From Victivallis lenta (lineage in GTDB: Bacteria; Verrucomicrobiota; Lentisphaeria; Victivallales; Victivallaceae), in contig NZ_VUNS01000021.1 in assembly GCF_009695545.1 (NCBI RefSeq), positions 1-64,000 on the forward strand: a stretch of DNA of 64,000 nucleotides, in the 5' to 3' direction. Shown piece after piece: positions 1 through 64,000 of the stretch. A program made the position numbers and the translations under genes. The notes under the pieces are model-generated. The model was given only the letters and a program-made list of their open reading frames with translations. It had not been told where the DNA came from and made no database searches. Every line of letters begins with the position of its first letter. Position 1 is the stretch's first letter.

Positions 1-232
1 TTCCGGCGGAGATGAAACAATTCAGGCTTGCGAGAAATGCCCGGTCTTCCGCAATGCTGCGCCCGCGGGTGGTCAGATAGCCGCCGGTAATCATGCTGTT
101 CATCCCGGCAAGCATCAGGAGGCCCTGAAAGTCTTTCATCGTCGTTTCGCGTCCGGCGGCGAATTTCAGCATCTTCGCGGGGGTGACCAGCCGGAATATC
201 GCAAATGACTTGGCGACATCGGCAACCTTCAT
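1..232 (-). pseudogene. bioB: C-terminal fragment of biotin synthase (BioB), truncated at its 5' end and cut by the window edge
   Basis: The minus-strand frame opening at the ATG at 232 reads like the last part of biotin synthase: FAIFRLVTPAKM, then FAAGRET, then LMLAGMNSMITGGYLTTRGRS. The BioB family has the same order: FRxxxPxxxxRxxxGRE followed by GANSxxxGxYLTTxGR. The radical-SAM CxxxCxxC region and most of the TIM barrel should lie upstream, to the right. The ABC ATPase gene ends only about 110 bases away at 342, so they cannot fit. I therefore read this as a 5'-truncated remnant. The extreme C-terminus lies outside the window. The alternative is a short stand-alone protein of unknown role; no ribosome binding site argues for that. 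Confidence 0.55.
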
Positions 233-341
233 TTTTCTGCCGGGTGTCGCCGTCACCGGACGGCACGCTGCACACGGAAATTCCGGAAGGCATTCCGGCG
301 ATTTCGCCGGGACAGTCCCGGGGTATCTGTCTGCAGAATAT

Positions 342-1145
342 TCAGATGCCGCCGCCGTTCCGGACTTCGGAACGTTTTGCGAGACGTTCGAGCATGTCGC
401 TGCGGTAAGCTGCCGGAATCTTCTGCTGAAGCGCCTTGATTTCCGGCTGCCGGAACAGAGCGGTGCGGTCGTATCGACGCGAAATTCGGTTTTCCTCGTC
501 GGCGATAATCCGCCCGGGGGAGCTGGAGAATACCACGAGCCGCGTTCCCAGATAAAGGGCCTCGTCGATGTCGTGCGTCACGAAAATCACCGTCCGCCGT
601 TTTCCGGCATCACGGTGCAGATTGCGCACCAGCTCCTGCAGGAGCGCCCGGTTTACCGGATCCAGCGCGCCGAACGGCTCGTCCATCAGCAGAATCCCGG
701 AGGGGGACGCCAGCGCCCGCGCGATTGCCGCCCGCTGGCGCATTCCGCCGGACAGCGCCTCCGGATACTGGCCGAAAGAACCGCCCAGTCCCACGGTTTC
801 GAGATACGACTCCGCCAGCGCCTTTACCTCCTTCCGGTTTTTATCCGGATATGCGGCATGCAGTGCCAGCGTCAGATTCGCACCGGTCGTCATCCAGGGA
901 AAGAGCGAATAATCCTGAAAGACCACGGAACAATGGCGATCCGGCCCGTCGACTGGTTCGCCGTCGATCCGGATTTCTCCGGCCGACGGCCGTTCCAGCC
1001 CGGCAAGCAGCCGTAAAAGCGTCGATTTTCCGCAGCCGGATTGTCCGAGAATACAGAGAAATTCGCCGTTTTCGATGTTCAGGTCAATTCCCTGAAGGAT
1101 CGTCTTCGAATCATAGGAAAAATCAATATGCCTGCATTCAATCAT
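342..1145 (-). CDS. ABC transporter ATP-binding protein, SsuB/TauB/NrtD type
   Basis: Cytoplasmic ATPase of 267 residues that powers the importer encoded with the preceding permease and binding protein. Walker A GQSGCGKST lies at about residues 34-42, the ABC signature LSGGMRQR at 131-138, and Walker B ILLMDEPF at 151-158, followed by the H-loop in VTHD. The DEPFGALD block is typical of the nitrate/sulfonate/taurine/thiamine-precursor subfamily. Its ATG overlaps the end of the permease gene by 8 bases, implying translational coupling. It is the last gene of the operon that starts with the secretin-like genes at 6237. The substrate cannot be read from the sequence. Confidence 0.9.
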   Translation of the reverse strand: MIECRHIDFSYDSKTILQGIDLNIENGEFLCILGQSGCGKSTLLRLLAGLERPSAGEIRIDGEPVDGPDRHCSVVFQDYSLFPWMTTGANLTLALHAAYPDKNRKEVKALAESYLETVGLGGSFGQYPEALSGGMRQRAAIARALASPSGILLMDEPFGALDPVNRALLQELVRNLHRDAGKRRTVIFVTHDIDEALYLGTRLVVFSSSPGRIIADEENRISRRYDRTALFRQPEIKALQQKIPAAYRSDMLERLAKRSEVRNGGGI

Positions 1146-2031
1146 GTATATTCCTCCGGTAACGCAGCAGCCTGCGCTCCAGTTTGTTGAAAAGCCACAT
1201 CAGCGAAGTGACGACGATTCCGATAAAGAGGATGCCGACGATCACCCGTCCGTAATCCGCGAAGTCGGAAAAGTTCTTCACATACCAGCCGAGTCCCTCG
1301 GTCGCGCCGATCAGCTCGGCGGCGGTCAGCAGGAGAAAACTGAAAATCAGCCCGAGCGAAGCGCCGGTCAGGATCGACGGCATCGCTCCCGGCAGCAGAA
1401 TCCGGAAAAAGAACACGCTCCTTTTCAAGTGGAGCATTCTGGCTGAATCCAGCAGGGAATCCGGAATCGTCACCACTCCGGAAACCGTATTGACGAAAAC
1501 CGGCCAGAACGCCCCCGACCAGATCACGAAGATCGAAGCCGAACGGAAACTCGGCAGAAGCGCAATCGCATACGGAATGTAGACGATCGGGGGAATTGCG
1601 CCCAGCACGCGGGAAAACGGTTCCGCTGCGGCGCGCAGCCTGCGGGAGCTTCCCACGGCGATTCCGGCCGGAATCGCCGTCACGAGGGCGAGCCCGTAGG
1701 CGGAACCGAGCAGATAGGAAGAAGAGAGCAATCCCCTGAACATATCGCCCAGTTCCGCGAAGAACAGTTCGAGAATCGCCGCCGGCGGGGGAAACAGCAC
1801 CGGGTCGGCAAGTTGGAAATTCGCACTGGCCAGCTGCCAGACCAGCAGAACCGCTTCGATTACAGTGGCGGAATCGATCACGGCGTTGCACTTCTCCTCC
1901 CGCCGGGCAAGCCGGGCGCGTACTGCCGCGACGGCCGGCAGCGCGAGAGCGAGCAGCGCAAGCGGATAATCCCGGTTTCCCAGTGCGGCCGCAAACAGCG
2001 CGAGGCTTATGACTGCGAGCAGATATTTCAT
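1138..2031 (-). CDS. ABC transporter permease, SsuC/TauC type
   Basis: Inner-membrane permease of about 297 residues with several hydrophobic segments and the binding-protein-dependent transport (BPD_transp_1) fold. The family EAA-like cytoplasmic loop is visible as DSARMLHLKRSVFFFRILLPGAMP around residue 200. I chose the ATG at 2031 (MKYLLAVISL) because it begins with a membrane segment; an in-frame upstream ATG would add a non-conserved tail and overlap the binding-protein gene. It lies between the binding-protein and ATPase genes of the same operon. The substrate is unknown; sulfonates, nitrate, pyrimidine-type thiamine precursors and guanidino compounds are all carried by this family. Confidence 0.85.
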   Translation of the reverse strand: MKYLLAVISLALFAAALGNRDYPLALLALALPAVAAVRARLARREEKCNAVIDSATVIEAVLLVWQLASANFQLADPVLFPPPAAILELFFAELGDMFRGLLSSSYLLGSAYGLALVTAIPAGIAVGSSRRLRAAAEPFSRVLGAIPPIVYIPYAIALLPSFRSASIFVIWSGAFWPVFVNTVSGVVTIPDSLLDSARMLHLKRSVFFFRILLPGAMPSILTGASLGLIFSFLLLTAAELIGATEGLGWYVKNFSDFADYGRVIVGILFIGIVVTSLMWLFNKLERRLLRYRRNIHD

Positions 2032-2051
2032 GACCGATTCCGCTCCCCGTT

Positions 2052-3077
2052 TCAATTGTTCGCTTTGAAGAAGGCATCCATTTCCCGGTATACCGGATCG
2101 TCGGGCCACCGTTTCAGCACTTCATCCAGCGCTTCGCGGTAAATCGATGTATCGATATGGCGGCTGATGTCGACCCGGTTTTCCGGCAGGTAGCCGATCT
2201 CGTTCATCGTATTCCAGAAATCCACGGTTCCCTTTTTCAGGGGATCGGGGTTGGAGTCGAAGGTATGATCGGTATAGGTGTCCGCGCGGACAATGCCGGG
2301 GTCCAGCTTGAAACTGCCGGCGAATATCTTCACGGTTTCCTCCTGATTCTCCCGGTAAAATCTGTACGCCCGGATTTCCGCGACCAGGTACCGCTTGTAG
2401 ATTTCCCGTTTCGCCTTCAGGTCCTTTGTATTGGCGATCAGCCGGCAGCAGGTGTAAGCGGGCTGGAAATCGGCGATGTAATTCGACACCACAAGACCGT
2501 AATTCTTTTTCGCCAGCGAAAAGTGCGGGCTGAATACGATCCCTGCATCCACCGCGCCCTTCCGGACGGCTTCCACCACGGCGCCCTGGCCGCCGAATTC
2601 AATGATTTCAAGATCTTTGTAAGGATCGACCCCGGCCTTCTTCAACGCTCCGCGGAAGATCACATCGCCGGTGGAGAGCTTGCCGAGGCCGACTCTTGCC
2701 CCCTTGAAGTTCGCAAGATTCCGGAACTTCCCGGCATTCTCCGGCTTGACGATGATCGCCTGACCGCCGATCATCATGCCGCCGAAGACGGTGAAGTCGA
2801 CTCCTCGGGCGATGAAAAGCAGCGGCGCCGCCGTGCCGAAGGTCCCGACATCAAGTTTTTTCGCCCGGACCGCTGCGCACCCTTCCGCAGTGGTATTGAA
2901 CTGAAACAGATCGGCATCAATTCCTTCTTCGGCGAAAAAGCCTTTTTCCCGGGCGATGAAGTGCAGTCCGTGCGCCGGTTCCGCCAGATAGCCGACCCTG
3001 ACCTTGTCTGCGGCGAACGTCCCCGAAGCCGTGAGAGCCAGAATTGCCGAAAGAGTGATTTGGAAAATGTTGTTCAT
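2052..3077 (-). CDS. ABC transporter substrate-binding protein, NMT1/SsuA-like
   Basis: Protein of 341 residues with a signal peptide (MNNIFQITLSAILALTASGTFAA, cleavage near residue 22-23), so probably periplasmic. The mature start DKVRVGYLAEPAHGLHFIAREKG is characteristic of the NMT1/SsuA/TauA binding-protein family. So are the inner GxxAIIVKPEN and AVRKGAVDAGIVFSP stretches. It starts 26 bases after the stop of the second secretin-like gene, so it is very probably on the same transcript. All three exported proteins of this operon begin with MNN and a signal sequence. No substrate-defining residue is recognisable. Confidence 0.85.
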   Translation of the reverse strand: MNNIFQITLSAILALTASGTFAADKVRVGYLAEPAHGLHFIAREKGFFAEEGIDADLFQFNTTAEGCAAVRAKKLDVGTFGTAAPLLFIARGVDFTVFGGMMIGGQAIIVKPENAGKFRNLANFKGARVGLGKLSTGDVIFRGALKKAGVDPYKDLEIIEFGGQGAVVEAVRKGAVDAGIVFSPHFSLAKKNYGLVVSNYIADFQPAYTCCRLIANTKDLKAKREIYKRYLVAEIRAYRFYRENQEETVKIFAGSFKLDPGIVRADTYTDHTFDSNPDPLKKGTVDFWNTMNEIGYLPENRVDISRHIDTSIYREALDEVLKRWPDDPVYREMDAFFKANN

Positions 3078-3103
3078 GTTGAAACTCCTTGATTTTTTTC
3101 AGA

Positions 3104-4726
3104 TTATTCAATTGTGTCGGAATCAATTCCGTACTGTTCAAACCCGAGATTGTTGAGCGGATTCCGCACGCCGGCACGGACGTCCTCGACGATTTTGCCG
3201 ACATTGGCCTGGATCTCCGTCGGCACAGGATCGAACGGCGTACTGTATTCCGCGCTCGCCAGAATCACGATCTGCGACTTCTTGGTCGATTCGCTTTCGG
3301 TCGAGAACAGCCAGCCGAGCAGCGGAAGGTCTTTCAGGAGCGGCACTCCCGCGACACCTCGGACGACGTCGAACTTCTTCAGGCCGCCGATCACGAAATT
3401 CTTGCCGCTGTTGCCGATCTGCACTTCCGTTTCGATTTCGGACTTGTTCAGACGCGGTTCCCCGCTGGAATCCCAGCCGATCAGCGAAACGCTCTCCGCA
3501 TGGAGCTTCAGAGTGGTGCTGTTGGCCGTGACGATCGGCTCGACGAGATCAAGCGAAAAACGAAACCCTTCTCCGACTTTGGTGATCTGCTGCTGCCCCT
3601 TCCGGATTTCGAGTTTTCCTGCGTCCGGCACATCCGGTTCGCCTGCGAACGGCGCCGGCAGCCTGCCGGTGTTGCCGGGTTCGATTTTTTGCGACACGTC
3701 GTCATAGAACAGGCCGGAACCGACATTGATTGAGGTTGTGGTGCGGTTTTTGGCATTCAGCACGCCGCTGGTCAGCACCCGCGCTTTGCCGCGGCTGGTC
3801 AGAAAATCGATGTACTTGCTGTTCCACTTCGGATTGAAATTGAAGAATTCCGTTTTGCTGGAGCCGGAGTTGTTCACTCCCGCGCCGAACGTGGAAGCCC
3901 AATTGCTGCGGAAACGCCCTCCGGCGGAAAAGAAATCCGCGCCGTCGTTGTTTTTCCAGCTCTGAAAATCCAGGCCGATCCTGTCGTCGTTTTCCGCGAA
4001 GATTTCGACCACTTTGTAGCGGAAACGGATCTCCGGGATCGGGCGGTCATATTGCGCAAGCATATTGCTGATATGTTTCCATGACCAGAAAGGAGCCGCG
4101 ACAAACAGCGCGTTAAGTCCGCCGTCGACGATCAGTTTGTCCACACCGTTGTCGAATTCCACATCAATCGCCGAGACGCCCACTTCCGAAACCATTTTCT
4201 TCAAAGTCGCCGCCGAATTGATCTTCGGGAAGTAGATGAATTTCGGACGGCCGCTGGAAGCGGTCAACCCCGGCTGGTCAAGCCGTTCCACCAGTTTGTC
4301 GATGCTCTCTCCGTAACCGTCGTCCTCAAACCGGCAGGCTTCCGCCGAGACGATCAGCAGCTTGCGCCCATTGTTGAATTTGAGCGCAGCGACGCTCGGC
4401 TGATTCTGATCCACGCGCTTGGCGTTGATAATGGCGTTCAGATACCAGCGCAGTCCGTAGGGATCCGCATGTTTGAGTTCGTAAGTTCTGGTAATGACGT
4501 ACGGGTCGTTGTTGTCGCGGATAAAATGGATCGCTTTCGTCCCGTCCTTGACTTCCAGCCGCAGCTGCGCCTGCACGCTGCTGCTGCCGTAACCGGCGCT
4601 GGGGGCGTTGAAATCGGCTTTGGGCTTACCGGGAATCTGCTCCGGCACGAGATTGATCGTTTCGGCCGCCGTCAGAACGGAAGCGGGAAAAAGTGCGGCC
4701 AGAAGGAGAAATATCTTGTTGTTCAT
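3104..4726 (-). CDS. Secretin-like outer-membrane protein (second of a tandem pair)
   Basis: Exported protein of 540 residues, signal peptide MNNKIFLLLAALFPASVLTAA. Two N-domain-like repeats come first (YELKHADPYGLRWYLNAII and IYFPKINSAATLKKMVSEVG). A linker of the secretin type follows (PIPEIRFRYKVVEIFAENDDRIGLDF), then a C-terminal beta domain with the secretin hallmark VPLLKDLPLLGWLFS near residue 475. Known secretins form outer-membrane rings in type II/III secretion and type IV pilus systems. Here no GspE, GspF or GspG-like neighbour exists; instead an ABC importer follows 26 bases downstream. Membership of the secretin superfamily is well supported; the biological role is not. Confidence 0.75.
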   Translation of the reverse strand: MNNKIFLLLAALFPASVLTAAETINLVPEQIPGKPKADFNAPSAGYGSSSVQAQLRLEVKDGTKAIHFIRDNNDPYVITRTYELKHADPYGLRWYLNAIINAKRVDQNQPSVAALKFNNGRKLLIVSAEACRFEDDGYGESIDKLVERLDQPGLTASSGRPKFIYFPKINSAATLKKMVSEVGVSAIDVEFDNGVDKLIVDGGLNALFVAAPFWSWKHISNMLAQYDRPIPEIRFRYKVVEIFAENDDRIGLDFQSWKNNDGADFFSAGGRFRSNWASTFGAGVNNSGSSKTEFFNFNPKWNSKYIDFLTSRGKARVLTSGVLNAKNRTTTSINVGSGLFYDDVSQKIEPGNTGRLPAPFAGEPDVPDAGKLEIRKGQQQITKVGEGFRFSLDLVEPIVTANSTTLKLHAESVSLIGWDSSGEPRLNKSEIETEVQIGNSGKNFVIGGLKKFDVVRGVAGVPLLKDLPLLGWLFSTESESTKKSQIVILASAEYSTPFDPVPTEIQANVGKIVEDVRAGVRNPLNNLGFEQYGIDSDTIE

Positions 4727-4746
4727 GAAGTAAACCTTTCGGAAAA

Positions 4747-6237
4747 TCAGTTGAGTTCTTCCGCAACGACTTCCGGACTGACCGGAGGAGTCGGCAGAAG
4801 TTCGGGGTGGACCAGACGGGCTTCGGCTGTGACGATGATGTAGCTTTTCTCTTTCAGCGTGGTGGTCGTGCCGAACAGATATTTGAGCACCGGAATCCGT
4901 GAGAGAAACGGGATGCCGATCGTTTGTTCGACATCGGTCTCTTTCACATAGCTGCCGAGCAGTTTCTCCTGCTTGAAGCCAAGTGTCAAAGCTCCGTCAA
5001 TCCGTGCGTAATTGCTGAGTTCATCTCCGCGATTGTTGCGTTCCACAACACTGTTCACTCCGAGGTTGTAGGAGAAAATCACTCCGCCGGTTCTGTTGTT
5101 TTCATAAAAATCCCCGGTTGCAGGCACCATGCCGATGGAATCCACTTCACCGGTCTGTGTTCCGAAGCAGATCACCGGATTGGTGATTTTGAGCGCGACT
5201 GCCGGAGTTCCATTTTGGTCAGCCACGACATCGGTTCGGTCGTCATCATCCTTTTTGAGGTTCTGGTAGCTCGGCGTCAACTCTGCATAATAGGTGCGCG
5301 TGACATCGCTGCCGTCGCCGTAAAGCGGCGTATTGAGAAAGGTCAGGTCCGCATTGGAAACCAGCCGGGCATTGCCGGATTGCTGAAGCAGCCGGACGAA
5401 ACTCAAATCGAACTGCGGCGCGGTGAAGAATCCGCCGTAACTCCAGTTCGTGGAAAAATTTTTTGCCAGATCGGCGAACTGTTTCGCTCCGTTGAGGAGT
5501 TGCAGGACCGCTTCGTTGGAGAAAACCTTTCCGGCATCATATCCGGCGGCAAACAGATTCAACCCCGGTCCGTTTTTCCATGCCAGATAGTCCACGCCGA
5601 TGTCGCGCAGTTTGCTTTCGCGCACCTCATAGTAGTTCAAACGCAGATTCACCTGCGGCACCGGGCGGTCCAGCCGCTGTACCCAGGCGAGAATCGCCTT
5701 GGCGGAAGCCACATCATCTTTCCAGTAGATCGTATTGGTTTCCGCATTGAGATAGGCCGCGCCGATGCCCGTGCGCAAAGCGCCATTGATGATGTTGACG
5801 ATATCCTGCGCCGCCCGGTAACGCGGCGTGTAGCTGATGCGGGTCACGCCGGTGCCTTCGATCACGGAGCCGAACTCGTCAAGCTTGCCAGGCTGGTCGA
5901 TTTTTGCGATCAGGTCGTCGATCAGCGGGATGATTTCCGGGCCGGAGGAAACGATCAGCCAGTTCTTTTTTGCCGAAAAGTAGTTGACCCGTTCGACCCG
6001 CGACTGCGAGTCGTAACGCTTGACCGCGTTCTCGACAAAGGGACGGATATCGGTCGCCTTGACGTATTTGAGTTCATAGATTTTGCTTGTAATGCCGGTT
6101 TGGGCGTCATCCTGAATCAGGCGGATCTGCCGCACCTCGTCAGGCGCGTTTTTTCTGCCGGCAAACGCCGGAGACTGTCCGAAGGCGGAGACGGAAAAGC
6201 CCGCCGCCAATATGATATGGAAAATACTGTTGTTCAT
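4747..6237 (-). CDS. Secretin-like outer-membrane protein (first of a tandem pair)
   Basis: Exported protein of 496 residues, signal peptide MNNSIFHIILAAGFSVSAFG. N1-type repeats are seen at YELKYVKATDIRPFVENAV with LIVSSGPEIIPLIDDLIAKID, and at YTPRYRAAQDIVNIINGAL. They are followed by PVPQVNLRLNYYEVRESKLRD and a C-terminal secretin-type end IGIPFLSRIPVLKYLFG near residue 455. It is clearly a diverged paralogue of the next gene, which starts 20 bases on. It is the first large gene of the five-gene operon ending at 342. An imperfect leader hairpin (6257-6284) and a terminator (6301-6325) lie just upstream, suggesting control by transcript read-through. A general secretion role is possible but unsupported by neighbours. 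Confidence 0.75.
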   Translation of the reverse strand: MNNSIFHIILAAGFSVSAFGQSPAFAGRKNAPDEVRQIRLIQDDAQTGITSKIYELKYVKATDIRPFVENAVKRYDSQSRVERVNYFSAKKNWLIVSSGPEIIPLIDDLIAKIDQPGKLDEFGSVIEGTGVTRISYTPRYRAAQDIVNIINGALRTGIGAAYLNAETNTIYWKDDVASAKAILAWVQRLDRPVPQVNLRLNYYEVRESKLRDIGVDYLAWKNGPGLNLFAAGYDAGKVFSNEAVLQLLNGAKQFADLAKNFSTNWSYGGFFTAPQFDLSFVRLLQQSGNARLVSNADLTFLNTPLYGDGSDVTRTYYAELTPSYQNLKKDDDDRTDVVADQNGTPAVALKITNPVICFGTQTGEVDSIGMVPATGDFYENNRTGGVIFSYNLGVNSVVERNNRGDELSNYARIDGALTLGFKQEKLLGSYVKETDVEQTIGIPFLSRIPVLKYLFGTTTTLKEKSYIIVTAEARLVHPELLPTPPVSPEVVAEELN

Positions 6238-6256
6238 GGTGGTTCCTCATCGGGAA

Positions 6257-6284
6257 ACGCTTCACTCCGAGAGCGGAGAAGCGT
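6257..6284 (-). other. Imperfect leader hairpin before the secretin operon
   Basis: The outer arms (seven bases, ACGCTTC with GAAGCGT) pair, and an inner TCCG/CGGA stem follows with a small bulge. It sits within 20 bases of the start codon at 6237, so it would be in the mRNA leader. No T run follows, so it is not a terminator. It may affect translation or message stability. Confidence 0.35.
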
Positions 6285-6300
6285 GAATTGATCCGGTCAT

Positions 6301-6325
6301 AAAAAACGGACCCGGCACGGGTCCG
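6301..6325 (-). terminator. Rho-independent terminator upstream of the secretin operon
   Basis: A perfect 8-bp stem (CGGACCCG / CGGGTCCG) with a 3-base loop is followed on the minus strand by six T residues. It lies 23 bases downstream of the stop of the small Arg/Met-rich ORF and 64 bases upstream of the first secretin gene. It either ends the lipoprotein transcript or acts as an attenuator for the secretin operon. Confidence 0.8.
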
Positions 6326-6348
6326 ATTCTGTCGGCTGCGATGCTGTC

Positions 6349-6477
6349 TCAGCGGCGACATCGGTCCGGCATTCGGCTCATGCGGCGCATCCGGCGGAGC
6401 ACGGGAGTCATTTTCCCCGTAAAACGGCAGGTTCCGGCGGTATCCGGTAATGAAATGAAACGGTTCGTTTTCATCAT
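6349..6477 (-). CDS. Possible Arg/Met-rich leader peptide (42 aa)
   Basis: A short ORF with a good Shine-Dalgarno (AAAGGAG) directly before two adjacent ATGs. The last third reads LRRMRRMSRMPDRCRR, a dense run of Arg and Met codons, and the stop is 23 bases before the terminator stem at 6325. A leader peptide rich in one or two amino acids before a terminator and an operon is the layout of classical attenuation. A CGGACC in the last codons repeats the 5' arm of the terminator and could pair with its 3' arm. I do not recognise the peptide, and it could also be chance. Chosen coordinates start at the first ATG. Confidence 0.35.
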   Translation of the reverse strand: MMKTNRFISLPDTAGTCRFTGKMTPVLRRMRRMSRMPDRCRR

Positions 6478-6511
6478 CTCCTTTCCGACGATAATGAATT
6501 TCGTCATGATA

Positions 6512-6979
6512 TCAAAGAAAACCAAAGCCGATGACTCGGCTTTTGCCATTCACGGGAGCAATCAGCGCGCGAAACAGAATCTCCTGTTCGATGGCGGAAC
6601 TGTCGCTGCCGGTTCTGCGGAAGCAGACTTTCCAGACCAGTGTTTTCAGAACCGGAGTTTTCAATTCCCCGCGGTATTCGAAAGAGCGGATGGTTCCCAG
6701 CGTGTTCCGCAGCTGCAGGAGCGATTGCGAGAATGCCTCCGGTGTAAATTCCTTCTGAAGATTTTCCGCGAGGACCTCTTTCAGCAGTTCATAATTTTCT
6801 TCCTGAAAGGCTCTCAGCGCGGCATCTCCGCATTGAAGCGCGGCGCTCCGGTCATGTTCTCCGCCGGAAGCGGGATTTTTTTCTGTTTCCGCCGGGATTT
6901 GAGCACACCCGGCAACAAAGACGGCCGCTGCCAGCAGCACCGCCTGAAATCGGGCAATTCGGATGATTTGCTTTTTCAT
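6512..6979 (-). CDS. Small lipoprotein of unknown function
   Basis: Protein of 155 residues with a lipoprotein signal: basic start MKKQIIRIARF, a hydrophobic stretch, and the lipobox VAGC near residue 25, so it is probably membrane-anchored through a lipidated Cys. The mature part begins with a polar linker, then a helical stretch (ALRAFQEENYELLKEVLAENL) and a beta-rich C-terminus. This layout resembles small DUF3887/DUF4019-type periplasmic lipoproteins, but I cannot assign it firmly. A sigma-70-like promoter lies upstream at 7033-7060 (minus). The small Arg/Met-rich ORF follows 34 bases after its stop. Confidence 0.7.
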   Translation of the reverse strand: MKKQIIRIARFQAVLLAAAVFVAGCAQIPAETEKNPASGGEHDRSAALQCGDAALRAFQEENYELLKEVLAENLQKEFTPEAFSQSLLQLRNTLGTIRSFEYRGELKTPVLKTLVWKVCFRRTGSDSSAIEQEILFRALIAPVNGKSRVIGFGFL

Positions 6980-7032
6980 AGGGGCTCCTTCGGTGCTGCA
7001 GTATTAATCACTACTGTTTTGGTTGATTTTGT

Positions 7033-7060
7033 AAAATACATCATATTTGCATGTTTTCAA
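7033..7060 (-). promoter_or_regulatory. Sigma-70-type promoter for the lipoprotein gene
   Basis: On the minus strand, TTGAAA (7055-7060) and TATTTT (7033-7038) are separated by 16 bases in an AT-rich stretch, about 55 bases before the start codon at 6979. Confidence 0.4.
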
Positions 7061-7286
7061 GTTTTAAAATCTAAAAATATCTATTTTTTTAATATTCACA
7101 ATTGTAAAGGTAGTGTTTATGGTCGGGGCTTCCTCTTTCCGAATCTCATTTCGAACCGCTCATGCATTCTTCTGAAAACTCAAGCTGCCTTCGTCTGCGG
7201 CAGCCGAACCGGACGATAGTTTCCCGGCATCACCTTCTTCTTTACTTGCCGTTTCTTTCACAATTCTGTAATGCAGGAAGCATTCC

Positions 7287-7304
7287 CTGAACAAATTTGT
7301 TCAG
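7287..7304. promoter_or_regulatory. Perfect 18-bp palindrome, candidate activator site
   Basis: CTGAACAAATTTGTTCAG is a perfect dyad. Its centre lies about 78 bases upstream of the transcription start predicted from the sigma-54 promoter at 7347-7363. That is within the range where enhancer-binding activators of sigma-54 often bind. The cognate protein is not in this window, as far as I can see. Confidence 0.5.
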
Positions 7305-7346
7305 GCCGGACGCTTTTCTTCCGCCGGTTCACGCTCATTTCGCCGG

Positions 7347-7363
7347 CTGGCACGGGATTTGCT
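7347..7363 (+). promoter_or_regulatory. Sigma-54 (RpoN) -24/-12 promoter
   Basis: The sequence CTGGCACG-GGAT-TTGCT matches the RpoN consensus YTGGCACG-N4-TTGCW without a mismatch. The invariant GG (7349-7350) and GC (7361-7362) are separated by exactly 10 bases. The predicted start is about 7374, 60 bases before the ATG of the first gene of the operon. RpoN promoters commonly drive nitrogen-scavenging genes, which fits the gene content. Confidence 0.8.
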
Positions 7364-7375
7364 GATGGGGTGGCA

Positions 7376-7404
7376 CGGGAGTCCGATATGTTTCATCACT
7401 CCCG
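7376..7404 (+). other. Hairpin at the predicted 5' end of the operon mRNA
   Basis: A 7-bp stem CGGGAGT/ACTCCCG encloses a 15-base loop. It begins two bases after the start point predicted from the sigma-54 promoter, so it would form the very 5' end of the message. It has no T run. Likely roles are mRNA stabilisation or a binding site; neither is shown. Confidence 0.45.
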
Positions 7405-7433
7405 CAGCAATCTTTAAGCAAGGAGAGTATGAC

Positions 7434-8423
7434 ATGAAATGGTTCAGACATTTTCTACTGACGGCGACGGCCGTGGTCGCGGCCGCCGTGTCCGCCGCCG
7501 ATGAACCGGTATTGCGCATCGGTTACAGCGACTGGCCGGGCTGGACCGCATGGGAGATCGCCGACAAGAAGGGGTTTTTCGCAAAACACGGCGTCAACGT
7601 GAAGCTGGAATGGTTCGAATACGGCCCGCAGATGGATGCGTTCGCAGTGGGACGGATCGATGCGGCAGGCATCTCCAACGGCGATGCGATGGTGCTCAAC
7701 GCCTCCGGCGCACGCAACATCATCATCATGATCAACGATTATTCCAACGGCAATGACAAGATCGTCGGCGCGCCCGGCATCGGTTCGATCAGAGAGCTGA
7801 AGGGCAGGAAGATCGGCGTCGAAATCGGCTGTCTGAGCCACATGCTGCTGATGAACGCGCTCGCGAAGAACGGCATGACGGAAAAAGATGTGACGCTGGT
7901 CAACATGCCGACCCACCAGGCGGCGCAGACTCTCGCCTCCGGCGACGTTGCGGCGATCGTCGCGTGGCAGCCGAATTCCGGGGCGGCGCTCGAACTGGTC
8001 AAAGGTTCCCGGGAACTTTACACCAGCGCCGACGAACCCGGCATCATCTACGACACGCTGGCGGTTTCGGCGGAGAGTTTGCTGAAACACCGCGCCGAGT
8101 GGAGCAAGGTCGTCGCGGCGTGGTATGACGTAATCGACTACCTGAACGATCCGGCCAACCGGGACGAAGCGATGAAAATCCTGGCCGCGCGGGTCGGCGT
8201 GACGCCGGAAAAATATGCGACCTATATGAAGGGGACCCGGTTTCTGACCGCCGGCGAGGCGATGAAAATCTTCCGCAAGGCGGACGGTTTCGGTTCGGTC
8301 TACGGTTCCAGCGCGATTACAGACAAGTTCTTCGTCGACAACAAAATCTATAAAGAGAACGTAAACATCTCCCGCTGCATCGACCCGAGTTTCACCCGGG
8401 CGTACCTGAAGGGGAAGAAATAA
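7434..8423 (+). CDS. ABC transporter substrate-binding protein, NMT1/TauA-like (guanidine/urea operon)
   Basis: Protein of 329 residues. I chose the ATG at 7434 because it follows AAGGAGAG and starts a signal peptide (MKWFRHFLLTATAVVAAAVSAADE); the frame opens earlier without such signals. The mature start LRIGYSDWPGWTAWEIADKKGFF and the later VAAIVAWQPNSGAALELV are typical of the NMT1/TauA family. It heads a ten-gene plus-strand operon that continues with a permease, an ATPase and enzymes of guanidine/urea breakdown. In other bacteria binding proteins of this family accompany guanidine carboxylase genes, so guanidine or a related compound is the likely ligand (inference). Confidence 0.88.
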   Translation: MKWFRHFLLTATAVVAAAVSAADEPVLRIGYSDWPGWTAWEIADKKGFFAKHGVNVKLEWFEYGPQMDAFAVGRIDAAGISNGDAMVLNASGARNIIIMINDYSNGNDKIVGAPGIGSIRELKGRKIGVEIGCLSHMLLMNALAKNGMTEKDVTLVNMPTHQAAQTLASGDVAAIVAWQPNSGAALELVKGSRELYTSADEPGIIYDTLAVSAESLLKHRAEWSKVVAAWYDVIDYLNDPANRDEAMKILAARVGVTPEKYATYMKGTRFLTAGEAMKIFRKADGFGSVYGSSAITDKFFVDNKIYKENVNISRCIDPSFTRAYLKGKK

Positions 8424-8442
8424 CCGGTTCGGGGAGGCGATT

Positions 8443-9501
8443 ATGACTTTGCGGCAAGGATGCTTCGCCATCCGCAAAAAACTGACCCGGCGACAGGAAG
8501 GGACGCTTCTGGTGCTGTCGTTCGTGCTGCCGCTCGCATTGTGGGCGGCGGTCAGCTACACTCCCTTCCTCTATCATCCGGACATGCGGATCACGGATGC
8601 GGGCGACAGCCTGCTCTGCGCGCCCGGCGACCGGATCGACCGTTCGGGGTTCGAGCGGGAAAACAAGGCGATTCTCGAAAACGGCGGCGTCCCGATGCGG
8701 GGCGTCCGGGCCAATCCGGCCTGGCTGCCCGCGCCGCACGAGGTGGCGGCCGCGCTGGTGACCGCATTCAAGACGCCGCCGCGGCGCGACGGGGAGCCGT
8801 GGTTCCATCAGAGCATCGCGCACAGCATCCGGGTGGTGTTCCTCGGGTTCCTGCTGTCGTCGCTGCTGGGAGTGCCGCTCGGCATCCTGTGCGGGGCGTT
8901 CCCGTTCTTCGAGCGGCTGTTCGAGCCGGTGGTGGAATTCATCCGCTACTTTCCGGCCCCGGTTTTTGCTACTCTGGCGGTCGCAATTCTCGGGATCAAC
9001 GATGCGCCGAAGGTCGCGATCATCGTGATCGGCACCTTTTTCCAACAGCTGCCGATGATCGCCAATACCACGCGGCAGGCCGATCCGGCGCTGATCGAAG
9101 CGGCCCAGACGCTCGGAGCAGGCCGCAAGCGCATTCTGATGCGGGTGGTCATCCCGTCGGTGCTGCCGAAACTCTACAAGGACATGCGCATCCTGCTCGG
9201 CTGGGCGTGGACCTATCTGATCGTCGCGGAGGTGGTCGGCACCACGACCGGCATCAGCTGGTTCATCACCCAGCAGGCCAAATACCGGAATTTCGCGAAC
9301 GTCTACGCGGCGATCGTGATCATCGGCTGCATCGGCCTTGCCTGCGACATGTTCCTCGCGTGGTTCGCAAAACAAATTTTTCCGTGGGAGGCCGGCTGCC
9401 GGACCCGGCTCTACCGGATCTTCGCGGAGGTCTTCGGTCCCCGCGACCAGGTGTTCAGCTTCACCCTGAAAAAACATTCGCCGGAAAACGTGGAGGAGTA
9501 A
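8443..9501 (+). CDS. ABC transporter permease, TauC/NrtB type (guanidine/urea operon)
   Basis: Inner-membrane permease of 352 residues, start ATG at 8443 after GGGGAGG. After the first membrane segment there is an unusually long polar insert (about residues 45-110, DMRITDAGDSL to DGEPWFHQSIAHS) that is probably periplasmic. The normal permease core follows with the EAA-like loop IEAAQTLGAGRKRILMRVVIP. The insert makes it longer than the usual 250-280-residue family members. It begins 19 bases after the binding-protein gene and ends two bases before the ATPase start. Confidence 0.87.
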   Translation: MTLRQGCFAIRKKLTRRQEGTLLVLSFVLPLALWAAVSYTPFLYHPDMRITDAGDSLLCAPGDRIDRSGFERENKAILENGGVPMRGVRANPAWLPAPHEVAAALVTAFKTPPRRDGEPWFHQSIAHSIRVVFLGFLLSSLLGVPLGILCGAFPFFERLFEPVVEFIRYFPAPVFATLAVAILGINDAPKVAIIVIGTFFQQLPMIANTTRQADPALIEAAQTLGAGRKRILMRVVIPSVLPKLYKDMRILLGWAWTYLIVAEVVGTTTGISWFITQQAKYRNFANVYAAIVIIGCIGLACDMFLAWFAKQIFPWEAGCRTRLYRIFAEVFGPRDQVFSFTLKKHSPENVEE

Positions 9502-9503
9502 TC

Positions 9504-10391
<888 letters not shown>

Positions 10392-10408
10392 GGAAGGAGA
10401 ATTTTATC

Positions 10409-11128
10409 ATGGAAAACAATCTTGCCCTGCTCACCGAAACCGTAATCGACGGCGGCTGGAATTATTCCCGGATCGTGAAGCGCGGCCAGCTGCTGCGCCT
10501 GACCGATCTGGAAGGCGGAGCCAACGTATCGGCGATGTTCTACAACGCCGGAAACTTTTCGGAACGGTTCAATCTCGGCGATACGCTGAAAATCCAGCAT
10601 ATCTGCCGCCTGACGAAACACTGCTGCATCTACTCCGACATGGGACGCATCCTGATGAGCGTGCCGGAAGACACCTGCGGCTGGCACGACATGCTCTGCG
10701 GCTGCACCCATGCCGCGCTGATCGAGAAGCGGTTCGGCCAAAAGGAGTATCAGGAAGCGCACAACGACTTCTACCGCAACGGTTACGATTCTCTGCTCGT
10801 CGAACTGGGCAAACACGGCATGACCAAGCGGGACGTGACCGAAATCATCAACTTCTTCAGCAAGGTCACGGTCGATGAAAAAGGGGCGATGACCTTCGTG
10901 CCGGGCAATTCTCCGGCGGGAAGCCATGTGGACCTGCGGGCCGAGATGGATACGCTGGTGGTGCTCGATACCGGCATGCATCCGCTGAATCCGGCGACCG
11001 AATATCCGCGCAAACCGGTCAGAGCGGCGCTCTACGCGTGCGAACCCGGCCGCAAAGACGATCCGTGCTTCACCTGGTGCCCGGAAAACGAACGCGGATT
11101 CGCCGCCACCTCGCTCTACAACCTGTAA
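10409..11128 (+). CDS. Urea/guanidine carboxylase-associated protein, UAAP1 type (DUF1989)
   Basis: Protein of 239 residues, start at 10409 after AAGGAAGGAGA. It belongs to the DUF1989/UAAP group that accompanies urea amidolyase genes. Members act as the two-subunit carboxyguanidine deiminase (CgdAB), which turns carboxyguanidine into allophanate. The family motif DTCGWHD is visible near residue 90, with further Cys residues behind it. This copy matches the longer UAAP1 branch: it has SAMFYNAGNFSERFNLGDTLK and the tail CFTWCPENERGFAATSLYNL. It is the first of three family members in a row, so it is probably one subunit of a complex. Assignment of CgdA versus CgdB is not attempted. Confidence 0.82.
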   Translation: MENNLALLTETVIDGGWNYSRIVKRGQLLRLTDLEGGANVSAMFYNAGNFSERFNLGDTLKIQHICRLTKHCCIYSDMGRILMSVPEDTCGWHDMLCGCTHAALIEKRFGQKEYQEAHNDFYRNGYDSLLVELGKHGMTKRDVTEIINFFSKVTVDEKGAMTFVPGNSPAGSHVDLRAEMDTLVVLDTGMHPLNPATEYPRKPVRAALYACEPGRKDDPCFTWCPENERGFAATSLYNL

Positions 11129-11144
11129 TCCGGAGGACGCAATC

Positions 11145-11801
11145 ATGGTTACCCGATATCTGGAAAGCTCCCGCAAGGAAGCCGACGCCGTCCACGTCGA
11201 AATCGTCAAGGCCGGAACCGGCTGGATGTATCCGGTCCGGAAAGGACAGATTCTGCGGATCGTCGACATCAACGGCAATCAGGCGGTCGACACCATTTTC
11301 TACAACGCCGACAATACCGCCGAACGTTACAGCGTGCAGCAGACCGTGCAGCGCCAGCGGAACGCGCTGGTCGGCGTCGGCACCGACCTGATGAGCAGCG
11401 AGGACCGCGTGATGCTGACGGTGGTGGCCGACACCTGCGGCGACCACGACACGCTCGGCAGCGCCTGCTCGTGCGAGAGCAACATGATCCGCTACGGTTT
11501 CGGCCACCGCTACCAGCACGCCTGCCGCGAAAGCTTCCTTGCCCGGCTGCTGGCGTACGGGATGGACAAGCGCGATCAGGTCAACAACCTGAATTTCTTC
11601 ATGTACGTGCCGCTGGACGAGCGGGGCAATCTGAATTTCGCCGACGGCATTTCCTCGCCGGGCAAGTACATCGAACTTGAAGCGAAGATGAACGTGCTGG
11701 TGCTGGTCTCCAACTGTCCGCAGTTGAACAATCCCTGCAACGGCTATGATCCCACTCCGGTCAAGATGATCGTGTGGGACCCGGAAGGAGGCTGCCGATG
11801 A
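11145..11801 (+). CDS. Urea/guanidine carboxylase-associated protein, UAAP2 type, copy 1 (DUF1989)
   Basis: Protein of 218 residues, start at 11145 after CGGAGGAC. It carries VKAGTGWMYPVRKGQILRIVD, the family motif DTCGDHDTLGSAC and the C-terminal NNPCNGYDPTPVKMIVWDPE, all typical of UAAP2. It is expected to pair with the UAAP1 product as carboxyguanidine deiminase. The stop TGA overlaps the next ATG (ATGA), indicating translational coupling. The following gene is a close paralogue, which is unusual, since most operons of this kind carry only two UAAP genes. Confidence 0.82.
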   Translation: MVTRYLESSRKEADAVHVEIVKAGTGWMYPVRKGQILRIVDINGNQAVDTIFYNADNTAERYSVQQTVQRQRNALVGVGTDLMSSEDRVMLTVVADTCGDHDTLGSACSCESNMIRYGFGHRYQHACRESFLARLLAYGMDKRDQVNNLNFFMYVPLDERGNLNFADGISSPGKYIELEAKMNVLVLVSNCPQLNNPCNGYDPTPVKMIVWDPEGGCR

Positions 11802-12451
11802 ATCCGAAACTCAAAGCGGTGGAACGCGATCCGGCCGAGGCCGTCTGCTCTGCCGTGGTCAAGGCCGGAACCGGCTGGCTGCATGAGGTCCGGGCCGGAC
11901 AGATCCTGCGGATCGTCGACCTGTGCGGCAACCAGTCGGCGGATGTGCTGCTCTACAATGCGCACGACACCGCCGAGCGTTACAATGTGAACAACACCAT
12001 TGCGGCGCAGCGCAGCACGATGATCGAGCTCGGCACCGAACTGCGTTCCAACGACGACAATGTGATGTTCACGGTCGTGGCCGATACCTGCGGTGAGCAC
12101 GACACGCTCGGCAGCGGCTGTTCGGCGGAGGGCAATGCAATCCGTTACACCGACCGCACCCGCTTCATGCACAGCTGCCGCGACACCTTCGTGCGCCACT
12201 TTTCGGACATGCCCGGCATGAGCAAGCGCGACCAGACCTGCAACCTGAACTTCTTCACCAAAGTTCAGCTCGGCACGACGGGGAGCCTCGAATTTGTGGA
12301 CGGCATCTCCGGCCCGGGCAAATACGTGGATCTCGAAGCGAAGATGGACGTGCTGGTGCTGCTCTCCAACTGTGCGCAGCTGAACAATCCCTGCAACGAC
12401 TACAACCCGACTCCGGTGCAAATGCTCATCTGGGATGCCGAGAAAGGATAA
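11798..12451 (+). CDS. Urea/guanidine carboxylase-associated protein, UAAP2 type, copy 2 (DUF1989)
   Basis: Protein of 217 residues. I set the start at 11798 because it is preceded by GGAAGGAGG and overlaps the previous stop as ATGA. The sequence closely follows its neighbour: VKAGTGWLHEVRAGQILRIVD, DTCGEHDTLGSGC and NNPCNDYNPTPVQMLIWDAE. It keeps the DTCGxHD motif, so it is not an obviously dead copy. It may be an alternative subunit, or part of a three-subunit enzyme with changed substrate range. The carboxylase gene starts 8 bases after its stop. Confidence 0.8.
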   Translation: MNPKLKAVERDPAEAVCSAVVKAGTGWLHEVRAGQILRIVDLCGNQSADVLLYNAHDTAERYNVNNTIAAQRSTMIELGTELRSNDDNVMFTVVADTCGEHDTLGSGCSAEGNAIRYTDRTRFMHSCRDTFVRHFSDMPGMSKRDQTCNLNFFTKVQLGTTGSLEFVDGISGPGKYVDLEAKMDVLVLLSNCAQLNNPCNDYNPTPVQMLIWDAEKG

Positions 12452-12458
12452 GTGTTTT

Positions 12459-15400
12459 ATGTTCAAGAAAGTACTGATCGCAAACCGTGGCGAAATCGCC
12501 TGCCGGATCATCCGGACGCTCAGGGAGATGAAGATCGGTTCGGTCGCGGTCTACTCCGACATCGATGAAACCGCCGCGCACGTGCTGGCCGCCGACGAGG
12601 CGGTCCGGCTCGGTCCGGCTCCGGCCGCCGAAAGCTACCTCAACATTCCGGCGATTCTCGCCGCCGCGCGGGAAACCGGGGCCGAGGCGATTCATCCCGG
12701 CTACGGTTTCCTGAGTGAAAACGCCGATTTCGCCCGGCAGTGCGAAGCGGCCGGAATCGTTTTCATCGGTCCTGCGCCGGAACAGCTGGTCGACTTCGGA
12801 CTGAAGCACCGGGCGCGGGAACTGGCGCAGCGGTTCGAGGTGCCGCTGGTTCCGGGAAGCGGCCTGCTGCCGACTGCCGAAGCTGCGCTCGAAGCCGCCC
12901 GCGGAATCGGTTATCCGGTGATGCTCAAGAGTACGGCGGGCGGCGGCGGCATCGGCATGTGCGTGTGCCGTTCCGACGCGGAACTGGCCGCCGGTTTCGA
13001 ACGGATCGGCCGCTTGAGCCGCAATAACTTCAAGGACTCCGGGCTGTTCGTCGAGAAGTACGTCGAATGTTCCCGGCATATCGAAGTGCAGCTGTTCGGG
13101 GACGGGCGGGGCCATGTCGCGATTCTCGGGGAACGCGACTGCTCCACCCAGCGCCGCAACCAGAAGGTGATTGAGGAGACGCCCGCGCCGAGCCTGCCGG
13201 AAGCGACCCGGGCCGCGCTGCACGCCGCCGCCCGCCGCCTCGGTGAAGGGGTCGCCTACCGTTCCGCCGGTACGGTCGAATTCATCTACGACTGCCGGAC
13301 GGGCGACTTTTATTTCCTCGAAGTCAACACCCGGCTTCAGGTCGAACACGGCGTGACCGAAGCGGTTTTCGGCATCGACCTCGTGAAATGGATGATTCAG
13401 GAGGCGGCCGGAAACGCTCCTTTCGTTCCTGGGGAGTGTTTTACGCCCTCCGGCGCGGCGATGGAGTTCCGAATCTACGCAGAGGACCCCGGCAGGAACT
13501 ACCAGCCGTCGAGCGGCCTTGTGACCGCCGCCGATTTTCCGGACGGAATCCGTTGCGACAGGTGGATCGAAACCGGCTCCGAAGTCAGCGCATGGTACGA
13601 TCCGCTGCTCGCCAAACTGATCGTGCACGGCCGCGACCGCGCCGACGTGATCGCGAAGTCCGAACGGGCGCTGGCCGCCAGCCGTGTCGCCGGATTTGAA
13701 ACCAATCTGCTACTGCTGCGCGATGTGCTGAAGCTGGAAAAATTCCGTTCCGGGGAGGTTTCGACCGCTCTGTTGCGGGAGTTCGCCTATGCCGCGCCGA
13801 CTTTTGAGGTTCTCGCACCGGGCGCGCAGACCACGGTGCAGGATTATCCCGGCCGCCTCGGCTGCTGGGATGTCGGCGTGCCGCCGTCGGGCCCGATGGA
13901 CGATTACCACTTCCGGCTCGCCAACCGCATCGTCGGGAATGCCGAAAACGCTCCGGGTCTGGAAATGACCCTCTCCGGCGCAACGCTGCGGTTCAACTGC
14001 AAGACGCTGATCGCCGTGACGGGCGGCGATTTCCCGCTGAAACTGAACAACATGCCGGTCGAACGCAACCGTCCCTGCGAAGTGCATCCGGGCGATGTGC
14101 TGAAGATCGGCGTCACCCGCTGCGGCCAGCGCTGCAACCTCGCCGTGCGCGGCGGCATCGACGTGCCGGAATATCTCGGCAGCCGTTCGACCTTCACGCT
14201 CGGCCGTTTCGGCGGTCACGGCGGCCGCGCCCTCGCGGCGGGCGATGTGCTCCACATCGGGAAGATGACCGCCGGGGAACCGCTGACGCCCTCGGCCGCT
14301 TCGCTGCCTGAACTCGGCAGCCGCTGGGAGATCGCGGTCCTGTACGGGCCGCACGGCGCGCCGGACTACCTGACCCCGGAAGATGTGAAAACCTTCTTCG
14401 ATGCGGAGTGGGAGGTGCATTACAACTCCTCGCGCACCGGCGTCCGGCTGATCGGCCCCCATTTTGAATGGGCGCGTCCCGATGGCGGCGAAGCCGGGCT
14501 GCACCCCTCCAACCTGCACGACAACGCCTATGCGGTCGGCACGTTGGATTTCACCGGCGACATGCCGGTAATCCTCGGCAACGACGGTCCGAGTCTCGGC
14601 GGTTTCGTCTGTCCGGTCACGGTCATCGGCGCCGAACTCTGGAAGGTCGGCCTGCTCCGTAGCGGCGACCGGGTCCGGTTCGTTCCGGTTTCGGTTGAAT
14701 ATGCGGCGCGCCTGCGCGAGTACCGCGAAGCCGTGCTGGCCGATCCCGCTGCCGCCTGTACGCCGCCGCCGGTTCCTGAACCGGTCGAGCCGGTCACTCC
14801 GGTCGTCGCCGAATTCGGCGGCGGCGATGAGATGGAGCGCATCGTCTGCCGCCAGGACGGGGATGCGTATCTGCTGCTGGAATTCGGCCCGCCGGTGATC
14901 GACCTGCGGCTCCGGTTCAAAGTTCACGCCTGGATGCTGAGGCTCGGAGAGCTGCACCATCCTGCCCTGATCGACCTGACGCCCGGAATCCGCTCTTTGC
15001 AGCTTCACTTCGACCCGGCGAAACTGCCGCAGCGGGAGCTGCTGGAACTGCTTGCCCGCCTTGCGGAAGAACTGAAGAACAACCGGATCACCCGTGTCCC
15101 GGCCCGGATCGTACATCTGCCGCTGTCATGGGACGATCCCGCCACCCGGCTCGCCATTGAAAAATACGTCAGCACGGTCCGCCCCGGTGCGCCGTGGTGC
15201 TGTCCGAACAACATCGAATTCATCCGCCGCATCAACGGGCTGGACTCGGTTGACGAAGTGTATGAGACCGTGTTCAACGCCCGCTATCTGGTGATGGGAC
15301 TCGGCGATGTCTACCTCGGCGCGCCGGTCGCGACCCCGCTCGATCCGCGCCGCCGCCTCGTGACGACCAAATACAATCCGGCCCGCACCTGGACGCCTGA

Positions 15401-16058
15401 AAACGCGGTCGGGATCGGCGGCGCCTACATGTGCGTCTACGGCATGGAGGGGCCCGGCGGCTACCAGTTCGTCGGGCGCACCGTACAGATGTGGAACCGG
15501 TTTCGCGTCACTCCGGAATTTGAAGCGGGCAAGCCGTGGCTGCTGCGTTTCTTCGATCAGGTCCGTTTCTATCCGGTCGGGCCGGACGAGCTGATGAGGA
15601 TGCGCCGGGAGTTCATCGCCGGCAAATTCCATTTGAAGATCGAACCGGCGGTTTTCGACATCGGAGAGTACGAAGCGTTTCTGCATGACAATGCCGCATC
15701 GATCCACGCCTTCGAAGCTCGCCGCAGGCAGGCTTTCGAGGAGGAAAAACAGCGTTGGATCGCCAACGGCCAGCTCACTTTCGAGACCCGTTCCGGCGAT
15801 GTCGTCGACGCCGCGCCCGAAGCCGTCCTGAAAGCCGGAGAAGAAGGCGTTTACGCCCCTGTCGCCGGAAGCATCTGGAAGCTGAATGTCGCCGCTCCCG
15901 GCACCCGCGTCAAGGCAGGCGAACCACTCGCCGTGATGGAGAGCATGAAAACCGAAATCGCGATTCCCGCAGAGACCGACTGCACAGTCACTCAGATCTT
16001 CTGCGCCGCTGCTGCCGAAGTCAAAAGCGGCCAATGCCTTTTCGCCGTCACTGTGTGA
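12459..16058 (+). CDS. Biotin-dependent urea/guanidine carboxylase
   Basis: Multidomain enzyme of 1199 residues that carboxylates urea or guanidine with ATP and bicarbonate. The order is biotin carboxylase (about 1-450: FKKVLIANRGEIACR, the ATP-grasp loop AGGGGIGM, EVNTRLQVEHGVTE), KipA-like AHS2 (about 460-740: TTVQDYPGRLGCWDVGVPPSGPMD, GNDGPSLGGF), KipI-like AHS1 (about 790-1000), and a C-terminal biotinyl domain with AVMESMKTE and the biotin lysine near residue 1164. Allophanate hydrolase is a separate gene here, unlike in fungal urea amidolyase. The UAAP neighbours and TauABC-type importer favour guanidine over urea, but I cannot settle this from residues. Start ATG at 12459 is chosen because it begins the conserved biotin carboxylase fold. 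Confidence 0.9.
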   Translation: MFKKVLIANRGEIACRIIRTLREMKIGSVAVYSDIDETAAHVLAADEAVRLGPAPAAESYLNIPAILAAARETGAEAIHPGYGFLSENADFARQCEAAGIVFIGPAPEQLVDFGLKHRARELAQRFEVPLVPGSGLLPTAEAALEAARGIGYPVMLKSTAGGGGIGMCVCRSDAELAAGFERIGRLSRNNFKDSGLFVEKYVECSRHIEVQLFGDGRGHVAILGERDCSTQRRNQKVIEETPAPSLPEATRAALHAAARRLGEGVAYRSAGTVEFIYDCRTGDFYFLEVNTRLQVEHGVTEAVFGIDLVKWMIQEAAGNAPFVPGECFTPSGAAMEFRIYAEDPGRNYQPSSGLVTAADFPDGIRCDRWIETGSEVSAWYDPLLAKLIVHGRDRADVIAKSERALAASRVAGFETNLLLLRDVLKLEKFRSGEVSTALLREFAYAAPTFEVLAPGAQTTVQDYPGRLGCWDVGVPPSGPMDDYHFRLANRIVGNAENAPGLEMTLSGATLRFNCKTLIAVTGGDFPLKLNNMPVERNRPCEVHPGDVLKIGVTRCGQRCNLAVRGGIDVPEYLGSRSTFTLGRFGGHGGRALAAGDVLHIGKMTAGEPLTPSAASLPELGSRWEIAVLYGPHGAPDYLTPEDVKTFFDAEWEVHYNSSRTGVRLIGPHFEWARPDGGEAGLHPSNLHDNAYAVGTLDFTGDMPVILGNDGPSLGGFVCPVTVIGAELWKVGLLRSGDRVRFVPVSVEYAARLREYREAVLADPAAACTPPPVPEPVEPVTPVVAEFGGGDEMERIVCRQDGDAYLLLEFGPPVIDLRLRFKVHAWMLRLGELHHPALIDLTPGIRSLQLHFDPAKLPQRELLELLARLAEELKNNRITRVPARIVHLPLSWDDPATRLAIEKYVSTVRPGAPWCCPNNIEFIRRINGLDSVDEVYETVFNARYLVMGLGDVYLGAPVATPLDPRRRLVTTKYNPARTWTPENAVGIGGAYMCVYGMEGPGGYQFVGRTVQMWNRFRVTPEFEAGKPWLLRFFDQVRFYPVGPDELMRMRREFIAGKFHLKIEPAVFDIGEYEAFLHDNAASIHAFEARRRQAFEEEKQRWIANGQLTFETRSGDVVDAAPEAVLKAGEEGVYAPVAGSIWKLNVAAPGTRVKAGEPLAVMESMKTEIAIPAETDCTVTQIFCAAAAEVKSGQCLFAVTV

Positions 16059-16097
16059 TTCTTCCTTGGAAACCGCATTGCATAAAGGCACTTGAAC

Positions 16098-17846
16098 ATG
16101 CTGACGATCAAAAACTTATTACATCAGTACCGCACCGGGCGGACAACGGTGCGCCGCCGCCTGACCGAACTGTACCGGACCGCCTCCGAAGCGCCCGCCG
16201 GAATCTGGATCAGCCTGATTTCCGAAGCGCAGCTGGAACAGTATCTCGCCCGGCTGGAACGGTTGTCGCCGGACTCGCTGCCGCTTTACGGCATCCCGTT
16301 CGCAGTCAAAGACAACATCGACCTTGCCGGGATTCCGACCACGGCGGCCTGTCCGGCCTACGCCTACACTCCGGAGCGGTCGGCGCGGGTGGTCGAACTC
16401 CTGGTCGAAGCCGGCGCCGTGCCGCTCGGCAAAACCAATATGGACCAGTTCGCGACCGGGCTGGTCGGAGTACGCTCGCCGTATGGCGTGACCCCGAACC
16501 GACTTGCTCCCGGTTATGTGGCGGGCGGTTCGAGCAGCGGCTCGGCGGCGGCGCTGGCGCACGGACTGTGCAGCTTTTCGCTCGGTACCGATACCGCCGG
16601 TTCCGGACGGATTCCGGCGGCGTTCAATGAACTGGTCGGCGTCAAGCCGAGCCGGGGACTTCTGAGTACCCGCGGCGTGGTTCCGGCCTGCCGCACCCTC
16701 GACTGCGTATCGATCTTCGCATTGACGCTTGAAGATGCCGAAATTCTGCTGGAAGCCACCGCGGAATTCGATCCGGAAGACGCTTACAGCCGTGCCGCGC
16801 CGAAAGTGAATCCTCTGCCGCGCCGCTGGAAGTTCGGTGTGCCGCGCGACGAAGAACTTGAGTTCTTCGGGAACTGCGCCTACCGCGACGCATTTTCCCG
16901 CGCGGTGCGGCGGATGGAGGCGGCAGGCGGCAAGAGGGTGACGATCGACTTCGCGCCGTTTCTGGCCGCGGCGCGTCTGCTCTACGAAGGACCATGGGTA
17001 TTCGAGCGTTACGCGGCGGTCGGCGGATTCATCGAGAGCCATCCCGGCGCGGCGCTTCCGGTGATCGAAACGATCATCACGCCCGGACAGACGCCGCATC
17101 CGTCGGAGGTGTTCCGGGGGATGTACCGGCTGCAGGAGTGCAAGGCGAAGGCCGACGCGGAATTGGCGAAGGTTGATCTGCTCCTGACTCCGACAGCCGG
17201 AACCATCTACCGGATCGGCGAAGTCGAAGCCGATCCGATCCGGCTCAACAGCAATCTCGGGTACTATACCAACTACATGAATCTGCTGGATTATGCCGCC
17301 CTTGCGATTCCGGCGGCGCGGGCCGGCAAACTGCCGTTCGGCGTGACGCTGGTCGGCAGGGCGTTCGACGACGGCAGGCTGCTGGAGGCGGCGCGGCGCT
17401 TCCGGCTGGCGGAACCGTACACCGTCGCGGTCTGCGGCGCGCACCTCGCCGGCATGCCGCTCCACTCGGAACTGGAGGAGCTTGGCGCCCGTTTTCTGGG
17501 AAGCGCCGAAACCGCTCCCCGCTACCGGATGTACGCGCTGGAAAAAGGGTCCGTGCCGAAACCGGCGCTGTTGCGAACGGAAAAAGACGGAACTTCATTT
17601 TACGTTGAACTTTACGAACTGTCCGAAAATGCTTTCGCCCGGTTCGTTGCCCGCATTCCGCCTCCGCTCGGCCTCGGCATGCTGGAACTCCGGGACGGCT
17701 CCCGCGTCTCCGGCTTCATCGGCGAGGCCGTGGCAGCAGAGTGCGGCCGCGATATCTCCGGCTTCTCCGACTGGCGCGCCTATATCAGAACTTGTACGAA
17801 ATCAGAATGGAAAGCGGACTCCCATGCAGAAACGAATGCCGTTTGA
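16098..17846 (+). CDS. atzF: Allophanate hydrolase
   Basis: Protein of 582 residues that hydrolyses allophanate to ammonia and CO2 via N-carboxycarbamate. The N-terminal amidase-signature domain shows FAVKDNIDLAGIPTT (catalytic Lys), GGSSSGSAAA near residues 143-151 and GTDTAGSGRIPA (the Ser-cisSer-Lys triad). The C-terminal part from about residue 460 ends in GLGMLELRDGSRVSGFIGE, matching the decarboxylating domain of AtzF. I used the ATG at 16098; a TTG six bases upstream is also in frame. It is the last enzyme of the guanidine/urea route in this operon and overlaps the following hydrolase gene. Confidence 0.9.
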   Translation: MLTIKNLLHQYRTGRTTVRRRLTELYRTASEAPAGIWISLISEAQLEQYLARLERLSPDSLPLYGIPFAVKDNIDLAGIPTTAACPAYAYTPERSARVVELLVEAGAVPLGKTNMDQFATGLVGVRSPYGVTPNRLAPGYVAGGSSSGSAAALAHGLCSFSLGTDTAGSGRIPAAFNELVGVKPSRGLLSTRGVVPACRTLDCVSIFALTLEDAEILLEATAEFDPEDAYSRAAPKVNPLPRRWKFGVPRDEELEFFGNCAYRDAFSRAVRRMEAAGGKRVTIDFAPFLAAARLLYEGPWVFERYAAVGGFIESHPGAALPVIETIITPGQTPHPSEVFRGMYRLQECKAKADAELAKVDLLLTPTAGTIYRIGEVEADPIRLNSNLGYYTNYMNLLDYAALAIPAARAGKLPFGVTLVGRAFDDGRLLEAARRFRLAEPYTVAVCGAHLAGMPLHSELEELGARFLGSAETAPRYRMYALEKGSVPKPALLRTEKDGTSFYVELYELSENAFARFVARIPPPLGLGMLELRDGSRVSGFIGEAVAAECGRDISGFSDWRAYIRTCTKSEWKADSHAETNAV

Positions 17847-18690
17847 AAGATGTGCCGGAATGACCGGACTCGATCGGAAGTTGACCGGAACCGAACTTGA
17901 CGCCGCCTACGACAACACCGGTGCGGTCGCCGACAGCGCCCGGCTGCTCGCCGGGTTCGACGAACGCAGCCGCCTTCTGGCCGAACGCCGTCCGGAACGT
18001 CTCGACCTGCGGTACGGCGTGCGCGAACGCCAGCGGATCGATTACTTTGCAAGCAGTGCCGTGAATGCGCCGCTTCTGGTTTTCATCCACGGCGGCTACT
18101 GGCAAATGCGGCGCAAGGAGACCTTCCGTTTTCTGGCGAAGGGACCGCTGCGGCACGGCATCCACGTCGCCCTGCCGGGTTACACGCTCGCACCGGATCA
18201 GACGCTGACCGGTATTGTCGCGGAAATCCGCGACTCCCTGCGCTGGCTGCGGGAGCATGCCGCAGCGTGGGGAGCCGACTGCAGCCGGATCGTGGTCGCC
18301 GGCTGGTCGGCGGGCGGACATCTCGCCGCAATGATGGCTGACGAGGCGGGGGTGGTCGGCGTTCTCGCCGTCAGCGGTATTTTCGACCTGGAACCGATCT
18401 CCCGGTGCGGCCTGAATGAAAAACTCCGGCTGACGCCGGAAGAAATCACAGGGCTGAGTCCGCAGCATCGTCCTCTTTCCCGGAGTCCGCTGATCGCGGC
18501 CTGCGGCTCTGCCGAATTACCGGAGCTGCAGCGTCAAAGCTGGGATTTTGCGCGGCTCCGCGCGGCTGCGGCGCTGCCCGGCGGCGCTTTCACGCTTCCC
18601 GGGCGCAACCACTTCACAATCCTGCATGAACTGGAAGCCCCGGAAGGCAAGCTTACAGCAGCTCTGCTGAGCCTGATTCAACCGTTTTGA
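17824..18690 (+). CDS. Alpha/beta hydrolase, arylformamidase-like
   Basis: Protein of 288 residues with the HGGYW oxyanion motif at residues 89-93, the nucleophile elbow GWSAGG with Ser162, and a late His in GRNHFTILHE. This pattern fits the kynurenine formamidase/HSL-type branch of the alpha/beta hydrolases. It starts inside the allophanate hydrolase gene (23-base overlap), so the two are probably translated together. No kynurenine pathway gene is nearby. A role on an N-formyl, carbamoyl or ester derivative that feeds the operon is a guess. It is the last gene of the operon; I see no clear terminator behind it. Confidence 0.8.
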   Translation: MQKRMPFERCAGMTGLDRKLTGTELDAAYDNTGAVADSARLLAGFDERSRLLAERRPERLDLRYGVRERQRIDYFASSAVNAPLLVFIHGGYWQMRRKETFRFLAKGPLRHGIHVALPGYTLAPDQTLTGIVAEIRDSLRWLREHAAAWGADCSRIVVAGWSAGGHLAAMMADEAGVVGVLAVSGIFDLEPISRCGLNEKLRLTPEEITGLSPQHRPLSRSPLIAACGSAELPELQRQSWDFARLRAAAALPGGAFTLPGRNHFTILHELEAPEGKLTAALLSLIQPF

Positions 18691-18853
18691 GCAGGGGGAA
18701 TCTTGGGATAGAAAGATTTTCCGGCTGACCTGATATTCCGTTGAAAATCAGACGAAGCATCGTGCAGATACATTTCGGCATGTACCGGAAATACGTATAT
18801 TCAGTATATCCAGTCGGGAAGAATGTGATGCAGTTGAATTTCAGCGATTTGAT

Positions 18854-18882
18854 TTGTTCGATAATAAAGATATATTTATAAA
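18854..18882 (+). promoter_or_regulatory. Sigma-70-type promoter for the AraC gene
   Basis: TTGTTC (18854-18859) and TATAAA (18877-18882) lie 17 bases apart in an AT-rich stretch. The predicted start is close to 18889, which supports the ATG at 18924 over an upstream TTG at 18894. Confidence 0.45.
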
Positions 18883-18923
18883 AGCAGATTACGTTGATTT
18901 CACAACCCCGGCTTTTCTGTATT

Positions 18924-19802
18924 ATGCAAAGAGTCATTTCGTTTCATGACCATGCGCTTTTAAACAACTTCGGGTTATCCCTGTCTTACAGCGCTTATAA
19001 AAATATTTCAGAAGAATCGGAGCATTCTCATGATTTTCTGGAACTGGTCGTGGTTACGCATGGTTCCGGAATTCATAATTTCAACGGCGAGAAGTTTAAA
19101 CTGTCCGCCGGCAATATTTTCCTTATTATGCCCGGAATTGCACATTCTTACATCAATGAGGACAATCTGGAACTTTACAGTTATCTGTTTTTTGCCGATT
19201 TTCTTGACCATTTCCGCAGTGAACTTGAACTTATCAGCGGGTATCATCTGCTTTTCTCCCTCGAACCGATCATGGGAATGGAAAAGAGAATGAGCGGAAA
19301 TCTCTATATTTCTCCGCCGATCCTGAACAAAGTGATCGATCTTTGTCAAACGATCCGGCAATGCTTTCAGGAACAGTTACCCGGCTGCAGAGTGGAAATT
19401 TTCAGTGACTTTCTGAAAATCCTGATTTTGCTTTCAAGAAATTGCGAAGTGTACAACAAATACAGCCTGCATTATCATTATGCGCAGGAAATCAGTAAAA
19501 TCCTTTCCTATATCGAGCTGAATTATCAGCAGGAAATGTCGTTGGAATCACTGGCCAGGTCGCTCCATATGTCGCCCAGTAATTTCCGTCGTGTTTTCGC
19601 CGAAACGACAGGGTGTTCTCCCATCCGATACATCATAGACCTCAGATTGAAGAAAGCGGCAAAGCAATTGCTGGAAAATCGGAGAGACACCGTACAGCGG
19701 ATTGCCTTTTCCGCCGGTTTTCAGGACAGTAATTATTTTTCGCATCAGTTCCGAAATTATTTTGGCTGTTCGCCTTTGCAGTATCGGAAAAGGCATAATT
19801 AG
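18924..19802 (+). CDS. AraC-family transcriptional regulator
   Basis: Regulator of about 292 residues (ATG at 18924, MQRVISFHDH). The N-terminal half is a cupin-type sensor domain (SHDFLELVVVTHGSGIHNFNGEKFKLSAGN). The C-terminal half has the two AraC helix-turn-helix units (SLESLARSLHMSPSNFRRVFAETTG and VQRIAFSAGFQDSNYFSHQFRNYFG). It sits directly upstream of the carbohydrate operon beginning at 19986 and most likely controls it in response to a sugar. Together with that operon it is distinctly richer in A+T than the genes on either side. No convincing Shine-Dalgarno precedes the start. Confidence 0.85.
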   Translation: MQRVISFHDHALLNNFGLSLSYSAYKNISEESEHSHDFLELVVVTHGSGIHNFNGEKFKLSAGNIFLIMPGIAHSYINEDNLELYSYLFFADFLDHFRSELELISGYHLLFSLEPIMGMEKRMSGNLYISPPILNKVIDLCQTIRQCFQEQLPGCRVEIFSDFLKILILLSRNCEVYNKYSLHYHYAQEISKILSYIELNYQQEMSLESLARSLHMSPSNFRRVFAETTGCSPIRYIIDLRLKKAAKQLLENRRDTVQRIAFSAGFQDSNYFSHQFRNYFGCSPLQYRKRHN

Positions 19803-19889
19803 CAGATAACACCGAAAAAATATCATTTTATTAAGGTCGCGGCTCTCCTTTTTTACTATAATATTGTCGGAATCAAGAATAAAATCACA

Positions 19890-19919
19890 TTGACAGATCT
19901 TGTCATTGACCAGTTTAAT
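19890..19919 (+). promoter_or_regulatory. Promoter of the carbohydrate operon with a dyad over its -35 box
   Basis: A perfect TTGACA (19890-19895) and TTTAAT (19914-19919) are 18 bases apart, about 65 bases before the ATG at 19986. The -35 box lies in the inverted repeat TGACA-GATCT-TGTCA. Another TATAAT occurs nearby at about 19857, so more than one start site is possible. Confidence 0.45.
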
Positions 19920-19985
19920 CGCATCGAAAAGGTCTCTGCAGGTTGTCAACACCATGATTTCGGCAAGTGTAAAAAGGGGCATTTC

Positions 19986-22208
19986 ATGTTTTTCGGCAAT
20001 TCATCCATTCAATTCGATTTTACAGAAAGATATTCTTTACGCCAGATTCTCTTTGAAGGCCGGCCATTACTGGCTTCACGCAGCGGCAATGAGTTATTTG
20101 TACTGAGTTTTGTGGATCGCGAAGGCAATCCTTCGCGCCTTTCCAGTGCCGACTTCTTAACGGTTCAGGCATTTTCCGGCAAAAAAGTTCTCCGTGTCAT
20201 TTTTTCCGGCCATAATGTGATGCCCGGCCTGAAAGCCGTTGTCGCGGTTCGGCTGCAGGACGACGAGCCGCTGGCTCACTGGCATATCGCTCTGGAAAAC
20301 ATTTCCGAACAATTCATTCTCGAGTGGATCGACTTCCCCGGAATTTCAGTTCCGTACGATTTGCATGAGCGAGGCGGAAACGGCAAAATCTTCTGGCCGG
20401 GAGCGGAAGGTGTGGTTTTTGATGAGCTGCAGACCAGAGAGAACTCTGAATATTTCAAAGGGCGGGTTCTCTCCTATCCGTTGAACGGCATCAGCGGTTA
20501 CTATCCCGGAACCTGCCCCATGCAATTTATGGCACATTGGAACGATGATGCGGGCTTGTACTTTGCGGCTCATGACATGCACCATCTGCCCAAGGGCGTT
20601 GAGCTGATCTGTAAAGGGACGGATTCCGTCCGACTGTTTTATCAGATTTTCTGCGGAAATCATGTTTCCGATCATTTTTCTCTGCCTTTTTCACTGGTCA
20701 CCGGCGGCTTTCGAGGAAACTGGGAAAACGCAGCTCTCATTTATCGGAAATGGATGGAGGAAAACGATAAAAGCCTGCCGGAAAAATTATTCTCCAATCC
20801 GCAGATTCCCGATTGGCTGAAGGAGTCTCCCGTCGTATTGATTTATCCGGTGAAAGGCAATGGATTCGACACCGGGAGCGTCAGCGGCAATGAATATTTT
20901 CCATATTCCAATGCCTTGCCGACAGTCCGCAGATATGCCGCCCGCTGGAATTGCCGGATCATGGCTTTGCTGATGCACTGGGAGGGAACCGCCCCCTGGG
21001 CTCCTCCTTATGTCTGGCCTCCTTTCGGTGGAGAGGAAATGTTCAGTGAATTCGGTCGGGCGCTGCATGACGACGGCAATCTTCTGGGAGTATATTGTTC
21101 CGGGATCGGCTGGACCCAGTCAAGTTCGATCGATACCGGTTACCAGCGGAAAAAGGATTTTGAAGAGAAACATCTGGAGAATATTATGGCTGCCGGACCG
21201 CGTGGAGAGATGCGTGCAACCATATGCAACGGGCCTCCGGGGATCGGTCAGCGCATCGGTTATGAAATGTGTCCTGCTTGTGATTTTACGATCGATACCG
21301 TTTGCAACGAGATTCGTAAAATAACGGAATCGCAGGTGGACTATATTCAGTTTTTCGATCAGAATCAGGGGTGCAGCGCCCCGCTGTGTTACAACTCCGG
21401 GCATGGACATCCGGCAGCGCCGGGCCAGTGGTTAACCGGGGCGATGAGCCATTTGCTGAACGAATCGATGCGATGCGCCTCAAAAAGCGGGAGGCCGGTC
21501 ATTCTGGGATGTGAGAATGCGGCGGCTCAGCCTTACATCCGATACCTTCCTTTCAATGACCTCCGCAATCATCTGGCCTGGGCTTTTGCGCGTCCGGTCC
21601 CGGCCTACAGTATGCTCTTTCATGAATATATCAATAATTTCACCGGCAACGGAGTTTGTCTGGCCGGGTGGTTCGACCGCCGGAAAAGTCCGCAATTCCT
21701 GCAGTTCCGCATGGCTTATTCGTTTATTTCGGGTGAAGTGCTATCGGTAACCCTGAAAAAACACGGGGAAATACATTGGAGCTGGGTGTGTGACTGGGAG
21801 GAAGACGGTCCCGATCAGGAAATCCTTCAGGAACTGATCGGCAACCTGAACGATATGCGGCGCGGTGCGGCCCATGATTTTCTGGTTTTCGGGCGCATGC
21901 AGGTGAGTTGTCCGGTCCGCTGCAATCATTGGGAACTGCATTTTACAGGCAGGCGCTCTCCGATTTCTCTGCCGTGGGTGTTGAGTTCCAATTGGAGTTT
22001 TGAAGAAAGAACGGCTCAGATCCTTGTGAATTGCAACACGGAAAAGGAAGCTGTCCGTATCGAGTTTCCGGACGTGAGGCGCGGATTGCTGATTTGTGCC
22101 GATGGTAAAAAGAGTTCTTTCTGCGAACGTTCCCTGAAGCTTGAGATTCCCGGTCTTCAGCCGGTTATGATTGAATTTCAAAGAGAAGAGGCCGGGCATG
22201 ACGCATAA
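19986..22208 (+). CDS. DUF6259-type glycoside hydrolase-like protein
   Basis: Protein of 740 residues, start at 19986 after AAAAAGGGGC. There is no signal peptide, so it is probably cytoplasmic. The N-terminal part is beta-rich (residues 1-250). The middle looks like a catalytic barrel (PVVLIYPVKG, RIMALLMHWEGTAPWAPPYVWPPFGG, VDYIQFFDQNQGC, RPVILGCENAAAQPYIRYLPF) and the end is a beta-sandwich. This layout matches DUF6259 proteins common in Lentisphaerota and related to retaining glycosidase barrels. Acidic residues in FFDQN and GCENA are candidates for catalysis, but this is inference. It opens the carbohydrate operon and overlaps the next gene by 11 bases. Confidence 0.65.
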   Translation: MFFGNSSIQFDFTERYSLRQILFEGRPLLASRSGNELFVLSFVDREGNPSRLSSADFLTVQAFSGKKVLRVIFSGHNVMPGLKAVVAVRLQDDEPLAHWHIALENISEQFILEWIDFPGISVPYDLHERGGNGKIFWPGAEGVVFDELQTRENSEYFKGRVLSYPLNGISGYYPGTCPMQFMAHWNDDAGLYFAAHDMHHLPKGVELICKGTDSVRLFYQIFCGNHVSDHFSLPFSLVTGGFRGNWENAALIYRKWMEENDKSLPEKLFSNPQIPDWLKESPVVLIYPVKGNGFDTGSVSGNEYFPYSNALPTVRRYAARWNCRIMALLMHWEGTAPWAPPYVWPPFGGEEMFSEFGRALHDDGNLLGVYCSGIGWTQSSSIDTGYQRKKDFEEKHLENIMAAGPRGEMRATICNGPPGIGQRIGYEMCPACDFTIDTVCNEIRKITESQVDYIQFFDQNQGCSAPLCYNSGHGHPAAPGQWLTGAMSHLLNESMRCASKSGRPVILGCENAAAQPYIRYLPFNDLRNHLAWAFARPVPAYSMLFHEYINNFTGNGVCLAGWFDRRKSPQFLQFRMAYSFISGEVLSVTLKKHGEIHWSWVCDWEEDGPDQEILQELIGNLNDMRRGAAHDFLVFGRMQVSCPVRCNHWELHFTGRRSPISLPWVLSSNWSFEERTAQILVNCNTEKEAVRIEFPDVRRGLLICADGKKSSFCERSLKLEIPGLQPVMIEFQREEAGHDA

Positions 22209-25200
22209 GACCGTTTTTCTATCGGTTCTCCTGCTGGGGCTGAGTGTCTCCGGAAGTGAATTTGCGACAGTACAGGAAGATTTTTCAGGCACTCCCCGGT
22301 TTTACGGCAAGATCAGCGAAAATTGTTTGTACGTGGACACAAGAGCAAGCAATGCTCCGTGGAATACCATCTGGGTGGATGAAAAAGGTATTTTCAAGGC
22401 GGGGAATACTTATCTGGTGAAATTTCGCTACCGCATTACCGACCGGTTCGACGACGGACATCTTGCATTTATGGTCCGCCCCGGTGATGTGGAACATCAC
22501 CTGAACGACTTGTATGCAGAAAACGGCATGGCGAAACAGTGGACCGCAGTTCAATTCGAGGTCACGGTGCCGGATGATGCCTCTCCTTATACTTTACAGA
22601 TTCATGCGAAGGGAAAAGTTTCGGCAGAAATAAGCGGATTGGTCATTGCCTGTCAACGCACGCCGTACCGAATGATAAAACCGGGAAATACAACTTCGTT
22701 GAAGCTTCCGGCTGGATCGCAGGAATTTGAGATTGCCCAGCCTCAATTTCCAGCTGAACCGGTTATTGTGGATGCCGGCGAATTCGGTTTTTCCACCGAG
22801 GCGCCGGATAACACACAGGCCTGGCAAAGAGCTGTTGCCGCCTGCCGTACCCGGCAGGCATCAAAACTCCTTTTGCCGAAAGGAACTTTCCGCTTTACTT
22901 CAAATACTCCTCTGAAACTGGAAGATTTCAGGGATTTTGAACTGGACGGCAACGGAGCATTGTTTGTATTCCATCGAGAAAAAATGCCGATGCACAGCTC
23001 TTTTCTGGAACTCAGCCGCAATCACCGGGTGATCCTGAAAAAACTGAATATTGACTGGGATTGGGAGAAAATGCCGCTGGCCAGTACGGTTCAAGTCCTG
23101 AAAGTAGATCCTGCCCGAAAGTGGATTGAAGTGGAGTTTACTGAGTATGGCGGTTTTCCCGCTCCCGAATCCATGAGAGTGGCGGATATGGAGCAACTTG
23201 ATCCGGTCACAATGTCTGTCGGTTGTGAAAACAGCAAGGGAGCGCTGTTTGAGTTCATCCCCGGCCGGTATTCCCCGGCGGATATGACGTGGACCGCTCC
23301 CGATCGGATGATCATACGGAAAAATACCGAACAGCAGGACCATTTTTTTACCGAAATCCAGCCCGGCGAGCTGTTCAGAATGCGTCATTATTCCTATGAT
23401 GCCGGAGCTTTCATACTGGACGACAATCAGCATATCACGCTGAAAGACATCAATATTTACAGCTGTCCCGGTTTCGGCTTGCTGCTGGCCGGGCGCAATC
23501 AGAAATTTGTCGAATTGAAAAGGGTGAAAACAGTTCTTCCGAAAGGGAAAAAACGAAATATTACCAGTTGTGCCGATCCGGTTCATGGCAGTCAGTCTGC
23601 CGGTTTTCTGAAATTCATTGATTGCGAGTTCGGTTTCAGCGGTGATGATTGCATCAATATCACGGATATGCATGGGCTGGCAACAGTAACGGCTCCTGAT
23701 CGATTGCAGCTGAGCACCATTTCCATCGGAACATTTCGGGCCGGCGATGTTCTGGAGCTGCGGGAACTGAATTTTGCGCCGGTCAACCGCAGCGTGACGG
23801 TCAAAAAACTGCTGCCCGGAAATTCAAACGACGGCAGCGGCGCATTGGAGATTGCCGAAGGTCTCCCGCAGGAGCTTATCGGGCATCGCTTCGTGATTTT
23901 CAACCGGGGATATGGTACGCGCAATGTCATTATCCGTAATTGTAAATTCCATAATAACCGGGCGCGAGGCATTCTGCCTCAGGCTCAGAACATGACTATC
24001 GAAAACAATTATTTCTTTCATAACCAGGCTGGCGGAATGCAGATCGGGACAGGTTATCAGGAGCATTACTGGGGAGAAGGATTCGGCGTCAGCAATGTAG
24101 TGGTACGCAATAATGTATTTGACTACGTAAATGTCAACTCAACACGTGCAGGGAAATTTGTTCGGGATATTGAAATTCTGGCCTATGCCCTGCCGGAGAC
24201 CGATGAGCCGGTTTTTCCTCTTATGCAGGATATCCTTTTTGAGAACAACACATTTGTAAATCCGGTCGGCGCCGTGTTGTATGCTTCAGGAACCGAAAAT
24301 CTGATATTTCGTAATAATCGGATCATCAATACATTCAATCGTAAAAATGAATTTGCATACCGTGGAGCGGTAGTTCTGGAACAGGTTAAAAATGGCTTTA
24401 TCCTGGATAATGAGTGGAATTGTCATGAACTGAACGAGGGAGCCGGAGTCATCATGAATGAAACAACCTGCAAAGGAATCACTGTAAGCGGGAACCGTTT
24501 TTTTACCCTTCCGGCGTCTGTCGCCCCTTGTAAAATGGAACTCGTTTCTTCCTGGAAGATTCGCGTCACCGACACGACCGGAAAAACGGCGGTTTTACCG
24601 GTTGTTCCTCCTGTACCGGAAAAAATCGTGGATGAGCTCCATGAGAATCTCGCATTGTTCGCCCCGGATAATCCCGGCTGGGCCAGAGGCACGGTTCTGA
24701 AACATTTAGCGGCTGCCGAATGTTCTGCTGCGGGTGCGCTGCTGCCCCAGAGTGTAACTGTAAAGCGGCCGGACGGCTTTGTCATGACCCGTGGAACCGA
24801 CTATGAGCTTGATCCGTTCTGGGGAACGGTCGGGCGGTCAGCCGACGGACGAATCAAGGAAAATGATGCGGTGTTGATAGACTATTCCGTCAGAAATTCA
24901 CGTCTGGACGCGGTGATCAGGCAAAAAGACGGTTCGCTGATCATCCGCAAGGGAACTCCCGCTCCGGTTTTGGCGCAGCCTCCTCCGCTGCGTTATGGAG
25001 AACAGATGCTCGGCAGTGTTTATCTGCCGGCCGGTGCTGATACTCTGACGGATGCGTCCCTCTTCCCGGTGATGGAAACGGAATCGCCGACGGCCGTGCC
25101 TGTCGCCGAACAGCTCTTGCCGAAAACATTGAAAAAACTGAGGAACGGAGAACGGCTCCGTATTGTCGCATGGGGAGACAGCGTGACGGCAGGTACCTGG

Positions 25201-25758
25201 CTGCAGCCGGGAGAAAGAATCGGCGGAGGGTTTGCCGCTGCGCTGAAAGAGCGTTTCCCGCAAGCCGATATAGAACTGGTCACCGTGGGGTGGCCGGGAA
25301 AAAATTCCGAGATGTTTTTTGCAGAACCTCCCGGTTCGGAATGGAATTATGTCGCCAGGATTCTCGATTCCAGGCCGGATTTGATTCTGATGGAGTTTGT
25401 CAATGATGCCGGTTTGAGCTCGGATATCTGGCAAAAGAATTATACTCGGGTAGTGGAAGACGTCAGACGGATCGGAGCGGAGTTGATTCTGATGACGCCG
25501 CATTATGTCCGTCCGGATTGGATGGGATTGACGGAAGAAAAAAGATGTGACGAGGACCCGCGGCCATATGTGCAGTTTTTACGGAAGTTTGCCCGGGAAC
25601 ACAGCATTGCGCTAGCCGATGTCTCCCGCAGTTATGGCGGATTGTGGAGAAGGGGAATCCCATACACGACTTTGCTGGTCAACGGAATAAACCATCCGAA
25701 TGCGGACGGGATGAAGCTGTTTCAGAAGGCATTGCTGGACTTGTTTCCAATAAAATAG
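22198..25758 (+). CDS. Secreted beta-helix protein fused to an SGNH/GDSL hydrolase domain
   Basis: Protein of 1186 residues with a signal peptide ([21 protein letters not shown]). An N-terminal jelly-roll-like segment (about 20-155) is followed by a right-handed parallel beta-helix (about 180-790: [48 protein letters not shown]). The C-terminal domain (about 985-1186) is of the SGNH type, with WGDSVTAG near residue 992 and NHPNADG near 1165 providing the Ser and the Asp-x-x-His pair. The helix suggests a polysaccharide lyase or hydrolase, and the SGNH part an esterase removing acetyl or similar groups from the same glycan. The gene overlaps the DUF6259 gene and is followed by a pseudopilin gene. 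Confidence 0.75.
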
Positions 25759-25768
25759 GAGGGTTTTG

Positions 25769-25796
25769 CCTATCAGTCTTTACCTATCAGTATAGT
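25769..25796 (+). promoter_or_regulatory. Direct repeat CCTATCAGT and -10 box before the pseudopilin gene
   Basis: CCTATCAGT occurs at 25769-25777 and 25783-25791, a 14-base period, directly abutting a TATAGT at 25791-25796. Direct repeats beside a weak -35 are typical of AraC-type activator sites. The site could give the pseudopilin its own promoter inside the operon. Confidence 0.35.
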
Positions 25797-25838
25797 ATTG
25801 AAGCATCACAACACCATTGTTGCAGAAAGGAGTTATCC

Positions 25839-26531
25839 ATGAAACACAGAAACTTTACTTTGATCGAACTTTTAGTGGTTATTGCAATTATTGCTATCCT
25901 TGCAGGCATGCTTTTGCCTGCACTTAATCAGGCAAGAGAACGGGGAAGATCGGCCAATTGTATCAATAACCTGAAACAGCTTGGCCTGGGCAATATCTCT
26001 TACGCCGATTCCAATGATGACTTTGTGGTTTTGCGCAATGGCCCCTATGTACAGTCCTATTTTTGCCCGGGAGGTTCCAATGAAGCTTACTGGTTTGAAA
26101 TGCTGTATCCCTATGTGGTAGGCTCTCCCATGGCGTCCAGCACCGAGGAGTTCAATAATTTTACTGAAATGAATAAAACATTCATCTGCGGCTCGGTACA
26201 GGAAAGATATGAGGCGCAGGGTAAAAAAACAACAACTTATGGAGCGAACGGGAGACTGGCCTCCATCTATGCCGGCAATCAATATCCGGCATTGTACCCG
26301 CCGAGAAAAATGTCGGCTTGCCGGCGGCCGTCGAGCAAGGCTCTCTTCTGTGATGCCAAAAATCCCGGTCAATATTTCTTTGAAGCAGGAAACAGCGATG
26401 CTTCCGTCTGGGGGAAAGCGCATGGCCAGATGGATAATGTCGTATTCGTGGACGGACATGCCGCAGCTGTCAAAGCCCGGGGAATGGACTCCGATCAGTT
26501 TGAGAAAGATTTTGTTCTGAGCGAATGGTAA
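25839..26531 (+). CDS. Type II pseudopilin (prepilin-type N-terminus, H-X9-DG protein)
   Basis: Protein of 230 residues, start at 25839 after AAAGGAG. It begins with a prepilin signal: a short basic leader, then [27 protein letters not shown] with the conserved Glu at position 5 of the mature form, expected to be cleaved and methylated by a prepilin peptidase. The C-terminus has [13 protein letters not shown], the H-X9-DG motif of large prepilin-like families of Lentisphaerota and Planctomycetota. It is located inside a carbohydrate-degradation operon rather than a pilus operon. The same pairing occurs twice more in the window (44255-44998 and 47163-47927). Confidence 0.85.
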
Positions 26532-26532
26532 G

Positions 26533-27552
26533 ATGAAGCGTTCGAATGCCTGCTGTAATCGGAAAAAAGCCACGATACGCGATGTCGCCATGATGGTCGG
26601 AGTTACTCCCGGCACGGTTTCGCACGCTTTCAGCGGCAAACGGGCAATCAGCGATAAAGTTCGACGACAGGTATTTGACGCCGCGCGGAAGTTGGATTAC
26701 CAGCCGAATATCATTGCCCAAGCCATGCGGAACAAAGCCACCGGATTGATCGGAATCCTGATCGATCCGGCCGGCTTACAGAAAAAACAAATGCGGCTTG
26801 CCGAAATTGTCACTACTCTGCAAATGAATCATTATGATACAATAATCGGCATGACTGCACAGGAAAAAGGAAGCGGCAATTCCATGCAGAGGTTGATTTC
26901 CGGAGGACTGATAGATGGAATGATCAGCCTTCTTCCGAAAAAATTTGATGATTGCCCGGCAATGCAGGTTCCGGTCATCGATGCCGAAGCGGAAGAACGT
27001 TCGAATTACAGGAAGGCTGCCGGGAAAGTTGTTAATTATTTTCGGGCTTGCGGGCATTGCCGAATTGGCTGCATTGCGCCGAAAGCTCATATTTTCCCCC
27101 AAGTTCTCGGCGATGTACTGGAAGAGAAAGGTATTTGGTGCGAATCGGAATATTGTTTCGAGGAAAGGGATAGCGTGGAAACCGGCATGAGCGGTGCGGA
27201 AAGACTCATCGGGCATCAGTCGGCTACAGCAGTGATCGTAATCGGCGAAGCAATTGCCGAGGGGGTATATCGGTGGGCTTCCCTGCACAAAATTCCGATT
27301 CCCGCCCGACTGTCGCTGATCGGGGTGGACATGATGAACGAGATATTCTGCCGAAAATTCTCTTTGACGACAATTCGACACACTCCGGGGGACTGGATAC
27401 AAAACGCGGTAAACAGACTTCTTTGTAAAATCAATCGTTCCGAGTTCATGCCTGATGGAATTTATCCTGAATTGATAATATGCGGTTCCGTGGCTTCCGC
27501 GTTTACGGAATTCGGCAATACCTCATGTGAGATGAAAAATGAAATTTTATGA
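26533..27552 (+). CDS. LacI-family transcriptional regulator
   Basis: Regulator of 339 residues that starts one base after the pseudopilin stop. The N-terminal helix-turn-helix reads KKATIRDVAMMVGVTPGTVSHAFSGKRAISDKVRR, with the hinge helix in LDYQPNIIAQAMRNKATGLIGIL. A periplasmic-binding-protein-like sensor domain follows (about 70-330), ending in the usual SLTTIRHTPGDWIQNAVNRLL region. It likely represses part of the surrounding operon until a sugar binds. It lies within the operon, so it may be autoregulated. Its 3' end overlaps the next gene by 14 bases. Confidence 0.88.
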   Translation: MKRSNACCNRKKATIRDVAMMVGVTPGTVSHAFSGKRAISDKVRRQVFDAARKLDYQPNIIAQAMRNKATGLIGILIDPAGLQKKQMRLAEIVTTLQMNHYDTIIGMTAQEKGSGNSMQRLISGGLIDGMISLLPKKFDDCPAMQVPVIDAEAEERSNYRKAAGKVVNYFRACGHCRIGCIAPKAHIFPQVLGDVLEEKGIWCESEYCFEERDSVETGMSGAERLIGHQSATAVIVIGEAIAEGVYRWASLHKIPIPARLSLIGVDMMNEIFCRKFSLTTIRHTPGDWIQNAVNRLLCKINRSEFMPDGIYPELIICGSVASAFTEFGNTSCEMKNEIL

Positions 27553-29035
27553 TAATTTACTGTGGATTCTGCTTATGTTTTCAAATTCAATCTTATTGCA
27601 CGCTTCTGTGATTGACGTCACCGGATTCGGAGCCCGCGGCGATGGTGTCACGGATGATCATGCCGCAATACAAAACGCAGTGGCCGAACTGAAAAAGCAC
27701 AATGGAGGAATTCTGTATTTTCCCGTCGGTCAATACCGTATTGCAACAAGCGGGCATGGCGCACTTTTTCTGGACGGTATTTCCAATGCAACCATCCGTT
27801 TTGAACCCGGAGCCGTCTTGCTGATGGACAACCTGCTGCCGGACGGCTCCGGCGGCGGTCATGGAATCGTGGTGCGCGGTCCCGGTTCCGGCATCACGCT
27901 GGAGAATATTCATGTCAGATGGGTGAAAAAAGCGATTGGCCGCAGTCATGGTGATGCATTCCGCTTCGAGGGGTATCCCAGTGACGGCAAAACCATTGCC
28001 CGGATCATCATGAACAACTGTATCGGAGAACGCAGCCCGCAGACCGGGGCGGTTTTCATGGGATGCAGTGATGTTTCCGTCAATAATTTCAGTCCGGTCG
28101 ACACCTGGGCTGACGGTTTGCATTTCAACGCCTGCCGCCGCGTAAATGTAAATGGCGTGCTGGGCTTGAACAACGGAGATGATACGCTGGCCTTTGTCAC
28201 TTATTTTGACGAAAAGTTTTCCGGGCAGACAGGAGGCGTTTTTTCTTTCCCGGATTTAAATGAGTGGTGCAATTCCGACAGCAATGCGACGAATATCACC
28301 GCCATAGGAGGGCATGCCGACGGCATGAGAATCTCCGGCGCCCGAAATATCAATGTCAGCAATCTCAATGTTTCCGGCAAATGGGCCGGAGTTCAATTGG
28401 ATTCGGCCATCAAGACGACGGAGAATGAAGCTGTCGGCTGGGGATATCCGGCTTCGCGCAACATCAATATTTCCAACGTGTCGATATCGGATTGCGATCT
28501 GGGGCTGATCGTGCGCAGCTTGAACGTGCTGCCTGACGCTTCGGAATCATTTTGGAGTTTCAAGGTCAACATCAGCAATCTGACTCTTTCCGGAATTCAT
28601 TCGCATGGAATCGACATTCAGAGTGTCGGCGGCATCCAGATCAGCAACATCCGGTCGGACAGCAGAATCAGATTTCTGAATTTGCGCGGTCCCGTTTCGC
28701 TGAACGGCCTGGATCAGACGGGCGGCTCCGTGGAGTTCACCGGCATTCAGGGGAAGCGTTTCTTCGGTTTCCGGCCGAATATGGAACCGAAGCCGATAGA
28801 GGTTTCTGGCCCGGAAGAGGTTGCGACAGGCAGCGTTCTGCTGAGCAGAGTCAACCTGACAGGAGCTCCTCTGCGGCTTGACCGCCTGGCCGGTCTCTGT
28901 ATTTCCGGACTGCGTTCCGATTCTGCAATCGAACTGAAAAACTGCCGGGATATATATTTAAATGAAACCGTCGCCGCCGATAAGCCGTCAATCGGGAATT
29001 GCCGGAAAATCTTTTTTAACGGAAGCGAGTTATAA
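27539..29035 (+). CDS. Secreted pectate-lyase-3-like beta-helix protein (first of a pair)
   Basis: Protein of 498 residues with a signal peptide (KFYDNLLWILLMFSNSILLHA). The mature start VIDVTGFGARGDGVTDDHAAIQNAV is the Pectate_lyase_3/GH28-like N-terminal signature. Beta-helix coils follow, with AVFMGCSDVSVNNF and DGLHFNACRRVNVNGVLGLNNGDDTLAF. The GDD with nearby DG and H residues resembles the acid pairs of GH28-type enzymes. A role in cleaving an acidic polysaccharide is likely; the substrate is unknown. It overlaps the LacI gene and shares one base with the next gene. Confidence 0.78.
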   Translation: MKFYDNLLWILLMFSNSILLHASVIDVTGFGARGDGVTDDHAAIQNAVAELKKHNGGILYFPVGQYRIATSGHGALFLDGISNATIRFEPGAVLLMDNLLPDGSGGGHGIVVRGPGSGITLENIHVRWVKKAIGRSHGDAFRFEGYPSDGKTIARIIMNNCIGERSPQTGAVFMGCSDVSVNNFSPVDTWADGLHFNACRRVNVNGVLGLNNGDDTLAFVTYFDEKFSGQTGGVFSFPDLNEWCNSDSNATNITAIGGHADGMRISGARNINVSNLNVSGKWAGVQLDSAIKTTENEAVGWGYPASRNINISNVSISDCDLGLIVRSLNVLPDASESFWSFKVNISNLTLSGIHSHGIDIQSVGGIQISNIRSDSRIRFLNLRGPVSLNGLDQTGGSVEFTGIQGKRFFGFRPNMEPKPIEVSGPEEVATGSVLLSRVNLTGAPLRLDRLAGLCISGLRSDSAIELKNCRDIYLNETVAADKPSIGNCRKIFFNGSEL

Positions 29036-30678
29036 TGAAGACATTTATTGGAGCAGTCTGCTTTTTTCTGTTCGTATCAACGGCACTGGCCTTGCCGATT
29101 CTGAACATCAGGGAGTTCGGTGCGGCCGGAGATGGAATCGCTGATGATTCGGCAGCCCTGAAACAGGCTGCCGAACGACTGAAGAGCAATGGCGGCGGCA
29201 CTCTGGAATTTCCGGCCGGAACATACCGTATCGGAACCGTGGGAGGTGGTCTGATCCTGGATGAACAGAGCAATGTGAAAGTTGTTTTTGCTGATGGAGC
29301 GGTTTTGCTGATGGACAACCTGCTGCCTGACGGCAATGGGGGCGGGCATGGCATAACAGTACGCGGTCCCGCCAAAAATATTGAACTTCATAACATTAAA
29401 GTCCAGTGGAAGAATAAAGCGCGTACCCGAAGCAACGGCGATGGTTTCCGTTTTGAAGGTTATCCGGATAGCCGTCGAACGCTGAAGCGGATCCGGATGG
29501 AAAATTGTCAAGTCCTGAAAAGTGCTCAGACTGGAGCCGTTTTCATGGGGTGCAGTGATGTGACGGTACGGAACTTCACCATACGGGAGAGTTGGGGGGA
29601 CGGGCTCCATTTCAATGCCTGCCGGAATGTCGATGTTGAAGGGGTTACCGGAATTCAGACCGGAGATGACACACTGGCATTCGTTACTTATTATGCGGAA
29701 AAACCGGAGGGGAAAATCGGAACCGTATTCTCTTTGCCTGATTTGGGAGAATGGAACAATTCCGGCTCTGTGGCCAGGCATGTCCGTTCAACAGGCGGCA
29801 ATGCCAACGGAATACGTATTTCCGGAGCTCAGGCCGTGAAAATATCGGATGTCGAAGTGGACAGCAAGGTGGGGTGCGGCATTATCATCGATGCCGGAAT
29901 GATCAGCAAGATCAATTTATGGCAATATCTGGCCAGCCGCAATATCGAAATCAATGACGTAAAGGTGAAAAACTGTAATACGGGATTGTACATCATGCAG
30001 TTTGACCCGGCATTCAGCAATCCTGATTTTTATGAATTCGATGTCCGATGCGGTGATTTTCAAATTGAAAACTGTGATAATGACAGCGTGCACCTGAGCG
30101 GAGTATCGGGCGTCGAACTGGCCGATTTCCTCACAACCGGCTGCCGCTGGCGGTTTCGGACAGTTGCCGATTGCCGGCTCAGAAATGCAGATATCAGGGA
30201 AGGCGCCTTTCTGATCATCGGACAGGATGAAGCAATCGATCCGGCTCGAATCGAACAGCTCCATGACTGCAACATCCGGGTTTCAAATCTGAAAATAACT
30301 CATGGAAACCTTGGAATTCAGCGTTGTCGGAATCTTGGCATGCACAATCTTGAGATTTCCGGTTCTCCCGGCAGTTCCGTTTCCGTCTTCCAGACACTGG
30401 AATCCGGTTTCTCCGAGTTGAAACTCGAAAACATGAACTTGGCGGAAACAACTCCTTTTGCGGTTCAAATACTGCAAAGCCGGAATATTCATTTTGACAA
30501 AGTCGATGTGATTTCATCAAAACCGCTGACCGCGGCATTCGAACTCGGCGGGGGAGATGAAAATCTCACCACGGATCTCATCACCATTGAAGAATTGGCC
30601 GTTCAGCCCTCCGGGATGCTTCCTGTGCTTTCGCAGACCGGTCCGTATGGGGTGACGCATTGGCAGAATCTTCCCTGA
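29035..30678 (+). CDS. Secreted pectate-lyase-3-like beta-helix protein (second of a pair)
   Basis: Protein of 547 residues, signal peptide MKTFIGAVCFFLFVSTALA. It is a clear paralogue of the preceding gene: ILNIREFGAAGDGIADDSAALKQAA, LMDNLLPDGNGGGHGI, AVFMGCSDVTVRNF and DGLHFNACRNVDVEGVTGIQTGDDTLAF are nearly shared. The two probably act on the same glycan, possibly with different bond or branch preference. Its ATG overlaps the previous stop (TAATG), so the genes are translationally coupled. The C-terminal 150 residues diverge from the partner. The acid residues in TGDDT are conserved in both. Confidence 0.78.
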   Translation: MKTFIGAVCFFLFVSTALALPILNIREFGAAGDGIADDSAALKQAAERLKSNGGGTLEFPAGTYRIGTVGGGLILDEQSNVKVVFADGAVLLMDNLLPDGNGGGHGITVRGPAKNIELHNIKVQWKNKARTRSNGDGFRFEGYPDSRRTLKRIRMENCQVLKSAQTGAVFMGCSDVTVRNFTIRESWGDGLHFNACRNVDVEGVTGIQTGDDTLAFVTYYAEKPEGKIGTVFSLPDLGEWNNSGSVARHVRSTGGNANGIRISGAQAVKISDVEVDSKVGCGIIIDAGMISKINLWQYLASRNIEINDVKVKNCNTGLYIMQFDPAFSNPDFYEFDVRCGDFQIENCDNDSVHLSGVSGVELADFLTTGCRWRFRTVADCRLRNADIREGAFLIIGQDEAIDPARIEQLHDCNIRVSNLKITHGNLGIQRCRNLGMHNLEISGSPGSSVSVFQTLESGFSELKLENMNLAETTPFAVQILQSRNIHFDKVDVISSKPLTAAFELGGGDENLTTDLITIEELAVQPSGMLPVLSQTGPYGVTHWQNLP

Positions 30679-30703
30679 ACGTATCGGACGGAAAGTTTGA
30701 AAA

Positions 30704-32134
30704 ATGAAATCATACCATATTCTATTTCTTCTGGTCGTAAATTGCATGCTTCATGCTGTTACGCCGGGTTCTGTCTTTTCCGACAATATGGTCATACAGA
30801 GAGACGCTCCTGTGCGAGTCTGGGGAACGGCGGCTCCGGGCGAAACCGTCACCGTTACGTTTCGCGGCGCCAGTGCATCTGCTGTCGCGGATCGTAACGG
30901 CAGATGGCTGGCTGCACTTCCCGCCTTTCCGGCTTCTGACCGGGGGGCCGCTTTGAAAATCAGTGGAAGGACAACGGTTACATATGATAATGTACTGACC
31001 GGCGATATCTGGCTATGTGCCGGACAATCCAATATGCAGTTTGAACTCAGTCGAGTGAAGAACGGCGCAAAGTTGGCGGCAGAAAGCACGAATAACAAAA
31101 TCCGCCTGCTGCAAATTCCGCTTGCCTGGAACAGGAATCCTGTAAATCATACAGATGCGAAATGGCAGGAGTGCATGCCGGAGACGGCAGGGAATTTCTC
31201 GGCAGTCGGTTATTTGTTTGGCCGCAGAATTGCTGATCAAACCGGAATTCCGGTTGGTTTGATAAATATATCCTGGGGCGGCTGCCGCATCGAGGCCATG
31301 ATTGATGAAAATGCTTGGAAAACAGTTCCGGTTTCCCCAAAGGTTGCCGACGGCTTTCGACGCGAACTTGCCGATATGGACATGAAAGATGACAATGAGT
31401 TACGGGAGGATAAGCAGAGGCTTGCGTCCGTATTGTACAATGCAATGGTATATCCATTATCCCCGATGTCGGTAAAAGGGATGCTGTGGTATCAGGGCGA
31501 AGACAACCATACAGAGGGAATGGAATATGCGGAGAAGCTGCAGATGCTGGCATACTCCTGGCGAAAATGTTTTCAGCAGGAGTCCATGCCTGTCTATATT
31601 GTACAACTTCCGCCTTTCGGATACGGAGAGGAGCCGCCTTTTTTCCTTCCGCGTTTCCGAATGGCTCAGCAGATGTTTGCACAATCCGATCCATATTCCG
31701 GTTTCATTGTTACCACAGACTGCGGTGATCCGAACGATATTCACCCGGTTGATAAAATCCCATTGGTACATCGCCTGGCCGATCTGGCGCTTTACAAAAG
31801 TTATGGGATCGGTAATTCAGAAGCCCTGGCTCCCACTTGTGCAAAAATCGAATTCAAACGTGATCAGGCTGTTGTTTCGTTCATGAACGCGAATGGCTTG
31901 AGGAGCAGAGACGGGAACGCAATCAGCCATTTGGAAATTGCCGGTGCCGACAAGATTTTCCATCGGGCAAATGGCATTATTTGCAATGACCGATTATTGG
32001 TATCGTCTCCTTTGGTAAAAGCACCTGCATATCTGCGTTTCGGCTGGCATAAAACAGCAAATCCGAATCTGGTAAACCGCTCGGGAAATCCAGTTGCACC
32101 GTTTTCCAGCTGCAACCATTCAATTTCCTTTTGA
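30704..32134 (+). CDS. Secreted sialate O-acetylesterase-like protein (SASA family)
   Basis: Protein of 476 residues with a signal peptide (MKSYHILFLLVVNCMLHA). The N-terminal beta domain (SVFSDNMVIQRDAPVRVWGTAAPGE) is followed by the SASA core: LCAGQSNMQFE with the nucleophile Ser, GLINISWGG, MLWYQGEDN and DPNDIHPVDK with the Asp-x-x-His-type acid/His. These are the blocks of 9-O-acetylesterase and acetylxylan-esterase-like enzymes. In this operon it most likely deacetylates the glycan cut by the beta-helix proteins. It is the last gene of the AT-rich island. I see no clear terminator behind it. Confidence 0.85.
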   Translation: MKSYHILFLLVVNCMLHAVTPGSVFSDNMVIQRDAPVRVWGTAAPGETVTVTFRGASASAVADRNGRWLAALPAFPASDRGAALKISGRTTVTYDNVLTGDIWLCAGQSNMQFELSRVKNGAKLAAESTNNKIRLLQIPLAWNRNPVNHTDAKWQECMPETAGNFSAVGYLFGRRIADQTGIPVGLINISWGGCRIEAMIDENAWKTVPVSPKVADGFRRELADMDMKDDNELREDKQRLASVLYNAMVYPLSPMSVKGMLWYQGEDNHTEGMEYAEKLQMLAYSWRKCFQQESMPVYIVQLPPFGYGEEPPFFLPRFRMAQQMFAQSDPYSGFIVTTDCGDPNDIHPVDKIPLVHRLADLALYKSYGIGNSEALAPTCAKIEFKRDQAVVSFMNANGLRSRDGNAISHLEIAGADKIFHRANGIICNDRLLVSSPLVKAPAYLRFGWHKTANPNLVNRSGNPVAPFSSCNHSISF

Positions 32135-32291
32135 AAACCATGGATAGGAAAGATTGTCAAAGCTGAAACACGCAGCGAAGCCGCCCGTTTTCCCGCCGCT
32201 TTCTCCCGGTATCCTGACGGCTGGATGCCGGGGCGGAATAAATTTGATCTTTTCCTGATTCAGCTCTTGACAAACGGGGATAAATCCATCA

Positions 32292-32317
32292 TGTCTAATA
32301 TAGACAACATGTTGTCT
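32292..32317. promoter_or_regulatory. Nested operator palindromes before the broken LacI gene
   Basis: Two dyads share bases: TGTCTA-ATA-TAGACA (32292-32306) and the perfect AGACAACATGTTGTCT (32302-32317). A TTGACA lies just upstream at 32267-32272, although its -10 box is not clear. The site is 40 bases before the start of the LacI-type gene at 32358, so autoregulation is the natural reading. Confidence 0.5.
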
Positions 32318-32357
32318 GGTGCGGTTTGCAATTCAATGTACAGGACAAGCTGATGAT

Positions 32358-32880
32358 ATGGAAAAGAAGCGCAGCAACATCCGGGATCTTGCGAAAGCGG
32401 CCGGGCTTTCGGCCGGAACGGTCTCGCGGATACTGAACAACCGCCCCGGAGATATGAAGATTCCGGAAACCACTCGCGCCCGTGTGGTCGAGCTGGCCCG
32501 GAAGATGGAGTACGTTCCGAATATTCACGCTCAGCGGCTGTTTTCGAAACGTTCCGGCGTGATCGGGCTGATTATCCCGTCGGCGGAACGCAACGGCTCC
32601 CCAGTGTTCGGCTGTACGCATCTGTCGCATGTGCTGGCCGGAATGGAGCGGGAGCTTGACGCGACCTTCCGGCGGCTCGAGCTCCACCCGGCCGGTCGCC
32701 GCCGCCGTGACGCTGCCCGGGCTCCCGGCCGGCCGTTACCGCCTCCGGCGCGTCAGCAACGGCGGCGCCGAAGAGGGAATCGTCGGCAACGGCGGATTCC
32801 GGCTGCTCCTGACTCCGCATGAACTGCGCGTCTATGAGCTCATTCCCGTCGATTCGCGTCAAATCAGGCCGCGGAAATGA
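32358..32880 (+). pseudogene. Truncated LacI-family regulator joined to the 3' end of an unrelated gene
   Basis: From the ATG at 32358 the frame encodes a normal LacI helix-turn-helix (NIRDLAKAAGLSAGTVSRILN), the hinge and the start of the sensor domain (KRSGVIGLIIPSAERNG to HVLAGMERELDA). After about 32670 this frame turns into an Arg-rich nonsense tail ending at 32822. From there another frame reads VTLPGLPAGRYRLRRVSNGG and LLLTPHELRVYELIPVD to the stop at 32880, which looks like the last beta-sandwich strands of a glycosidase. I interpret this as a deletion that fused two genes out of frame. The alternative is an assembly error. About 250 residues of the sensor domain are missing. Confidence 0.6.
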
Positions 32881-32894
32881 CAGGAGGGAATGCG

Positions 32895-33875
32895 TCAGAG
32901 AGCGGATTGCATGATGAGCCATGCGGTATAGGCAATATAAATCAGGAGGAGGAAAACGCCTTCCAGCCGCGAAATTTTCCAGCCGGTGCGCATGATCGGC
33001 AGCAGCAGGACCGAACAGAGAAGCATGACGCCGAGGTCGACATAGCTGAGCGTCGCGTTCCGGAGCGGGGAGATCAGCGGAGCGATGCCGAGGATTGCGA
33101 AGACGTTGAAGATGTTCGAGCCGACCACGTTGCCGATGGCGATATCCTTTTCGCCGCGGACGGCGGCGACGACCGAGGTCGCCAGCTCCGGCAGGCTGGT
33201 GCCGACTGCGACCAGGGTGAGGCCGATCACGGCGTCGCTGACCTGCAGCAGCCGGGCGAAAAATACGGAGCCGGCGAGGAAGAGCTTCGCGCCGAGGATC
33301 AGGAGCGCGAGCCCGGCGATGGTCAGGAGGACGGCGGCGGGGAGGCGCATTGCCTTGGCATTTCCGGAGGAGACGGATTTCCGCGCCTCCTCGACGACGG
33401 CGGCGTTGACGGCCGCTTCGCGCTTCGCCTGCCGCACGCTCCAGGCCGTATAGAGGATGATCGCCGCGAAAAAGATTGCGCCGTGGATGCGGCTGATGCC
33501 GTGCCCGGTCAGGTAGAATATGGTCAGCATGGCGGCGGCCAGCAGCATGACCGGCGCGTCGAACTGGAACAGATGCGTGTTGACCCGGAGCGGGGTGATG
33601 ACGGCGCAGAGTCCGAGGATCAGCGCGATATTGCAGATATTCGAGCCGACCACGTTGCCGAGACTGATGTCGGCGTTGCCCGCGATGGCGGCGTCGACGC
33701 TGACCACCAGTTCCGGCGCGCTGGTGGCGAAGGCGACGAGCGTGAGCCCGATGACCAGCGGGGAGATGCGGCATCTCTCCGCGATGCGCACGCCGCCGCG
33801 CACGAGAAATTCCGCGCCGTAATAGAGGGCGGCGACGCCGGAGGCGCCGTAGAACAGGTTCAGAATCGTTTGCAT
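32895..33875 (-). CDS. Calcium/sodium antiporter (CaCA family, YrbG-like)
   Basis: Inner-membrane protein of 326 residues with about ten hydrophobic segments. It contains the two inverted alpha-repeats of the cation/Ca exchanger family: GLTLVAFATSAPELVVSVDAAIAGNADISLGNVVGSNICN near residue 45 and GLTLVAVGTSLPELATSVVAAVRGEKDIAIGNVVGSNIFN near 220. Both keep the PEL and GNxxGSN ion-binding motifs. It probably exchanges Ca or a similar cation against Na or protons. It is a single-gene unit on the minus strand, converging with the broken LacI gene. Confidence 0.92.
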   Translation of the reverse strand: MQTILNLFYGASGVAALYYGAEFLVRGGVRIAERCRISPLVIGLTLVAFATSAPELVVSVDAAIAGNADISLGNVVGSNICNIALILGLCAVITPLRVNTHLFQFDAPVMLLAAAMLTIFYLTGHGISRIHGAIFFAAIILYTAWSVRQAKREAAVNAAVVEEARKSVSSGNAKAMRLPAAVLLTIAGLALLILGAKLFLAGSVFFARLLQVSDAVIGLTLVAVGTSLPELATSVVAAVRGEKDIAIGNVVGSNIFNVFAILGIAPLISPLRNATLSYVDLGVMLLCSVLLLPIMRTGWKISRLEGVFLLLIYIAYTAWLIMQSAL

Positions 33876-34003
33876 GAAACTCCCCCGGGTTCGGTCAGTT
33901 GTTTTTCCGGAATTTGGAAAAATAGCCCTTTTTTGTAGAATGTCAAGCGGAAATTTTATGAAAACGGGTTATATTACGAAATCAGACAGAGGTGATGAAT
34001 TCT

Positions 34004-34483
34004 ATGGAAAACAAGGCGGAAACGGCGAAACGGCTCTTTCTCTCCGGGGCGAACTGCTCCCAGGCGGTGATCGGCGCGTTTCAGCCGGAGTGCGGGATTG
34101 ATTTCGATACGGCGATGCGCATCGCTTCGGGCTTCGGCGGCGGCATGGGGCGGCTGCGCGAGGTGTGCGGCGCGGTCTCCGGCATGTTCATGGCGGCAGG
34201 GCTGCTGCGCGGCAGCTCCGATTTGCGGGATAAGGCGGCCAAGGATGCGCACTATGCGCTGATTCAGGAGCTGGCGGAGGCGTTCCGGCGCGAGAACGGT
34301 TCGATCGTCTGCCGCGAGCTGCTCGGGCTCGGCGCCGCGCAGGCGGACCGGCCCGTCTCCGAAGCGCGCACGCCGGAGTATTACCGCAAGCGTCCGTGCG
34401 CGGAGCTGGTGGCATTCGCAGCCGGGCTGCTGGAGGAGAAACTGAAGGAACGGCTCCGGGCGGAATCCGGAGTCGGGCAGTAA
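34004..34483 (+). CDS. C_GCAxxG_C_C family protein
   Basis: Protein of about 159 residues. The Cys pattern of the family is complete: GANCSQAV, then GFGGGMGRLREVCGAVSG, then CRELLG and KRPCAELV. Members are thought to be redox or metal-binding proteins, often near uncharacterised oxidoreductases. Their biochemical role is unsettled. I prefer the ATG at 34004 because AGAGGTG is suitably spaced from it; upstream ATG and GTG codons in the same frame sit directly on that site. The next gene follows 16 bases later and is probably co-transcribed. Confidence 0.85.
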   Translation: MENKAETAKRLFLSGANCSQAVIGAFQPECGIDFDTAMRIASGFGGGMGRLREVCGAVSGMFMAAGLLRGSSDLRDKAAKDAHYALIQELAEAFRRENGSIVCRELLGLGAAQADRPVSEARTPEYYRKRPCAELVAFAAGLLEEKLKERLRAESGVGQ

Positions 34484-34499
34484 CTGGGAGATGCCTGCG

Positions 34500-34844
34500 A
34501 TGAAGAAAGTGAAAATCACGGTTCTGAAAACGACTCTGGACGAGGAGCTGGCCCGGGAGTACGGTGCGGAGGGGCTCAAGGCATGTCCGATGCTGAAGGC
34601 CGGGCAGGTCTTTTACGCGGATTACGCGAAGCCGGATGGTTTTTGCGACGAAGCCTGGAAGGCGATTTATCAGTATGTGTTCGCCCTTGCGCACGGCGCG
34701 GGGGAGGGGCTGTTCTACTACGGCGACTGGATTCGGAAACCGGGCGTTGCGATCTGCAGCTGCAACGACGGGCTGCGGCCGGTGATCTTCAAGCTTGAAG
34801 CCACCGGCGAGACGTCGGAGATCAATTACACGCCGGTCCACTGA
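34500..34844 (+). CDS. TIGR04076-family protein
   Basis: Protein of 114 residues from the ATG at 34500, which has GGGAG nine bases before it; an ATG at 34491 would leave no spacing. The sequence KVKITVLKTTLDEELAREYG, CDEAWKAIYQYVFALAHGAG and the C-terminal GVAICSCNDGLRPVIFKLEATG are characteristic of this small conserved family found in anaerobes. The conserved Cys residues (ACPM, FCDEAW, CSCNDG) suggest metal or cofactor binding. No function is known. It follows a C_GCAxxG_C_C gene, another Cys-rich small protein, so the two may act together. Confidence 0.8.
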   Translation: MKKVKITVLKTTLDEELAREYGAEGLKACPMLKAGQVFYADYAKPDGFCDEAWKAIYQYVFALAHGAGEGLFYYGDWIRKPGVAICSCNDGLRPVIFKLEATGETSEINYTPVH

Positions 34845-34887
34845 AAAAGGGCCGCGGCCCGTGTTGTTTTTACCGGAGTGTTGTGGT

Positions 34888-36105
34888 ATGGTATGTTCCG
34901 GAAAGGAAGGCGGGAGGCGCCGCCGGTCGGCAATCATGTTTTTCGGAAATAAACGGCTTGCGCTTCTCGTCATCATCTACATCGGCTTCATCAGTCTCGG
35001 GCTGCCGGACAATATCCTCGGCGTCGCCTGGGACTCCATGCGGACGGAATTCGGAGTTCCGGTCTATTATGCGGGGTTCATCTCGACGCTTCTGACGCTC
35101 TGTTCGGCCGTTTCCGCCTTTTTCAGCGGCGCGATCCTGCGCCGCCTGGGGACCGGGAAACTGCTGGTGATCTGCGGTTTCATGACCGGCTGCGGACTGC
35201 TCGGCTATGCGCTTTCCCCATTTTTCCGGGTTCTGCTGCTGTTCGCCGTTCCGCTCGGCTTCGGGCAGGGGGCGATCGACACCGGCATGAACTACTTTGT
35301 CGCCAGGCACTACACGAGCCGGGACATGAACTGGCTTCACTGTTGCTGGGGAATCGGGGCCAGCGCCGGTCCGCTGATGATCACGCTCATTCTCTCCGCC
35401 GGGTGGAGCTGGCGTTGCGGCTACGGCATCGTCTCCGCCGTGCAACTGTGCCTCGCCGGATTGTTTCTGATGACCTTGAATCTCTGGAAGGAGACCGGAA
35501 CGGGCGGAGACGGCGGCCGGGCGGAGGCGTTCGAGGGGAAGGTCCGTTACAGCTTGCGTTTTTTCTGCTGCCCGCTCATGATGTTCCTCTACTGCGGCGC
35601 GGAGTATTCGCTGGGACTGTGGGGATATCTGTTCCTGACTCAATGCCGGGGATATTCGCCCGAAGCGGCCGGATATGCGGTCACCGGATACTGGGGGATG
35701 CTGACTTTCGGACGCTTCCTGCTCGGATTCATTGCGAACCGCCTGGGAAACACCCGGCAGATCCGGTTCAGCACGCTGCTGGGGCTGGCCGGTGCCGTGC
35801 TTCTGCTCTCCGATCTCCCGTTTCTGCCGGCGGCCGCGCTCGGCCTGATCGGATTTGCGTTTGCGACCTTCTATCCGGCCATGATGCATGCCGCGCCGGA
35901 GCGGTTCGACGATGCGACCGCCGCCACGGTCATCGGCTATCAGGGCGGAGCGGCCATGCTCGGCATCGCTCTGCTGCCGGCCGGATTCGGTTATCTGGCC
36001 TCCGTGTTTTCGTTCGATCTGCTGCCGTATTTCGCCGGGGGCGTCTGTGCGCTTCTGTTCCTGATTCAATGGAAAGTCGACGGTTCCGGGCGTTCCCGGG
36101 CATGA
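34888..36105 (+). CDS. Major facilitator superfamily transporter
   Basis: Inner-membrane protein of about 405 residues with some twelve membrane segments. The first is LALLVIIYIGFISLGLPDNILG, and SGAILRRLGTGKLLVICG is an MFS loop 2-3-like motif. The GLPDN start is shared with sugar/fucose-type MFS members (FucP/YfkF-like). I use the ATG at 34888, which has GGAG at proper spacing; the ATG at 34936 starts immediately before the first membrane helix but lacks a site. It ends five bases before a strong bidirectional hairpin. Substrate and direction of transport are unknown. Confidence 0.82.
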   Translation: MVCSGKEGGRRRRSAIMFFGNKRLALLVIIYIGFISLGLPDNILGVAWDSMRTEFGVPVYYAGFISTLLTLCSAVSAFFSGAILRRLGTGKLLVICGFMTGCGLLGYALSPFFRVLLLFAVPLGFGQGAIDTGMNYFVARHYTSRDMNWLHCCWGIGASAGPLMITLILSAGWSWRCGYGIVSAVQLCLAGLFLMTLNLWKETGTGGDGGRAEAFEGKVRYSLRFFCCPLMMFLYCGAEYSLGLWGYLFLTQCRGYSPEAAGYAVTGYWGMLTFGRFLLGFIANRLGNTRQIRFSTLLGLAGAVLLLSDLPFLPAAALGLIGFAFATFYPAMMHAAPERFDDATAATVIGYQGGAAMLGIALLPAGFGYLASVFSFDLLPYFAGGVCALLFLIQWKVDGSGRSRA

Positions 36106-36109
36106 AAAA

Positions 36110-36139
36110 TCGCGGGAACGGCCGAAACCGTTCCCGCGA
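36110..36139. terminator. Strong bidirectional terminator between convergent genes
   Basis: A 12-bp stem (TCGCGGGAACGG/CCGTTCCCGCGA) with a 6-base loop. On the minus strand it is followed by five T residues, so it ends the YggL transcript; it also lies just behind the MFS gene on the plus strand. Confidence 0.85.
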
Positions 36140-36159
36140 TCCTGTTGCCGGCGGCGCTG

Positions 36160-36483
36160 TTACAGGTCGTTGTGCCAGGCGTCGACAAGCTCGCTCGCGT
36201 TCACCTCGGTGACGCCGGGGAGCGACTTGACGAAGGCGATCGCCTGATCCCGGCGCTCCGCCTCGTCCGTATTCGGGCTGCCGGTGTTGACCAGGATGTC
36301 GAAGTCGGAGAAGTCGAAGTAGCCGGAGATGTCCAGCCCGAGCTCGTCGAATTTGCCGGTCAGCTGATCGACGAAAGCGTAGAGCGCCTCCATGTCGGCC
36401 TTCTCTTCATAGGTCGCGGTCAAGACGAAACCAAGTTCCTTGTACTCGCCGCGATGGGTCTTTTTACGCAAACGTTTTTTCAT
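36160..36483 (-). CDS. YggL-family (DUF469) protein
   Basis: Small protein of 107 residues starting with the basic block MKKRLRKKTHRGEYKELGFVL, which is the hallmark of YggL/DUF469. The acidic middle (YFDFSDFDILVNTGSPNTDEAERRDQAIAFV) and a Trp near the end (ELVDAWHNDL) also fit. YggL associates with the 50S ribosomal subunit in E. coli, and a ribosome-related role is likely here too. It starts 39 bases after the ABC exporter gene on the same strand and probably shares its transcript. It ends at a strong terminator. Confidence 0.8.
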   Translation of the reverse strand: MKKRLRKKTHRGEYKELGFVLTATYEEKADMEALYAFVDQLTGKFDELGLDISGYFDFSDFDILVNTGSPNTDEAERRDQAIAFVKSLPGVTEVNASELVDAWHNDL

Positions 36484-36522
36484 TGTTTTCCTTCCTGCGT
36501 GTTGATCCGGTCCCTGTGCCGG

Positions 36523-38298
36523 TTATTGGGCCGCCGTGAATTTACGGTTCATTTCTGCATAGATTCCATCGAGGGCGAGGAGCTCCTGATGGGTCCCGAT
36601 TTCCGCGATCCTGCCTTTGTCCATGACCACGATGCGGTCGGCGTTGCGGATGGTCGAGAGGCGGTGCGCGACGATGAAGGTCGTGCGCCCCTTGACCAGG
36701 CAGTCGAGCGCCTGCTTGATCTGCGACTCCGACTCGACGTCGAGCGCGCTGGTCGCTTCGTCGAGGATCAGCACGCGGGGATCGCGCAGCAGGGCGCGGG
36801 CGATCGCAATGCGCTGCTTCTGGCCGCCGGAGAGGCGGGCGCCGTTCTCGCGCACCTGCGTGTTGAGCCCTTCCGGCAGGGAATCGATGAAGTCCAGCAG
36901 GTCCGCGCTGCGGACCGCGCTCATAAGCTCGAATTCCGACGGCTTGATGCCGTAGCAGATGTTTTCGCGGATCGTGCCGTCGAACAGCAGCGTCTCCTGC
37001 GTCACGACGGAGATGAATTTCCGGTAGCTGCGCAGATCGAGATTGTTCATGTCCTGTCCGTCGAGCAGCAGCCGGCCGCTCGAGGGCCGCACGAAACCGA
37101 TCACGAGGTGCGCCATGGTCGACTTTCCGGCGCCGGAGGAGCCTACCAGCGCAATGGTTTCTCCCTGCGGCACATGCAGATTGATATCCTCGAGCGCATG
37201 TTTGTCGTTGCCCGGGTAGGAGAAGCTGACATGTTCGAAGACGAAATCGCCCTTGACCTCGGTGACCTGCGGCTTGTCCGCATTGAGCTCGATGTCCGGA
37301 CACTCGAGCACTTCACCGATCGAGCGGACCGATTCGAGCCCCTTCGTGATGGCCGGAACGCAGTTCATCGCCGCCATGACCATCGTGGTGATCGAGCTGA
37401 AATAGCCGGTCAGCAGCACGATGTCGCCGACGCCGATCTTGAGGAATCCCTTCTGGTAGAGGTAGGCGATGAAAATCAGCGTGCAGAGGTTGAACAGCAT
37501 GAGGAGCACCCAGTTGACCGAACCGAAAATCGAATTGATCCAGTCCACCTGAAGTCCGGTGTTGCGGATCTGCTCGAGCTTCTGGTTGACCCGGCCGATC
37601 TCAACCTCCTCGACGTGGTGCGCGCGGGTGATCGGAATCAGGCGGATCATTTCGGTGACCCGGCCGGACATGTCCTCAATGCTCTGCCGGAAGGCGCGGT
37701 TGCTTTCGCGGATCTTCTTGCGGATCGCCATGAAGAGGCCGACGGCAAGCGGCACGGCGGCCAGGTAGAACAGGACGAAGAGCGGCGCCTTGACCAGCGT
37801 CACGATGATCGCGATGACGATCGTGCAGACGATATGCGGAACCGTGTCGAGCAGCATGCGCGTCATGTTTTCGATGCTTTCGACATCGCGGGTGACCTTG
37901 TTCTGCAGCGACCCCATTCTGGTCGAGGTGTGGTATGGAATCGACAGATGCTGAAGGCGCGTGCAGAGCGCGGAGCGCAGATTCATTTCGACGGAACGGC
38001 ACGGCACGCTCATGAGTCTCACATAGAGCATGTGCGTCGGAATGTTCTGGACGATCACCACGAAGCCGATCGCCAGAATCTCCCAGAGCCGCCCGATGAC
38101 CTGCTCCAGCGGCAGCTCCCGGTTCGTGATCAGGTTGATCACTTCGGCGGTCAGGATCGGAATCAGAAAGACCGGCGCCGCCTTGACCAGGTACATGAGC
38201 CAGACCAGGACGAAGCGGCCTTTCCATTCGGAGTAGAAATCGATATAGTTTCTCAGAGGTCCGCGGTTGCGGTATTGACGATGCAGAAACTCTCTCAT
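36523..38298 (-). CDS. ABC exporter (transmembrane domain fused to ATPase)
   Basis: Protein of 591 residues with the start at 38298 behind AGGTGA; the frame is open further upstream but lacks conserved sequence. The N-terminal half (about 1-320) has six membrane segments of the type I exporter fold. The C-terminal half has Walker A GSSGAGKST, Q-loop VVTQETLLFDGTIREN, signature LSGGQKQR, Walker B VLILDEATSALD and H-loop VAHRLST. Full homodimeric exporters of this type move lipids, peptides or drugs. The neighbours (YggL, an orphan sugar-type ATPase) do not reveal the substrate. Confidence 0.9.
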   Translation of the reverse strand: MREFLHRQYRNRGPLRNYIDFYSEWKGRFVLVWLMYLVKAAPVFLIPILTAEVINLITNRELPLEQVIGRLWEILAIGFVVIVQNIPTHMLYVRLMSVPCRSVEMNLRSALCTRLQHLSIPYHTSTRMGSLQNKVTRDVESIENMTRMLLDTVPHIVCTIVIAIIVTLVKAPLFVLFYLAAVPLAVGLFMAIRKKIRESNRAFRQSIEDMSGRVTEMIRLIPITRAHHVEEVEIGRVNQKLEQIRNTGLQVDWINSIFGSVNWVLLMLFNLCTLIFIAYLYQKGFLKIGVGDIVLLTGYFSSITTMVMAAMNCVPAITKGLESVRSIGEVLECPDIELNADKPQVTEVKGDFVFEHVSFSYPGNDKHALEDINLHVPQGETIALVGSSGAGKSTMAHLVIGFVRPSSGRLLLDGQDMNNLDLRSYRKFISVVTQETLLFDGTIRENICYGIKPSEFELMSAVRSADLLDFIDSLPEGLNTQVRENGARLSGGQKQRIAIARALLRDPRVLILDEATSALDVESESQIKQALDCLVKGRTTFIVAHRLSTIRNADRIVVMDKGRIAEIGTHQELLALDGIYAEMNRKFTAAQ

Positions 38299-38425
38299 TT
38301 GTTCACCTGAAAAAGAGAAGATACGGCAGTTGCGGCCGTATCCGTGTAAATTTTCTTCCCGCATGCGGGAAGGAGAACGGAAACGGGAGGCGGCGGCCGG
38401 AGCCGCCTTCTCCCGCGGAACCTCC

Positions 38426-39526
38426 TCAGATGATGGTCTTCTCGGTTTCGCCGTCGAAGATGTGCGCCTTGGGCAGCAGCACCGCGAGGCTTTCGAGCTC
38501 GCCGACCCGGAGCTTTTTGTGCGGATCGACGCGGGCGATGAAGGAGTTTTCACCGGTGTTCAGATAGACGTAGGTCTCCGACCCCATCGGCTCGACGACT
38601 TCGATTTTCGCCTTGACCTTCGGCATGTCCGGGGCCTTTTCGGCCTCGTCGGAGCCGAGGTCTTCCGGGCGGATGCCGAAGGTGACTTTCTTGTCGACAT
38701 ACGGCTCAAGCCTGGACTTCCACTCATCCGGAATGGCGAACTCGAAACCGGGCTCAACGAAGGTGAGCTTGCCGTCCTTGTTCGTGATGACGCCATCGAA
38801 GAAGTTCATCGGCGGCGTGCCGATGAAGCCCGCCACGAATTTGTTGCACGGATTATCGTAGAGCTCGAGCGGCTCGGCGACCTGCTGGATGATGCCGTCC
38901 TTCATGACGCAGATGCGGTCGCCCATGGTCATGGCTTCGGTCTGGTCGTGGGTCACGTAGATCATCGTGCTTTCGAGGTGCTGGTGCAGCTTCGAGATTT
39001 CGGTGCGCATCTGGACGCGCATCTTGGCGTCGAGGTTCGACAGCGGCTCGTCGAAGAGGAACGCCTTCGGTTTGCGCACGATGGCGCGGCCGACGGCGAC
39101 GCGCTGGCGCTGGCCGCCGGAGAGCTGCTTCGGACGGCGCTCGAGGTACTCCTCGAGGCCGAGGATCTTCGCGGCTTCCATCACGCGGTACTGGATGTCC
39201 TCCTTCGAGAAGTTGCGCAGCTTGAGCCCGAACGCCATGTTGTCGTAAACCGACATATGCGGATAAAGCGCGTAGTTCTGGAACACCATCGCGATGTCGC
39301 GGTCTTTCGGCGCGACATTGTTGACCACCCGGTCGCCGATCTTGACCGTCCCCTTGGAGATATCCTCAAGCCCGGCGATCATGCGCAGCGTGGTGGATTT
39401 GCCGCAGCCGGAGGGGCCGACGAGGACCATGAATTCACGGTCGCGGATTTCGAGGTTGACGTCTTTCACGGCGGTCACGCTGCCGTCGTAAATCTTGTAG
39501 ACGTGCTCCAGAATCACTTCTGCCAT
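38426..39526 (-). CDS. Orphan sugar-type ABC ATPase (MsmK/UgpC/MalK family)
   Basis: ATPase of 366 residues: Walker A GPSGCGKST, Q-loop VFQNYALYPHMSVYDNMAFG, signature LSGGQRQRVAVGRAIVRKP, Walker B AFLFDEPLSNLDAKMR. A C-terminal OB-like regulatory domain follows (GIRPEDLG near residue 295, ARVDPHKKLRVGE). It matches MsmX/MsmK/UgpC proteins that serve several carbohydrate importers. No permease or binding protein of the CUT1 type lies nearby, so it is an unlinked energiser. A good promoter sits upstream at 39648-39676 (minus). Confidence 0.9.
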   Translation of the reverse strand: MAEVILEHVYKIYDGSVTAVKDVNLEIRDREFMVLVGPSGCGKSTTLRMIAGLEDISKGTVKIGDRVVNNVAPKDRDIAMVFQNYALYPHMSVYDNMAFGLKLRNFSKEDIQYRVMEAAKILGLEEYLERRPKQLSGGQRQRVAVGRAIVRKPKAFLFDEPLSNLDAKMRVQMRTEISKLHQHLESTMIYVTHDQTEAMTMGDRICVMKDGIIQQVAEPLELYDNPCNKFVAGFIGTPPMNFFDGVITNKDGKLTFVEPGFEFAIPDEWKSRLEPYVDKKVTFGIRPEDLGSDEAEKAPDMPKVKAKIEVVEPMGSETYVYLNTGENSFIARVDPHKKLRVGELESLAVLLPKAHIFDGETEKTII

Positions 39527-39647
39527 AATAAAGAACCCTTTTCTCTGCGGTCCGCGACGCCGGAGCAGCCTCTGACGACCTGCGGGGAATTCCGGCTCGC
39601 TCGAGCCGGCCCGTCTCCGGGCACATCCGGACCTGTTATCAGCTGGC

Positions 39648-39676
39648 AATATAGAACCGGAGACGGCCGATTTCAA
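39648..39676 (-). promoter_or_regulatory. Sigma-70-type promoter for the MsmK-like gene
   Basis: On the minus strand TTGAAA (39671-39676) and TATATT (39648-39653) are separated by exactly 17 bases. About 120 bases separate it from the start codon. Confidence 0.55.
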
Positions 39677-39704
39677 GCCGCATCCGGATTTTTCCGCATA
39701 AAAA

Positions 39705-39731
39705 AACGCCGTGTCGCCCGGACACGGCGTT
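39705..39731 (-). terminator. Terminator of the acidic zinc-ribbon gene
   Basis: An 11-bp perfect stem (AACGCCGTGTC/GACACGGCGTT) with a 5-base loop runs into a T tract on the minus strand. It lies 19 bases after the stop at 39750. Confidence 0.85.
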
Positions 39732-39749
39732 CCCCAGCGGCGGAACGGA

Positions 39750-40043
39750 TCAGAACTCCTCTTCCTCTTCGTCGTCGAATTCCTCGTCGAACTCCTCGTC
39801 GAGGTCCTCGTCGTCAAAGACTTCATCGTCGAATTCGCCGCGCTCGAAGATATCGTCCTCCTCTTCGTCGAAATCCTCGAAGAGCTCGTCATCGTTGATG
39901 CCGTCGTCGAATTCCGACGGGTCCTCGCCGAGGAAGGAGGACGACGCGCTGATGACGGAACCGCATTCCGGACAGCAGCCGTCTTCGGCTTCTATCGCGC
40001 TTTCACTCACTTCAATATTGCAATAGGGACAAATTGTAGCCAT
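39750..40043 (-). CDS. Small zinc-ribbon protein with a long acidic tail
   Basis: Protein of 97 residues. Residues 1-30 hold two CxxC pairs (CPYCNIEVSE and CCPECGSV) that would bind one zinc ion. The remaining two thirds consist almost only of Asp, Glu and Phe and end in EEEEEF, giving an extremely acidic tail. Such tails often mimic nucleic acid or bind basic proteins, but I know no function for this one. It has its own consensus promoter (40079-40106) and its own terminator, so it is a monocistronic, probably well-expressed unit. FYDE-type repeats are not regular enough to be called repeats. Confidence 0.75.
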   Translation of the reverse strand: MATICPYCNIEVSESAIEAEDGCCPECGSVISASSSFLGEDPSEFDDGINDDELFEDFDEEEDDIFERGEFDDEVFDDEDLDEEFDEEFDDEEEEEF

Positions 40044-40078
40044 ATCACCAGCCTCCTTCTTAGGTCAGTTTCTCCGGT

Positions 40079-40106
40079 ACTATATTGATACTTTGCAATT
40101 TGTCAA
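40079..40106 (-). promoter_or_regulatory. Consensus sigma-70 promoter for the zinc-ribbon gene
   Basis: On the minus strand a perfect TTGACA (40101-40106) and TATAGT (40079-40084) are 16 bases apart. The start codon follows within about 40 bases. An A/T-tract hairpin-like element at about 40107-40140 separates it from the preceding gene. Confidence 0.6.
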
Positions 40107-40152
40107 ACCGGGAACGAAAAAAAAACGTTTTTTTCTCGGGAAATGCGATGAA

Positions 40153-42018
40153 TTACTTCACCGGATCGGGGGAGTCGTACAGCCGGAACAGCCACTCGCC
40201 GTCGAGCGGCGCGCCGTCGAGTTCCGAACGGCCGTAGTTGCGCTGGCGGTCGAAGAGCAGCGAGCATTTGCCGGGAAAATCGACGATTTCCAGCAGGAAA
40301 AGGCCGCTTTCCGGCATGACGGGGAAGCGGAGCTTCACGAGCCCCGGATGTTCCACCGCGCGCGTCACCGTGCGGCCGTTGACCCGGAAACGAAGCCGGC
40401 CGGCGCTGTCGGCCAGCAGCGTCCATTCCGCTTCGCCGGGCTTGTCGAAGTCCGGAAAGCGCTTGGCGAGCTTCTGCCCGCGGCGCATTTCGATTTCGCT
40501 CCAGCCGCCGAAGGTCATCGGGCCGTAATCGAGCCGGTAGGGTGTGCCGCCGAAGGCGACGACGGTTCCGTCCGGCCGGCAGAAGCGCGCCAGCGCCGCC
40601 TCGAGGTTGTTCCGGTAGAACTCGTAGCCGGAGCTGACGAGCCAGAAGGCGGCGACCAGCCCGCCGCCGCCGCAGAGCAGCAGCTGCCGACGCCGTTCCG
40701 GGGATCTCCGCCAGCGCCGCAGGAACCAGGACGCGAAGCCGCCCGCCGCAACGGCGACAAGCGGAAGGATCGGCGCCCGGAAGCGCGAGAGAATGTAGAA
40801 GAGTGCGGTCGCCGCCCAGTAGGCCGCCGCGCAGTAGACGAGCAGCCAGAGCCGGACGTCGCGCCGCCGGTACGCCCTGACGGCCGCCAGCACGAGCCCG
40901 GCCAGGCCGAGCGGCAGCAGCACGAGGCTGCGCCCCGGCAGCAGCCAGCGCAGGATCAGGCTCGACTCGGCGCCGCCGCCGGGACCGAGAAGCGAAACGT
41001 TGTTCGGAATTTCCCGCCAGTCCCAGAAGAGCAGGAGCTTGCGCAGCTGCAGCTCGAAGAACGCGGCGGGCTCGCGGCGCATCCACTCGAACATCTGGGC
41101 CGGTACGCCGACGCCGTTTTCGGCGCGGTTCATCATGCGGCCGTACGCTTCGGGGTACTCCATCGGCCCGGCCGGAAGTTCCGGATCGCGGCCGCCGGCC
41201 GGCGCTTCCGGCGAATTCCCGAGCGCGAGCACGGCGTCGGCCGCGGTCGACGGGCCGGAGAGTTTTCCGGTCACGCGGGTGTTGTGGAGAGCGAAAGGCA
41301 GCTGGACCAGAAGCACCATTGCCGCGAAAAGCCCGGCCGCCGCCGCGATTCGGCCCGGACCTGCTTTGTGCTGCCGCCCGGCCCAGATCAGCGCCGCCAG
41401 CAGCCCGGGCAGGAAGAAATTGATGTTGCCGCGGGTCAGGATCGCGATTCCGGTCACGGCTCCGACCGCCGCCCAGCGCTTGAGATTCCAGCATTCGCAG
41501 GCCCGCAGCGCCAGGTAGAAGAGAAGCATGAGGTTGAAGGTCTGGAGCGTCTCGTTCTGGTGGTACGGCGTATTGAGCAGCAGCGGCGTCGAAATCGCCG
41601 TGAACACGGCGGCGATGCAGCCGGCGGTTTTGCCGAACAGCCGGGCGGAGGCCAGCCCGGCGAGATAGCTTGTCGCCGCCCCGAGCAGCGACTGCACGAA
41701 GATCACGAAACCGATCGAACCGCCGGAGAGCAGATAGCAGCCCGGCAGGAAGACCGCATAATAGAACGGCTGATAATAAAAGGGCCCCGTATATTCGCCG
41801 GCCGCCATTTCGCGCCCGAGCTTCATATACGTGGCAAGGTCGGTCAGCACCGAAGGGGCATAGACGCTGTTTCGCCCGCCGTTGACGGCGCCGAGCTCGG
41901 CCCAGACGCCGAGACGGAGCAGGAACGCACAGCCGGCGATGACGCCGAGCATCAGCAAAAAACCGCGGCCGGAACGGATTCCGGCTGCGGTACCCCCTCT
42001 TGACGCCATGCCCGCCAT
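40153..42018 (-). CDS. Polytopic membrane glycosyltransferase-like protein (GT39/ArnT type)
   Basis: Protein of 621 residues with about ten membrane segments in the first 450 residues and a soluble beta-rich C-terminal domain (about 490-621). The early GREMAAGEYTGPFYYQPFYY, with acidic residues before it (TDLATYMKLGRE), fits the first external loop of dolichyl/undecaprenyl-phosphate-sugar-dependent GT-C enzymes. YHQNETLQTF follows in the second loop. It may glycosylate a surface protein or lipid from a polyprenyl-linked sugar; this is an inference from the fold. Its ATG overlaps the frr stop (TGATG), so the two are co-translated. Confidence 0.65.
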   Translation of the reverse strand: MAGMASRGGTAAGIRSGRGFLLMLGVIAGCAFLLRLGVWAELGAVNGGRNSVYAPSVLTDLATYMKLGREMAAGEYTGPFYYQPFYYAVFLPGCYLLSGGSIGFVIFVQSLLGAATSYLAGLASARLFGKTAGCIAAVFTAISTPLLLNTPYHQNETLQTFNLMLLFYLALRACECWNLKRWAAVGAVTGIAILTRGNINFFLPGLLAALIWAGRQHKAGPGRIAAAAGLFAAMVLLVQLPFALHNTRVTGKLSGPSTAADAVLALGNSPEAPAGGRDPELPAGPMEYPEAYGRMMNRAENGVGVPAQMFEWMRREPAAFFELQLRKLLLFWDWREIPNNVSLLGPGGGAESSLILRWLLPGRSLVLLPLGLAGLVLAAVRAYRRRDVRLWLLVYCAAAYWAATALFYILSRFRAPILPLVAVAAGGFASWFLRRWRRSPERRRQLLLCGGGGLVAAFWLVSSGYEFYRNNLEAALARFCRPDGTVVAFGGTPYRLDYGPMTFGGWSEIEMRRGQKLAKRFPDFDKPGEAEWTLLADSAGRLRFRVNGRTVTRAVEHPGLVKLRFPVMPESGLFLLEIVDFPGKCSLLFDRQRNYGRSELDGAPLDGEWLFRLYDSPDPVK

Positions 42019-42584
42019 CAGACGGTCATGAGCTCCTTTTCCTTCGCGGCAAGTTCCTTGTCGAGCGTGGCGATGTAGCGGTCGGTCAGCTTCTGGATGT
42101 CGTCGAGGATCTTCTTGAGCTCATCCTCGGTGAACACGCCGTCTTTCTGTGCTTTTTTGGCTGCTTCGTTGCCGTCGCGCCGGATGTTGCGGAGCGCGAC
42201 CTTCGCTTCCTCGACGAACCCTTTCGCCTGCTTGGCCAGCGTCGCGCGGCGGTCCTGGCTGAGTTCCGGAATCGGCAGTTTGATATGAGTGCCGTCGTTC
42301 ATCGGGGTGATGCCGATGTTCGAGGCGAGAATCGCTTTTTCGACCGCGGAGAGCGCGCTTTTGTCCCACGGCTGGATCACGAGCAGCCGCGGTTCCGGCG
42401 CGTTGATGCCGGCGAGCTCCTTCAGGCGGGTCGGGGTGCCGTAATACTCGACCATGATGTTTTCGACCAGCGACGGAGAGGCTTTCCCGGTGCGGATGGT
42501 GTGAAAGCTGTTGACGAGGGCCTCTTCGGTCTTCATCATGTGCTCTTCGAGTTCGTCAAGAAGATTGGCCGGATCCAATTGCAT
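42018..42584 (-). CDS. frr: Ribosome recycling factor
   Basis: Protein of 188 residues, typical length for Frr, which splits post-termination ribosomes together with EF-G. Conserved blocks are present: HTIRTGKASPSLVENIMVEYYG, LLVIQPWDKSALSAVEKAI, NDGTHIKLPIPELSQDRRATLAKQAK and the helical C-terminal IRRDGNEAAKKAQKD. The start at 42584 is preceded by an AGGAG-type site. It has a promoter at 42627-42655 and is co-transcribed with the downstream membrane glycosyltransferase. The common partner pyrH is not adjacent in the window. Confidence 0.97.
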   Translation of the reverse strand: MQLDPANLLDELEEHMMKTEEALVNSFHTIRTGKASPSLVENIMVEYYGTPTRLKELAGINAPEPRLLVIQPWDKSALSAVEKAILASNIGITPMNDGTHIKLPIPELSQDRRATLAKQAKGFVEEAKVALRNIRRDGNEAAKKAQKDGVFTEDELKKILDDIQKLTDRYIATLDKELAAKEKELMTV

Positions 42585-42626
42585 GGTTTTTCTCCTGGTT
42601 TTGTTTTGCTGTTTCCTTCATTGCGT

Positions 42627-42655
42627 AAAATAGCAAGCTTTCCGGCAAAATGCAA
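42627..42655 (-). promoter_or_regulatory. Sigma-70-type promoter for frr
   Basis: On the minus strand TTGCAT (42650-42655) and TATTTT (42627-42632) lie 17 bases apart, about 40 bases before the start codon and just behind the terminator of the preceding gene. Confidence 0.5.
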
Positions 42656-42664
42656 ATAAAAAAA

Positions 42665-42690
42665 CACCCGAATCGTCGAAAATTCGGGTG
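42665..42690 (-). terminator. Terminator behind the GH5 gene
   Basis: A 9-bp perfect stem (CACCCGAAT/ATTCGGGTG) with an 8-base loop and seven T residues on the minus strand, 18 bases after the stop at 42708. Confidence 0.9.
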
Positions 42691-42707
42691 AAAAAAGAGC
42701 GGTACGG

Positions 42708-44243
42708 TCACCTTGTGTTCTTCTTCAGCGCTTCGAGCAGCACGCGCTTGCGCGGGTTGTCCGGGGAGGGGACGACGCTGCGGAACGCCTTCCCCTCGTG
42801 TTCGATGCTCCATGCGTCCCATTCCCGGAACGCGTGGTAGGCCCAGTCCCAGCCGTACTCCTCGAAGAGCTCGATCATGTCCGCGAGATAGCGGTCGCCG
42901 CCTTTCGCCCAGTTGATCACGCTGAATTCCCCGACGAAGATCGGGACGCCGTGCTTCTTCTGGAACTCGATGACCTCCTTCATGCTGACCCGCAGCTGCT
43001 CCTTGTCCCAGTAGACGCCGTCGATCACGCCGGGATACGACCAGCGGACCTGACCGAGCACCCCCTGATGGGTATAGGCGTGCGGGCTGTAGAAATGCGG
43101 GCTGTAAATGACGTTGCGGTCCGCGAGCGGCCGGGTGTTCGCAAAATCCGGCTCGGTGATGATCGGCGTGTCGGGATCGACCTCCCGGATGACTCCGACC
43201 AGCCGCTCCGAGATCGCGAGCCACGGGTTTTCGACGCCTCTGACGTAGTTCTCCGCAACCGGCTCGTTCAGCAGGTCGTAGCCGTAGATCTGCGGGTTGC
43301 CGCGGTAGTGCGACGCAAGTTTCCGCCACGCCGCGTCGAGGGTGTCGAGGCTGGTCCCGGCGCCGAGGATGTTGCTGGCCACCTGACTGATCCCGGTGCC
43401 GGGGCCGGTGTGCAGGTCGATGGCGACTTTGATGCCGTGCTCTCTGAAGAGCGGCATAAGTTCGTCGAGCCGCTTGATTTCGGAATCGATCCAGGCGAGG
43501 TATTTCTCCGGTGTCGAGATGTCCGCCTTCGGTTTCACGTTGAGGCCCGGATTCATCTGGTAGCGGATCAGGTTGACGTTCCATTCCGCGAGCGTCCCGA
43601 CCGCTTCGGGCGACAGGTCGCCGCCGGACATGAAGCCGCGGAACTTCGCGCCTTTGCCGGGGCCGCGCGGAATCGCCTGCGCCTCGGCATTCACGGCGGG
43701 CTTCCCCTCCGACGGATCGTCGGTTTCGACGCAGCGGAAGATTCTGACGCCCGCAACCTCGAAGGTTCCGGAGGCGTTCTGGATGCCGAGCGACAGCGTG
43801 ACCTTATCCGCGTTGTCCGGGATGTTTTCGACGATGCAGACCTTCGTCCAGCCGTAGGTGCCGTAACGCCGCAGCGGCTCCGGATGACGCGTTTTTCCGC
43901 CCGCCGAGATCGCGAGCATGACCTTGCTGCCGAAATACGGCTGCGGTCCGCGCGTGAGTTCTTTGCCGCGGACGACGGCTTCAAGCTGGATGAGGCCGCG
44001 CAGCTTCGCCGGGTCGAGTCCGATCGACATCCAGCGCGTCCCCCGCTTCGGCAGGACGAAGGCCACGGCGGGGGAGCCGTCCGGCCCGCCTGCCGGAAGA
44101 TATTGCGCGGCGGAGCTGTCGGTCCACCGTTTCAATGCGCCGGCCGAACGGAAATCGGCCTCCCACAGAAGTTCCGTATTCCGGTAGGCGGCGGACAGGC
44201 AGGCCGAAGCGGTCAGCAGGAGCAGCAGAACGGTTTTTTTCAT
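42708..44243 (-). CDS. Secreted GH5-type glycoside hydrolase
   Basis: Protein of about 511 residues, start chosen at 44243 (MKKTVLLLLLTASACLSAA, a signal peptide) with GAGG nine bases before. An N-terminal beta-sandwich (about 25-170) looks like a carbohydrate-binding module. The GH5 barrel follows: YQMNPGLN, KVAIDLHTGPG, the acid/base in YGYDLLNEP near residue 327, and the nucleophile in VGEFSVINW near residue 439. Cellulase- or mannanase-like activity is expected; the specific glycan is not readable. It begins 12 bases after a pseudopilin gene on the same strand and ends at a strong terminator, so the two genes form a unit. Confidence 0.85.
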   Translation of the reverse strand: MKKTVLLLLLTASACLSAAYRNTELLWEADFRSAGALKRWTDSSAAQYLPAGGPDGSPAVAFVLPKRGTRWMSIGLDPAKLRGLIQLEAVVRGKELTRGPQPYFGSKVMLAISAGGKTRHPEPLRRYGTYGWTKVCIVENIPDNADKVTLSLGIQNASGTFEVAGVRIFRCVETDDPSEGKPAVNAEAQAIPRGPGKGAKFRGFMSGGDLSPEAVGTLAEWNVNLIRYQMNPGLNVKPKADISTPEKYLAWIDSEIKRLDELMPLFREHGIKVAIDLHTGPGTGISQVASNILGAGTSLDTLDAAWRKLASHYRGNPQIYGYDLLNEPVAENYVRGVENPWLAISERLVGVIREVDPDTPIITEPDFANTRPLADRNVIYSPHFYSPHAYTHQGVLGQVRWSYPGVIDGVYWDKEQLRVSMKEVIEFQKKHGVPIFVGEFSVINWAKGGDRYLADMIELFEEYGWDWAYHAFREWDAWSIEHEGKAFRSVVPSPDNPRKRVLLEALKKNTR

Positions 44244-44254
44244 CGTCATGATCC

Positions 44255-44998
44255 TCAATCCTCCACGAAGGCGCGGCTGCGCAGGTCGATGTCGCTGCTG
44301 ACGTAATCATAGTACAGGACGGAGGCCCGTCCTTTCCAGCCGGTCCGGTTGGCGGCATGTCCGTCGAGGAACAGGATATTGGCCGAATTGCCGTGGTTCG
44401 GGCCGACGTTGCGGGAACTGCCGAGCCAGCATTTGCCGTCTCCTCCGGCGATGACGCCGACGGCGGTGTTGATGTATTCGTTCCCCGAGCTGCCGAGCAG
44501 GTTCGAGTAGTCGGAATCCAGGACGGCGTAGGTCGCGGAAGGCTTCCGGTAGCGGGCGGCTTTGGCGAGAGGCCCGGTTTCGGTTCCGTCGAGGCCGCGG
44601 ATCAGGTTCTGCACGATGCCGTAGCTGACGCGGAGACTGTTTTTAGCAGCCAGAACAGAACGGTCGGACGGACAGCGGAAGATTTTCCAGCTGGCGCCGT
44701 CTGTGAGCGGCCAGCCGCTGCCGCCGACCTGTCCGCCGAGGTAGCCGCGCCCCCAGCTGTAATCCCAGCAGCTCAGATGCCGGTTGTTCACGCACTGCGG
44801 CGCGATGTAATCGCCGTTGTCGCCGATATACTGCACCATCGCCGACCCCATCTGTTTCAGGTTGGACAGGCAGGAGCTCCTGTACGCCTGTTCGCGCGCT
44901 TTCTGGAGCGCGGGCAGCAGCATCGCCGCCAGAATCGCGATGATCGCGATGACGACCAGGAGCTCGATCAAGGTGAAGAAAGTTCTGTTTTGTCTCAT
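44255..44998 (-). CDS. Type II pseudopilin paired with the GH5 gene
   Basis: Protein of 247 residues: leader MRQNRTF, then [27 protein letters not shown], the type IV prepilin/pseudopilin helix with Glu5. The C-terminus has [13 protein letters not shown], the exact H-X9-DG motif. A consensus promoter lies upstream (TTGTTT-17-TATAAT, minus), bracketed by an inverted repeat (see 45008-45061). The divergent AraC gene at 45179 is the probable regulator. It is followed 12 bases later by the GH5 gene, so the pilin-like protein and the glycosidase are made together. Confidence 0.87.
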
Positions 44999-45007
44999 GG
45001 CACCTCT

Positions 45008-45061
45008 CCGGTTATATTGGGGTTCTACTTATATTATACTGAATAACCGGTCCTGAAACAA
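45008..45061 (-). promoter_or_regulatory. Promoter and inverted-repeat operator of the pseudopilin-GH5 unit
   Basis: On the minus strand TTGTTT (45056-45061) and a perfect TATAAT (45033-45038) are 17 bases apart. An inverted repeat CCGGTTAT (45008-45015) / ATAACCGG (45043-45050) brackets the -10 box and start site, as expected for a repressor or looping activator. The region is shared with the divergent AraC gene. Confidence 0.6.
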
Positions 45062-45178
45062 TATGGTTTTGGTCTGGATTTGGCATCTGAATCATCAAAA
45101 AATACACTTTTATTTCAATTCGTGCTGGAAATATCCGGAATGCGGCGGTATTGTGCCGGAAACAGGGAGGGCAGCGGC

Positions 45179-46084
45179 GTGAAACGGGCACAGGGCAGCG
45201 AGGTTTATTCCCTTTCGCGTTTCGACACCGTCGAAGCGCGCGGAATGACCGAAAGCTGGGATTTCGGCCGGAAGAACATGCTTCCGGTCTGGCCGGAGTT
45301 TGCGGTCCGGCAGTTTTTCCTGGCGGGCAATTTCTTTTCGCATACCTGCCCGTCGATAACCGCGTTCGAGCTGCCGCTCGACGGCGATCTGCTGATCGAG
45401 CACAATGACCGGATCACGCTGGTGAAGCCGGGTTCATTCTGCATCCTGCCCGCCGGAGAGGACAACACGCTCCGGACCGGTCCCTCCGGCTCGTGCCGCA
45501 AGCTTTCGGTCGGCATCTGCGGCCAGCTGATCGCGCCGTTTCTGGCCGCCCTCGGTTTTTCCGGCGGCCGCTGCCGTTTCGACCTGACCGAGCCGGAGAG
45601 AGCGTACCGGCTGGTCGAAGCGATGTTTCCGCTGCTGCGCCGGAAGGATCCGGCCGATGTGGCGGAGCTCTCCGGCCTGGCGATCCGTTTCCTGACCGAG
45701 CTGAGGATGCAGCAGCCGCATTGCCGGGAGCCGCTGATCGCGGATGCGATTCGCATTTTCGAATTCAACCTCGGCAACCCGATCGCGCTCGGCACCGTCG
45801 CCGCGGAACTGAACCTTTCGGAGCTGAAGCTGATCCGATTGTTCAAGCTCCACCTCGGCGTGACGCCGAAGGCGTATCTGATCGCCCTGCGCATGCGCAG
45901 GGCGGAGTCGCTTCTGGCCGGCTCGGTGCGTCCGGTCAACGAGATCGCACTCTCCTGCGGATACGGCTCCGCCCGCTGCTTTTCACGCGAATTCAGGAAA
46001 AAACATGGAATTTCCCCGCTTGAGTTTCGCCGCCGCAGCTTGACAAATCCGGTCAGGAGTGATCTTTTAAACGATGATGAATAG
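45179..46084 (+). CDS. AraC-family transcriptional regulator
   Basis: Regulator of about 301 residues. I set the start at the GTG at 45179 because GGGAGGG is well spaced in front of it; a longer frame exists upstream. The N-terminal half resembles a cupin sensor (AFELPLDGDLLIEHNDRITLVKPGSFCILPAG). The C-terminal half carries two helix-turn-helix units (TVAAELNLSELKLIRLFKLHLG and EIALSCGYGSARCFSREFRKKHGISPLEFRRR). It diverges from the pseudopilin-GH5 unit and probably controls it. The following alpha/beta hydrolase gene overlaps its 3' end by 11 bases. Confidence 0.85.
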   Translation: MKRAQGSEVYSLSRFDTVEARGMTESWDFGRKNMLPVWPEFAVRQFFLAGNFFSHTCPSITAFELPLDGDLLIEHNDRITLVKPGSFCILPAGEDNTLRTGPSGSCRKLSVGICGQLIAPFLAALGFSGGRCRFDLTEPERAYRLVEAMFPLLRRKDPADVAELSGLAIRFLTELRMQQPHCREPLIADAIRIFEFNLGNPIALGTVAAELNLSELKLIRLFKLHLGVTPKAYLIALRMRRAESLLAGSVRPVNEIALSCGYGSARCFSREFRKKHGISPLEFRRRSLTNPVRSDLLNDDE

Positions 46085-46895
46085 AACGGAACAAAACCTG
46101 CGCCGCCGGCTGCGGCGGCTCTGCCTGCTCTGTCTGGCGCCTCCCGCGGCGCTGGCCGGAATCGTGCTGTTCGCGGCGGGGTGCATGGCCGACCGGGTCA
46201 TCTTTCAGCCGCCGGGAGGCACGCCTGCTGTTCCGGGGACAACGATGCTCGAAGTCGCCGCCGGCCTTTCCGTCGCCGTGCTGTATCTGCCGCCGCCGGA
46301 GGGAGGATATGTGCTGCTCTACAGCCACGGCAACGCCGAGGATCTCGGTTCGGTGCGCTACCGGATCAGGCAGTATGCGGAGCGCGGTTACGGCGTCGCC
46401 GCATACGATTACGAGGGGTACGGGCAGAGCGGCGGCGAACCCTCCGAGGCGGCGGCCTGCCGGGACATCGAGCGGGTCTGGCGCTATCTGGTCGAGGAGC
46501 GCGGCGTTCCGCCGGAGTCGATCGTGATTTACGGCCGTTCGGTCGGCAGCGGCCCCTCCTGCTTCCTCGCTGAAAAGGTTCCGGCCCGGGCGCTCGTGCT
46601 GGAGGCGCCGTTCAAAAGCACTTTTTCCGTGGTCGGCATGGGCTGGCTGCCGTTCGACCGGTTCCGCAACATCGACCGGGTGGCGAAGATCAACCTGCCG
46701 CTGCTCATCATCCACGGTACGCGGGACACAGTCGTGCCGTACTCCCACGGCGAGGCGCTTTTCGAGGCGGCTGCCGGGCCGAAGCGGCTTTACACCGTCG
46801 AGGGCGGCGGCCACAACAACCTGCTCTTCAAGGCGGGGGAACGCTACTGGGAGACGCTCCGGGAGTTCCTTGCTTCTCCGGAACGGAAGGAGTAA
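46074..46895 (+). CDS. Membrane-anchored alpha/beta hydrolase (ABHD17/BEM46-like)
   Basis: Protein of 273 residues. A basic start is followed by a hydrophobic segment ending in LFAAGC near residue 37, so it is either membrane-anchored or a lipoprotein. The hydrolase core shows LLYSHGNAEDLGS (oxyanion), YDYEGYGQSGG, the elbow GRSVGSGP with the nucleophile Ser near 163, the acid in HGTRDTVVP and the catalytic His in VEGGGHNNL. This order matches the BEM46/ABHD17 branch. Substrate unknown. It overlaps the AraC gene and may be co-transcribed with it. A strong terminator follows about 110 bases later. Confidence 0.8.
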   Translation: MMNRTEQNLRRRLRRLCLLCLAPPAALAGIVLFAAGCMADRVIFQPPGGTPAVPGTTMLEVAAGLSVAVLYLPPPEGGYVLLYSHGNAEDLGSVRYRIRQYAERGYGVAAYDYEGYGQSGGEPSEAAACRDIERVWRYLVEERGVPPESIVIYGRSVGSGPSCFLAEKVPARALVLEAPFKSTFSVVGMGWLPFDRFRNIDRVAKINLPLLIIHGTRDTVVPYSHGEALFEAAAGPKRLYTVEGGGHNNLLFKAGERYWETLREFLASPERKE

Positions 46896-47008
46896 AGCGG
46901 GGCAGGCGGCGCCCGGGAAGGGCCTCCCGTTCCGGCATGCGCTGCCGGATCAGTGATTTTGCGGGACCGGATGCGGAGCGTGGCCGGGGCTGCCGCTGTA
47001 CCGTTCCC

Positions 47009-47046
47009 GGCTCATTCCGGATCAATGAACCGGAATGAGCCTTTTT
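47009..47046 (+). terminator. Terminator behind the alpha/beta hydrolase gene
   Basis: A 12-bp perfect stem (GGCTCATTCCGG/CCGGAATGAGCC) with a 9-base loop followed by five T residues on the plus strand. Confidence 0.9.
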
Positions 47047-47162
47047 GAGCGATAAAGCATAATTTTTTGATTGTTTTCTGGAAGTCGTGTTCTTTTCCGT
47101 CGGGTATAATATTGGTGCAGTCTCCCGGAAAACACAATCATGCCATTTGCTGGAGGGATTTC

Positions 47163-47927
47163 ATGAGAAGCAGCTTTACACTGATCGAATTGCTCGTCGT
47201 TATCGCCATCATCGCAATCCTTGCTTCAATGCTGCTGCCGTCGCTGAATCAGGCGCGCGAGACCGCCCGCTCGTCCAACTGCAAAAACAATCTCAAGCAG
47301 CAGGGGCTCGCCATGCTGCAGTATGCGTCCGACAACAACGACTGCTTCGCGCGGCACAGCAACGGGAGCGAGGACTCCGGGAACCGCTTCTGGACCTGGC
47401 TGCTGGTTGCGGACGGGAAGTATCTGGCGAAGAAATCATTCGTCTGCCCCTCCCGCAGCGGTTCGCCGGACTGGGTGAGAGAGCTCTGGAACGATCCCGG
47501 CAGGTTCCTGACCAGCTCGGACCATGCCGGCTGGTACATCTGCGACTACGGCATGAACCATCAATATGTCTCCGGGGTGAAGCTCAGCCGTTTTCCGGCG
47601 GCCTCCCGGACGCTGCTGATCACGGAGTCCGCCGACGCCGACCGCGCCGAAGGCGACCTCCAGCCGTTCGGTTTCCACCGGATCGATGCGAACTACGATG
47701 CGAATTACGCGGTCGCCTGGCCGTCGCACCGCGGCAATTCCGAAATCAACGCGGTTTTCGCCGACGGCCATGTCGTGTCGGAGCGGGGACCGGCGGGCGA
47801 GGCCGGCGCCAGATGGCTCATGTCCACCCGCGGCAGCAGGATCGGCTGCCCGTGGGTGGACTCGAACTGGAACGATAACGCACCCTGGAACTTCTGGATT
47901 CGTCACGACGGCTGGTACAGATGGTAA
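47163..47927 (+). CDS. Type II pseudopilin paired with a GH-A clan glycosidase gene
   Basis: Protein of 254 residues; the ATG at 47163 is preceded by GGAGGG and starts directly with [31 protein letters not shown], the prepilin cleavage and helix region. The C-terminal motif [15 protein letters not shown] resembles the H-X9-DG motif but with eleven residues between His and Asp, two more than in the other two copies. A TATAAT at 47105-47110 may be its -10 box; the -35 is weak. The glycosidase gene starts 17 bases after its stop. This is the third pseudopilin/glycosidase pairing in the window. Confidence 0.85.
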
Positions 47928-47944
47928 GCGGGGGAGGGGAGTTT

Positions 47945-50221
47945 ATGCGGTTGACGGTATTTCTGCTTCTGGCCGGAATCGGCGTCGCGGCATTCGCCGG
48001 GGCGGAGACGGAAAACGGAAAACGGATCGTCCGGGCCGATGAGACCTGGAAACCGATCGATATGTCCGCTCTGTCGGTCCGGCCCGGCAGCGCGCTCGAC
48101 CTGAGCGGCATCCACGAGCCGGGCCCGGCCGGGAAATACGGCCGGGCGGTGATCGGTCCGGACGGCGGCTTCCGTTTCGAGAAACGCCCGGACAGGCCGG
48201 TCCGCTTCTTCGCGTTCAACGCGTTTGCAAACCACCTGATGACCTGGAAGGAGTCGATGCTTCAGGCCGCGACTCCGGAGGAGACCCGGAAGAATATCCG
48301 CGAGTTCGCCGCGAAGGTGCGGCGCCAGGGGTACAACATGGTCCGTTTTCAGGGCGTGGATCTGCTGCTGATGTCCGGAAAGGACGCGCCCGGCCGGGCG
48401 CGGTTCAGCCCGGCGAACCTCGACAATTTTCAGTATATGCTGCACTGCCTGAAGCGGGAGGGGGTCTACTTCGGCATCGACCTGTTCAGCTACACCGGCT
48501 ACGAGAAGTTCCCGAACCAGTGGTCCGATGCGGTTGCGAAGCGTTACAAGGAGCGCATGTACTTCGATCCCGAAGCACGGCGGATGTGGCTTGACGGCGT
48601 GAAGGCGCTCATGACGGCCGTGAATCCGTATACCGGGCTGTCGCTGAACGACGAACCGGCGCTGGTTTATGTCGATATGCACAACGAGCAGGAGCTCGGC
48701 ATCTGGGCGGCGAAGGAGCCGCTCCGGGCGGAAGGCGTCCGGCTTCCGGCGGAAAGCGCCTGGCGCTCGTTCCTGAAAAAGCGGTACGGAAACGACATCG
48801 GCAGGCTCGGAAAGAGCTGGAACGTCCCCGTTGCCTCCTTCGATGCCGTCCCCCTGTTTTCGAAGAAGGACCTGTACGCCTGGGACGCCAGAGGGAAGGA
48901 TGCCAATGAGTTCCTGTATGAGATCGAGCGCGGAATGCTCGACTTCTACCGGCAGGGGCTGGAGGCGATCGGCTGCCGGACGTTTGCGACGCTCTACGAC
49001 GTCCTCGGCTATTTCCGCTTCACGTCGATCCGGCGCGACGTGCCGGTCATCACCGCGCACGGCTACCACAACCACCCGACGGCCAACAGCAATCCGGGAT
49101 CGCGCATGGATCAGAACAGCATCGTCGGCAACGCCGCGGTCTATCTGCGCTACATGTCGACCATGCGGGTCTGGAACCGTCCGTTCCTGATTACCGAATA
49201 TAATGCGCCGTTCTGGGGCAGATACCGCCACCAGGAGGGGCTGCTCCTGCCGTCCTACGCGTCGCTGCAGGATTATGCCGGAATCACGGTCCACTCGCTG
49301 GCCGTCACGCGCATTCCGGCGGAGCTGGCGGATTTTCAGCTCGGCCGCGACCCGGTCGGCCGCGCCGGGCAGGTCATCGCGGCATTCGCCTACGGGCGCG
49401 GAGACGTGGCCGCTGCCCGGCACAGGGTCGGAGTGGCGCTGGACGACGCATTCATGCGCGATCCGCGCAATATGAACAGCGGCGTCAGCTCCGAGCAGAA
49501 CCGGCTCGTGCTCCTGACCGGGCTCGGCGTCGTGCTGGACGGAGCCGTCCCCGCCGGACTGCCGCCGTATCCGGCGCTCGATCTGACCATGCCGCCGTCG
49601 CAGGGCAGCCGGATCGCGGCGCAGACCATGTTCACGGTTCCCGTCGATACGAACAATGTCCCGGATTTTGCCGGAATTACCGCAAAACTGCGGGAAAAAA
49701 ACATCCTGCCCGCCGGCAACCTGACCGATCCGGAAAAAGGCGTTTTCCAGAGCGATACCGGCGAACTCGTCCTGCGGACCGGGGAGAATTGCTTCACGGT
49801 GGATACGCTCCGGCTGAAGGGCGCGGCATGGGAGGGGGGCGAACTCCGTCTCTCAAACCTCGTTTTCCGAAGCTCCCTGCCGTGCACGGCCGCGCTGATT
49901 TCTCTCGACAAAGCACCGCTCGGGGAGTCCCGCCGCATGCTCCTTGTTTTTTCGACCGACGCCCTGAACAGCGGCATGGAGCTCTCCGCCGACCGCAGGG
50001 TTCTTCACAAGCCCGGAACCCTCCCGGTGCTGCTGGAGACCGGGACGCTCGAACTCACGCTCGACTGCTCCGCAAAACTGAAGTGTTTCGCGCTCGGGAT
50101 CGACGGAGAGCGCCGCGAAGAGCTTCCGCTCCATATCGGCGGCGGCAGAATCCGGCTCGCCATCGATACGGCAAAGCTCAGGAACGGCCCCGCCCTCTAT
50201 TTCGAACTGGCGGAACGATGA
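47945..50221 (+). CDS. Secreted clan GH-A glycoside hydrolase-like protein
   Basis: Protein of 758 residues with a signal peptide (MRLTVFLLLAGIGVAAFAGA). A catalytic barrel of the GH-A clan spans about 75-450: it starts RFFAFNAFANHLMTWKE, and VRRQGYNMVRFQGVD marks the first helices. The acid/base lies in MHNEQELG (Glu near 248) and the nucleophile in ITEYNAPFW (Glu near 418). The C-terminal 300 residues form beta-sandwich domains. It resembles GH5/GH39-type enzymes, but I cannot name the family. It is transcribed with the pseudopilin gene just upstream, and it converges with the membrane-protein gene at 50286. Confidence 0.75.
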   Translation: MRLTVFLLLAGIGVAAFAGAETENGKRIVRADETWKPIDMSALSVRPGSALDLSGIHEPGPAGKYGRAVIGPDGGFRFEKRPDRPVRFFAFNAFANHLMTWKESMLQAATPEETRKNIREFAAKVRRQGYNMVRFQGVDLLLMSGKDAPGRARFSPANLDNFQYMLHCLKREGVYFGIDLFSYTGYEKFPNQWSDAVAKRYKERMYFDPEARRMWLDGVKALMTAVNPYTGLSLNDEPALVYVDMHNEQELGIWAAKEPLRAEGVRLPAESAWRSFLKKRYGNDIGRLGKSWNVPVASFDAVPLFSKKDLYAWDARGKDANEFLYEIERGMLDFYRQGLEAIGCRTFATLYDVLGYFRFTSIRRDVPVITAHGYHNHPTANSNPGSRMDQNSIVGNAAVYLRYMSTMRVWNRPFLITEYNAPFWGRYRHQEGLLLPSYASLQDYAGITVHSLAVTRIPAELADFQLGRDPVGRAGQVIAAFAYGRGDVAAARHRVGVALDDAFMRDPRNMNSGVSSEQNRLVLLTGLGVVLDGAVPAGLPPYPALDLTMPPSQGSRIAAQTMFTVPVDTNNVPDFAGITAKLREKNILPAGNLTDPEKGVFQSDTGELVLRTGENCFTVDTLRLKGAAWEGGELRLSNLVFRSSLPCTAALISLDKAPLGESRRMLLVFSTDALNSGMELSADRRVLHKPGTLPVLLETGTLELTLDCSAKLKCFALGIDGERREELPLHIGGGRIRLAIDTAKLRNGPALYFELAER

Positions 50222-50285
50222 AACTCTCCGACCGGAGAGGTCGAGGCATCTCCGGGGAAAAGGGCCGTTCCGGCGAAGGGGGAGG

Positions 50286-52076
50286 CTAGAGTTTCAGGGG
50301 CCAGGCGAGACGCAGGGCGCCCGCGACGATGAGGGCCGGCAGGAGTGGTTCCCGGAGCAGCAGATGGAAGACGGCGTAAACCGCTCCTCCGACGATCCAG
50401 CCCGCAGCGGAAAAGGTCGTGCACCAGCTTCGCGGAAAGGCGGTTTCCCTGCCGATGCGGCCGCGGACCGCTCCGGCCGCCAGGGCGGCGACGGCGGTCA
50501 CGATGATCCAGGTCGGCTCTTCGACGATGAGGCTCTGCGGAATCAGCCAGACGGCCGGAAGGACGATTGCCGCGAGCGCGAGCACGCGCGCGGCGCGCGC
50601 CCGCAACGGCAGAACGACGAAGACGAGCCCGACGCATCCCCAGATCGTCGAGGCCGGCACGCCGGTGAAGAGCTCCCGGCAGGACATGGCGCTGCAGGCC
50701 GCCAGCAGGACGAGGACGAATCCGGCGGAGTTCTCCATCAGCGCAAAGCCGTACGGGTTCCGGCCGTACCTGCCGAAGTAGAGCCGGATGGCGCCGTAAC
50801 CGAGCAGGAAGCAGAACAGCGTCTCATAAAACCATTCGGGCGAAACCGGTTTGGCGAACGCCGGATCGTTTTCCGGCGCGGGCAGGACCGGCGGGGACGG
50901 TGTGTAATAGAGCGCCGCAAAAATGCCGGCTGGGATGTGGTTTTCTTCGCCGAACGGTTCGAGCAGCGCGCGCAGCCGTCCGTCGAGCAGGTCCAGGTCG
51001 GTGGAGACCGCTTCGCGCGACGCGGCGACCCGTTGTCCGCGCGTTCCCGGCAGGACGGCCCACTGCGCTTCGGCGGGGAGCAGCAGCCGGTTCACGGACG
51101 GGAGCACGAGAATGCCGTTTTTCGGCTCCAGCAGCTCCCAGAGTTTCTCCACGAAACCGCGTCGTGCGGCTTCTCCGCCGGACGGAAAGGTGTCGATGTA
51201 GATCAGGTTGAACTTTCCGGCGAGGGCGGCGACCGCCCGGCCCGGAAGCCCGTTGTGCGGCTTGAACTTGCTCCAGTCGCGGCCGGGGAACCGTTCCGCC
51301 TGAGGCCAGATGCTTTCGACGCCGGCGACGAACGGCATGCTGCACCAGACTTCGGGGAGCAGGGACGGCCGGTCGGAGAGGAAGAGGACGCGCGCAGAAT
51401 CCGAATTCGCCATGAGGATGGCCGGGAGCGCCGCCGCCACCTCCTGCGGTTCGCCGGCGGAAACCGCCGGCCGGCGGTTCAGCATTCCTTCGGCGAACAG
51501 GATGGTCGATACCGGCAGCAGCGCGATCATGCATACGCGCAGAACCCAGTGCGCTCCGACCCAGAGGATCGTCGAGGCGAAGAGGATGGGAAACAGCGCA
51601 ATCTGAAGCGTCTGGGCGGCGAACGCATGGCCGGGCAGCAGGAATACCGTCAGGGCGAACGATACGCCGAACACGGCGCGGACTCCTCCCGACCGCACCG
51701 GCAACGCCGTGAAATAGCCGCCGGCCAGAATTCCGCAGATCGCCAGCGCCGCCCGCGGCCCCGGAACCAGGCTGAACAGAAAAAGCAGCAGCGCCGGCAG
51801 GATGAGAATTCCGCGCAGCCCGTGCCGTTCGCGCCAGCTGCCGACCAGGACCGCGCCGAAGATCGCTTCGAGCGCGATGATGATCAGCGATACGCCGGGG
51901 ATGCCGAACAACCCGGAGCCGTGCTCGAGAAGCTCCATCGTCCCCGCGAAGGCCGAGCCGAGAAAAATTCCGGGAAAAGCGGCGCCGCAGATCATGCGGG
52001 CCGCCCGCTCCGTCCGCCGGGCGAAGGGGGAGGTTTCCCATCCGGGAAGAGGTTTCCTGCGTGTGTCAGTCGTCAT
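50286..52076 (-). CDS. Polytopic membrane protein of unknown function, possible methyltransferase-fold core
   Basis: Protein of about 596 residues, start at 52076 with GGAG in front. About seven membrane segments occupy the first 220 residues and another six the last 180. Between them lies a soluble domain (about 235-420) with RVLFLSDRPSLLPEVW, AGVESIWPQAERFPG and KFNLIYIDTFPSGGEAARRGFVEKLWELLEP. That order (a glycine-poor motif, an acidic stretch, then an IYID-type strand) recalls the spermidine synthase-like methyltransferase fold fused to membrane domains. The match is partial and lacks a clear SAM loop. It is the only gene of its unit. Confidence 0.6.
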   Translation of the reverse strand: MTTDTRRKPLPGWETSPFARRTERAARMICGAAFPGIFLGSAFAGTMELLEHGSGLFGIPGVSLIIIALEAIFGAVLVGSWRERHGLRGILILPALLLFLFSLVPGPRAALAICGILAGGYFTALPVRSGGVRAVFGVSFALTVFLLPGHAFAAQTLQIALFPILFASTILWVGAHWVLRVCMIALLPVSTILFAEGMLNRRPAVSAGEPQEVAAALPAILMANSDSARVLFLSDRPSLLPEVWCSMPFVAGVESIWPQAERFPGRDWSKFKPHNGLPGRAVAALAGKFNLIYIDTFPSGGEAARRGFVEKLWELLEPKNGILVLPSVNRLLLPAEAQWAVLPGTRGQRVAASREAVSTDLDLLDGRLRALLEPFGEENHIPAGIFAALYYTPSPPVLPAPENDPAFAKPVSPEWFYETLFCFLLGYGAIRLYFGRYGRNPYGFALMENSAGFVLVLLAACSAMSCRELFTGVPASTIWGCVGLVFVVLPLRARAARVLALAAIVLPAVWLIPQSLIVEEPTWIIVTAVAALAAGAVRGRIGRETAFPRSWCTTFSAAGWIVGGAVYAVFHLLLREPLLPALIVAGALRLAWPLKL

Positions 52077-52146
52077 CGGCGCTCCGGCTTGGATTCTGTT
52101 TTTGTTCAATATACTGTTAAACTTTGAAAAAATCCAGTAATGCGGG

Positions 52147-52176
52147 TTGCTATTTCGGGGGAAAGGTCTATCTTAT
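52147..52176 (+). promoter_or_regulatory. Promoter for the phosphofructokinase gene
   Basis: TTGCTA (52147-52152) and TCTTAT (52171-52176) are 18 bases apart. The flanks GGGTTGCTATTT and an 18-base spacer are shared with the promoter at 56677-56706. Confidence 0.45.
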
Positions 52177-52216
52177 CGTACCTGAGTGAGTACCCATTAT
52201 TAAGCGGGAGGAATGA

Positions 52217-53512
52217 ATGACCATGGATATCAAGGATTTTCAGATACCGCGCCTCGGCCGGGCGCAGCTCGATTCGCCGCTCGACCCGTCGACCGCTTTC
52301 ATCGACGACGGCGCGACCGTCGCCTACGACAGCGATGCCGCGAAGCTGGCCGAATATGTGCGGAAGGGAAAGACGATTCCGGCTTTCGAACTGGCGGGGC
52401 CGCGCGCGAGGATCTATCACGACCCGTCCTGGTGCAAGGCGGCGGTGCTGACGGCCGGCGGCCTCTGCCCGGGGCTGAACGACGTCATCAAGTTCCTGAC
52501 CAGCACGCTGCGGGGTCAGTACAAAGTGCCGATCGTCTACGGCATCCGTTACGGCTACCGGGGGCTGAACCCGGCCAGCAAGCTCGCTCCCATCGTGCTG
52601 ACCGACGAGAACACCGACGACATCCACGAGCAGGGCGGCACCATCCTCGGCTCCTCGCGCGGCGAGGAAGACACCGGCGTGATGGTCGATACGCTGATGC
52701 GCATGAACATCAATCTGCTGTTCTGCATCGGCGGCGACGGCACCGCGCGCTGCGCGCACGACATTGCGATGGAGGCGCAGCGTCGCGGGCTCTCCATCAG
52801 CGTCATCTCGATTCCGAAGACCATCGACAACGATATCAGCTTCATCGACAAGTCGTTCGGTTTCGAAACCGCCGTCGCGGCCTGCAGCCGGTTCGCCTCC
52901 GGCGCGAACAACGAGGCGAAGGGCGCCTACAACGGCATCGGCCTGGTGCGGGTCATGGGGCGTGATTCGGGCTTTATCGCGGCTTATGCGACGCTGGCGA
53001 ATTCGTACATCAACTACTGCCTCGTGCCGGAACGCAAATTCACGCTGGAGGGCGAGGGGCCCGATGCGCTGCTGCCGAACCTCGTCGAGCGCATGAACCG
53101 CAAGCACCATGCGGTCATGATCGTCGCGGAGGGCGCCGGCCAGGAGCTTTTCGACAAGCTGCCCGAAATGCACGACGCCTCCGGGAACCTGATCCACAAC
53201 GACATCGGCATCCTGCTGCGCGATAAGATCAGGGAGCATTTCAAAAAGCTCGATATCGAAGTCAACGTCAAATACTTCGACACCTCGTACGCCGTCCGCA
53301 GCGGCCCGTGCCACGGAGCCGACGCGGTGTTCTGCGCGATGCTGGCGCAGAATGCCGTGCATGCCGCGATGGCCGGACGCACCGATATGGTGATCGGCCA
53401 CTGGGGGGACCATTTCACGCACGTGCCGATTGCACTCGCCACGCGCGAGCGCAAGAAAATCGATCTTCACAGCCAGCTCTGGACCAGCGTCCGGGCCAGC
53501 ACCTGTTTCTGA
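52217..53512 (+). CDS. 6-phosphofructokinase, atypical ATP-type with PPi-type lysine
   Basis: Glycolytic kinase of 431 residues, longer than the 320-residue E. coli type. Blocks: GGLCPGLN at 81-88, the nucleotide loop IGGDGT at 171-176 and the catalytic PKTIDNDI at 200-207. Gly in GGDGT (position 104 of E. coli PfkA) predicts ATP use. Lys in PKTIDND, where ATP enzymes of E. coli type have Gly, is the feature of PPi-dependent enzymes. The combination is known from plant and protist-like PFK branches, usually ATP-dependent. SD GGGAGG supports the ATG at 52217. It is followed 12 bases later by a polyprenyl synthase gene. Confidence 0.88.
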   Translation: MTMDIKDFQIPRLGRAQLDSPLDPSTAFIDDGATVAYDSDAAKLAEYVRKGKTIPAFELAGPRARIYHDPSWCKAAVLTAGGLCPGLNDVIKFLTSTLRGQYKVPIVYGIRYGYRGLNPASKLAPIVLTDENTDDIHEQGGTILGSSRGEEDTGVMVDTLMRMNINLLFCIGGDGTARCAHDIAMEAQRRGLSISVISIPKTIDNDISFIDKSFGFETAVAACSRFASGANNEAKGAYNGIGLVRVMGRDSGFIAAYATLANSYINYCLVPERKFTLEGEGPDALLPNLVERMNRKHHAVMIVAEGAGQELFDKLPEMHDASGNLIHNDIGILLRDKIREHFKKLDIEVNVKYFDTSYAVRSGPCHGADAVFCAMLAQNAVHAAMAGRTDMVIGHWGDHFTHVPIALATRERKKIDLHSQLWTSVRASTCF

Positions 53513-53524
53513 AAGGGGTTAACG

Positions 53525-54592
53525 ATGCAGGAACATCTGAAAAAAGTTTCCGCTGCGATCGACAAGCTGCTTGCGGCGGACCGTTATCCGCAGACCATCC
53601 GGCCCGATTACCTGCGCGCCGCGGTTCTGGACTATCCGCAGAACGGCGGCAAGCGGCTCCGGCCGGCCATTCTGATCTGGTGCTGCCGGCTGCTCGGCGG
53701 CAGGGAGTCGGCGGCCCTCTATCCGGCGGCGGCGGCGGAGGTCTGCCACAACTGGACGCTCGTGCACGACGACATCATCGACCAGGATACGACCCGCCGA
53801 AACCGGCCGACCTGCCACGTGGCGCTGGCCGGCGGAAGCCGCAGCCGTTTCGGCCTCGCCGCGGCGGAAGCGGACCGCACCGGGCGCGATTTTGCGATTC
53901 TGACCGGAGACATCCAGCAGGGGTGGGCGAACGATCTTCTGCTCCGGGCGACGGAGCACGGCGTTCCGGCGAAGGTGACGGTCGGCGTCATGCGCCGTTT
54001 TCAGGAGCTGGCGAACCGTGAGCTGATCTGCGGGGAAGCGCTCGACGTCGAATTTTCGCTGCGCATGCTCGAGTCGATCGGGCTTGACGAGGTCCGCGAA
54101 ATGCTTCGCGGCAAGACCGGCGCGCTGCTGCGCTTCTGCGCCGAAGCCGGCGCGATGATCGCCCTCGAAACCGATGATCCGGAGACGCCGGAGGTCAGGA
54201 AGCTCGGGGAGTTCGCCCTGGCTGCCGGGAACGCCTTCCAGCTCCGCGACGACTATCTCGGCATCTTCGGCAACTTTGAGATGCTCGGCAAGTCGCTCGG
54301 CGGCGACCTGCGCGAAGGCAAGGCGACGATCCTGCTGCTGAGTACCCTGCAGATGGCCTCCGCCGCCGACCGCAACCGGCTCCTGCGCATGCTCGGCCAT
54401 CGTGAATATACGCCGCACGACCTCGAAACAGTCCGCCGGATCATGGTCGACTCCGGCGCCGCCGGCGTTCTCGAAAGGGAGGAAGCCGAGCTGGCGGACC
54501 GGGCCAAGTCGATCCTGAAGGAGTTTCCGGCCAACGTCTACCGGAAGTGTCTGCTCGAACTGGTCGATTACCTGATCGAGCGGGAAAAATAA
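53525..54592 (+). CDS. Polyprenyl diphosphate synthase-like protein
   Basis: Protein of 355 residues of the trans-isoprenyl diphosphate synthase family. Expected motifs are present: GGKRLRP (41-47), the first Asp-rich motif in HDDIIDQDTTRRNRP (81-95) and a second site LRDDYLGIFG near 240. The second motif is short of the usual DDxxD by one Asp but keeps DDY. An insertion around residues 95-115 (HVALAGGSRSRFGLAAAEADRTG) lengthens the loop after the first motif. It probably makes a long-chain prenyl diphosphate for quinone or carrier synthesis. It is co-transcribed with the phosphofructokinase gene; SD AAAGGGG precedes its ATG. Confidence 0.87.
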   Translation: MQEHLKKVSAAIDKLLAADRYPQTIRPDYLRAAVLDYPQNGGKRLRPAILIWCCRLLGGRESAALYPAAAAEVCHNWTLVHDDIIDQDTTRRNRPTCHVALAGGSRSRFGLAAAEADRTGRDFAILTGDIQQGWANDLLLRATEHGVPAKVTVGVMRRFQELANRELICGEALDVEFSLRMLESIGLDEVREMLRGKTGALLRFCAEAGAMIALETDDPETPEVRKLGEFALAAGNAFQLRDDYLGIFGNFEMLGKSLGGDLREGKATILLLSTLQMASAADRNRLLRMLGHREYTPHDLETVRRIMVDSGAAGVLEREEAELADRAKSILKEFPANVYRKCLLELVDYLIEREK

Positions 54593-54616
54593 GCGCCTGG
54601 GGCTTCCTGGAGGGAA

Positions 54617-54635
54617 GGAGGGCGAAACGCCCTCC
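54617..54635. terminator. Short bidirectional hairpin between convergent genes
   Basis: An 8-bp perfect stem (GGAGGGCG/CGCCCTCC) with a 3-base loop and a TGTTT stretch on the plus side. It separates the polyprenyl synthase and URO-D-like genes. Confidence 0.55.
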
Positions 54636-54645
54636 TGTTTCCGTT

Positions 54646-55638
54646 TCAGCGGCAGGCTTCGGCGGCGAATTCGCGGAAGGCCTTCAGGTACAGCGCGTAA
54701 TCGTCGAGGGTGACGGCGGGCGGAGTCTGGTGGTCGCAGCTGACCAGGAAGCCGCTCTGCCGCGCGGTCGGCAGCAGGCGGGCGAATTCGCGTTCGATCG
54801 CCTCTTCGCCTTTGTCCATGACCATTTTGTCGTATCCGCCGAGCAGGAGGAACTTCGGGTGTTCGCGCCGCAGTCTGGCGACGTCCACGCCGGCCTGGCG
54901 CTCGAGCGGAAAGATTCCGTCGATTCCCGCCCGCTCGAACCAGCTGACCGAGCCGGTGATGTCACCGTCCGAGTCGAGAAAAACCTTGACGTTGTGTTTC
55001 CGGAGAACCGGGATGATTTCGCGGTAGTACGGCAGCAGGAATTCATCGAAAAGCTCTTCGGAGATCATCGAGCCGTGGTTGTAGCTCATATCCTCCGCAA
55101 AGCTCATGAATTCGGGTTCATAGCGGTCGAAGATGCAGTCGAGCACCTTCAGATTGAATTCGAGCTGGTCCTGGTTCAGGCGCTTCATGAGCTCCGGCTG
55201 GTCGTAGAAGGCGTAAAGATGGTTTTCGATGCCGAAGAGATTGCGCGGGAACCAGAAAAAGCCGTCGAGGGTGAACCAGAAGACCGCGTCGCCGCGCTCG
55301 TGCTGTTCGCGGTAGCGTTCGAACGGCTCGAAATCGACTGCGTCGAGATCGTGAACGGCGCGCGAGGCGCGGAGCTGCTCGTATTCCGCGAGGTCGCGTA
55401 CAAGCGGGCTGCCGTGCGGAACCTCCGGCGTCCGGGCGTTGGTCGGGCGGACCCAGCTCTGCACCATGAGGTCGAGCCCGAAATGCTCCTGGAGTCCGAC
55501 CGTGTCGAAACCGGCCGGGAGCCCCTGTTTCCGCCAGTTTTCGAGAGTCAGATGCCACCACGGAGCCCATTCGATGACGGGGAGGCGGTCGGGCTTCTCG
55601 AAATTCAGGACTGCCTGGAAACGCTCTCTTGTGTTCAT
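54646..55638 (-). CDS. URO-D-family protein, probably a methyltransferase rather than HemE
   Basis: Protein of 330 residues. The N-terminus NTRERFQAVLNFEKPDRLPVIEW and the middle CIFDRYEPEFMSFAEDMSYNHGSMISEELFDEFLLPYYREI match the uroporphyrinogen decarboxylase superfamily. HemE-specific motifs (RxAGRxxxEY) are not seen. Such proteins in anaerobes often serve as corrinoid-dependent methyltransferases, but no corrinoid protein gene lies beside it. It starts after the ATP-cone gene on the same strand (10-base gap), so they probably share a transcript. Confidence 0.8.
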   Translation of the reverse strand: MNTRERFQAVLNFEKPDRLPVIEWAPWWHLTLENWRKQGLPAGFDTVGLQEHFGLDLMVQSWVRPTNARTPEVPHGSPLVRDLAEYEQLRASRAVHDLDAVDFEPFERYREQHERGDAVFWFTLDGFFWFPRNLFGIENHLYAFYDQPELMKRLNQDQLEFNLKVLDCIFDRYEPEFMSFAEDMSYNHGSMISEELFDEFLLPYYREIIPVLRKHNVKVFLDSDGDITGSVSWFERAGIDGIFPLERQAGVDVARLRREHPKFLLLGGYDKMVMDKGEEAIEREFARLLPTARQSGFLVSCDHQTPPAVTLDDYALYLKAFREFAAEACR

Positions 55639-55648
55639 GTTTCGGCCT

Positions 55649-56593
55649 TCAATTGACTGAAAGTTTGTAGATTCCGTTTTTGAGTTCGAAGGAAAGGGTT
55701 CGCGCGAGCTCGTCCATGAGCTTGCGCGATTTCTCCTGCTCCGCGCCGAAATATTCGGTGATGAAGCCGGACATGTCCGGGATGGTCAGTTGCACCGGCA
55801 GCGGTTCCGGCGGCTGCAGCGCCGCGTCGATGGCGGCGCGGCCGAGTTCGAGAATCCGGCTCATGCGGAACAGCAGCGGTTCCACTTCCATCTCCGTGAC
55901 CGGCGGAGTCAGGCCGAACTTCCGCGCGAACGGCTTCATCATGAAGAAGAAGCGGATGCGGGAGAAAATTTCGTTCACCTCGCTGACCCGGAGCACTCCT
56001 TCTGAGGCGAGGGCGCGCATTTCGGGCGGCAGGACGGCCGTGATTTCGGCTTTGGTCGCGGAGGTCCGGCCGCGGAGCCGGGCGACCGGGCCGCCCGTGA
56101 TGCTCTCGATCGCGAACTTGCGCTCGTAATACCGCGCCAGTTCGAGGTACAGGTGCGGGTCGGCTTCGTGAATGCCGAGGATTTCGACCGCGCGGGCGAC
56201 TTCATGCACCACCCGGTCGAAGATCGTATCGGAGCAGGCCAGGAATTTCTGCAGGAATCCGGCGACGGAAACCGGGTCGGCATCGACCGCGACCTGCCGG
56301 TCTCCGCCGCTCTGGCGGAACAGCGCGGCGACCTCCGGGAAGCCGGTCTCCTCGAGCATGCGGATCACGGCTGCGGCGAGCTCCCCCTGGCCGAAGACGG
56401 CGTCGGGACGGTTGCTGTTGAGCAGCGTGTATTCGACTGCGAGCGCGATATCCTCGGCCATATAGCTGCTTTCGCGCAGCCCGGCCGTGAGGAAGCAGTT
56501 GATGAGCCGCGTCTGCAGCTCGACCGGGTCGAACCGGACGCGCTCCCCCTCGTGATCCTGAATATAGATGATTTTTTCCGCTGGTTTAACCAT
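55649..56593 (-). CDS. ATP-cone domain protein of unknown function
   Basis: Protein of 314 residues. Residues 5-95 form an ATP-cone: IYIQDHEGERVRFDPVELQTRLINCFLTAG, then DIALAVEYTLL and GQGELAAAVIRMLEETGFPEVAALF, as in NrdR and ribonucleotide reductases. The rest (about 100-314) is helical and matches no family I know. It has no zinc finger (not NrdR) and no reductase domain. It may bind dATP/ATP and act as a nucleotide-sensing regulator. It is followed after 10 bases by the URO-D-like gene. The start at 56593 was preferred for the conserved N-terminus. Confidence 0.7.
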   Translation of the reverse strand: MVKPAEKIIYIQDHEGERVRFDPVELQTRLINCFLTAGLRESSYMAEDIALAVEYTLLNSNRPDAVFGQGELAAAVIRMLEETGFPEVAALFRQSGGDRQVAVDADPVSVAGFLQKFLACSDTIFDRVVHEVARAVEILGIHEADPHLYLELARYYERKFAIESITGGPVARLRGRTSATKAEITAVLPPEMRALASEGVLRVSEVNEIFSRIRFFFMMKPFARKFGLTPPVTEMEVEPLLFRMSRILELGRAAIDAALQPPEPLPVQLTIPDMSGFITEYFGAEQEKSRKLMDELARTLSFELKNGIYKLSVN

Positions 56594-56676
56594 GATGCTG
56601 TTTAGTATACCACGTTTCCCGGTTCACGGCAAGCTCTCCGCGTCCGTTTTTTTTGAAAAAAGCTGCCGGGAGGGGG

Positions 56677-56706
56677 TTGCTATTTGAGTGCGCCGCGATA
56701 TATTAT
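56677..56706 (+). promoter_or_regulatory. Promoter of the etfBA-acyl-CoA dehydrogenase operon
   Basis: TTGCTA (56677-56682) and TATTAT (56701-56706) are 18 bases apart. The predicted start is near 56713, about 50 bases before the GTG start codon. Confidence 0.55.
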
Positions 56707-56764
56707 CATGTTTTATTGTATTTGGACATAAACCATAAGCAACCACAATATGGGAGTCGAAACT

Positions 56765-57661
56765 GTGAGTTATTCCGTACTCGTGTTCGTCAAACAGGTT
56801 CCGGATACCCAGAACATCTCGGGCGATGCAATGACGCCCGAGGGGACCGTGAACCGGGCCGCGCTCCCGGCGATTTTCAATCCTGAGGATTTGAATGCGC
56901 TGGAACTGGCCCTCGAGCTCAAGGATCGCTACGGCGCGCGCGTCGTGGTCGCCACGATGGGCATGCCCGCCGCCGCCGAGGTTCTGCGCCAGTCGCTCTA
57001 CCGCGGCGCCGACGAAGCCGTGCTGGTGACCGACCGCGCTCTGGCCGGCGCCGATACGCTTGCGACGAGCTATACGCTCTCCTGCTGCGCGAAGAAACTC
57101 GGTCGCTTCGACCTGATCCTCTGCGGCCGCCAGGCGATCGACGGCGACACCGCGCAGGTCGGTCCGCAGCTGGCGGAAAAGCTGAAGATTCCGCAGCTCT
57201 GCTATGTCGAAGAGGTCAAAAGCCTCGAAAAAGGCAAAGTGACGGTCCGCCGCGCGATCGAAGGCGGCTACGAGATCCTCGAGTCTCCGCTCCCGGCCCT
57301 GCTGACCGTGATCGACGCGAACGAGCCGCGCCCGATGAATGCGAAGCGGCTTATGAAATACAAGCGCGCCCGGACCGTCTCCGAGATCGCGAAGTCCTGC
57401 GGGAATTCGAACTACACCGACGCCGAGGCGGTGGCGGAGGCGCAGAAGAAGCTTGAGAAGGACGGTCTCCTGATCCGGGAGTTCAGCGCGGCCGACATCG
57501 ACGCCGATCCGGCCCGCATCGGGTTCCCGGGATCTCCGACGAAGGTAAAGAGCGTTATGAGCGTGGTGCTCACCGCGAGCGAGGCGAAGAGCGTTCCCGC
57601 GACCGATGAGGGCATCGGTCTCTTGATTCATGAACTCATCAGCGATCACACTCTGGGGTAA
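56765..57661 (+). CDS. etfB: Electron transfer flavoprotein, beta subunit
   Basis: Protein of about 298 residues. I prefer the GTG at 56765 (MSYSVLVFVKQVPDT) because GGGAG lies eight bases before it; the ATG at 56750 sits on that site and adds five residues. The AMP/FAD-binding blocks are present: PAIFNPEDLNALELALELKDRYGA, LCGRQAIDGDTAQVGPQLAEKL and ANEPRPMNAKRLMKYKRARTV. It forms the ETF heterodimer with the next gene and passes electrons to or from the acyl-CoA dehydrogenase further on. The AAAACRTV-type loop may indicate whether it is a bifurcating ETF, which I cannot settle. Confidence 0.92.
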   Translation: MSYSVLVFVKQVPDTQNISGDAMTPEGTVNRAALPAIFNPEDLNALELALELKDRYGARVVVATMGMPAAAEVLRQSLYRGADEAVLVTDRALAGADTLATSYTLSCCAKKLGRFDLILCGRQAIDGDTAQVGPQLAEKLKIPQLCYVEEVKSLEKGKVTVRRAIEGGYEILESPLPALLTVIDANEPRPMNAKRLMKYKRARTVSEIAKSCGNSNYTDAEAVAEAQKKLEKDGLLIREFSAADIDADPARIGFPGSPTKVKSVMSVVLTASEAKSVPATDEGIGLLIHELISDHTLG

Positions 57662-57669
57662 GCATCATC

Positions 57670-58692
57670 ATGGCTGAAAAAATTGGAAACGTCTGGATTT
57701 TCATTGAGCAGGAAGGCGGAAAAATCGCCGATGTGAGCCTCGAGCTCGTCTGCAAAGGGCGCGAACTCGCCGCCAGGCTCGGCGTCAAAACCGAGGCGCT
57801 GCTGCTCGGCGACAAAGTCGAAAGCTGCGTCGACACGCTTTACAGCTACGGCTGCGACACGGTCTATCTGGTCGAGGACGCGCGGCTCGAGCCGTTCACG
57901 GTTCTGCCGTATGCGCGGGCCATCGTCGACCTGGTCCGGGAGCACAAGCCGAACATCCTGCTCTTCGGGGCGACGCTGAAGGGGCGCGAGCTTGCGCCGC
58001 GCGTCGCGTCGGAGAAGCTCGGCGGGCTGACCGCCGACTGCACCGATCTCAGGATCGACGATTTTGAGGACAAGAAGAACAACAAGAGCTATACGAACAA
58101 GCTCATGCAGATCCGTCCGGCCTTCGGCGGCAACATCATCGCCACGATCGTGAACACCTGGGACGATCCGCAGATGGTGACCGTCCGCGAAGGCGTCATG
58201 AAGATGGACGCGCCGGACCCGTCCCGCAAGGGCGCGCTCGTCAGGGTCAAGCCCGCGCTCACCGATGCCGAGACCGTGGTCAAGGTCATCGAGCGCGTCC
58301 GCGCCGACAAGGAGGTCGACCTCAAGGGCGCCCAGATTATCGTTGCGGGCGGCTACGGCGTCGGCAGCAAGGAAAATTTCAAGCTGATCTACCAGCTGGC
58401 CGAAGCGCTCGGCGGCGAAGTCGGCGCTTCGCGCGCCGCGGTGGATGCCGGGTGGATCGATCACGATCATCAGGTCGGGCAGACCGGCGTGACGGTCCGT
58501 CCGCGCCTCTACATCGCCTGCGGCATTTCGGGTTCGATCCAGCACGTCGCCGGCATGAAGGAGTCGAAGAAGATCATCGCGATCAACACCGACCCCGGCG
58601 CGCCGATCCTCAGCGTGGCCCATTACGCGATCGTGGGCGACCTGAATACCGTGATTCCGCAAATGATCAAAGCCTTCAAGGCCAAAGCGTAA
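57670..58692 (+). CDS. etfA: Electron transfer flavoprotein, alpha subunit
   Basis: Protein of 340 residues that binds FAD. It shows GNVWIFIEQEGGKIADVSLELVCKGRELA, LFGATLKGRELAPRVASEKLGGLTADCTDL, and the C-terminal FAD block VAGGYGVGSKENF with VGQTGVTVRPRLYIACGISGSIQHVAGM, then INTDPGAPILSVAHYAIVGD. All are standard EtfA motifs. It follows etfB by eight bases and precedes an acyl-CoA dehydrogenase by 18 bases, so the three form one electron-transfer unit. Confidence 0.95.
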   Translation: MAEKIGNVWIFIEQEGGKIADVSLELVCKGRELAARLGVKTEALLLGDKVESCVDTLYSYGCDTVYLVEDARLEPFTVLPYARAIVDLVREHKPNILLFGATLKGRELAPRVASEKLGGLTADCTDLRIDDFEDKKNNKSYTNKLMQIRPAFGGNIIATIVNTWDDPQMVTVREGVMKMDAPDPSRKGALVRVKPALTDAETVVKVIERVRADKEVDLKGAQIIVAGGYGVGSKENFKLIYQLAEALGGEVGASRAAVDAGWIDHDHQVGQTGVTVRPRLYIACGISGSIQHVAGMKESKKIIAINTDPGAPILSVAHYAIVGDLNTVIPQMIKAFKAKA

Positions 58693-58710
58693 GAGGGGTG
58701 GATTCCAATC

Positions 58711-60429
58711 ATGGCTAACTTTTTCAAAGACAACAGCGATCTGGTCTTCACGCTGAACAATCTCGACCTGGCCGAAGTGGCCGCGCTCCGTGAGGACAAC
58801 TACAAACTCGCGCAGCAATTCGACAACGCGCCGACTTCGTTCGAAGACGCGCTCGACAACTACAACCGCGTACTCGAGATCGTCGGCGAAATCTGCGGCG
58901 ACCGCATCGAACCGCGCAGCCGCATCGTCGACGAGGAAGGTCCGCATTTCGAGAACGGCAAGGTGACCTATCACCCGGAGACGGTCCGGAATCTGAAGGA
59001 TCTCGAGCAGGCCGGCGTCATGGGCGTCATGCTCGAACACCGCTTCGGCGGGCTGAACTTCCCGGTGTCGGTCTACACGATGATGACCGAAATGGTCTCC
59101 CGCGCCGACGGTTCTCTGCAGAACATCTTCGGGCTGCAGGACATTGCCGAGACGATCAGCTTTTTCGGCTCCGAGGAGCAGAAGCAGAAGTACCTGCCGG
59201 GTTTTGCGTCCGGCGAGTTCGACGGTTCGATGGACCTGACCGAGCCGGACTTCGGCTCCGACCTGCAGTCGGTGCGCCTGCGCGCCTGGCAGGATGAGAA
59301 GACCGGCCAGTGGTATCTGAACGGCATGAAGCGCTTCATCACGAACGGCTGCGCGCAGGTTCACCTCGTGCTGGCCCGTTCCGAGGAAGGAACCACCGAC
59401 GGCCGCGGACTCTCGATGTTCATCGCCGAGAAGTGTCCGCAGCTCGTCGTCCGCCGCATCGAGCACAAGCTCGGCATCCACGGCGTCGCAACCTGCGAGC
59501 TCCAGTACAACGACGTTCCGGCCCAGCTCTGCGGCAAGCGGCGTTTCGGCCTGATCAAGTACGTCATGAGCCTCATGAACGGCGCGCGCGTCGCGATCAG
59601 CGGCCAGGCGGTCGGCATCGCGGAGGCGGCCTACCGCGAAGCGCGCAAGTATGCGTCCGAGCGCATGCAGTTCAAGAAGTCGATCGACCGTTTCCCGGCG
59701 ATCTACGATATGCTGTCGGGCATGAAGGTCAAGCTCACCGCCGCCCGTGCGCTGCTGTATGAGACGACCCGTGTGGTCGACCTCCGCAACGGCTACAACG
59801 ATCTCGTCGAAAAGAGCGAAAATCCGTCGGCCGAAGATCGCGCGAAGCAGAAGTACTACAACAAGGTCGCCGCGGTGCTGACCCCGATGTGCAAGGCGCT
59901 CGCGACCGAAATGGCGAATCAGGTGACCTACGACGCGATCCAGATTCACGGCGGCACCGGCTTCATGAAGGATTTCAACGTCGAGCGCTTCTACCGCGAC
60001 GCCCGCATCACGAACATCTACGAAGGCACGACGCAGCTTCAGGTTGTCGCCGCGATCGGCGGCGTGATCCAGCGCGACAACGACGTCCGGATCAAAGAGC
60101 TGGCGGAGCTGAACTTCGAAGGAAAGCTCGCGCGTCTCCGCGACAGGCTTATGGAGCTCCATGCCCGGCAGCTCGAAGCGGTCAGGTTCGTCTCCGAGAA
60201 GAAGGATCAGGCGTATCACGACCTCATGGCGCGCAGCCTGGTCGAGATGGAGACCTATGTCTTCGTCGGCCTGCTGCTGCTGCGGGACGCGCTGAAGTGC
60301 GAGGAGCGTGCCGCGATCGCCGAGCGCTGGGTGCTCGACGCGGTTCCGGAGTTCGAAAAGCGTTTCATGCGCGTCACGTCCGGCGACGTCACGCTGATCG
60401 ACAACAATCGCGACATCATCGACTACTGA
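58711..60429 (+). CDS. Acyl-CoA dehydrogenase with extended C-terminus
   Basis: FAD-dependent dehydrogenase of 572 residues, clearly longer than the usual 380. The canonical core is present: FGLQDIAETISFFGSEEQKQKYLP, SMDLTEPDFGSD, NGMKRFITNG, MQFKKSIDRFPAIYDML, YDAIQIHGGTGFMKDF, and the IYEGTTQLQ block with the putative catalytic Glu. About 130 residues follow the core, as in FadE-like proteins with the PF12806-type C-terminal domain. With etfBA it may oxidise a short or branched acyl-CoA, or act in the reductive direction. The acyl chain cannot be inferred. Confidence 0.9.
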   Translation: MANFFKDNSDLVFTLNNLDLAEVAALREDNYKLAQQFDNAPTSFEDALDNYNRVLEIVGEICGDRIEPRSRIVDEEGPHFENGKVTYHPETVRNLKDLEQAGVMGVMLEHRFGGLNFPVSVYTMMTEMVSRADGSLQNIFGLQDIAETISFFGSEEQKQKYLPGFASGEFDGSMDLTEPDFGSDLQSVRLRAWQDEKTGQWYLNGMKRFITNGCAQVHLVLARSEEGTTDGRGLSMFIAEKCPQLVVRRIEHKLGIHGVATCELQYNDVPAQLCGKRRFGLIKYVMSLMNGARVAISGQAVGIAEAAYREARKYASERMQFKKSIDRFPAIYDMLSGMKVKLTAARALLYETTRVVDLRNGYNDLVEKSENPSAEDRAKQKYYNKVAAVLTPMCKALATEMANQVTYDAIQIHGGTGFMKDFNVERFYRDARITNIYEGTTQLQVVAAIGGVIQRDNDVRIKELAELNFEGKLARLRDRLMELHARQLEAVRFVSEKKDQAYHDLMARSLVEMETYVFVGLLLLRDALKCEERAAIAERWVLDAVPEFEKRFMRVTSGDVTLIDNNRDIIDY

Positions 60430-60513
60430 GTGGTCGGAATATAACGAAACCATCGCGGCGGAACGTCCCTACGGAGGCGTTTCGCTTGCGATATTTAAAG
60501 AGGAAGCCAAATT

Positions 60514-60780
60514 ATGAGTATGAATAATGCCTATCTGGCACGTGCGAAGAAGATGATTCCGGACCCGCAGATTCTCTCCGTCGTCGCGGCGAAGCGGGCG
60601 AAGCAGCTTGCGCTCGGCGCCCGGCCGATGATCAAGTGCGACTCCGAAAACTATCTTGACTGGGCGCTGCTTGAGATCGCCGAGGGGCTGCTGAGCTACG
60701 AGTTCGGCACACCCGGCGACAACTCTTCCGCCCTGCCGACGCTCGGGGCCGAGAACGATCCTCCCGAGACCGAAGCGTAA
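60514..60780 (+). CDS. rpoZ: RNA polymerase omega subunit
   Basis: Small protein of 88 residues that begins MSMNNAYLARAKKMI and carries the omega signature LSVVAAKRAKQLALGARPMIKCDSENYLDWALLEIAEGLL. Omega supports assembly of the RNA polymerase beta' subunit. GAGGAAG precedes the ATG. It starts 84 bases after the acyl-CoA dehydrogenase stop and is followed after nine bases by purE, so these two are probably co-transcribed. Confidence 0.85.
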   Translation: MSMNNAYLARAKKMIPDPQILSVVAAKRAKQLALGARPMIKCDSENYLDWALLEIAEGLLSYEFGTPGDNSSALPTLGAENDPPETEA

Positions 60781-60789
60781 GGGGGAAGC

Positions 60790-61302
60790 ATGGCGAATCA
60801 ACCGGTTGTCGCTGTCCTGATGGGCAGCAAAAGCGACCTCCCGGTCGTGGAGGGGGCGTTCAAGGTGTTCGACGAATTCGGGATTCCGTACGAAGCGCAT
60901 GCGATGTCGGCGCACCGGACCCCGGTCGAAGCGATGGAGTTTGCCGCGAATGCGGAGAAGAACGGCTTCAAGGTCGTGATCTGCGCCGCCGGCATGGCCG
61001 CGCATCTCGGCGGCGTCGTCGCCGCGCACACGACGCTGCCGGTGATCGGCATCCCGATTGCGTCGGAGCCGTTCAACGGGCTCGACGCGCTGTTTTCGAT
61101 CGTTCAGATGCCGCCCGGGATTCCGGTCGCAGCGGTGACGGCCGGCAAGGCGGGCGGCAAGAATGCGGCGCTTTACGCCGTGTCGATTCTCGCGCTTGGC
61201 GACGCCGCGCTGGCGGAAAAGCTCAAGGAGTTCCGCCGCAAACAGACTGCGCAGGTCCTGAAGGCCGATGCCGAGCTTCAGGAAGAGTTGAACCGCCGTT
61301 GA
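60790..61302 (+). CDS. purE: N5-carboxyaminoimidazole ribonucleotide mutase
   Basis: Protein of 170 residues, typical for class I PurE of purine synthesis. Conserved: VLMGSKSDLPVV, the active-site His in MSAHRTPVEAMEF, CAAGMAAHLGGVVAAHTTLPVIGIPI, LDALFSIVQMPPGIPVAAVTAG and the closing NAALYAVSILALGD. PurK is not present in the window, so the ATP-dependent partner must be elsewhere if it exists. GGGGGAAG precedes the ATG. It is followed after 22 bases by a MarC-family gene. Confidence 0.97.
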   Translation: MANQPVVAVLMGSKSDLPVVEGAFKVFDEFGIPYEAHAMSAHRTPVEAMEFAANAEKNGFKVVICAAGMAAHLGGVVAAHTTLPVIGIPIASEPFNGLDALFSIVQMPPGIPVAAVTAGKAGGKNAALYAVSILALGDAALAEKLKEFRRKQTAQVLKADAELQEELNRR

Positions 61303-61324
61303 GGAATATCCGGAGGCCGGGGCG

Positions 61325-61936
61325 ATGACGGTCAGTATGGTGATCGGTGTTTTCGTCAAGATCTTTTTTCTGCTGACGCCGTTTTTCGTGCTCTCCGTCT
61401 ACGTGACGCTGACGCGGGGCGAGGAGCACATGACGCGGCGGAAGCTGGCGGTCCGCACGACGGTCGCCGTGCTGGTCATCGTCATGATCCTCTATCTGTT
61501 CGGCGAGGCGATTTTCCGGTATCTCGGCATTACGCTGGACGCGTTCCGCATCGGCTCCGGCATCGTGCTGCTGCTGAGCGGGATCGAGGTTGTGCGGGGA
61601 ACCGGGATCCCGGCCGGCCGCCAGTCGAACGACGACGGGGATATCGCGGTGGTTCCGCTGGCGATCCCGTACACGGTCGGCCCCGGCACGGTCGGTACGC
61701 TGCTGCTGATGGGGGCCGGCGCCCCGTCAACCGAGGTGAAGATCACCGAGATTCTCGGCATCATTTTCGCGGTCGGCGCACTGGGGTTGCTTTTGTTTTA
61801 TTCGGATACGCTTGAGAAGGTATTGAAGCGCAAGGGATTGAATATCCTGAGCAAGCTGACCGGGCTCTATCTGGCCGCGCTGGCCTCGCAGATCATTTTC
61901 GAAGGAATCAAGAATATCATGCAGGGCGGGTCATGA
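61325..61936 (+). CDS. MarC-family integral membrane protein
   Basis: Protein of 203 residues with about six membrane segments: MVIGVFVKIFFLLTPFFVLSVYVTLT, then RRKLAVRTTVAVLVIVMILYLFGEAIFRYLGI, ALRIGSGIVLLLSGIEVV-like and IAVVPLAIPYTVGPGTVGTLLLMG. The TPFF and PLAIPYxxGPGT motifs are those of MarC/UPF0056. The biochemical function of the family is not established. Its stop overlaps the following ATG by four bases (ATGA), indicating translational coupling with the peptidase gene. Confidence 0.88.
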   Translation: MTVSMVIGVFVKIFFLLTPFFVLSVYVTLTRGEEHMTRRKLAVRTTVAVLVIVMILYLFGEAIFRYLGITLDAFRIGSGIVLLLSGIEVVRGTGIPAGRQSNDDGDIAVVPLAIPYTVGPGTVGTLLLMGAGAPSTEVKITEILGIIFAVGALGLLLFYSDTLEKVLKRKGLNILSKLTGLYLAALASQIIFEGIKNIMQGGS

Positions 61937-62706
61937 AGGTCTACATTTTCTGCGATCTCGAAGGCGTGAGCGGAATTCCGGCCGGCTGCTTCATCAGCGG
62001 AGAGCGCCCGGAGCTCCGGGCGGTAGCCGCGCGCTGCATGGCCGGGGACATCAACGCCTGCATCGCGGGTTGTTTCGAGGCCGGGGCGGAGGAGGTCGTC
62101 GTCCGCGACGGGCACGGCGCCGGATTCAATGTCAACTGCGAGATGATCGACGCGCGCGCCGAGCTGGTGCAGGGGGCTTCTCCGCAGGTCCGTTTTCCCG
62201 GCATCGAGGGCGCCGGCGCACTGATTCTGCTCGGTTATCATGCGATGGCCGGGACCGAAGGCGCCGTGCTGGAACACACGTTTTCAAGTGCGACGATCCA
62301 GAACATGTGGCTGAACGGCCGGAAGGTGGGCGAGCTCGGCATCGATGCGGCGATCGCGGCGGAGCACGGCGTTCCGGTGGTGCTGGTCACCGGGGACGAC
62401 AAATGCTGCCGCGAGGCGCAGGAGCATATTCCCGGCGTTGCGGTCTGCTGTGTGAAGCAGGGACTTTCGACGCAGGGGGCGCGGATGCTCTCTCCCGCCA
62501 GAGCGCAGGAAAAAATCCGCTGCGCTGCGGCGGATGCGCTGCGGCGGCTTGCGGAATTTTCTCCGGTCCGGTTGAATTATCCGGCCACGCTGCGCTGGGA
62601 GCTCGTGGAACGCCAGATGCCGCCGGGCGGGCCGGAGATCGTCCGGATCGATGGGCGGACCTATGAAAAGAGCGGTATGTCGGTCGAACGGCTTCTGATC
62701 GGGTGA
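61933..62706 (+). CDS. M55-family metallopeptidase (D-aminopeptidase DppA-like)
   Basis: Protein of 257 residues. Zn-binding and fold motifs of the M55 family are visible: DLEGVSGI at 8-15, RDGHGAGFNVN near 58, LLGYHAMAGTEGAVLEHTFSS near 99-119, and KCCREAQEHIPG near 158. DppA cleaves D-amino acid peptides and is thought to recycle murein peptides. It is probably cytoplasmic, since no signal peptide is seen. It overlaps the MarC gene by four bases. The usual dipeptide transporter genes are absent. Confidence 0.9.
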   Translation: MKVYIFCDLEGVSGIPAGCFISGERPELRAVAARCMAGDINACIAGCFEAGAEEVVVRDGHGAGFNVNCEMIDARAELVQGASPQVRFPGIEGAGALILLGYHAMAGTEGAVLEHTFSSATIQNMWLNGRKVGELGIDAAIAAEHGVPVVLVTGDDKCCREAQEHIPGVAVCCVKQGLSTQGARMLSPARAQEKIRCAAADALRRLAEFSPVRLNYPATLRWELVERQMPPGGPEIVRIDGRTYEKSGMSVERLLIG

Positions 62707-62788
62707 GCTTATGGTTTCCCGGATTTCGGAGCGGGACGAGGTCGAAGTCTTTATTGCGTTTTTTCCGGACGGAGGCCGGTTCCGGGGC

Positions 62789-62817
62789 TTGTCAAATCCG
62801 GGGAACGGGTGTAGATT
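62789..62817 (+). promoter_or_regulatory. Sigma-70-type promoter for the anti-sigma pair
   Basis: TTGTCA (62789-62794) and TAGATT (62812-62817) lie 17 bases apart, about 25 bases before the ATG at 62843. Confidence 0.5.
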
Positions 62818-62842
62818 TTTCCTGTGACGGATGGAGGGTTGG

Positions 62843-63262
62843 ATGAAACGGGTCTTTTTGTTTCGTTTGCCGAACGATATCGGAAAGCTGATGGCGCTCG
62901 CCGCGCAGATCCGGGAGCTGGACGAATACCGGCGGCTGGACGGGAAGACCGCTTACGCGCTCGACCTGGCGCTGGAGGAGATGGCCGGCAACATCATCAA
63001 ATACGGATACGATGTGGCCGGAGAGCGGATCATTGAAATCGAGATCGCCTTCGGGGGGCGCGCCGTCACGCTGACGCTGCGGGATGACGGACGACCGTTC
63101 AATCCGCTCAATGTGCCGGAAGAACCGGAGGAGGGGGATGTGGACGGCCGCCGCATCGGCGGAGTCGGCGTCTATCTGGTCCGGAAGATGGTCCGGTCGA
63201 TGGAATACCGGCGCGAGAATGACAGGAATGTTTTGACGCTTCATATTGACAGGGGGAATTAG
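62843..63262 (+). CDS. RsbW-like serine/threonine kinase (HATPase_c)
   Basis: Protein of about 139 residues, start at 62843 (MKRVFLFRLPNDIGKL) with GGAGGG four bases before. The GHKL-type ATP fold is seen: YALDLALEEMAGNIIKYGYD (N box), LTLRDDGRPFNP (G1 box) and GVGVYLVRKMVRSMEY (G2 box). Kinases of the RsbW/SpoIIAB class phosphorylate a STAS antagonist to release a sigma factor or other target. The following gene is such a STAS protein, seven bases on. The regulated target is not in the window. Confidence 0.85.
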   Translation: MKRVFLFRLPNDIGKLMALAAQIRELDEYRRLDGKTAYALDLALEEMAGNIIKYGYDVAGERIIEIEIAFGGRAVTLTLRDDGRPFNPLNVPEEPEEGDVDGRRIGGVGVYLVRKMVRSMEYRRENDRNVLTLHIDRGN

Positions 63263-63268
63263 GCCGGA

Positions 63269-63604
63269 ATGGAAATCTCGTTTTCTGAGCAGGACGGCGT
63301 TACGGTCGCGGCGCTCTCGGGCAGACTCGATTCCGCGACCTCAGGGGAGGCGCAGCAGGCTCTCGCCTCCGGGCTCGACGGCTGCGGCCGGCTCCTTCTG
63401 GATCTGGAGAAGGTGGCGTATGTGAGCAGCGCCGGGCTGCGGGTGTTTCTGATGCTGGCCAAGCAGTCCCGGGCGGCCGGCGGCCGTCTGGCGCTCTGTT
63501 CGCTCGCGCCGGAAGTGAAGGAAGTGTTCGACATCAGCGGGTTCACGGCGCTGTTCATGTTGCTGCCGGACCGGGTTTCCGGCCTGAACGCATTGTCGGA
63601 TTGA
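63269..63604 (+). CDS. Anti-sigma factor antagonist (STAS domain)
   Basis: Protein of 111 residues. It has the STAS fold: VAALSGRLDSATS at the start of the first strand, then LLLDLEKVAYVSSAGLRVFLMLAK with the phosphoacceptor Ser in YVSSAGL near residue 56, and LALCSLAPEVKEVFDISGF behind. In other bacteria the partner kinase phosphorylates this Ser, and the dephosphorylated form frees the sigma factor. It sits directly after the RsbW-like kinase. No Rsb-type phosphatase is seen in the window. Confidence 0.88.
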   Translation: MEISFSEQDGVTVAALSGRLDSATSGEAQQALASGLDGCGRLLLDLEKVAYVSSAGLRVFLMLAKQSRAAGGRLALCSLAPEVKEVFDISGFTALFMLLPDRVSGLNALSD

Positions 63605-63623
63605 GGAAACGGAAGGGGAAAGC

Positions 63624-63887
63624 GTGAAAATCAATACGGATATTGTGTTTCGTGAGGAATTCGACGGCACCGGGATTTTATTCAATCCCGATACCGGCGA
63701 TACTTACGGGTTGAATCATACTGCGGCATTCATCTGGAAGAGCCTCGAGGCCGGAATCGGACCGGACGGGCTGCTTGCGGAGCTTGCCAGGCATACCGAG
63801 CTTCCGCCTGAGGCGGAAAACGAGGTGGCCGCATTTTTGCAGGAGCTGAAGAACAAAGGGTATCTTCTGCTCGACGACGGCCGGTGA
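63624..63887 (+). CDS. PqqD-family protein (peptide-chaperone domain)
   Basis: Protein of 87 residues. The fold starts with the PqqD-like NTDIVFREEFDGTGILFNPDTGDTYGLNHTAAFIW and ends with ELKNKGYLLLDDGR. PqqD proteins bind a ribosomally made precursor peptide and deliver it to a radical-SAM or other modifying enzyme. No precursor or maturase is visible in the window, but the sequence runs out just downstream. AAGGGGAAA precedes its GTG start. It lies 19 bases after the STAS gene and may belong to a separate unit. Confidence 0.75.
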   Translation: MKINTDIVFREEFDGTGILFNPDTGDTYGLNHTAAFIWKSLEAGIGPDGLLAELARHTELPPEAENEVAAFLQELKNKGYLLLDDGR

Positions 63888-63935
63888 TCCGGCCGCGGTT
63901 TTCACATCTTGGAACCTTTGGGAAAGGATGACTGA

Positions 63936-64000
63936 GTGGATGCATCTGTCAACAGCGGGGTTGTGTGTTTACGCAACCTGGCTGCAAATTTAAAGCGCGA
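63936..64000 (+). CDS. Possible start of a further gene, cut by the window edge
   Basis: A GTG-initiated frame stays open for the remaining 65 bases (translation begins MDASVNSGVVCLRNLAANLK). A GGAAAGGA lies nearby. It is too short to recognise, and it follows the PqqD-like gene after 48 bases. Confidence 0.2.
   Translation, partial: MDASVNSGVVCLRNLAANLKR

Follow-up and report, generated by a model that had tools for sequence, protein, structure and literature searches.

At positions 32358-32880 of the window, by which we mean the whole stretch of 64,000 nucleotides from Victivallis lenta that was analysed, a reading frame begins like a LacI-type repressor and is followed, in a different frame, by the end of another gene. 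Does this locus code for a shortened repressor that is blind to its inducer, as the initial annotation had suggested, or is it what remains of a lost operon? We consider it highly probable that a single deletion of ~8 kb inside an autoregulated operon for sugar degradation left this locus as a scar, in which the first and last genes are joined out of frame. Most likely the scar is an ordinary dead remnant and not a new type of regulator.

Two gene fragments and their junction

The first fragment is the 5′ remnant of a lacI gene on the plus strand (32358-32684, residues 1-109), which comprises the DNA-binding domain, the hinge and the first part of the core. The frame starting at the ATG at 32358 matches Pfam family PF00356 (1.5e-11, 44.3 bits, cut-off 27). 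Over these 109 residues it shares 74-75% amino acid identity with the intact LacI (362 aa, contig C84) of a Victivallis MAG from the same genus, referred to as G001. The N-terminal helix-turn-helix of LacI type and the hinge are present, and 17 PDB sequences of the LacI/CcpA type align inside residues 2-82 of the remnant. The C-terminal sensor and dimerisation core is missing: the G001 orthologue carries PF13377 at residues 195-330, while the window ORF has no Peripla_BP match at E<=0.1. At the DNA level, the lacI match to G001 stops at 32660. The similarity at the protein level extends to 32684 and thus slightly past ~32670, the position (within about 15 bases) at which the LacI frame had been said to turn from normal into nonsense, an observation that we confirm. 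From there the frame continues with 45 arginine-rich nonsense residues and then a stop (32685-32822, plus strand), which gives an ORF of 154 aa in total.

The second fragment, also on the plus strand, is the 3′ remnant of a gene for a protein with a beta-helix and a GH42-like region (32680-32880). It lies in the +1 frame relative to lacI and shares 59-61% amino acid identity with the C-terminus of its G001 counterpart, so that the claim of an other-frame tail from a different gene also holds. One search gave 60% identity over 58 residues (E 2e-14) and a second one 59% (E 3e-16). The tail ORF spans 32629-32880, with the stop at 32880, and about 57-58 of its residues can be aligned; the DNA match to G001 begins at 32714. 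Within a stretch of 907 aa from G001, PF02449 is found at 332-539, and the window covers only residues 848-905 of that stretch, so that the catalytic TIM-barrel region of the GH42-like protein is not in the window.

The similarities to the two parental peptides meet, as judged by eye, at 32676-32686 (plus strand), and we place the deletion junction there with a precision of about ten bases; the DNA matches set its outer limits at 32660-32714. Because the two frames are one base apart, there is no in-frame fusion. A LacI-glycosidase fusion protein was considered and rejected on account of this frame difference and of the end of the LacI frame at 32822. No verdict on microhomology at the join is possible, since the parental sequences of the window no longer exist; between the two equivalent points of G001 there is no convincing shared run. 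Repeats within 32100-33000 are equally silent on the cause of the deletion, since a deletion keeps just one copy of the repeat that it has used.

The gene order in a related Victivallis genome

Among the genomes searched, each half of the locus has one close relative, and both relatives occur in G001. There, lacI is on the minus strand of contig C84, and the GH42-like relative has an ORF that extends up to the very beginning of contig C1. The first 190 bases of these two contigs match each other in opposite orientation (95.8%, 8 mismatches, five of which lie within a T-run at the C1 end). From this overlap of contig ends we infer that the operon is contiguous in G001. The joined contigs would carry four ORFs on the same strand, beginning with lacI (362 aa). 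It is followed by a GH42-like gene (1018 aa, PF02449), the start of which overlaps the lacI stop, and by a pseudopilin-like gene with a prepilin-type N-terminus (222 aa). The last gene (1219 aa) has an N-terminal beta-helix region and a GH42-like region, and its frame is unbroken across the contig join.

Based on this joined gene order, the two fragments in the window would derive from a single operon, one from the beginning of its first gene and the other from the end of its last. In G001, 7999 nt separate the positions that are equivalent to the window junction, and the interior that lies between them, across the putative contig join, is absent from the window. The comparison with relatives that the initial annotation had proposed thus finds both genes intact, at the ends of one putative operon. 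It supports the claimed deletion, in which the LacI sensor domain and the 5′ portion of a glycosidase-like gene were lost, and enlarges it to ~8.0 kb, including two whole genes in between. What the window still has in common with the G001 operon are the two fragments, together with the -35 box and the operator; it lacks the -10 box and about 8.0 kb of sequence. As no intact allele from the window's own species was available, the size of the deletion and its origin in a single event are taken from another species, that of G001.

Close copies of the missing parts were not found at other places in the window's genome, a 5.55-Mb assembly of 78 contigs (99.9% complete) in which the window is located on contig C21. 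For the missing LacI part there are 12 matches at E<=1e-5, with just 23-35% identity. The 907-aa glycosidase query has 24 matches, namely the window tail (61%) and 23 partial ones, each with at most 39%; the 1018-aa gene is matched at E<=1e-10 by only two sequences, both partial and C-terminal (34% and 30%). Translocation of the missing parts to another place in this genome was rejected because close copies were not found. The search was extended to 78 genomes of the family. When the best candidates from a first look were taken (up to 16 per genome), the glycosidase body (607-aa query) was found at E<=1e-30 in G001 only. The LacI query, with up to 26 such candidates per genome, gave 22 matches at E<=1e-40 in 8 of the 78 genomes, and among these candidates only the C84 gene of G001 and the window remnant exceed 41% identity.

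The join could also be an artefact in a genome that really has both genes intact, and the assembly is a draft in 78 contigs. However, the junction is internal to a contig of 94 kb. The assembly contains no second, nearly identical copy of the surrounding 801 bases that might lead to a misjoin (the two other matches reach 67% over 209 and 76% over 67 bases), and no close copy of the missing sequence was found in spite of the completeness of 99.9%. In addition, the -10 box described below is a separate lesion, and a misjoin would not produce such degradation. For these four reasons we regard an assembly chimera as very unlikely. The 27-mer at the junction has 0 matches in viral contigs, which is uninformative on this point.

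We thus favour a deletion. In the ancestral state, the order would have been operator, lacI, GH42-like gene, pseudopilin-like gene and beta-helix/GH42-like gene. With the deletion, the two middle genes would have been lost completely, along with the greater part of the LacI core domain and all of the final gene except for its last ~60 codons, and the ends would have been rejoined out of frame. The remnant would not be expected to yield a dimeric inducible repressor, and it would be left without any structural genes of its own operon to control. Decay of the promoter may have preceded or followed the deletion. That there was a single event, how the events were ordered, that the operon was autoregulated and that the remnant has lost its function are what we infer from this comparison.

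Promoter, operator and the truncated repressor

The former operon promoter is half retained. Its -35 hexamer TTGACA (32267-32272, plus strand) agrees with the consensus at 6/6 positions and is aligned with that of G001. The hexamer CATGTC (32290-32295, plus strand), 17 nt after it, agrees at only 2/6 positions with a -10 box; G001 has CATAAT there, and its promoter TTGACA-N17-CATAAT reaches 11/12. A comparison was made with LacI paralogues of the window's genome, for which the best 7 of 36 other LacI matches were used, the gene start being that of the match and not the annotated one. Four of the seven (C10, C27, C34 and C9) have a perfect TTGACA-N17-TATAAT at a similar position. The other three have no strong promoter (9/12 for C14 and C1, 7/12 for C17). 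A promoter scan of 32100-33000 in the window detected no promoter-like site. The hexamer TCTAAT (5/6) occurs 21 nt downstream of the -35 box, a spacing that is too long for the usual promoter of sigma-70 type.

The paralogue on C17 (93553-93837, L099) lies in an open frame of 632 aa, well above the usual length of a LacI, and a GH42-like relative is found ~5 kb away from it. Three of the four paralogues with a perfect promoter (C10, L095; C27, L096; C34, L100; C9, L101) have a perfect inverted repeat with arms of 6-8 downstream of it. The repeats of C10 and C9 have AACATGTT as their core, and the centre is AT, not the CG that is reported as usual for LacI-family operators.

Close to the damaged promoter lies a predicted palindromic operator, TAGACAACATGTTGTCTG (32301-32318). 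This 18-base palindrome is positioned about 40-57 bases upstream of the start codon, and 17 of its 18 positions are the same as before the intact lacI of G001. When up to two mismatches are allowed, there is one site in the window's genome and one in G001, each before the lacI gene concerned, and none in 7 other genomes of the genus. The 16-base core had 0 matches in 100 shuffles of the window. Perfect palindromes with 8-base arms are common, with 35 listings per 64 kb in the window (nested ones being counted repeatedly). Palindromy alone thus carries no weight, and the case for an operator is based on a sequence that is conserved, well placed and rare. That there is a single site has to be qualified by a palindrome at the C9 paralogue, AAACAACATGTTGTTT, which differs at 2 of the 16 central positions and is beyond the limit of the 18-base search. 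The conserved palindrome probably marks the binding site of the LacI concerned, and the scar in this way suggests an operator assignment for the repressor of the lost operon.

A repressor that is still made and permanently bound to its own operator would be compatible with the deletion. The DNA-binding domain and the hinge are intact in sequence, the operator has been kept, the frame is open to 154 aa, the C9 palindrome could be cross-bound, and TCTAAT is found past the -35 box. Proteins of the LacI family dimerise mainly via an interface in the core domain, and binding by the remnant is therefore predicted to be weak at best. The dimerisation core has been lost, the tail that replaces it is out-of-frame nonsense, and the normally spaced -10 box is degraded. 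Of the genes downstream of the operator in G001, the window's genome retains no close copy, and its only operator within two mismatches stands before the remnant itself. Given the out-of-frame join, the loss of the sensor domain and of the apparent target genes, and the degraded -10 box, we consider a working inducer-blind repressor, as put forward in the initial annotation, very doubtful. Since the apparent target genes are gone and the -10 box is degraded, the locus is likely to be a non-functional pseudogene scar that results from ordinary gene decay.

Genomic surroundings and comparison with known systems

Directly before the scar, at 26533-32134 (plus strand), the window has an apparently intact lacI (PF00356 and PF13377), two beta-helix genes of pectate-lyase-like type and an esterase of SASA type. 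A putative C_GCAxxG_C_C redox protein (PF09719, 1.5e-36) and a 117-aa protein without Pfam match are found at 33992-34844. The genes that flank the scar were not detected next to the G001 operon. Synteny was also addressed via the neighbouring Na/Ca exchanger: stretches from G004 (15.8 kb) and G006 (18.0 kb) match the ORFs at 24-42 kb of the window over the exchanger gene only, and a search of G001 detected no exchanger at E<=1e-30. The last operon gene in G001 is directly followed on its 3′ side by a tRNA-Leu gene (minus strand, L034 2880-2964), and as the window has no tRNA genes, the flank of the operon differs between the two.

A rearrangement that has united two unrelated fragments, with no internal deletion in an operon, would be consistent with such flanks. 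The other ORFs at 24-42 kb match G001 contigs only weakly, at apparently paralogous positions, and operon contiguity in G001 is itself deduced from the overlap. However, the fragments are the start and the end of one run of same-strand genes in G001, with order and orientation kept, so that we see only a very remote chance for this explanation. The points that speak against a deletion scar are the join of two contigs in G001, the recourse to another species for the size and the single origin of the deletion, the genome searches that scored the best first-look candidates, the neighbours of the scar that are not seen next to the G001 operon, and the low dN/dS of the lacI part (dN 0.19, dS 1.11 by NG86, compared to G001). 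The latter mainly records selection that predates the deletion and gives no date for it. With these points taken into account, the deletion scar is still the reading that we hold to be highly probable.

Two partial GH42-like matches elsewhere in the window's genome have stops inside their frames (C9 28697-29176, one TGA; C1 20690-21247, two TGA and one TAA), hinting at more decaying members of this family. The loss of one operon would have rewired another one if the remnant were expressed from a different promoter and acted, as a 154-aa protein with DNA binding only and a basic tail, as a ligand-blind competitor at the C9 lacI palindrome, which we consider extremely unlikely.

In a search of the literature on Victivallis vadensis and LacI, no paper on the locus was found, judging by the title or the beginning of the abstract, and Victivallis was not mentioned among the matches listed in a broader search. 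The scar is a clear example of the joint loss of a regulator and its operon, in a genome with many genes for LacI repressors and glycosidases. Its interest is local, and a new mechanism is not implied.

The locus resembles the deletion-fusion pseudogenes of bacteria, in which the interior of an operon has been lost and the first and last genes have been fused out of frame, and there is no notable difference from these. The operon itself can be compared with a survey of the LacI family, in which nearly 90% of the repressors are local, 943 TFs (72%) are autoregulated, sites at 140 to 30 bp upstream of the start codon make up more than 75%, and a CG centre of the operator is reported for 1173 TFs (PMC4052901). 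The locus shares with the local repressors of carbohydrate operons described there the DNA-binding domain, the upstream palindrome and an apparently autoregulated local layout. It differs in that the ligand and dimerisation domain has been deleted in the window, and in the centre of the operator, which is AT (ACATGT) in the window and CG in the survey (PMC4052901). The arrangement in G001 fits a local, autoregulated LacI repressor, which is the commonest kind in the survey (PMC4052901).
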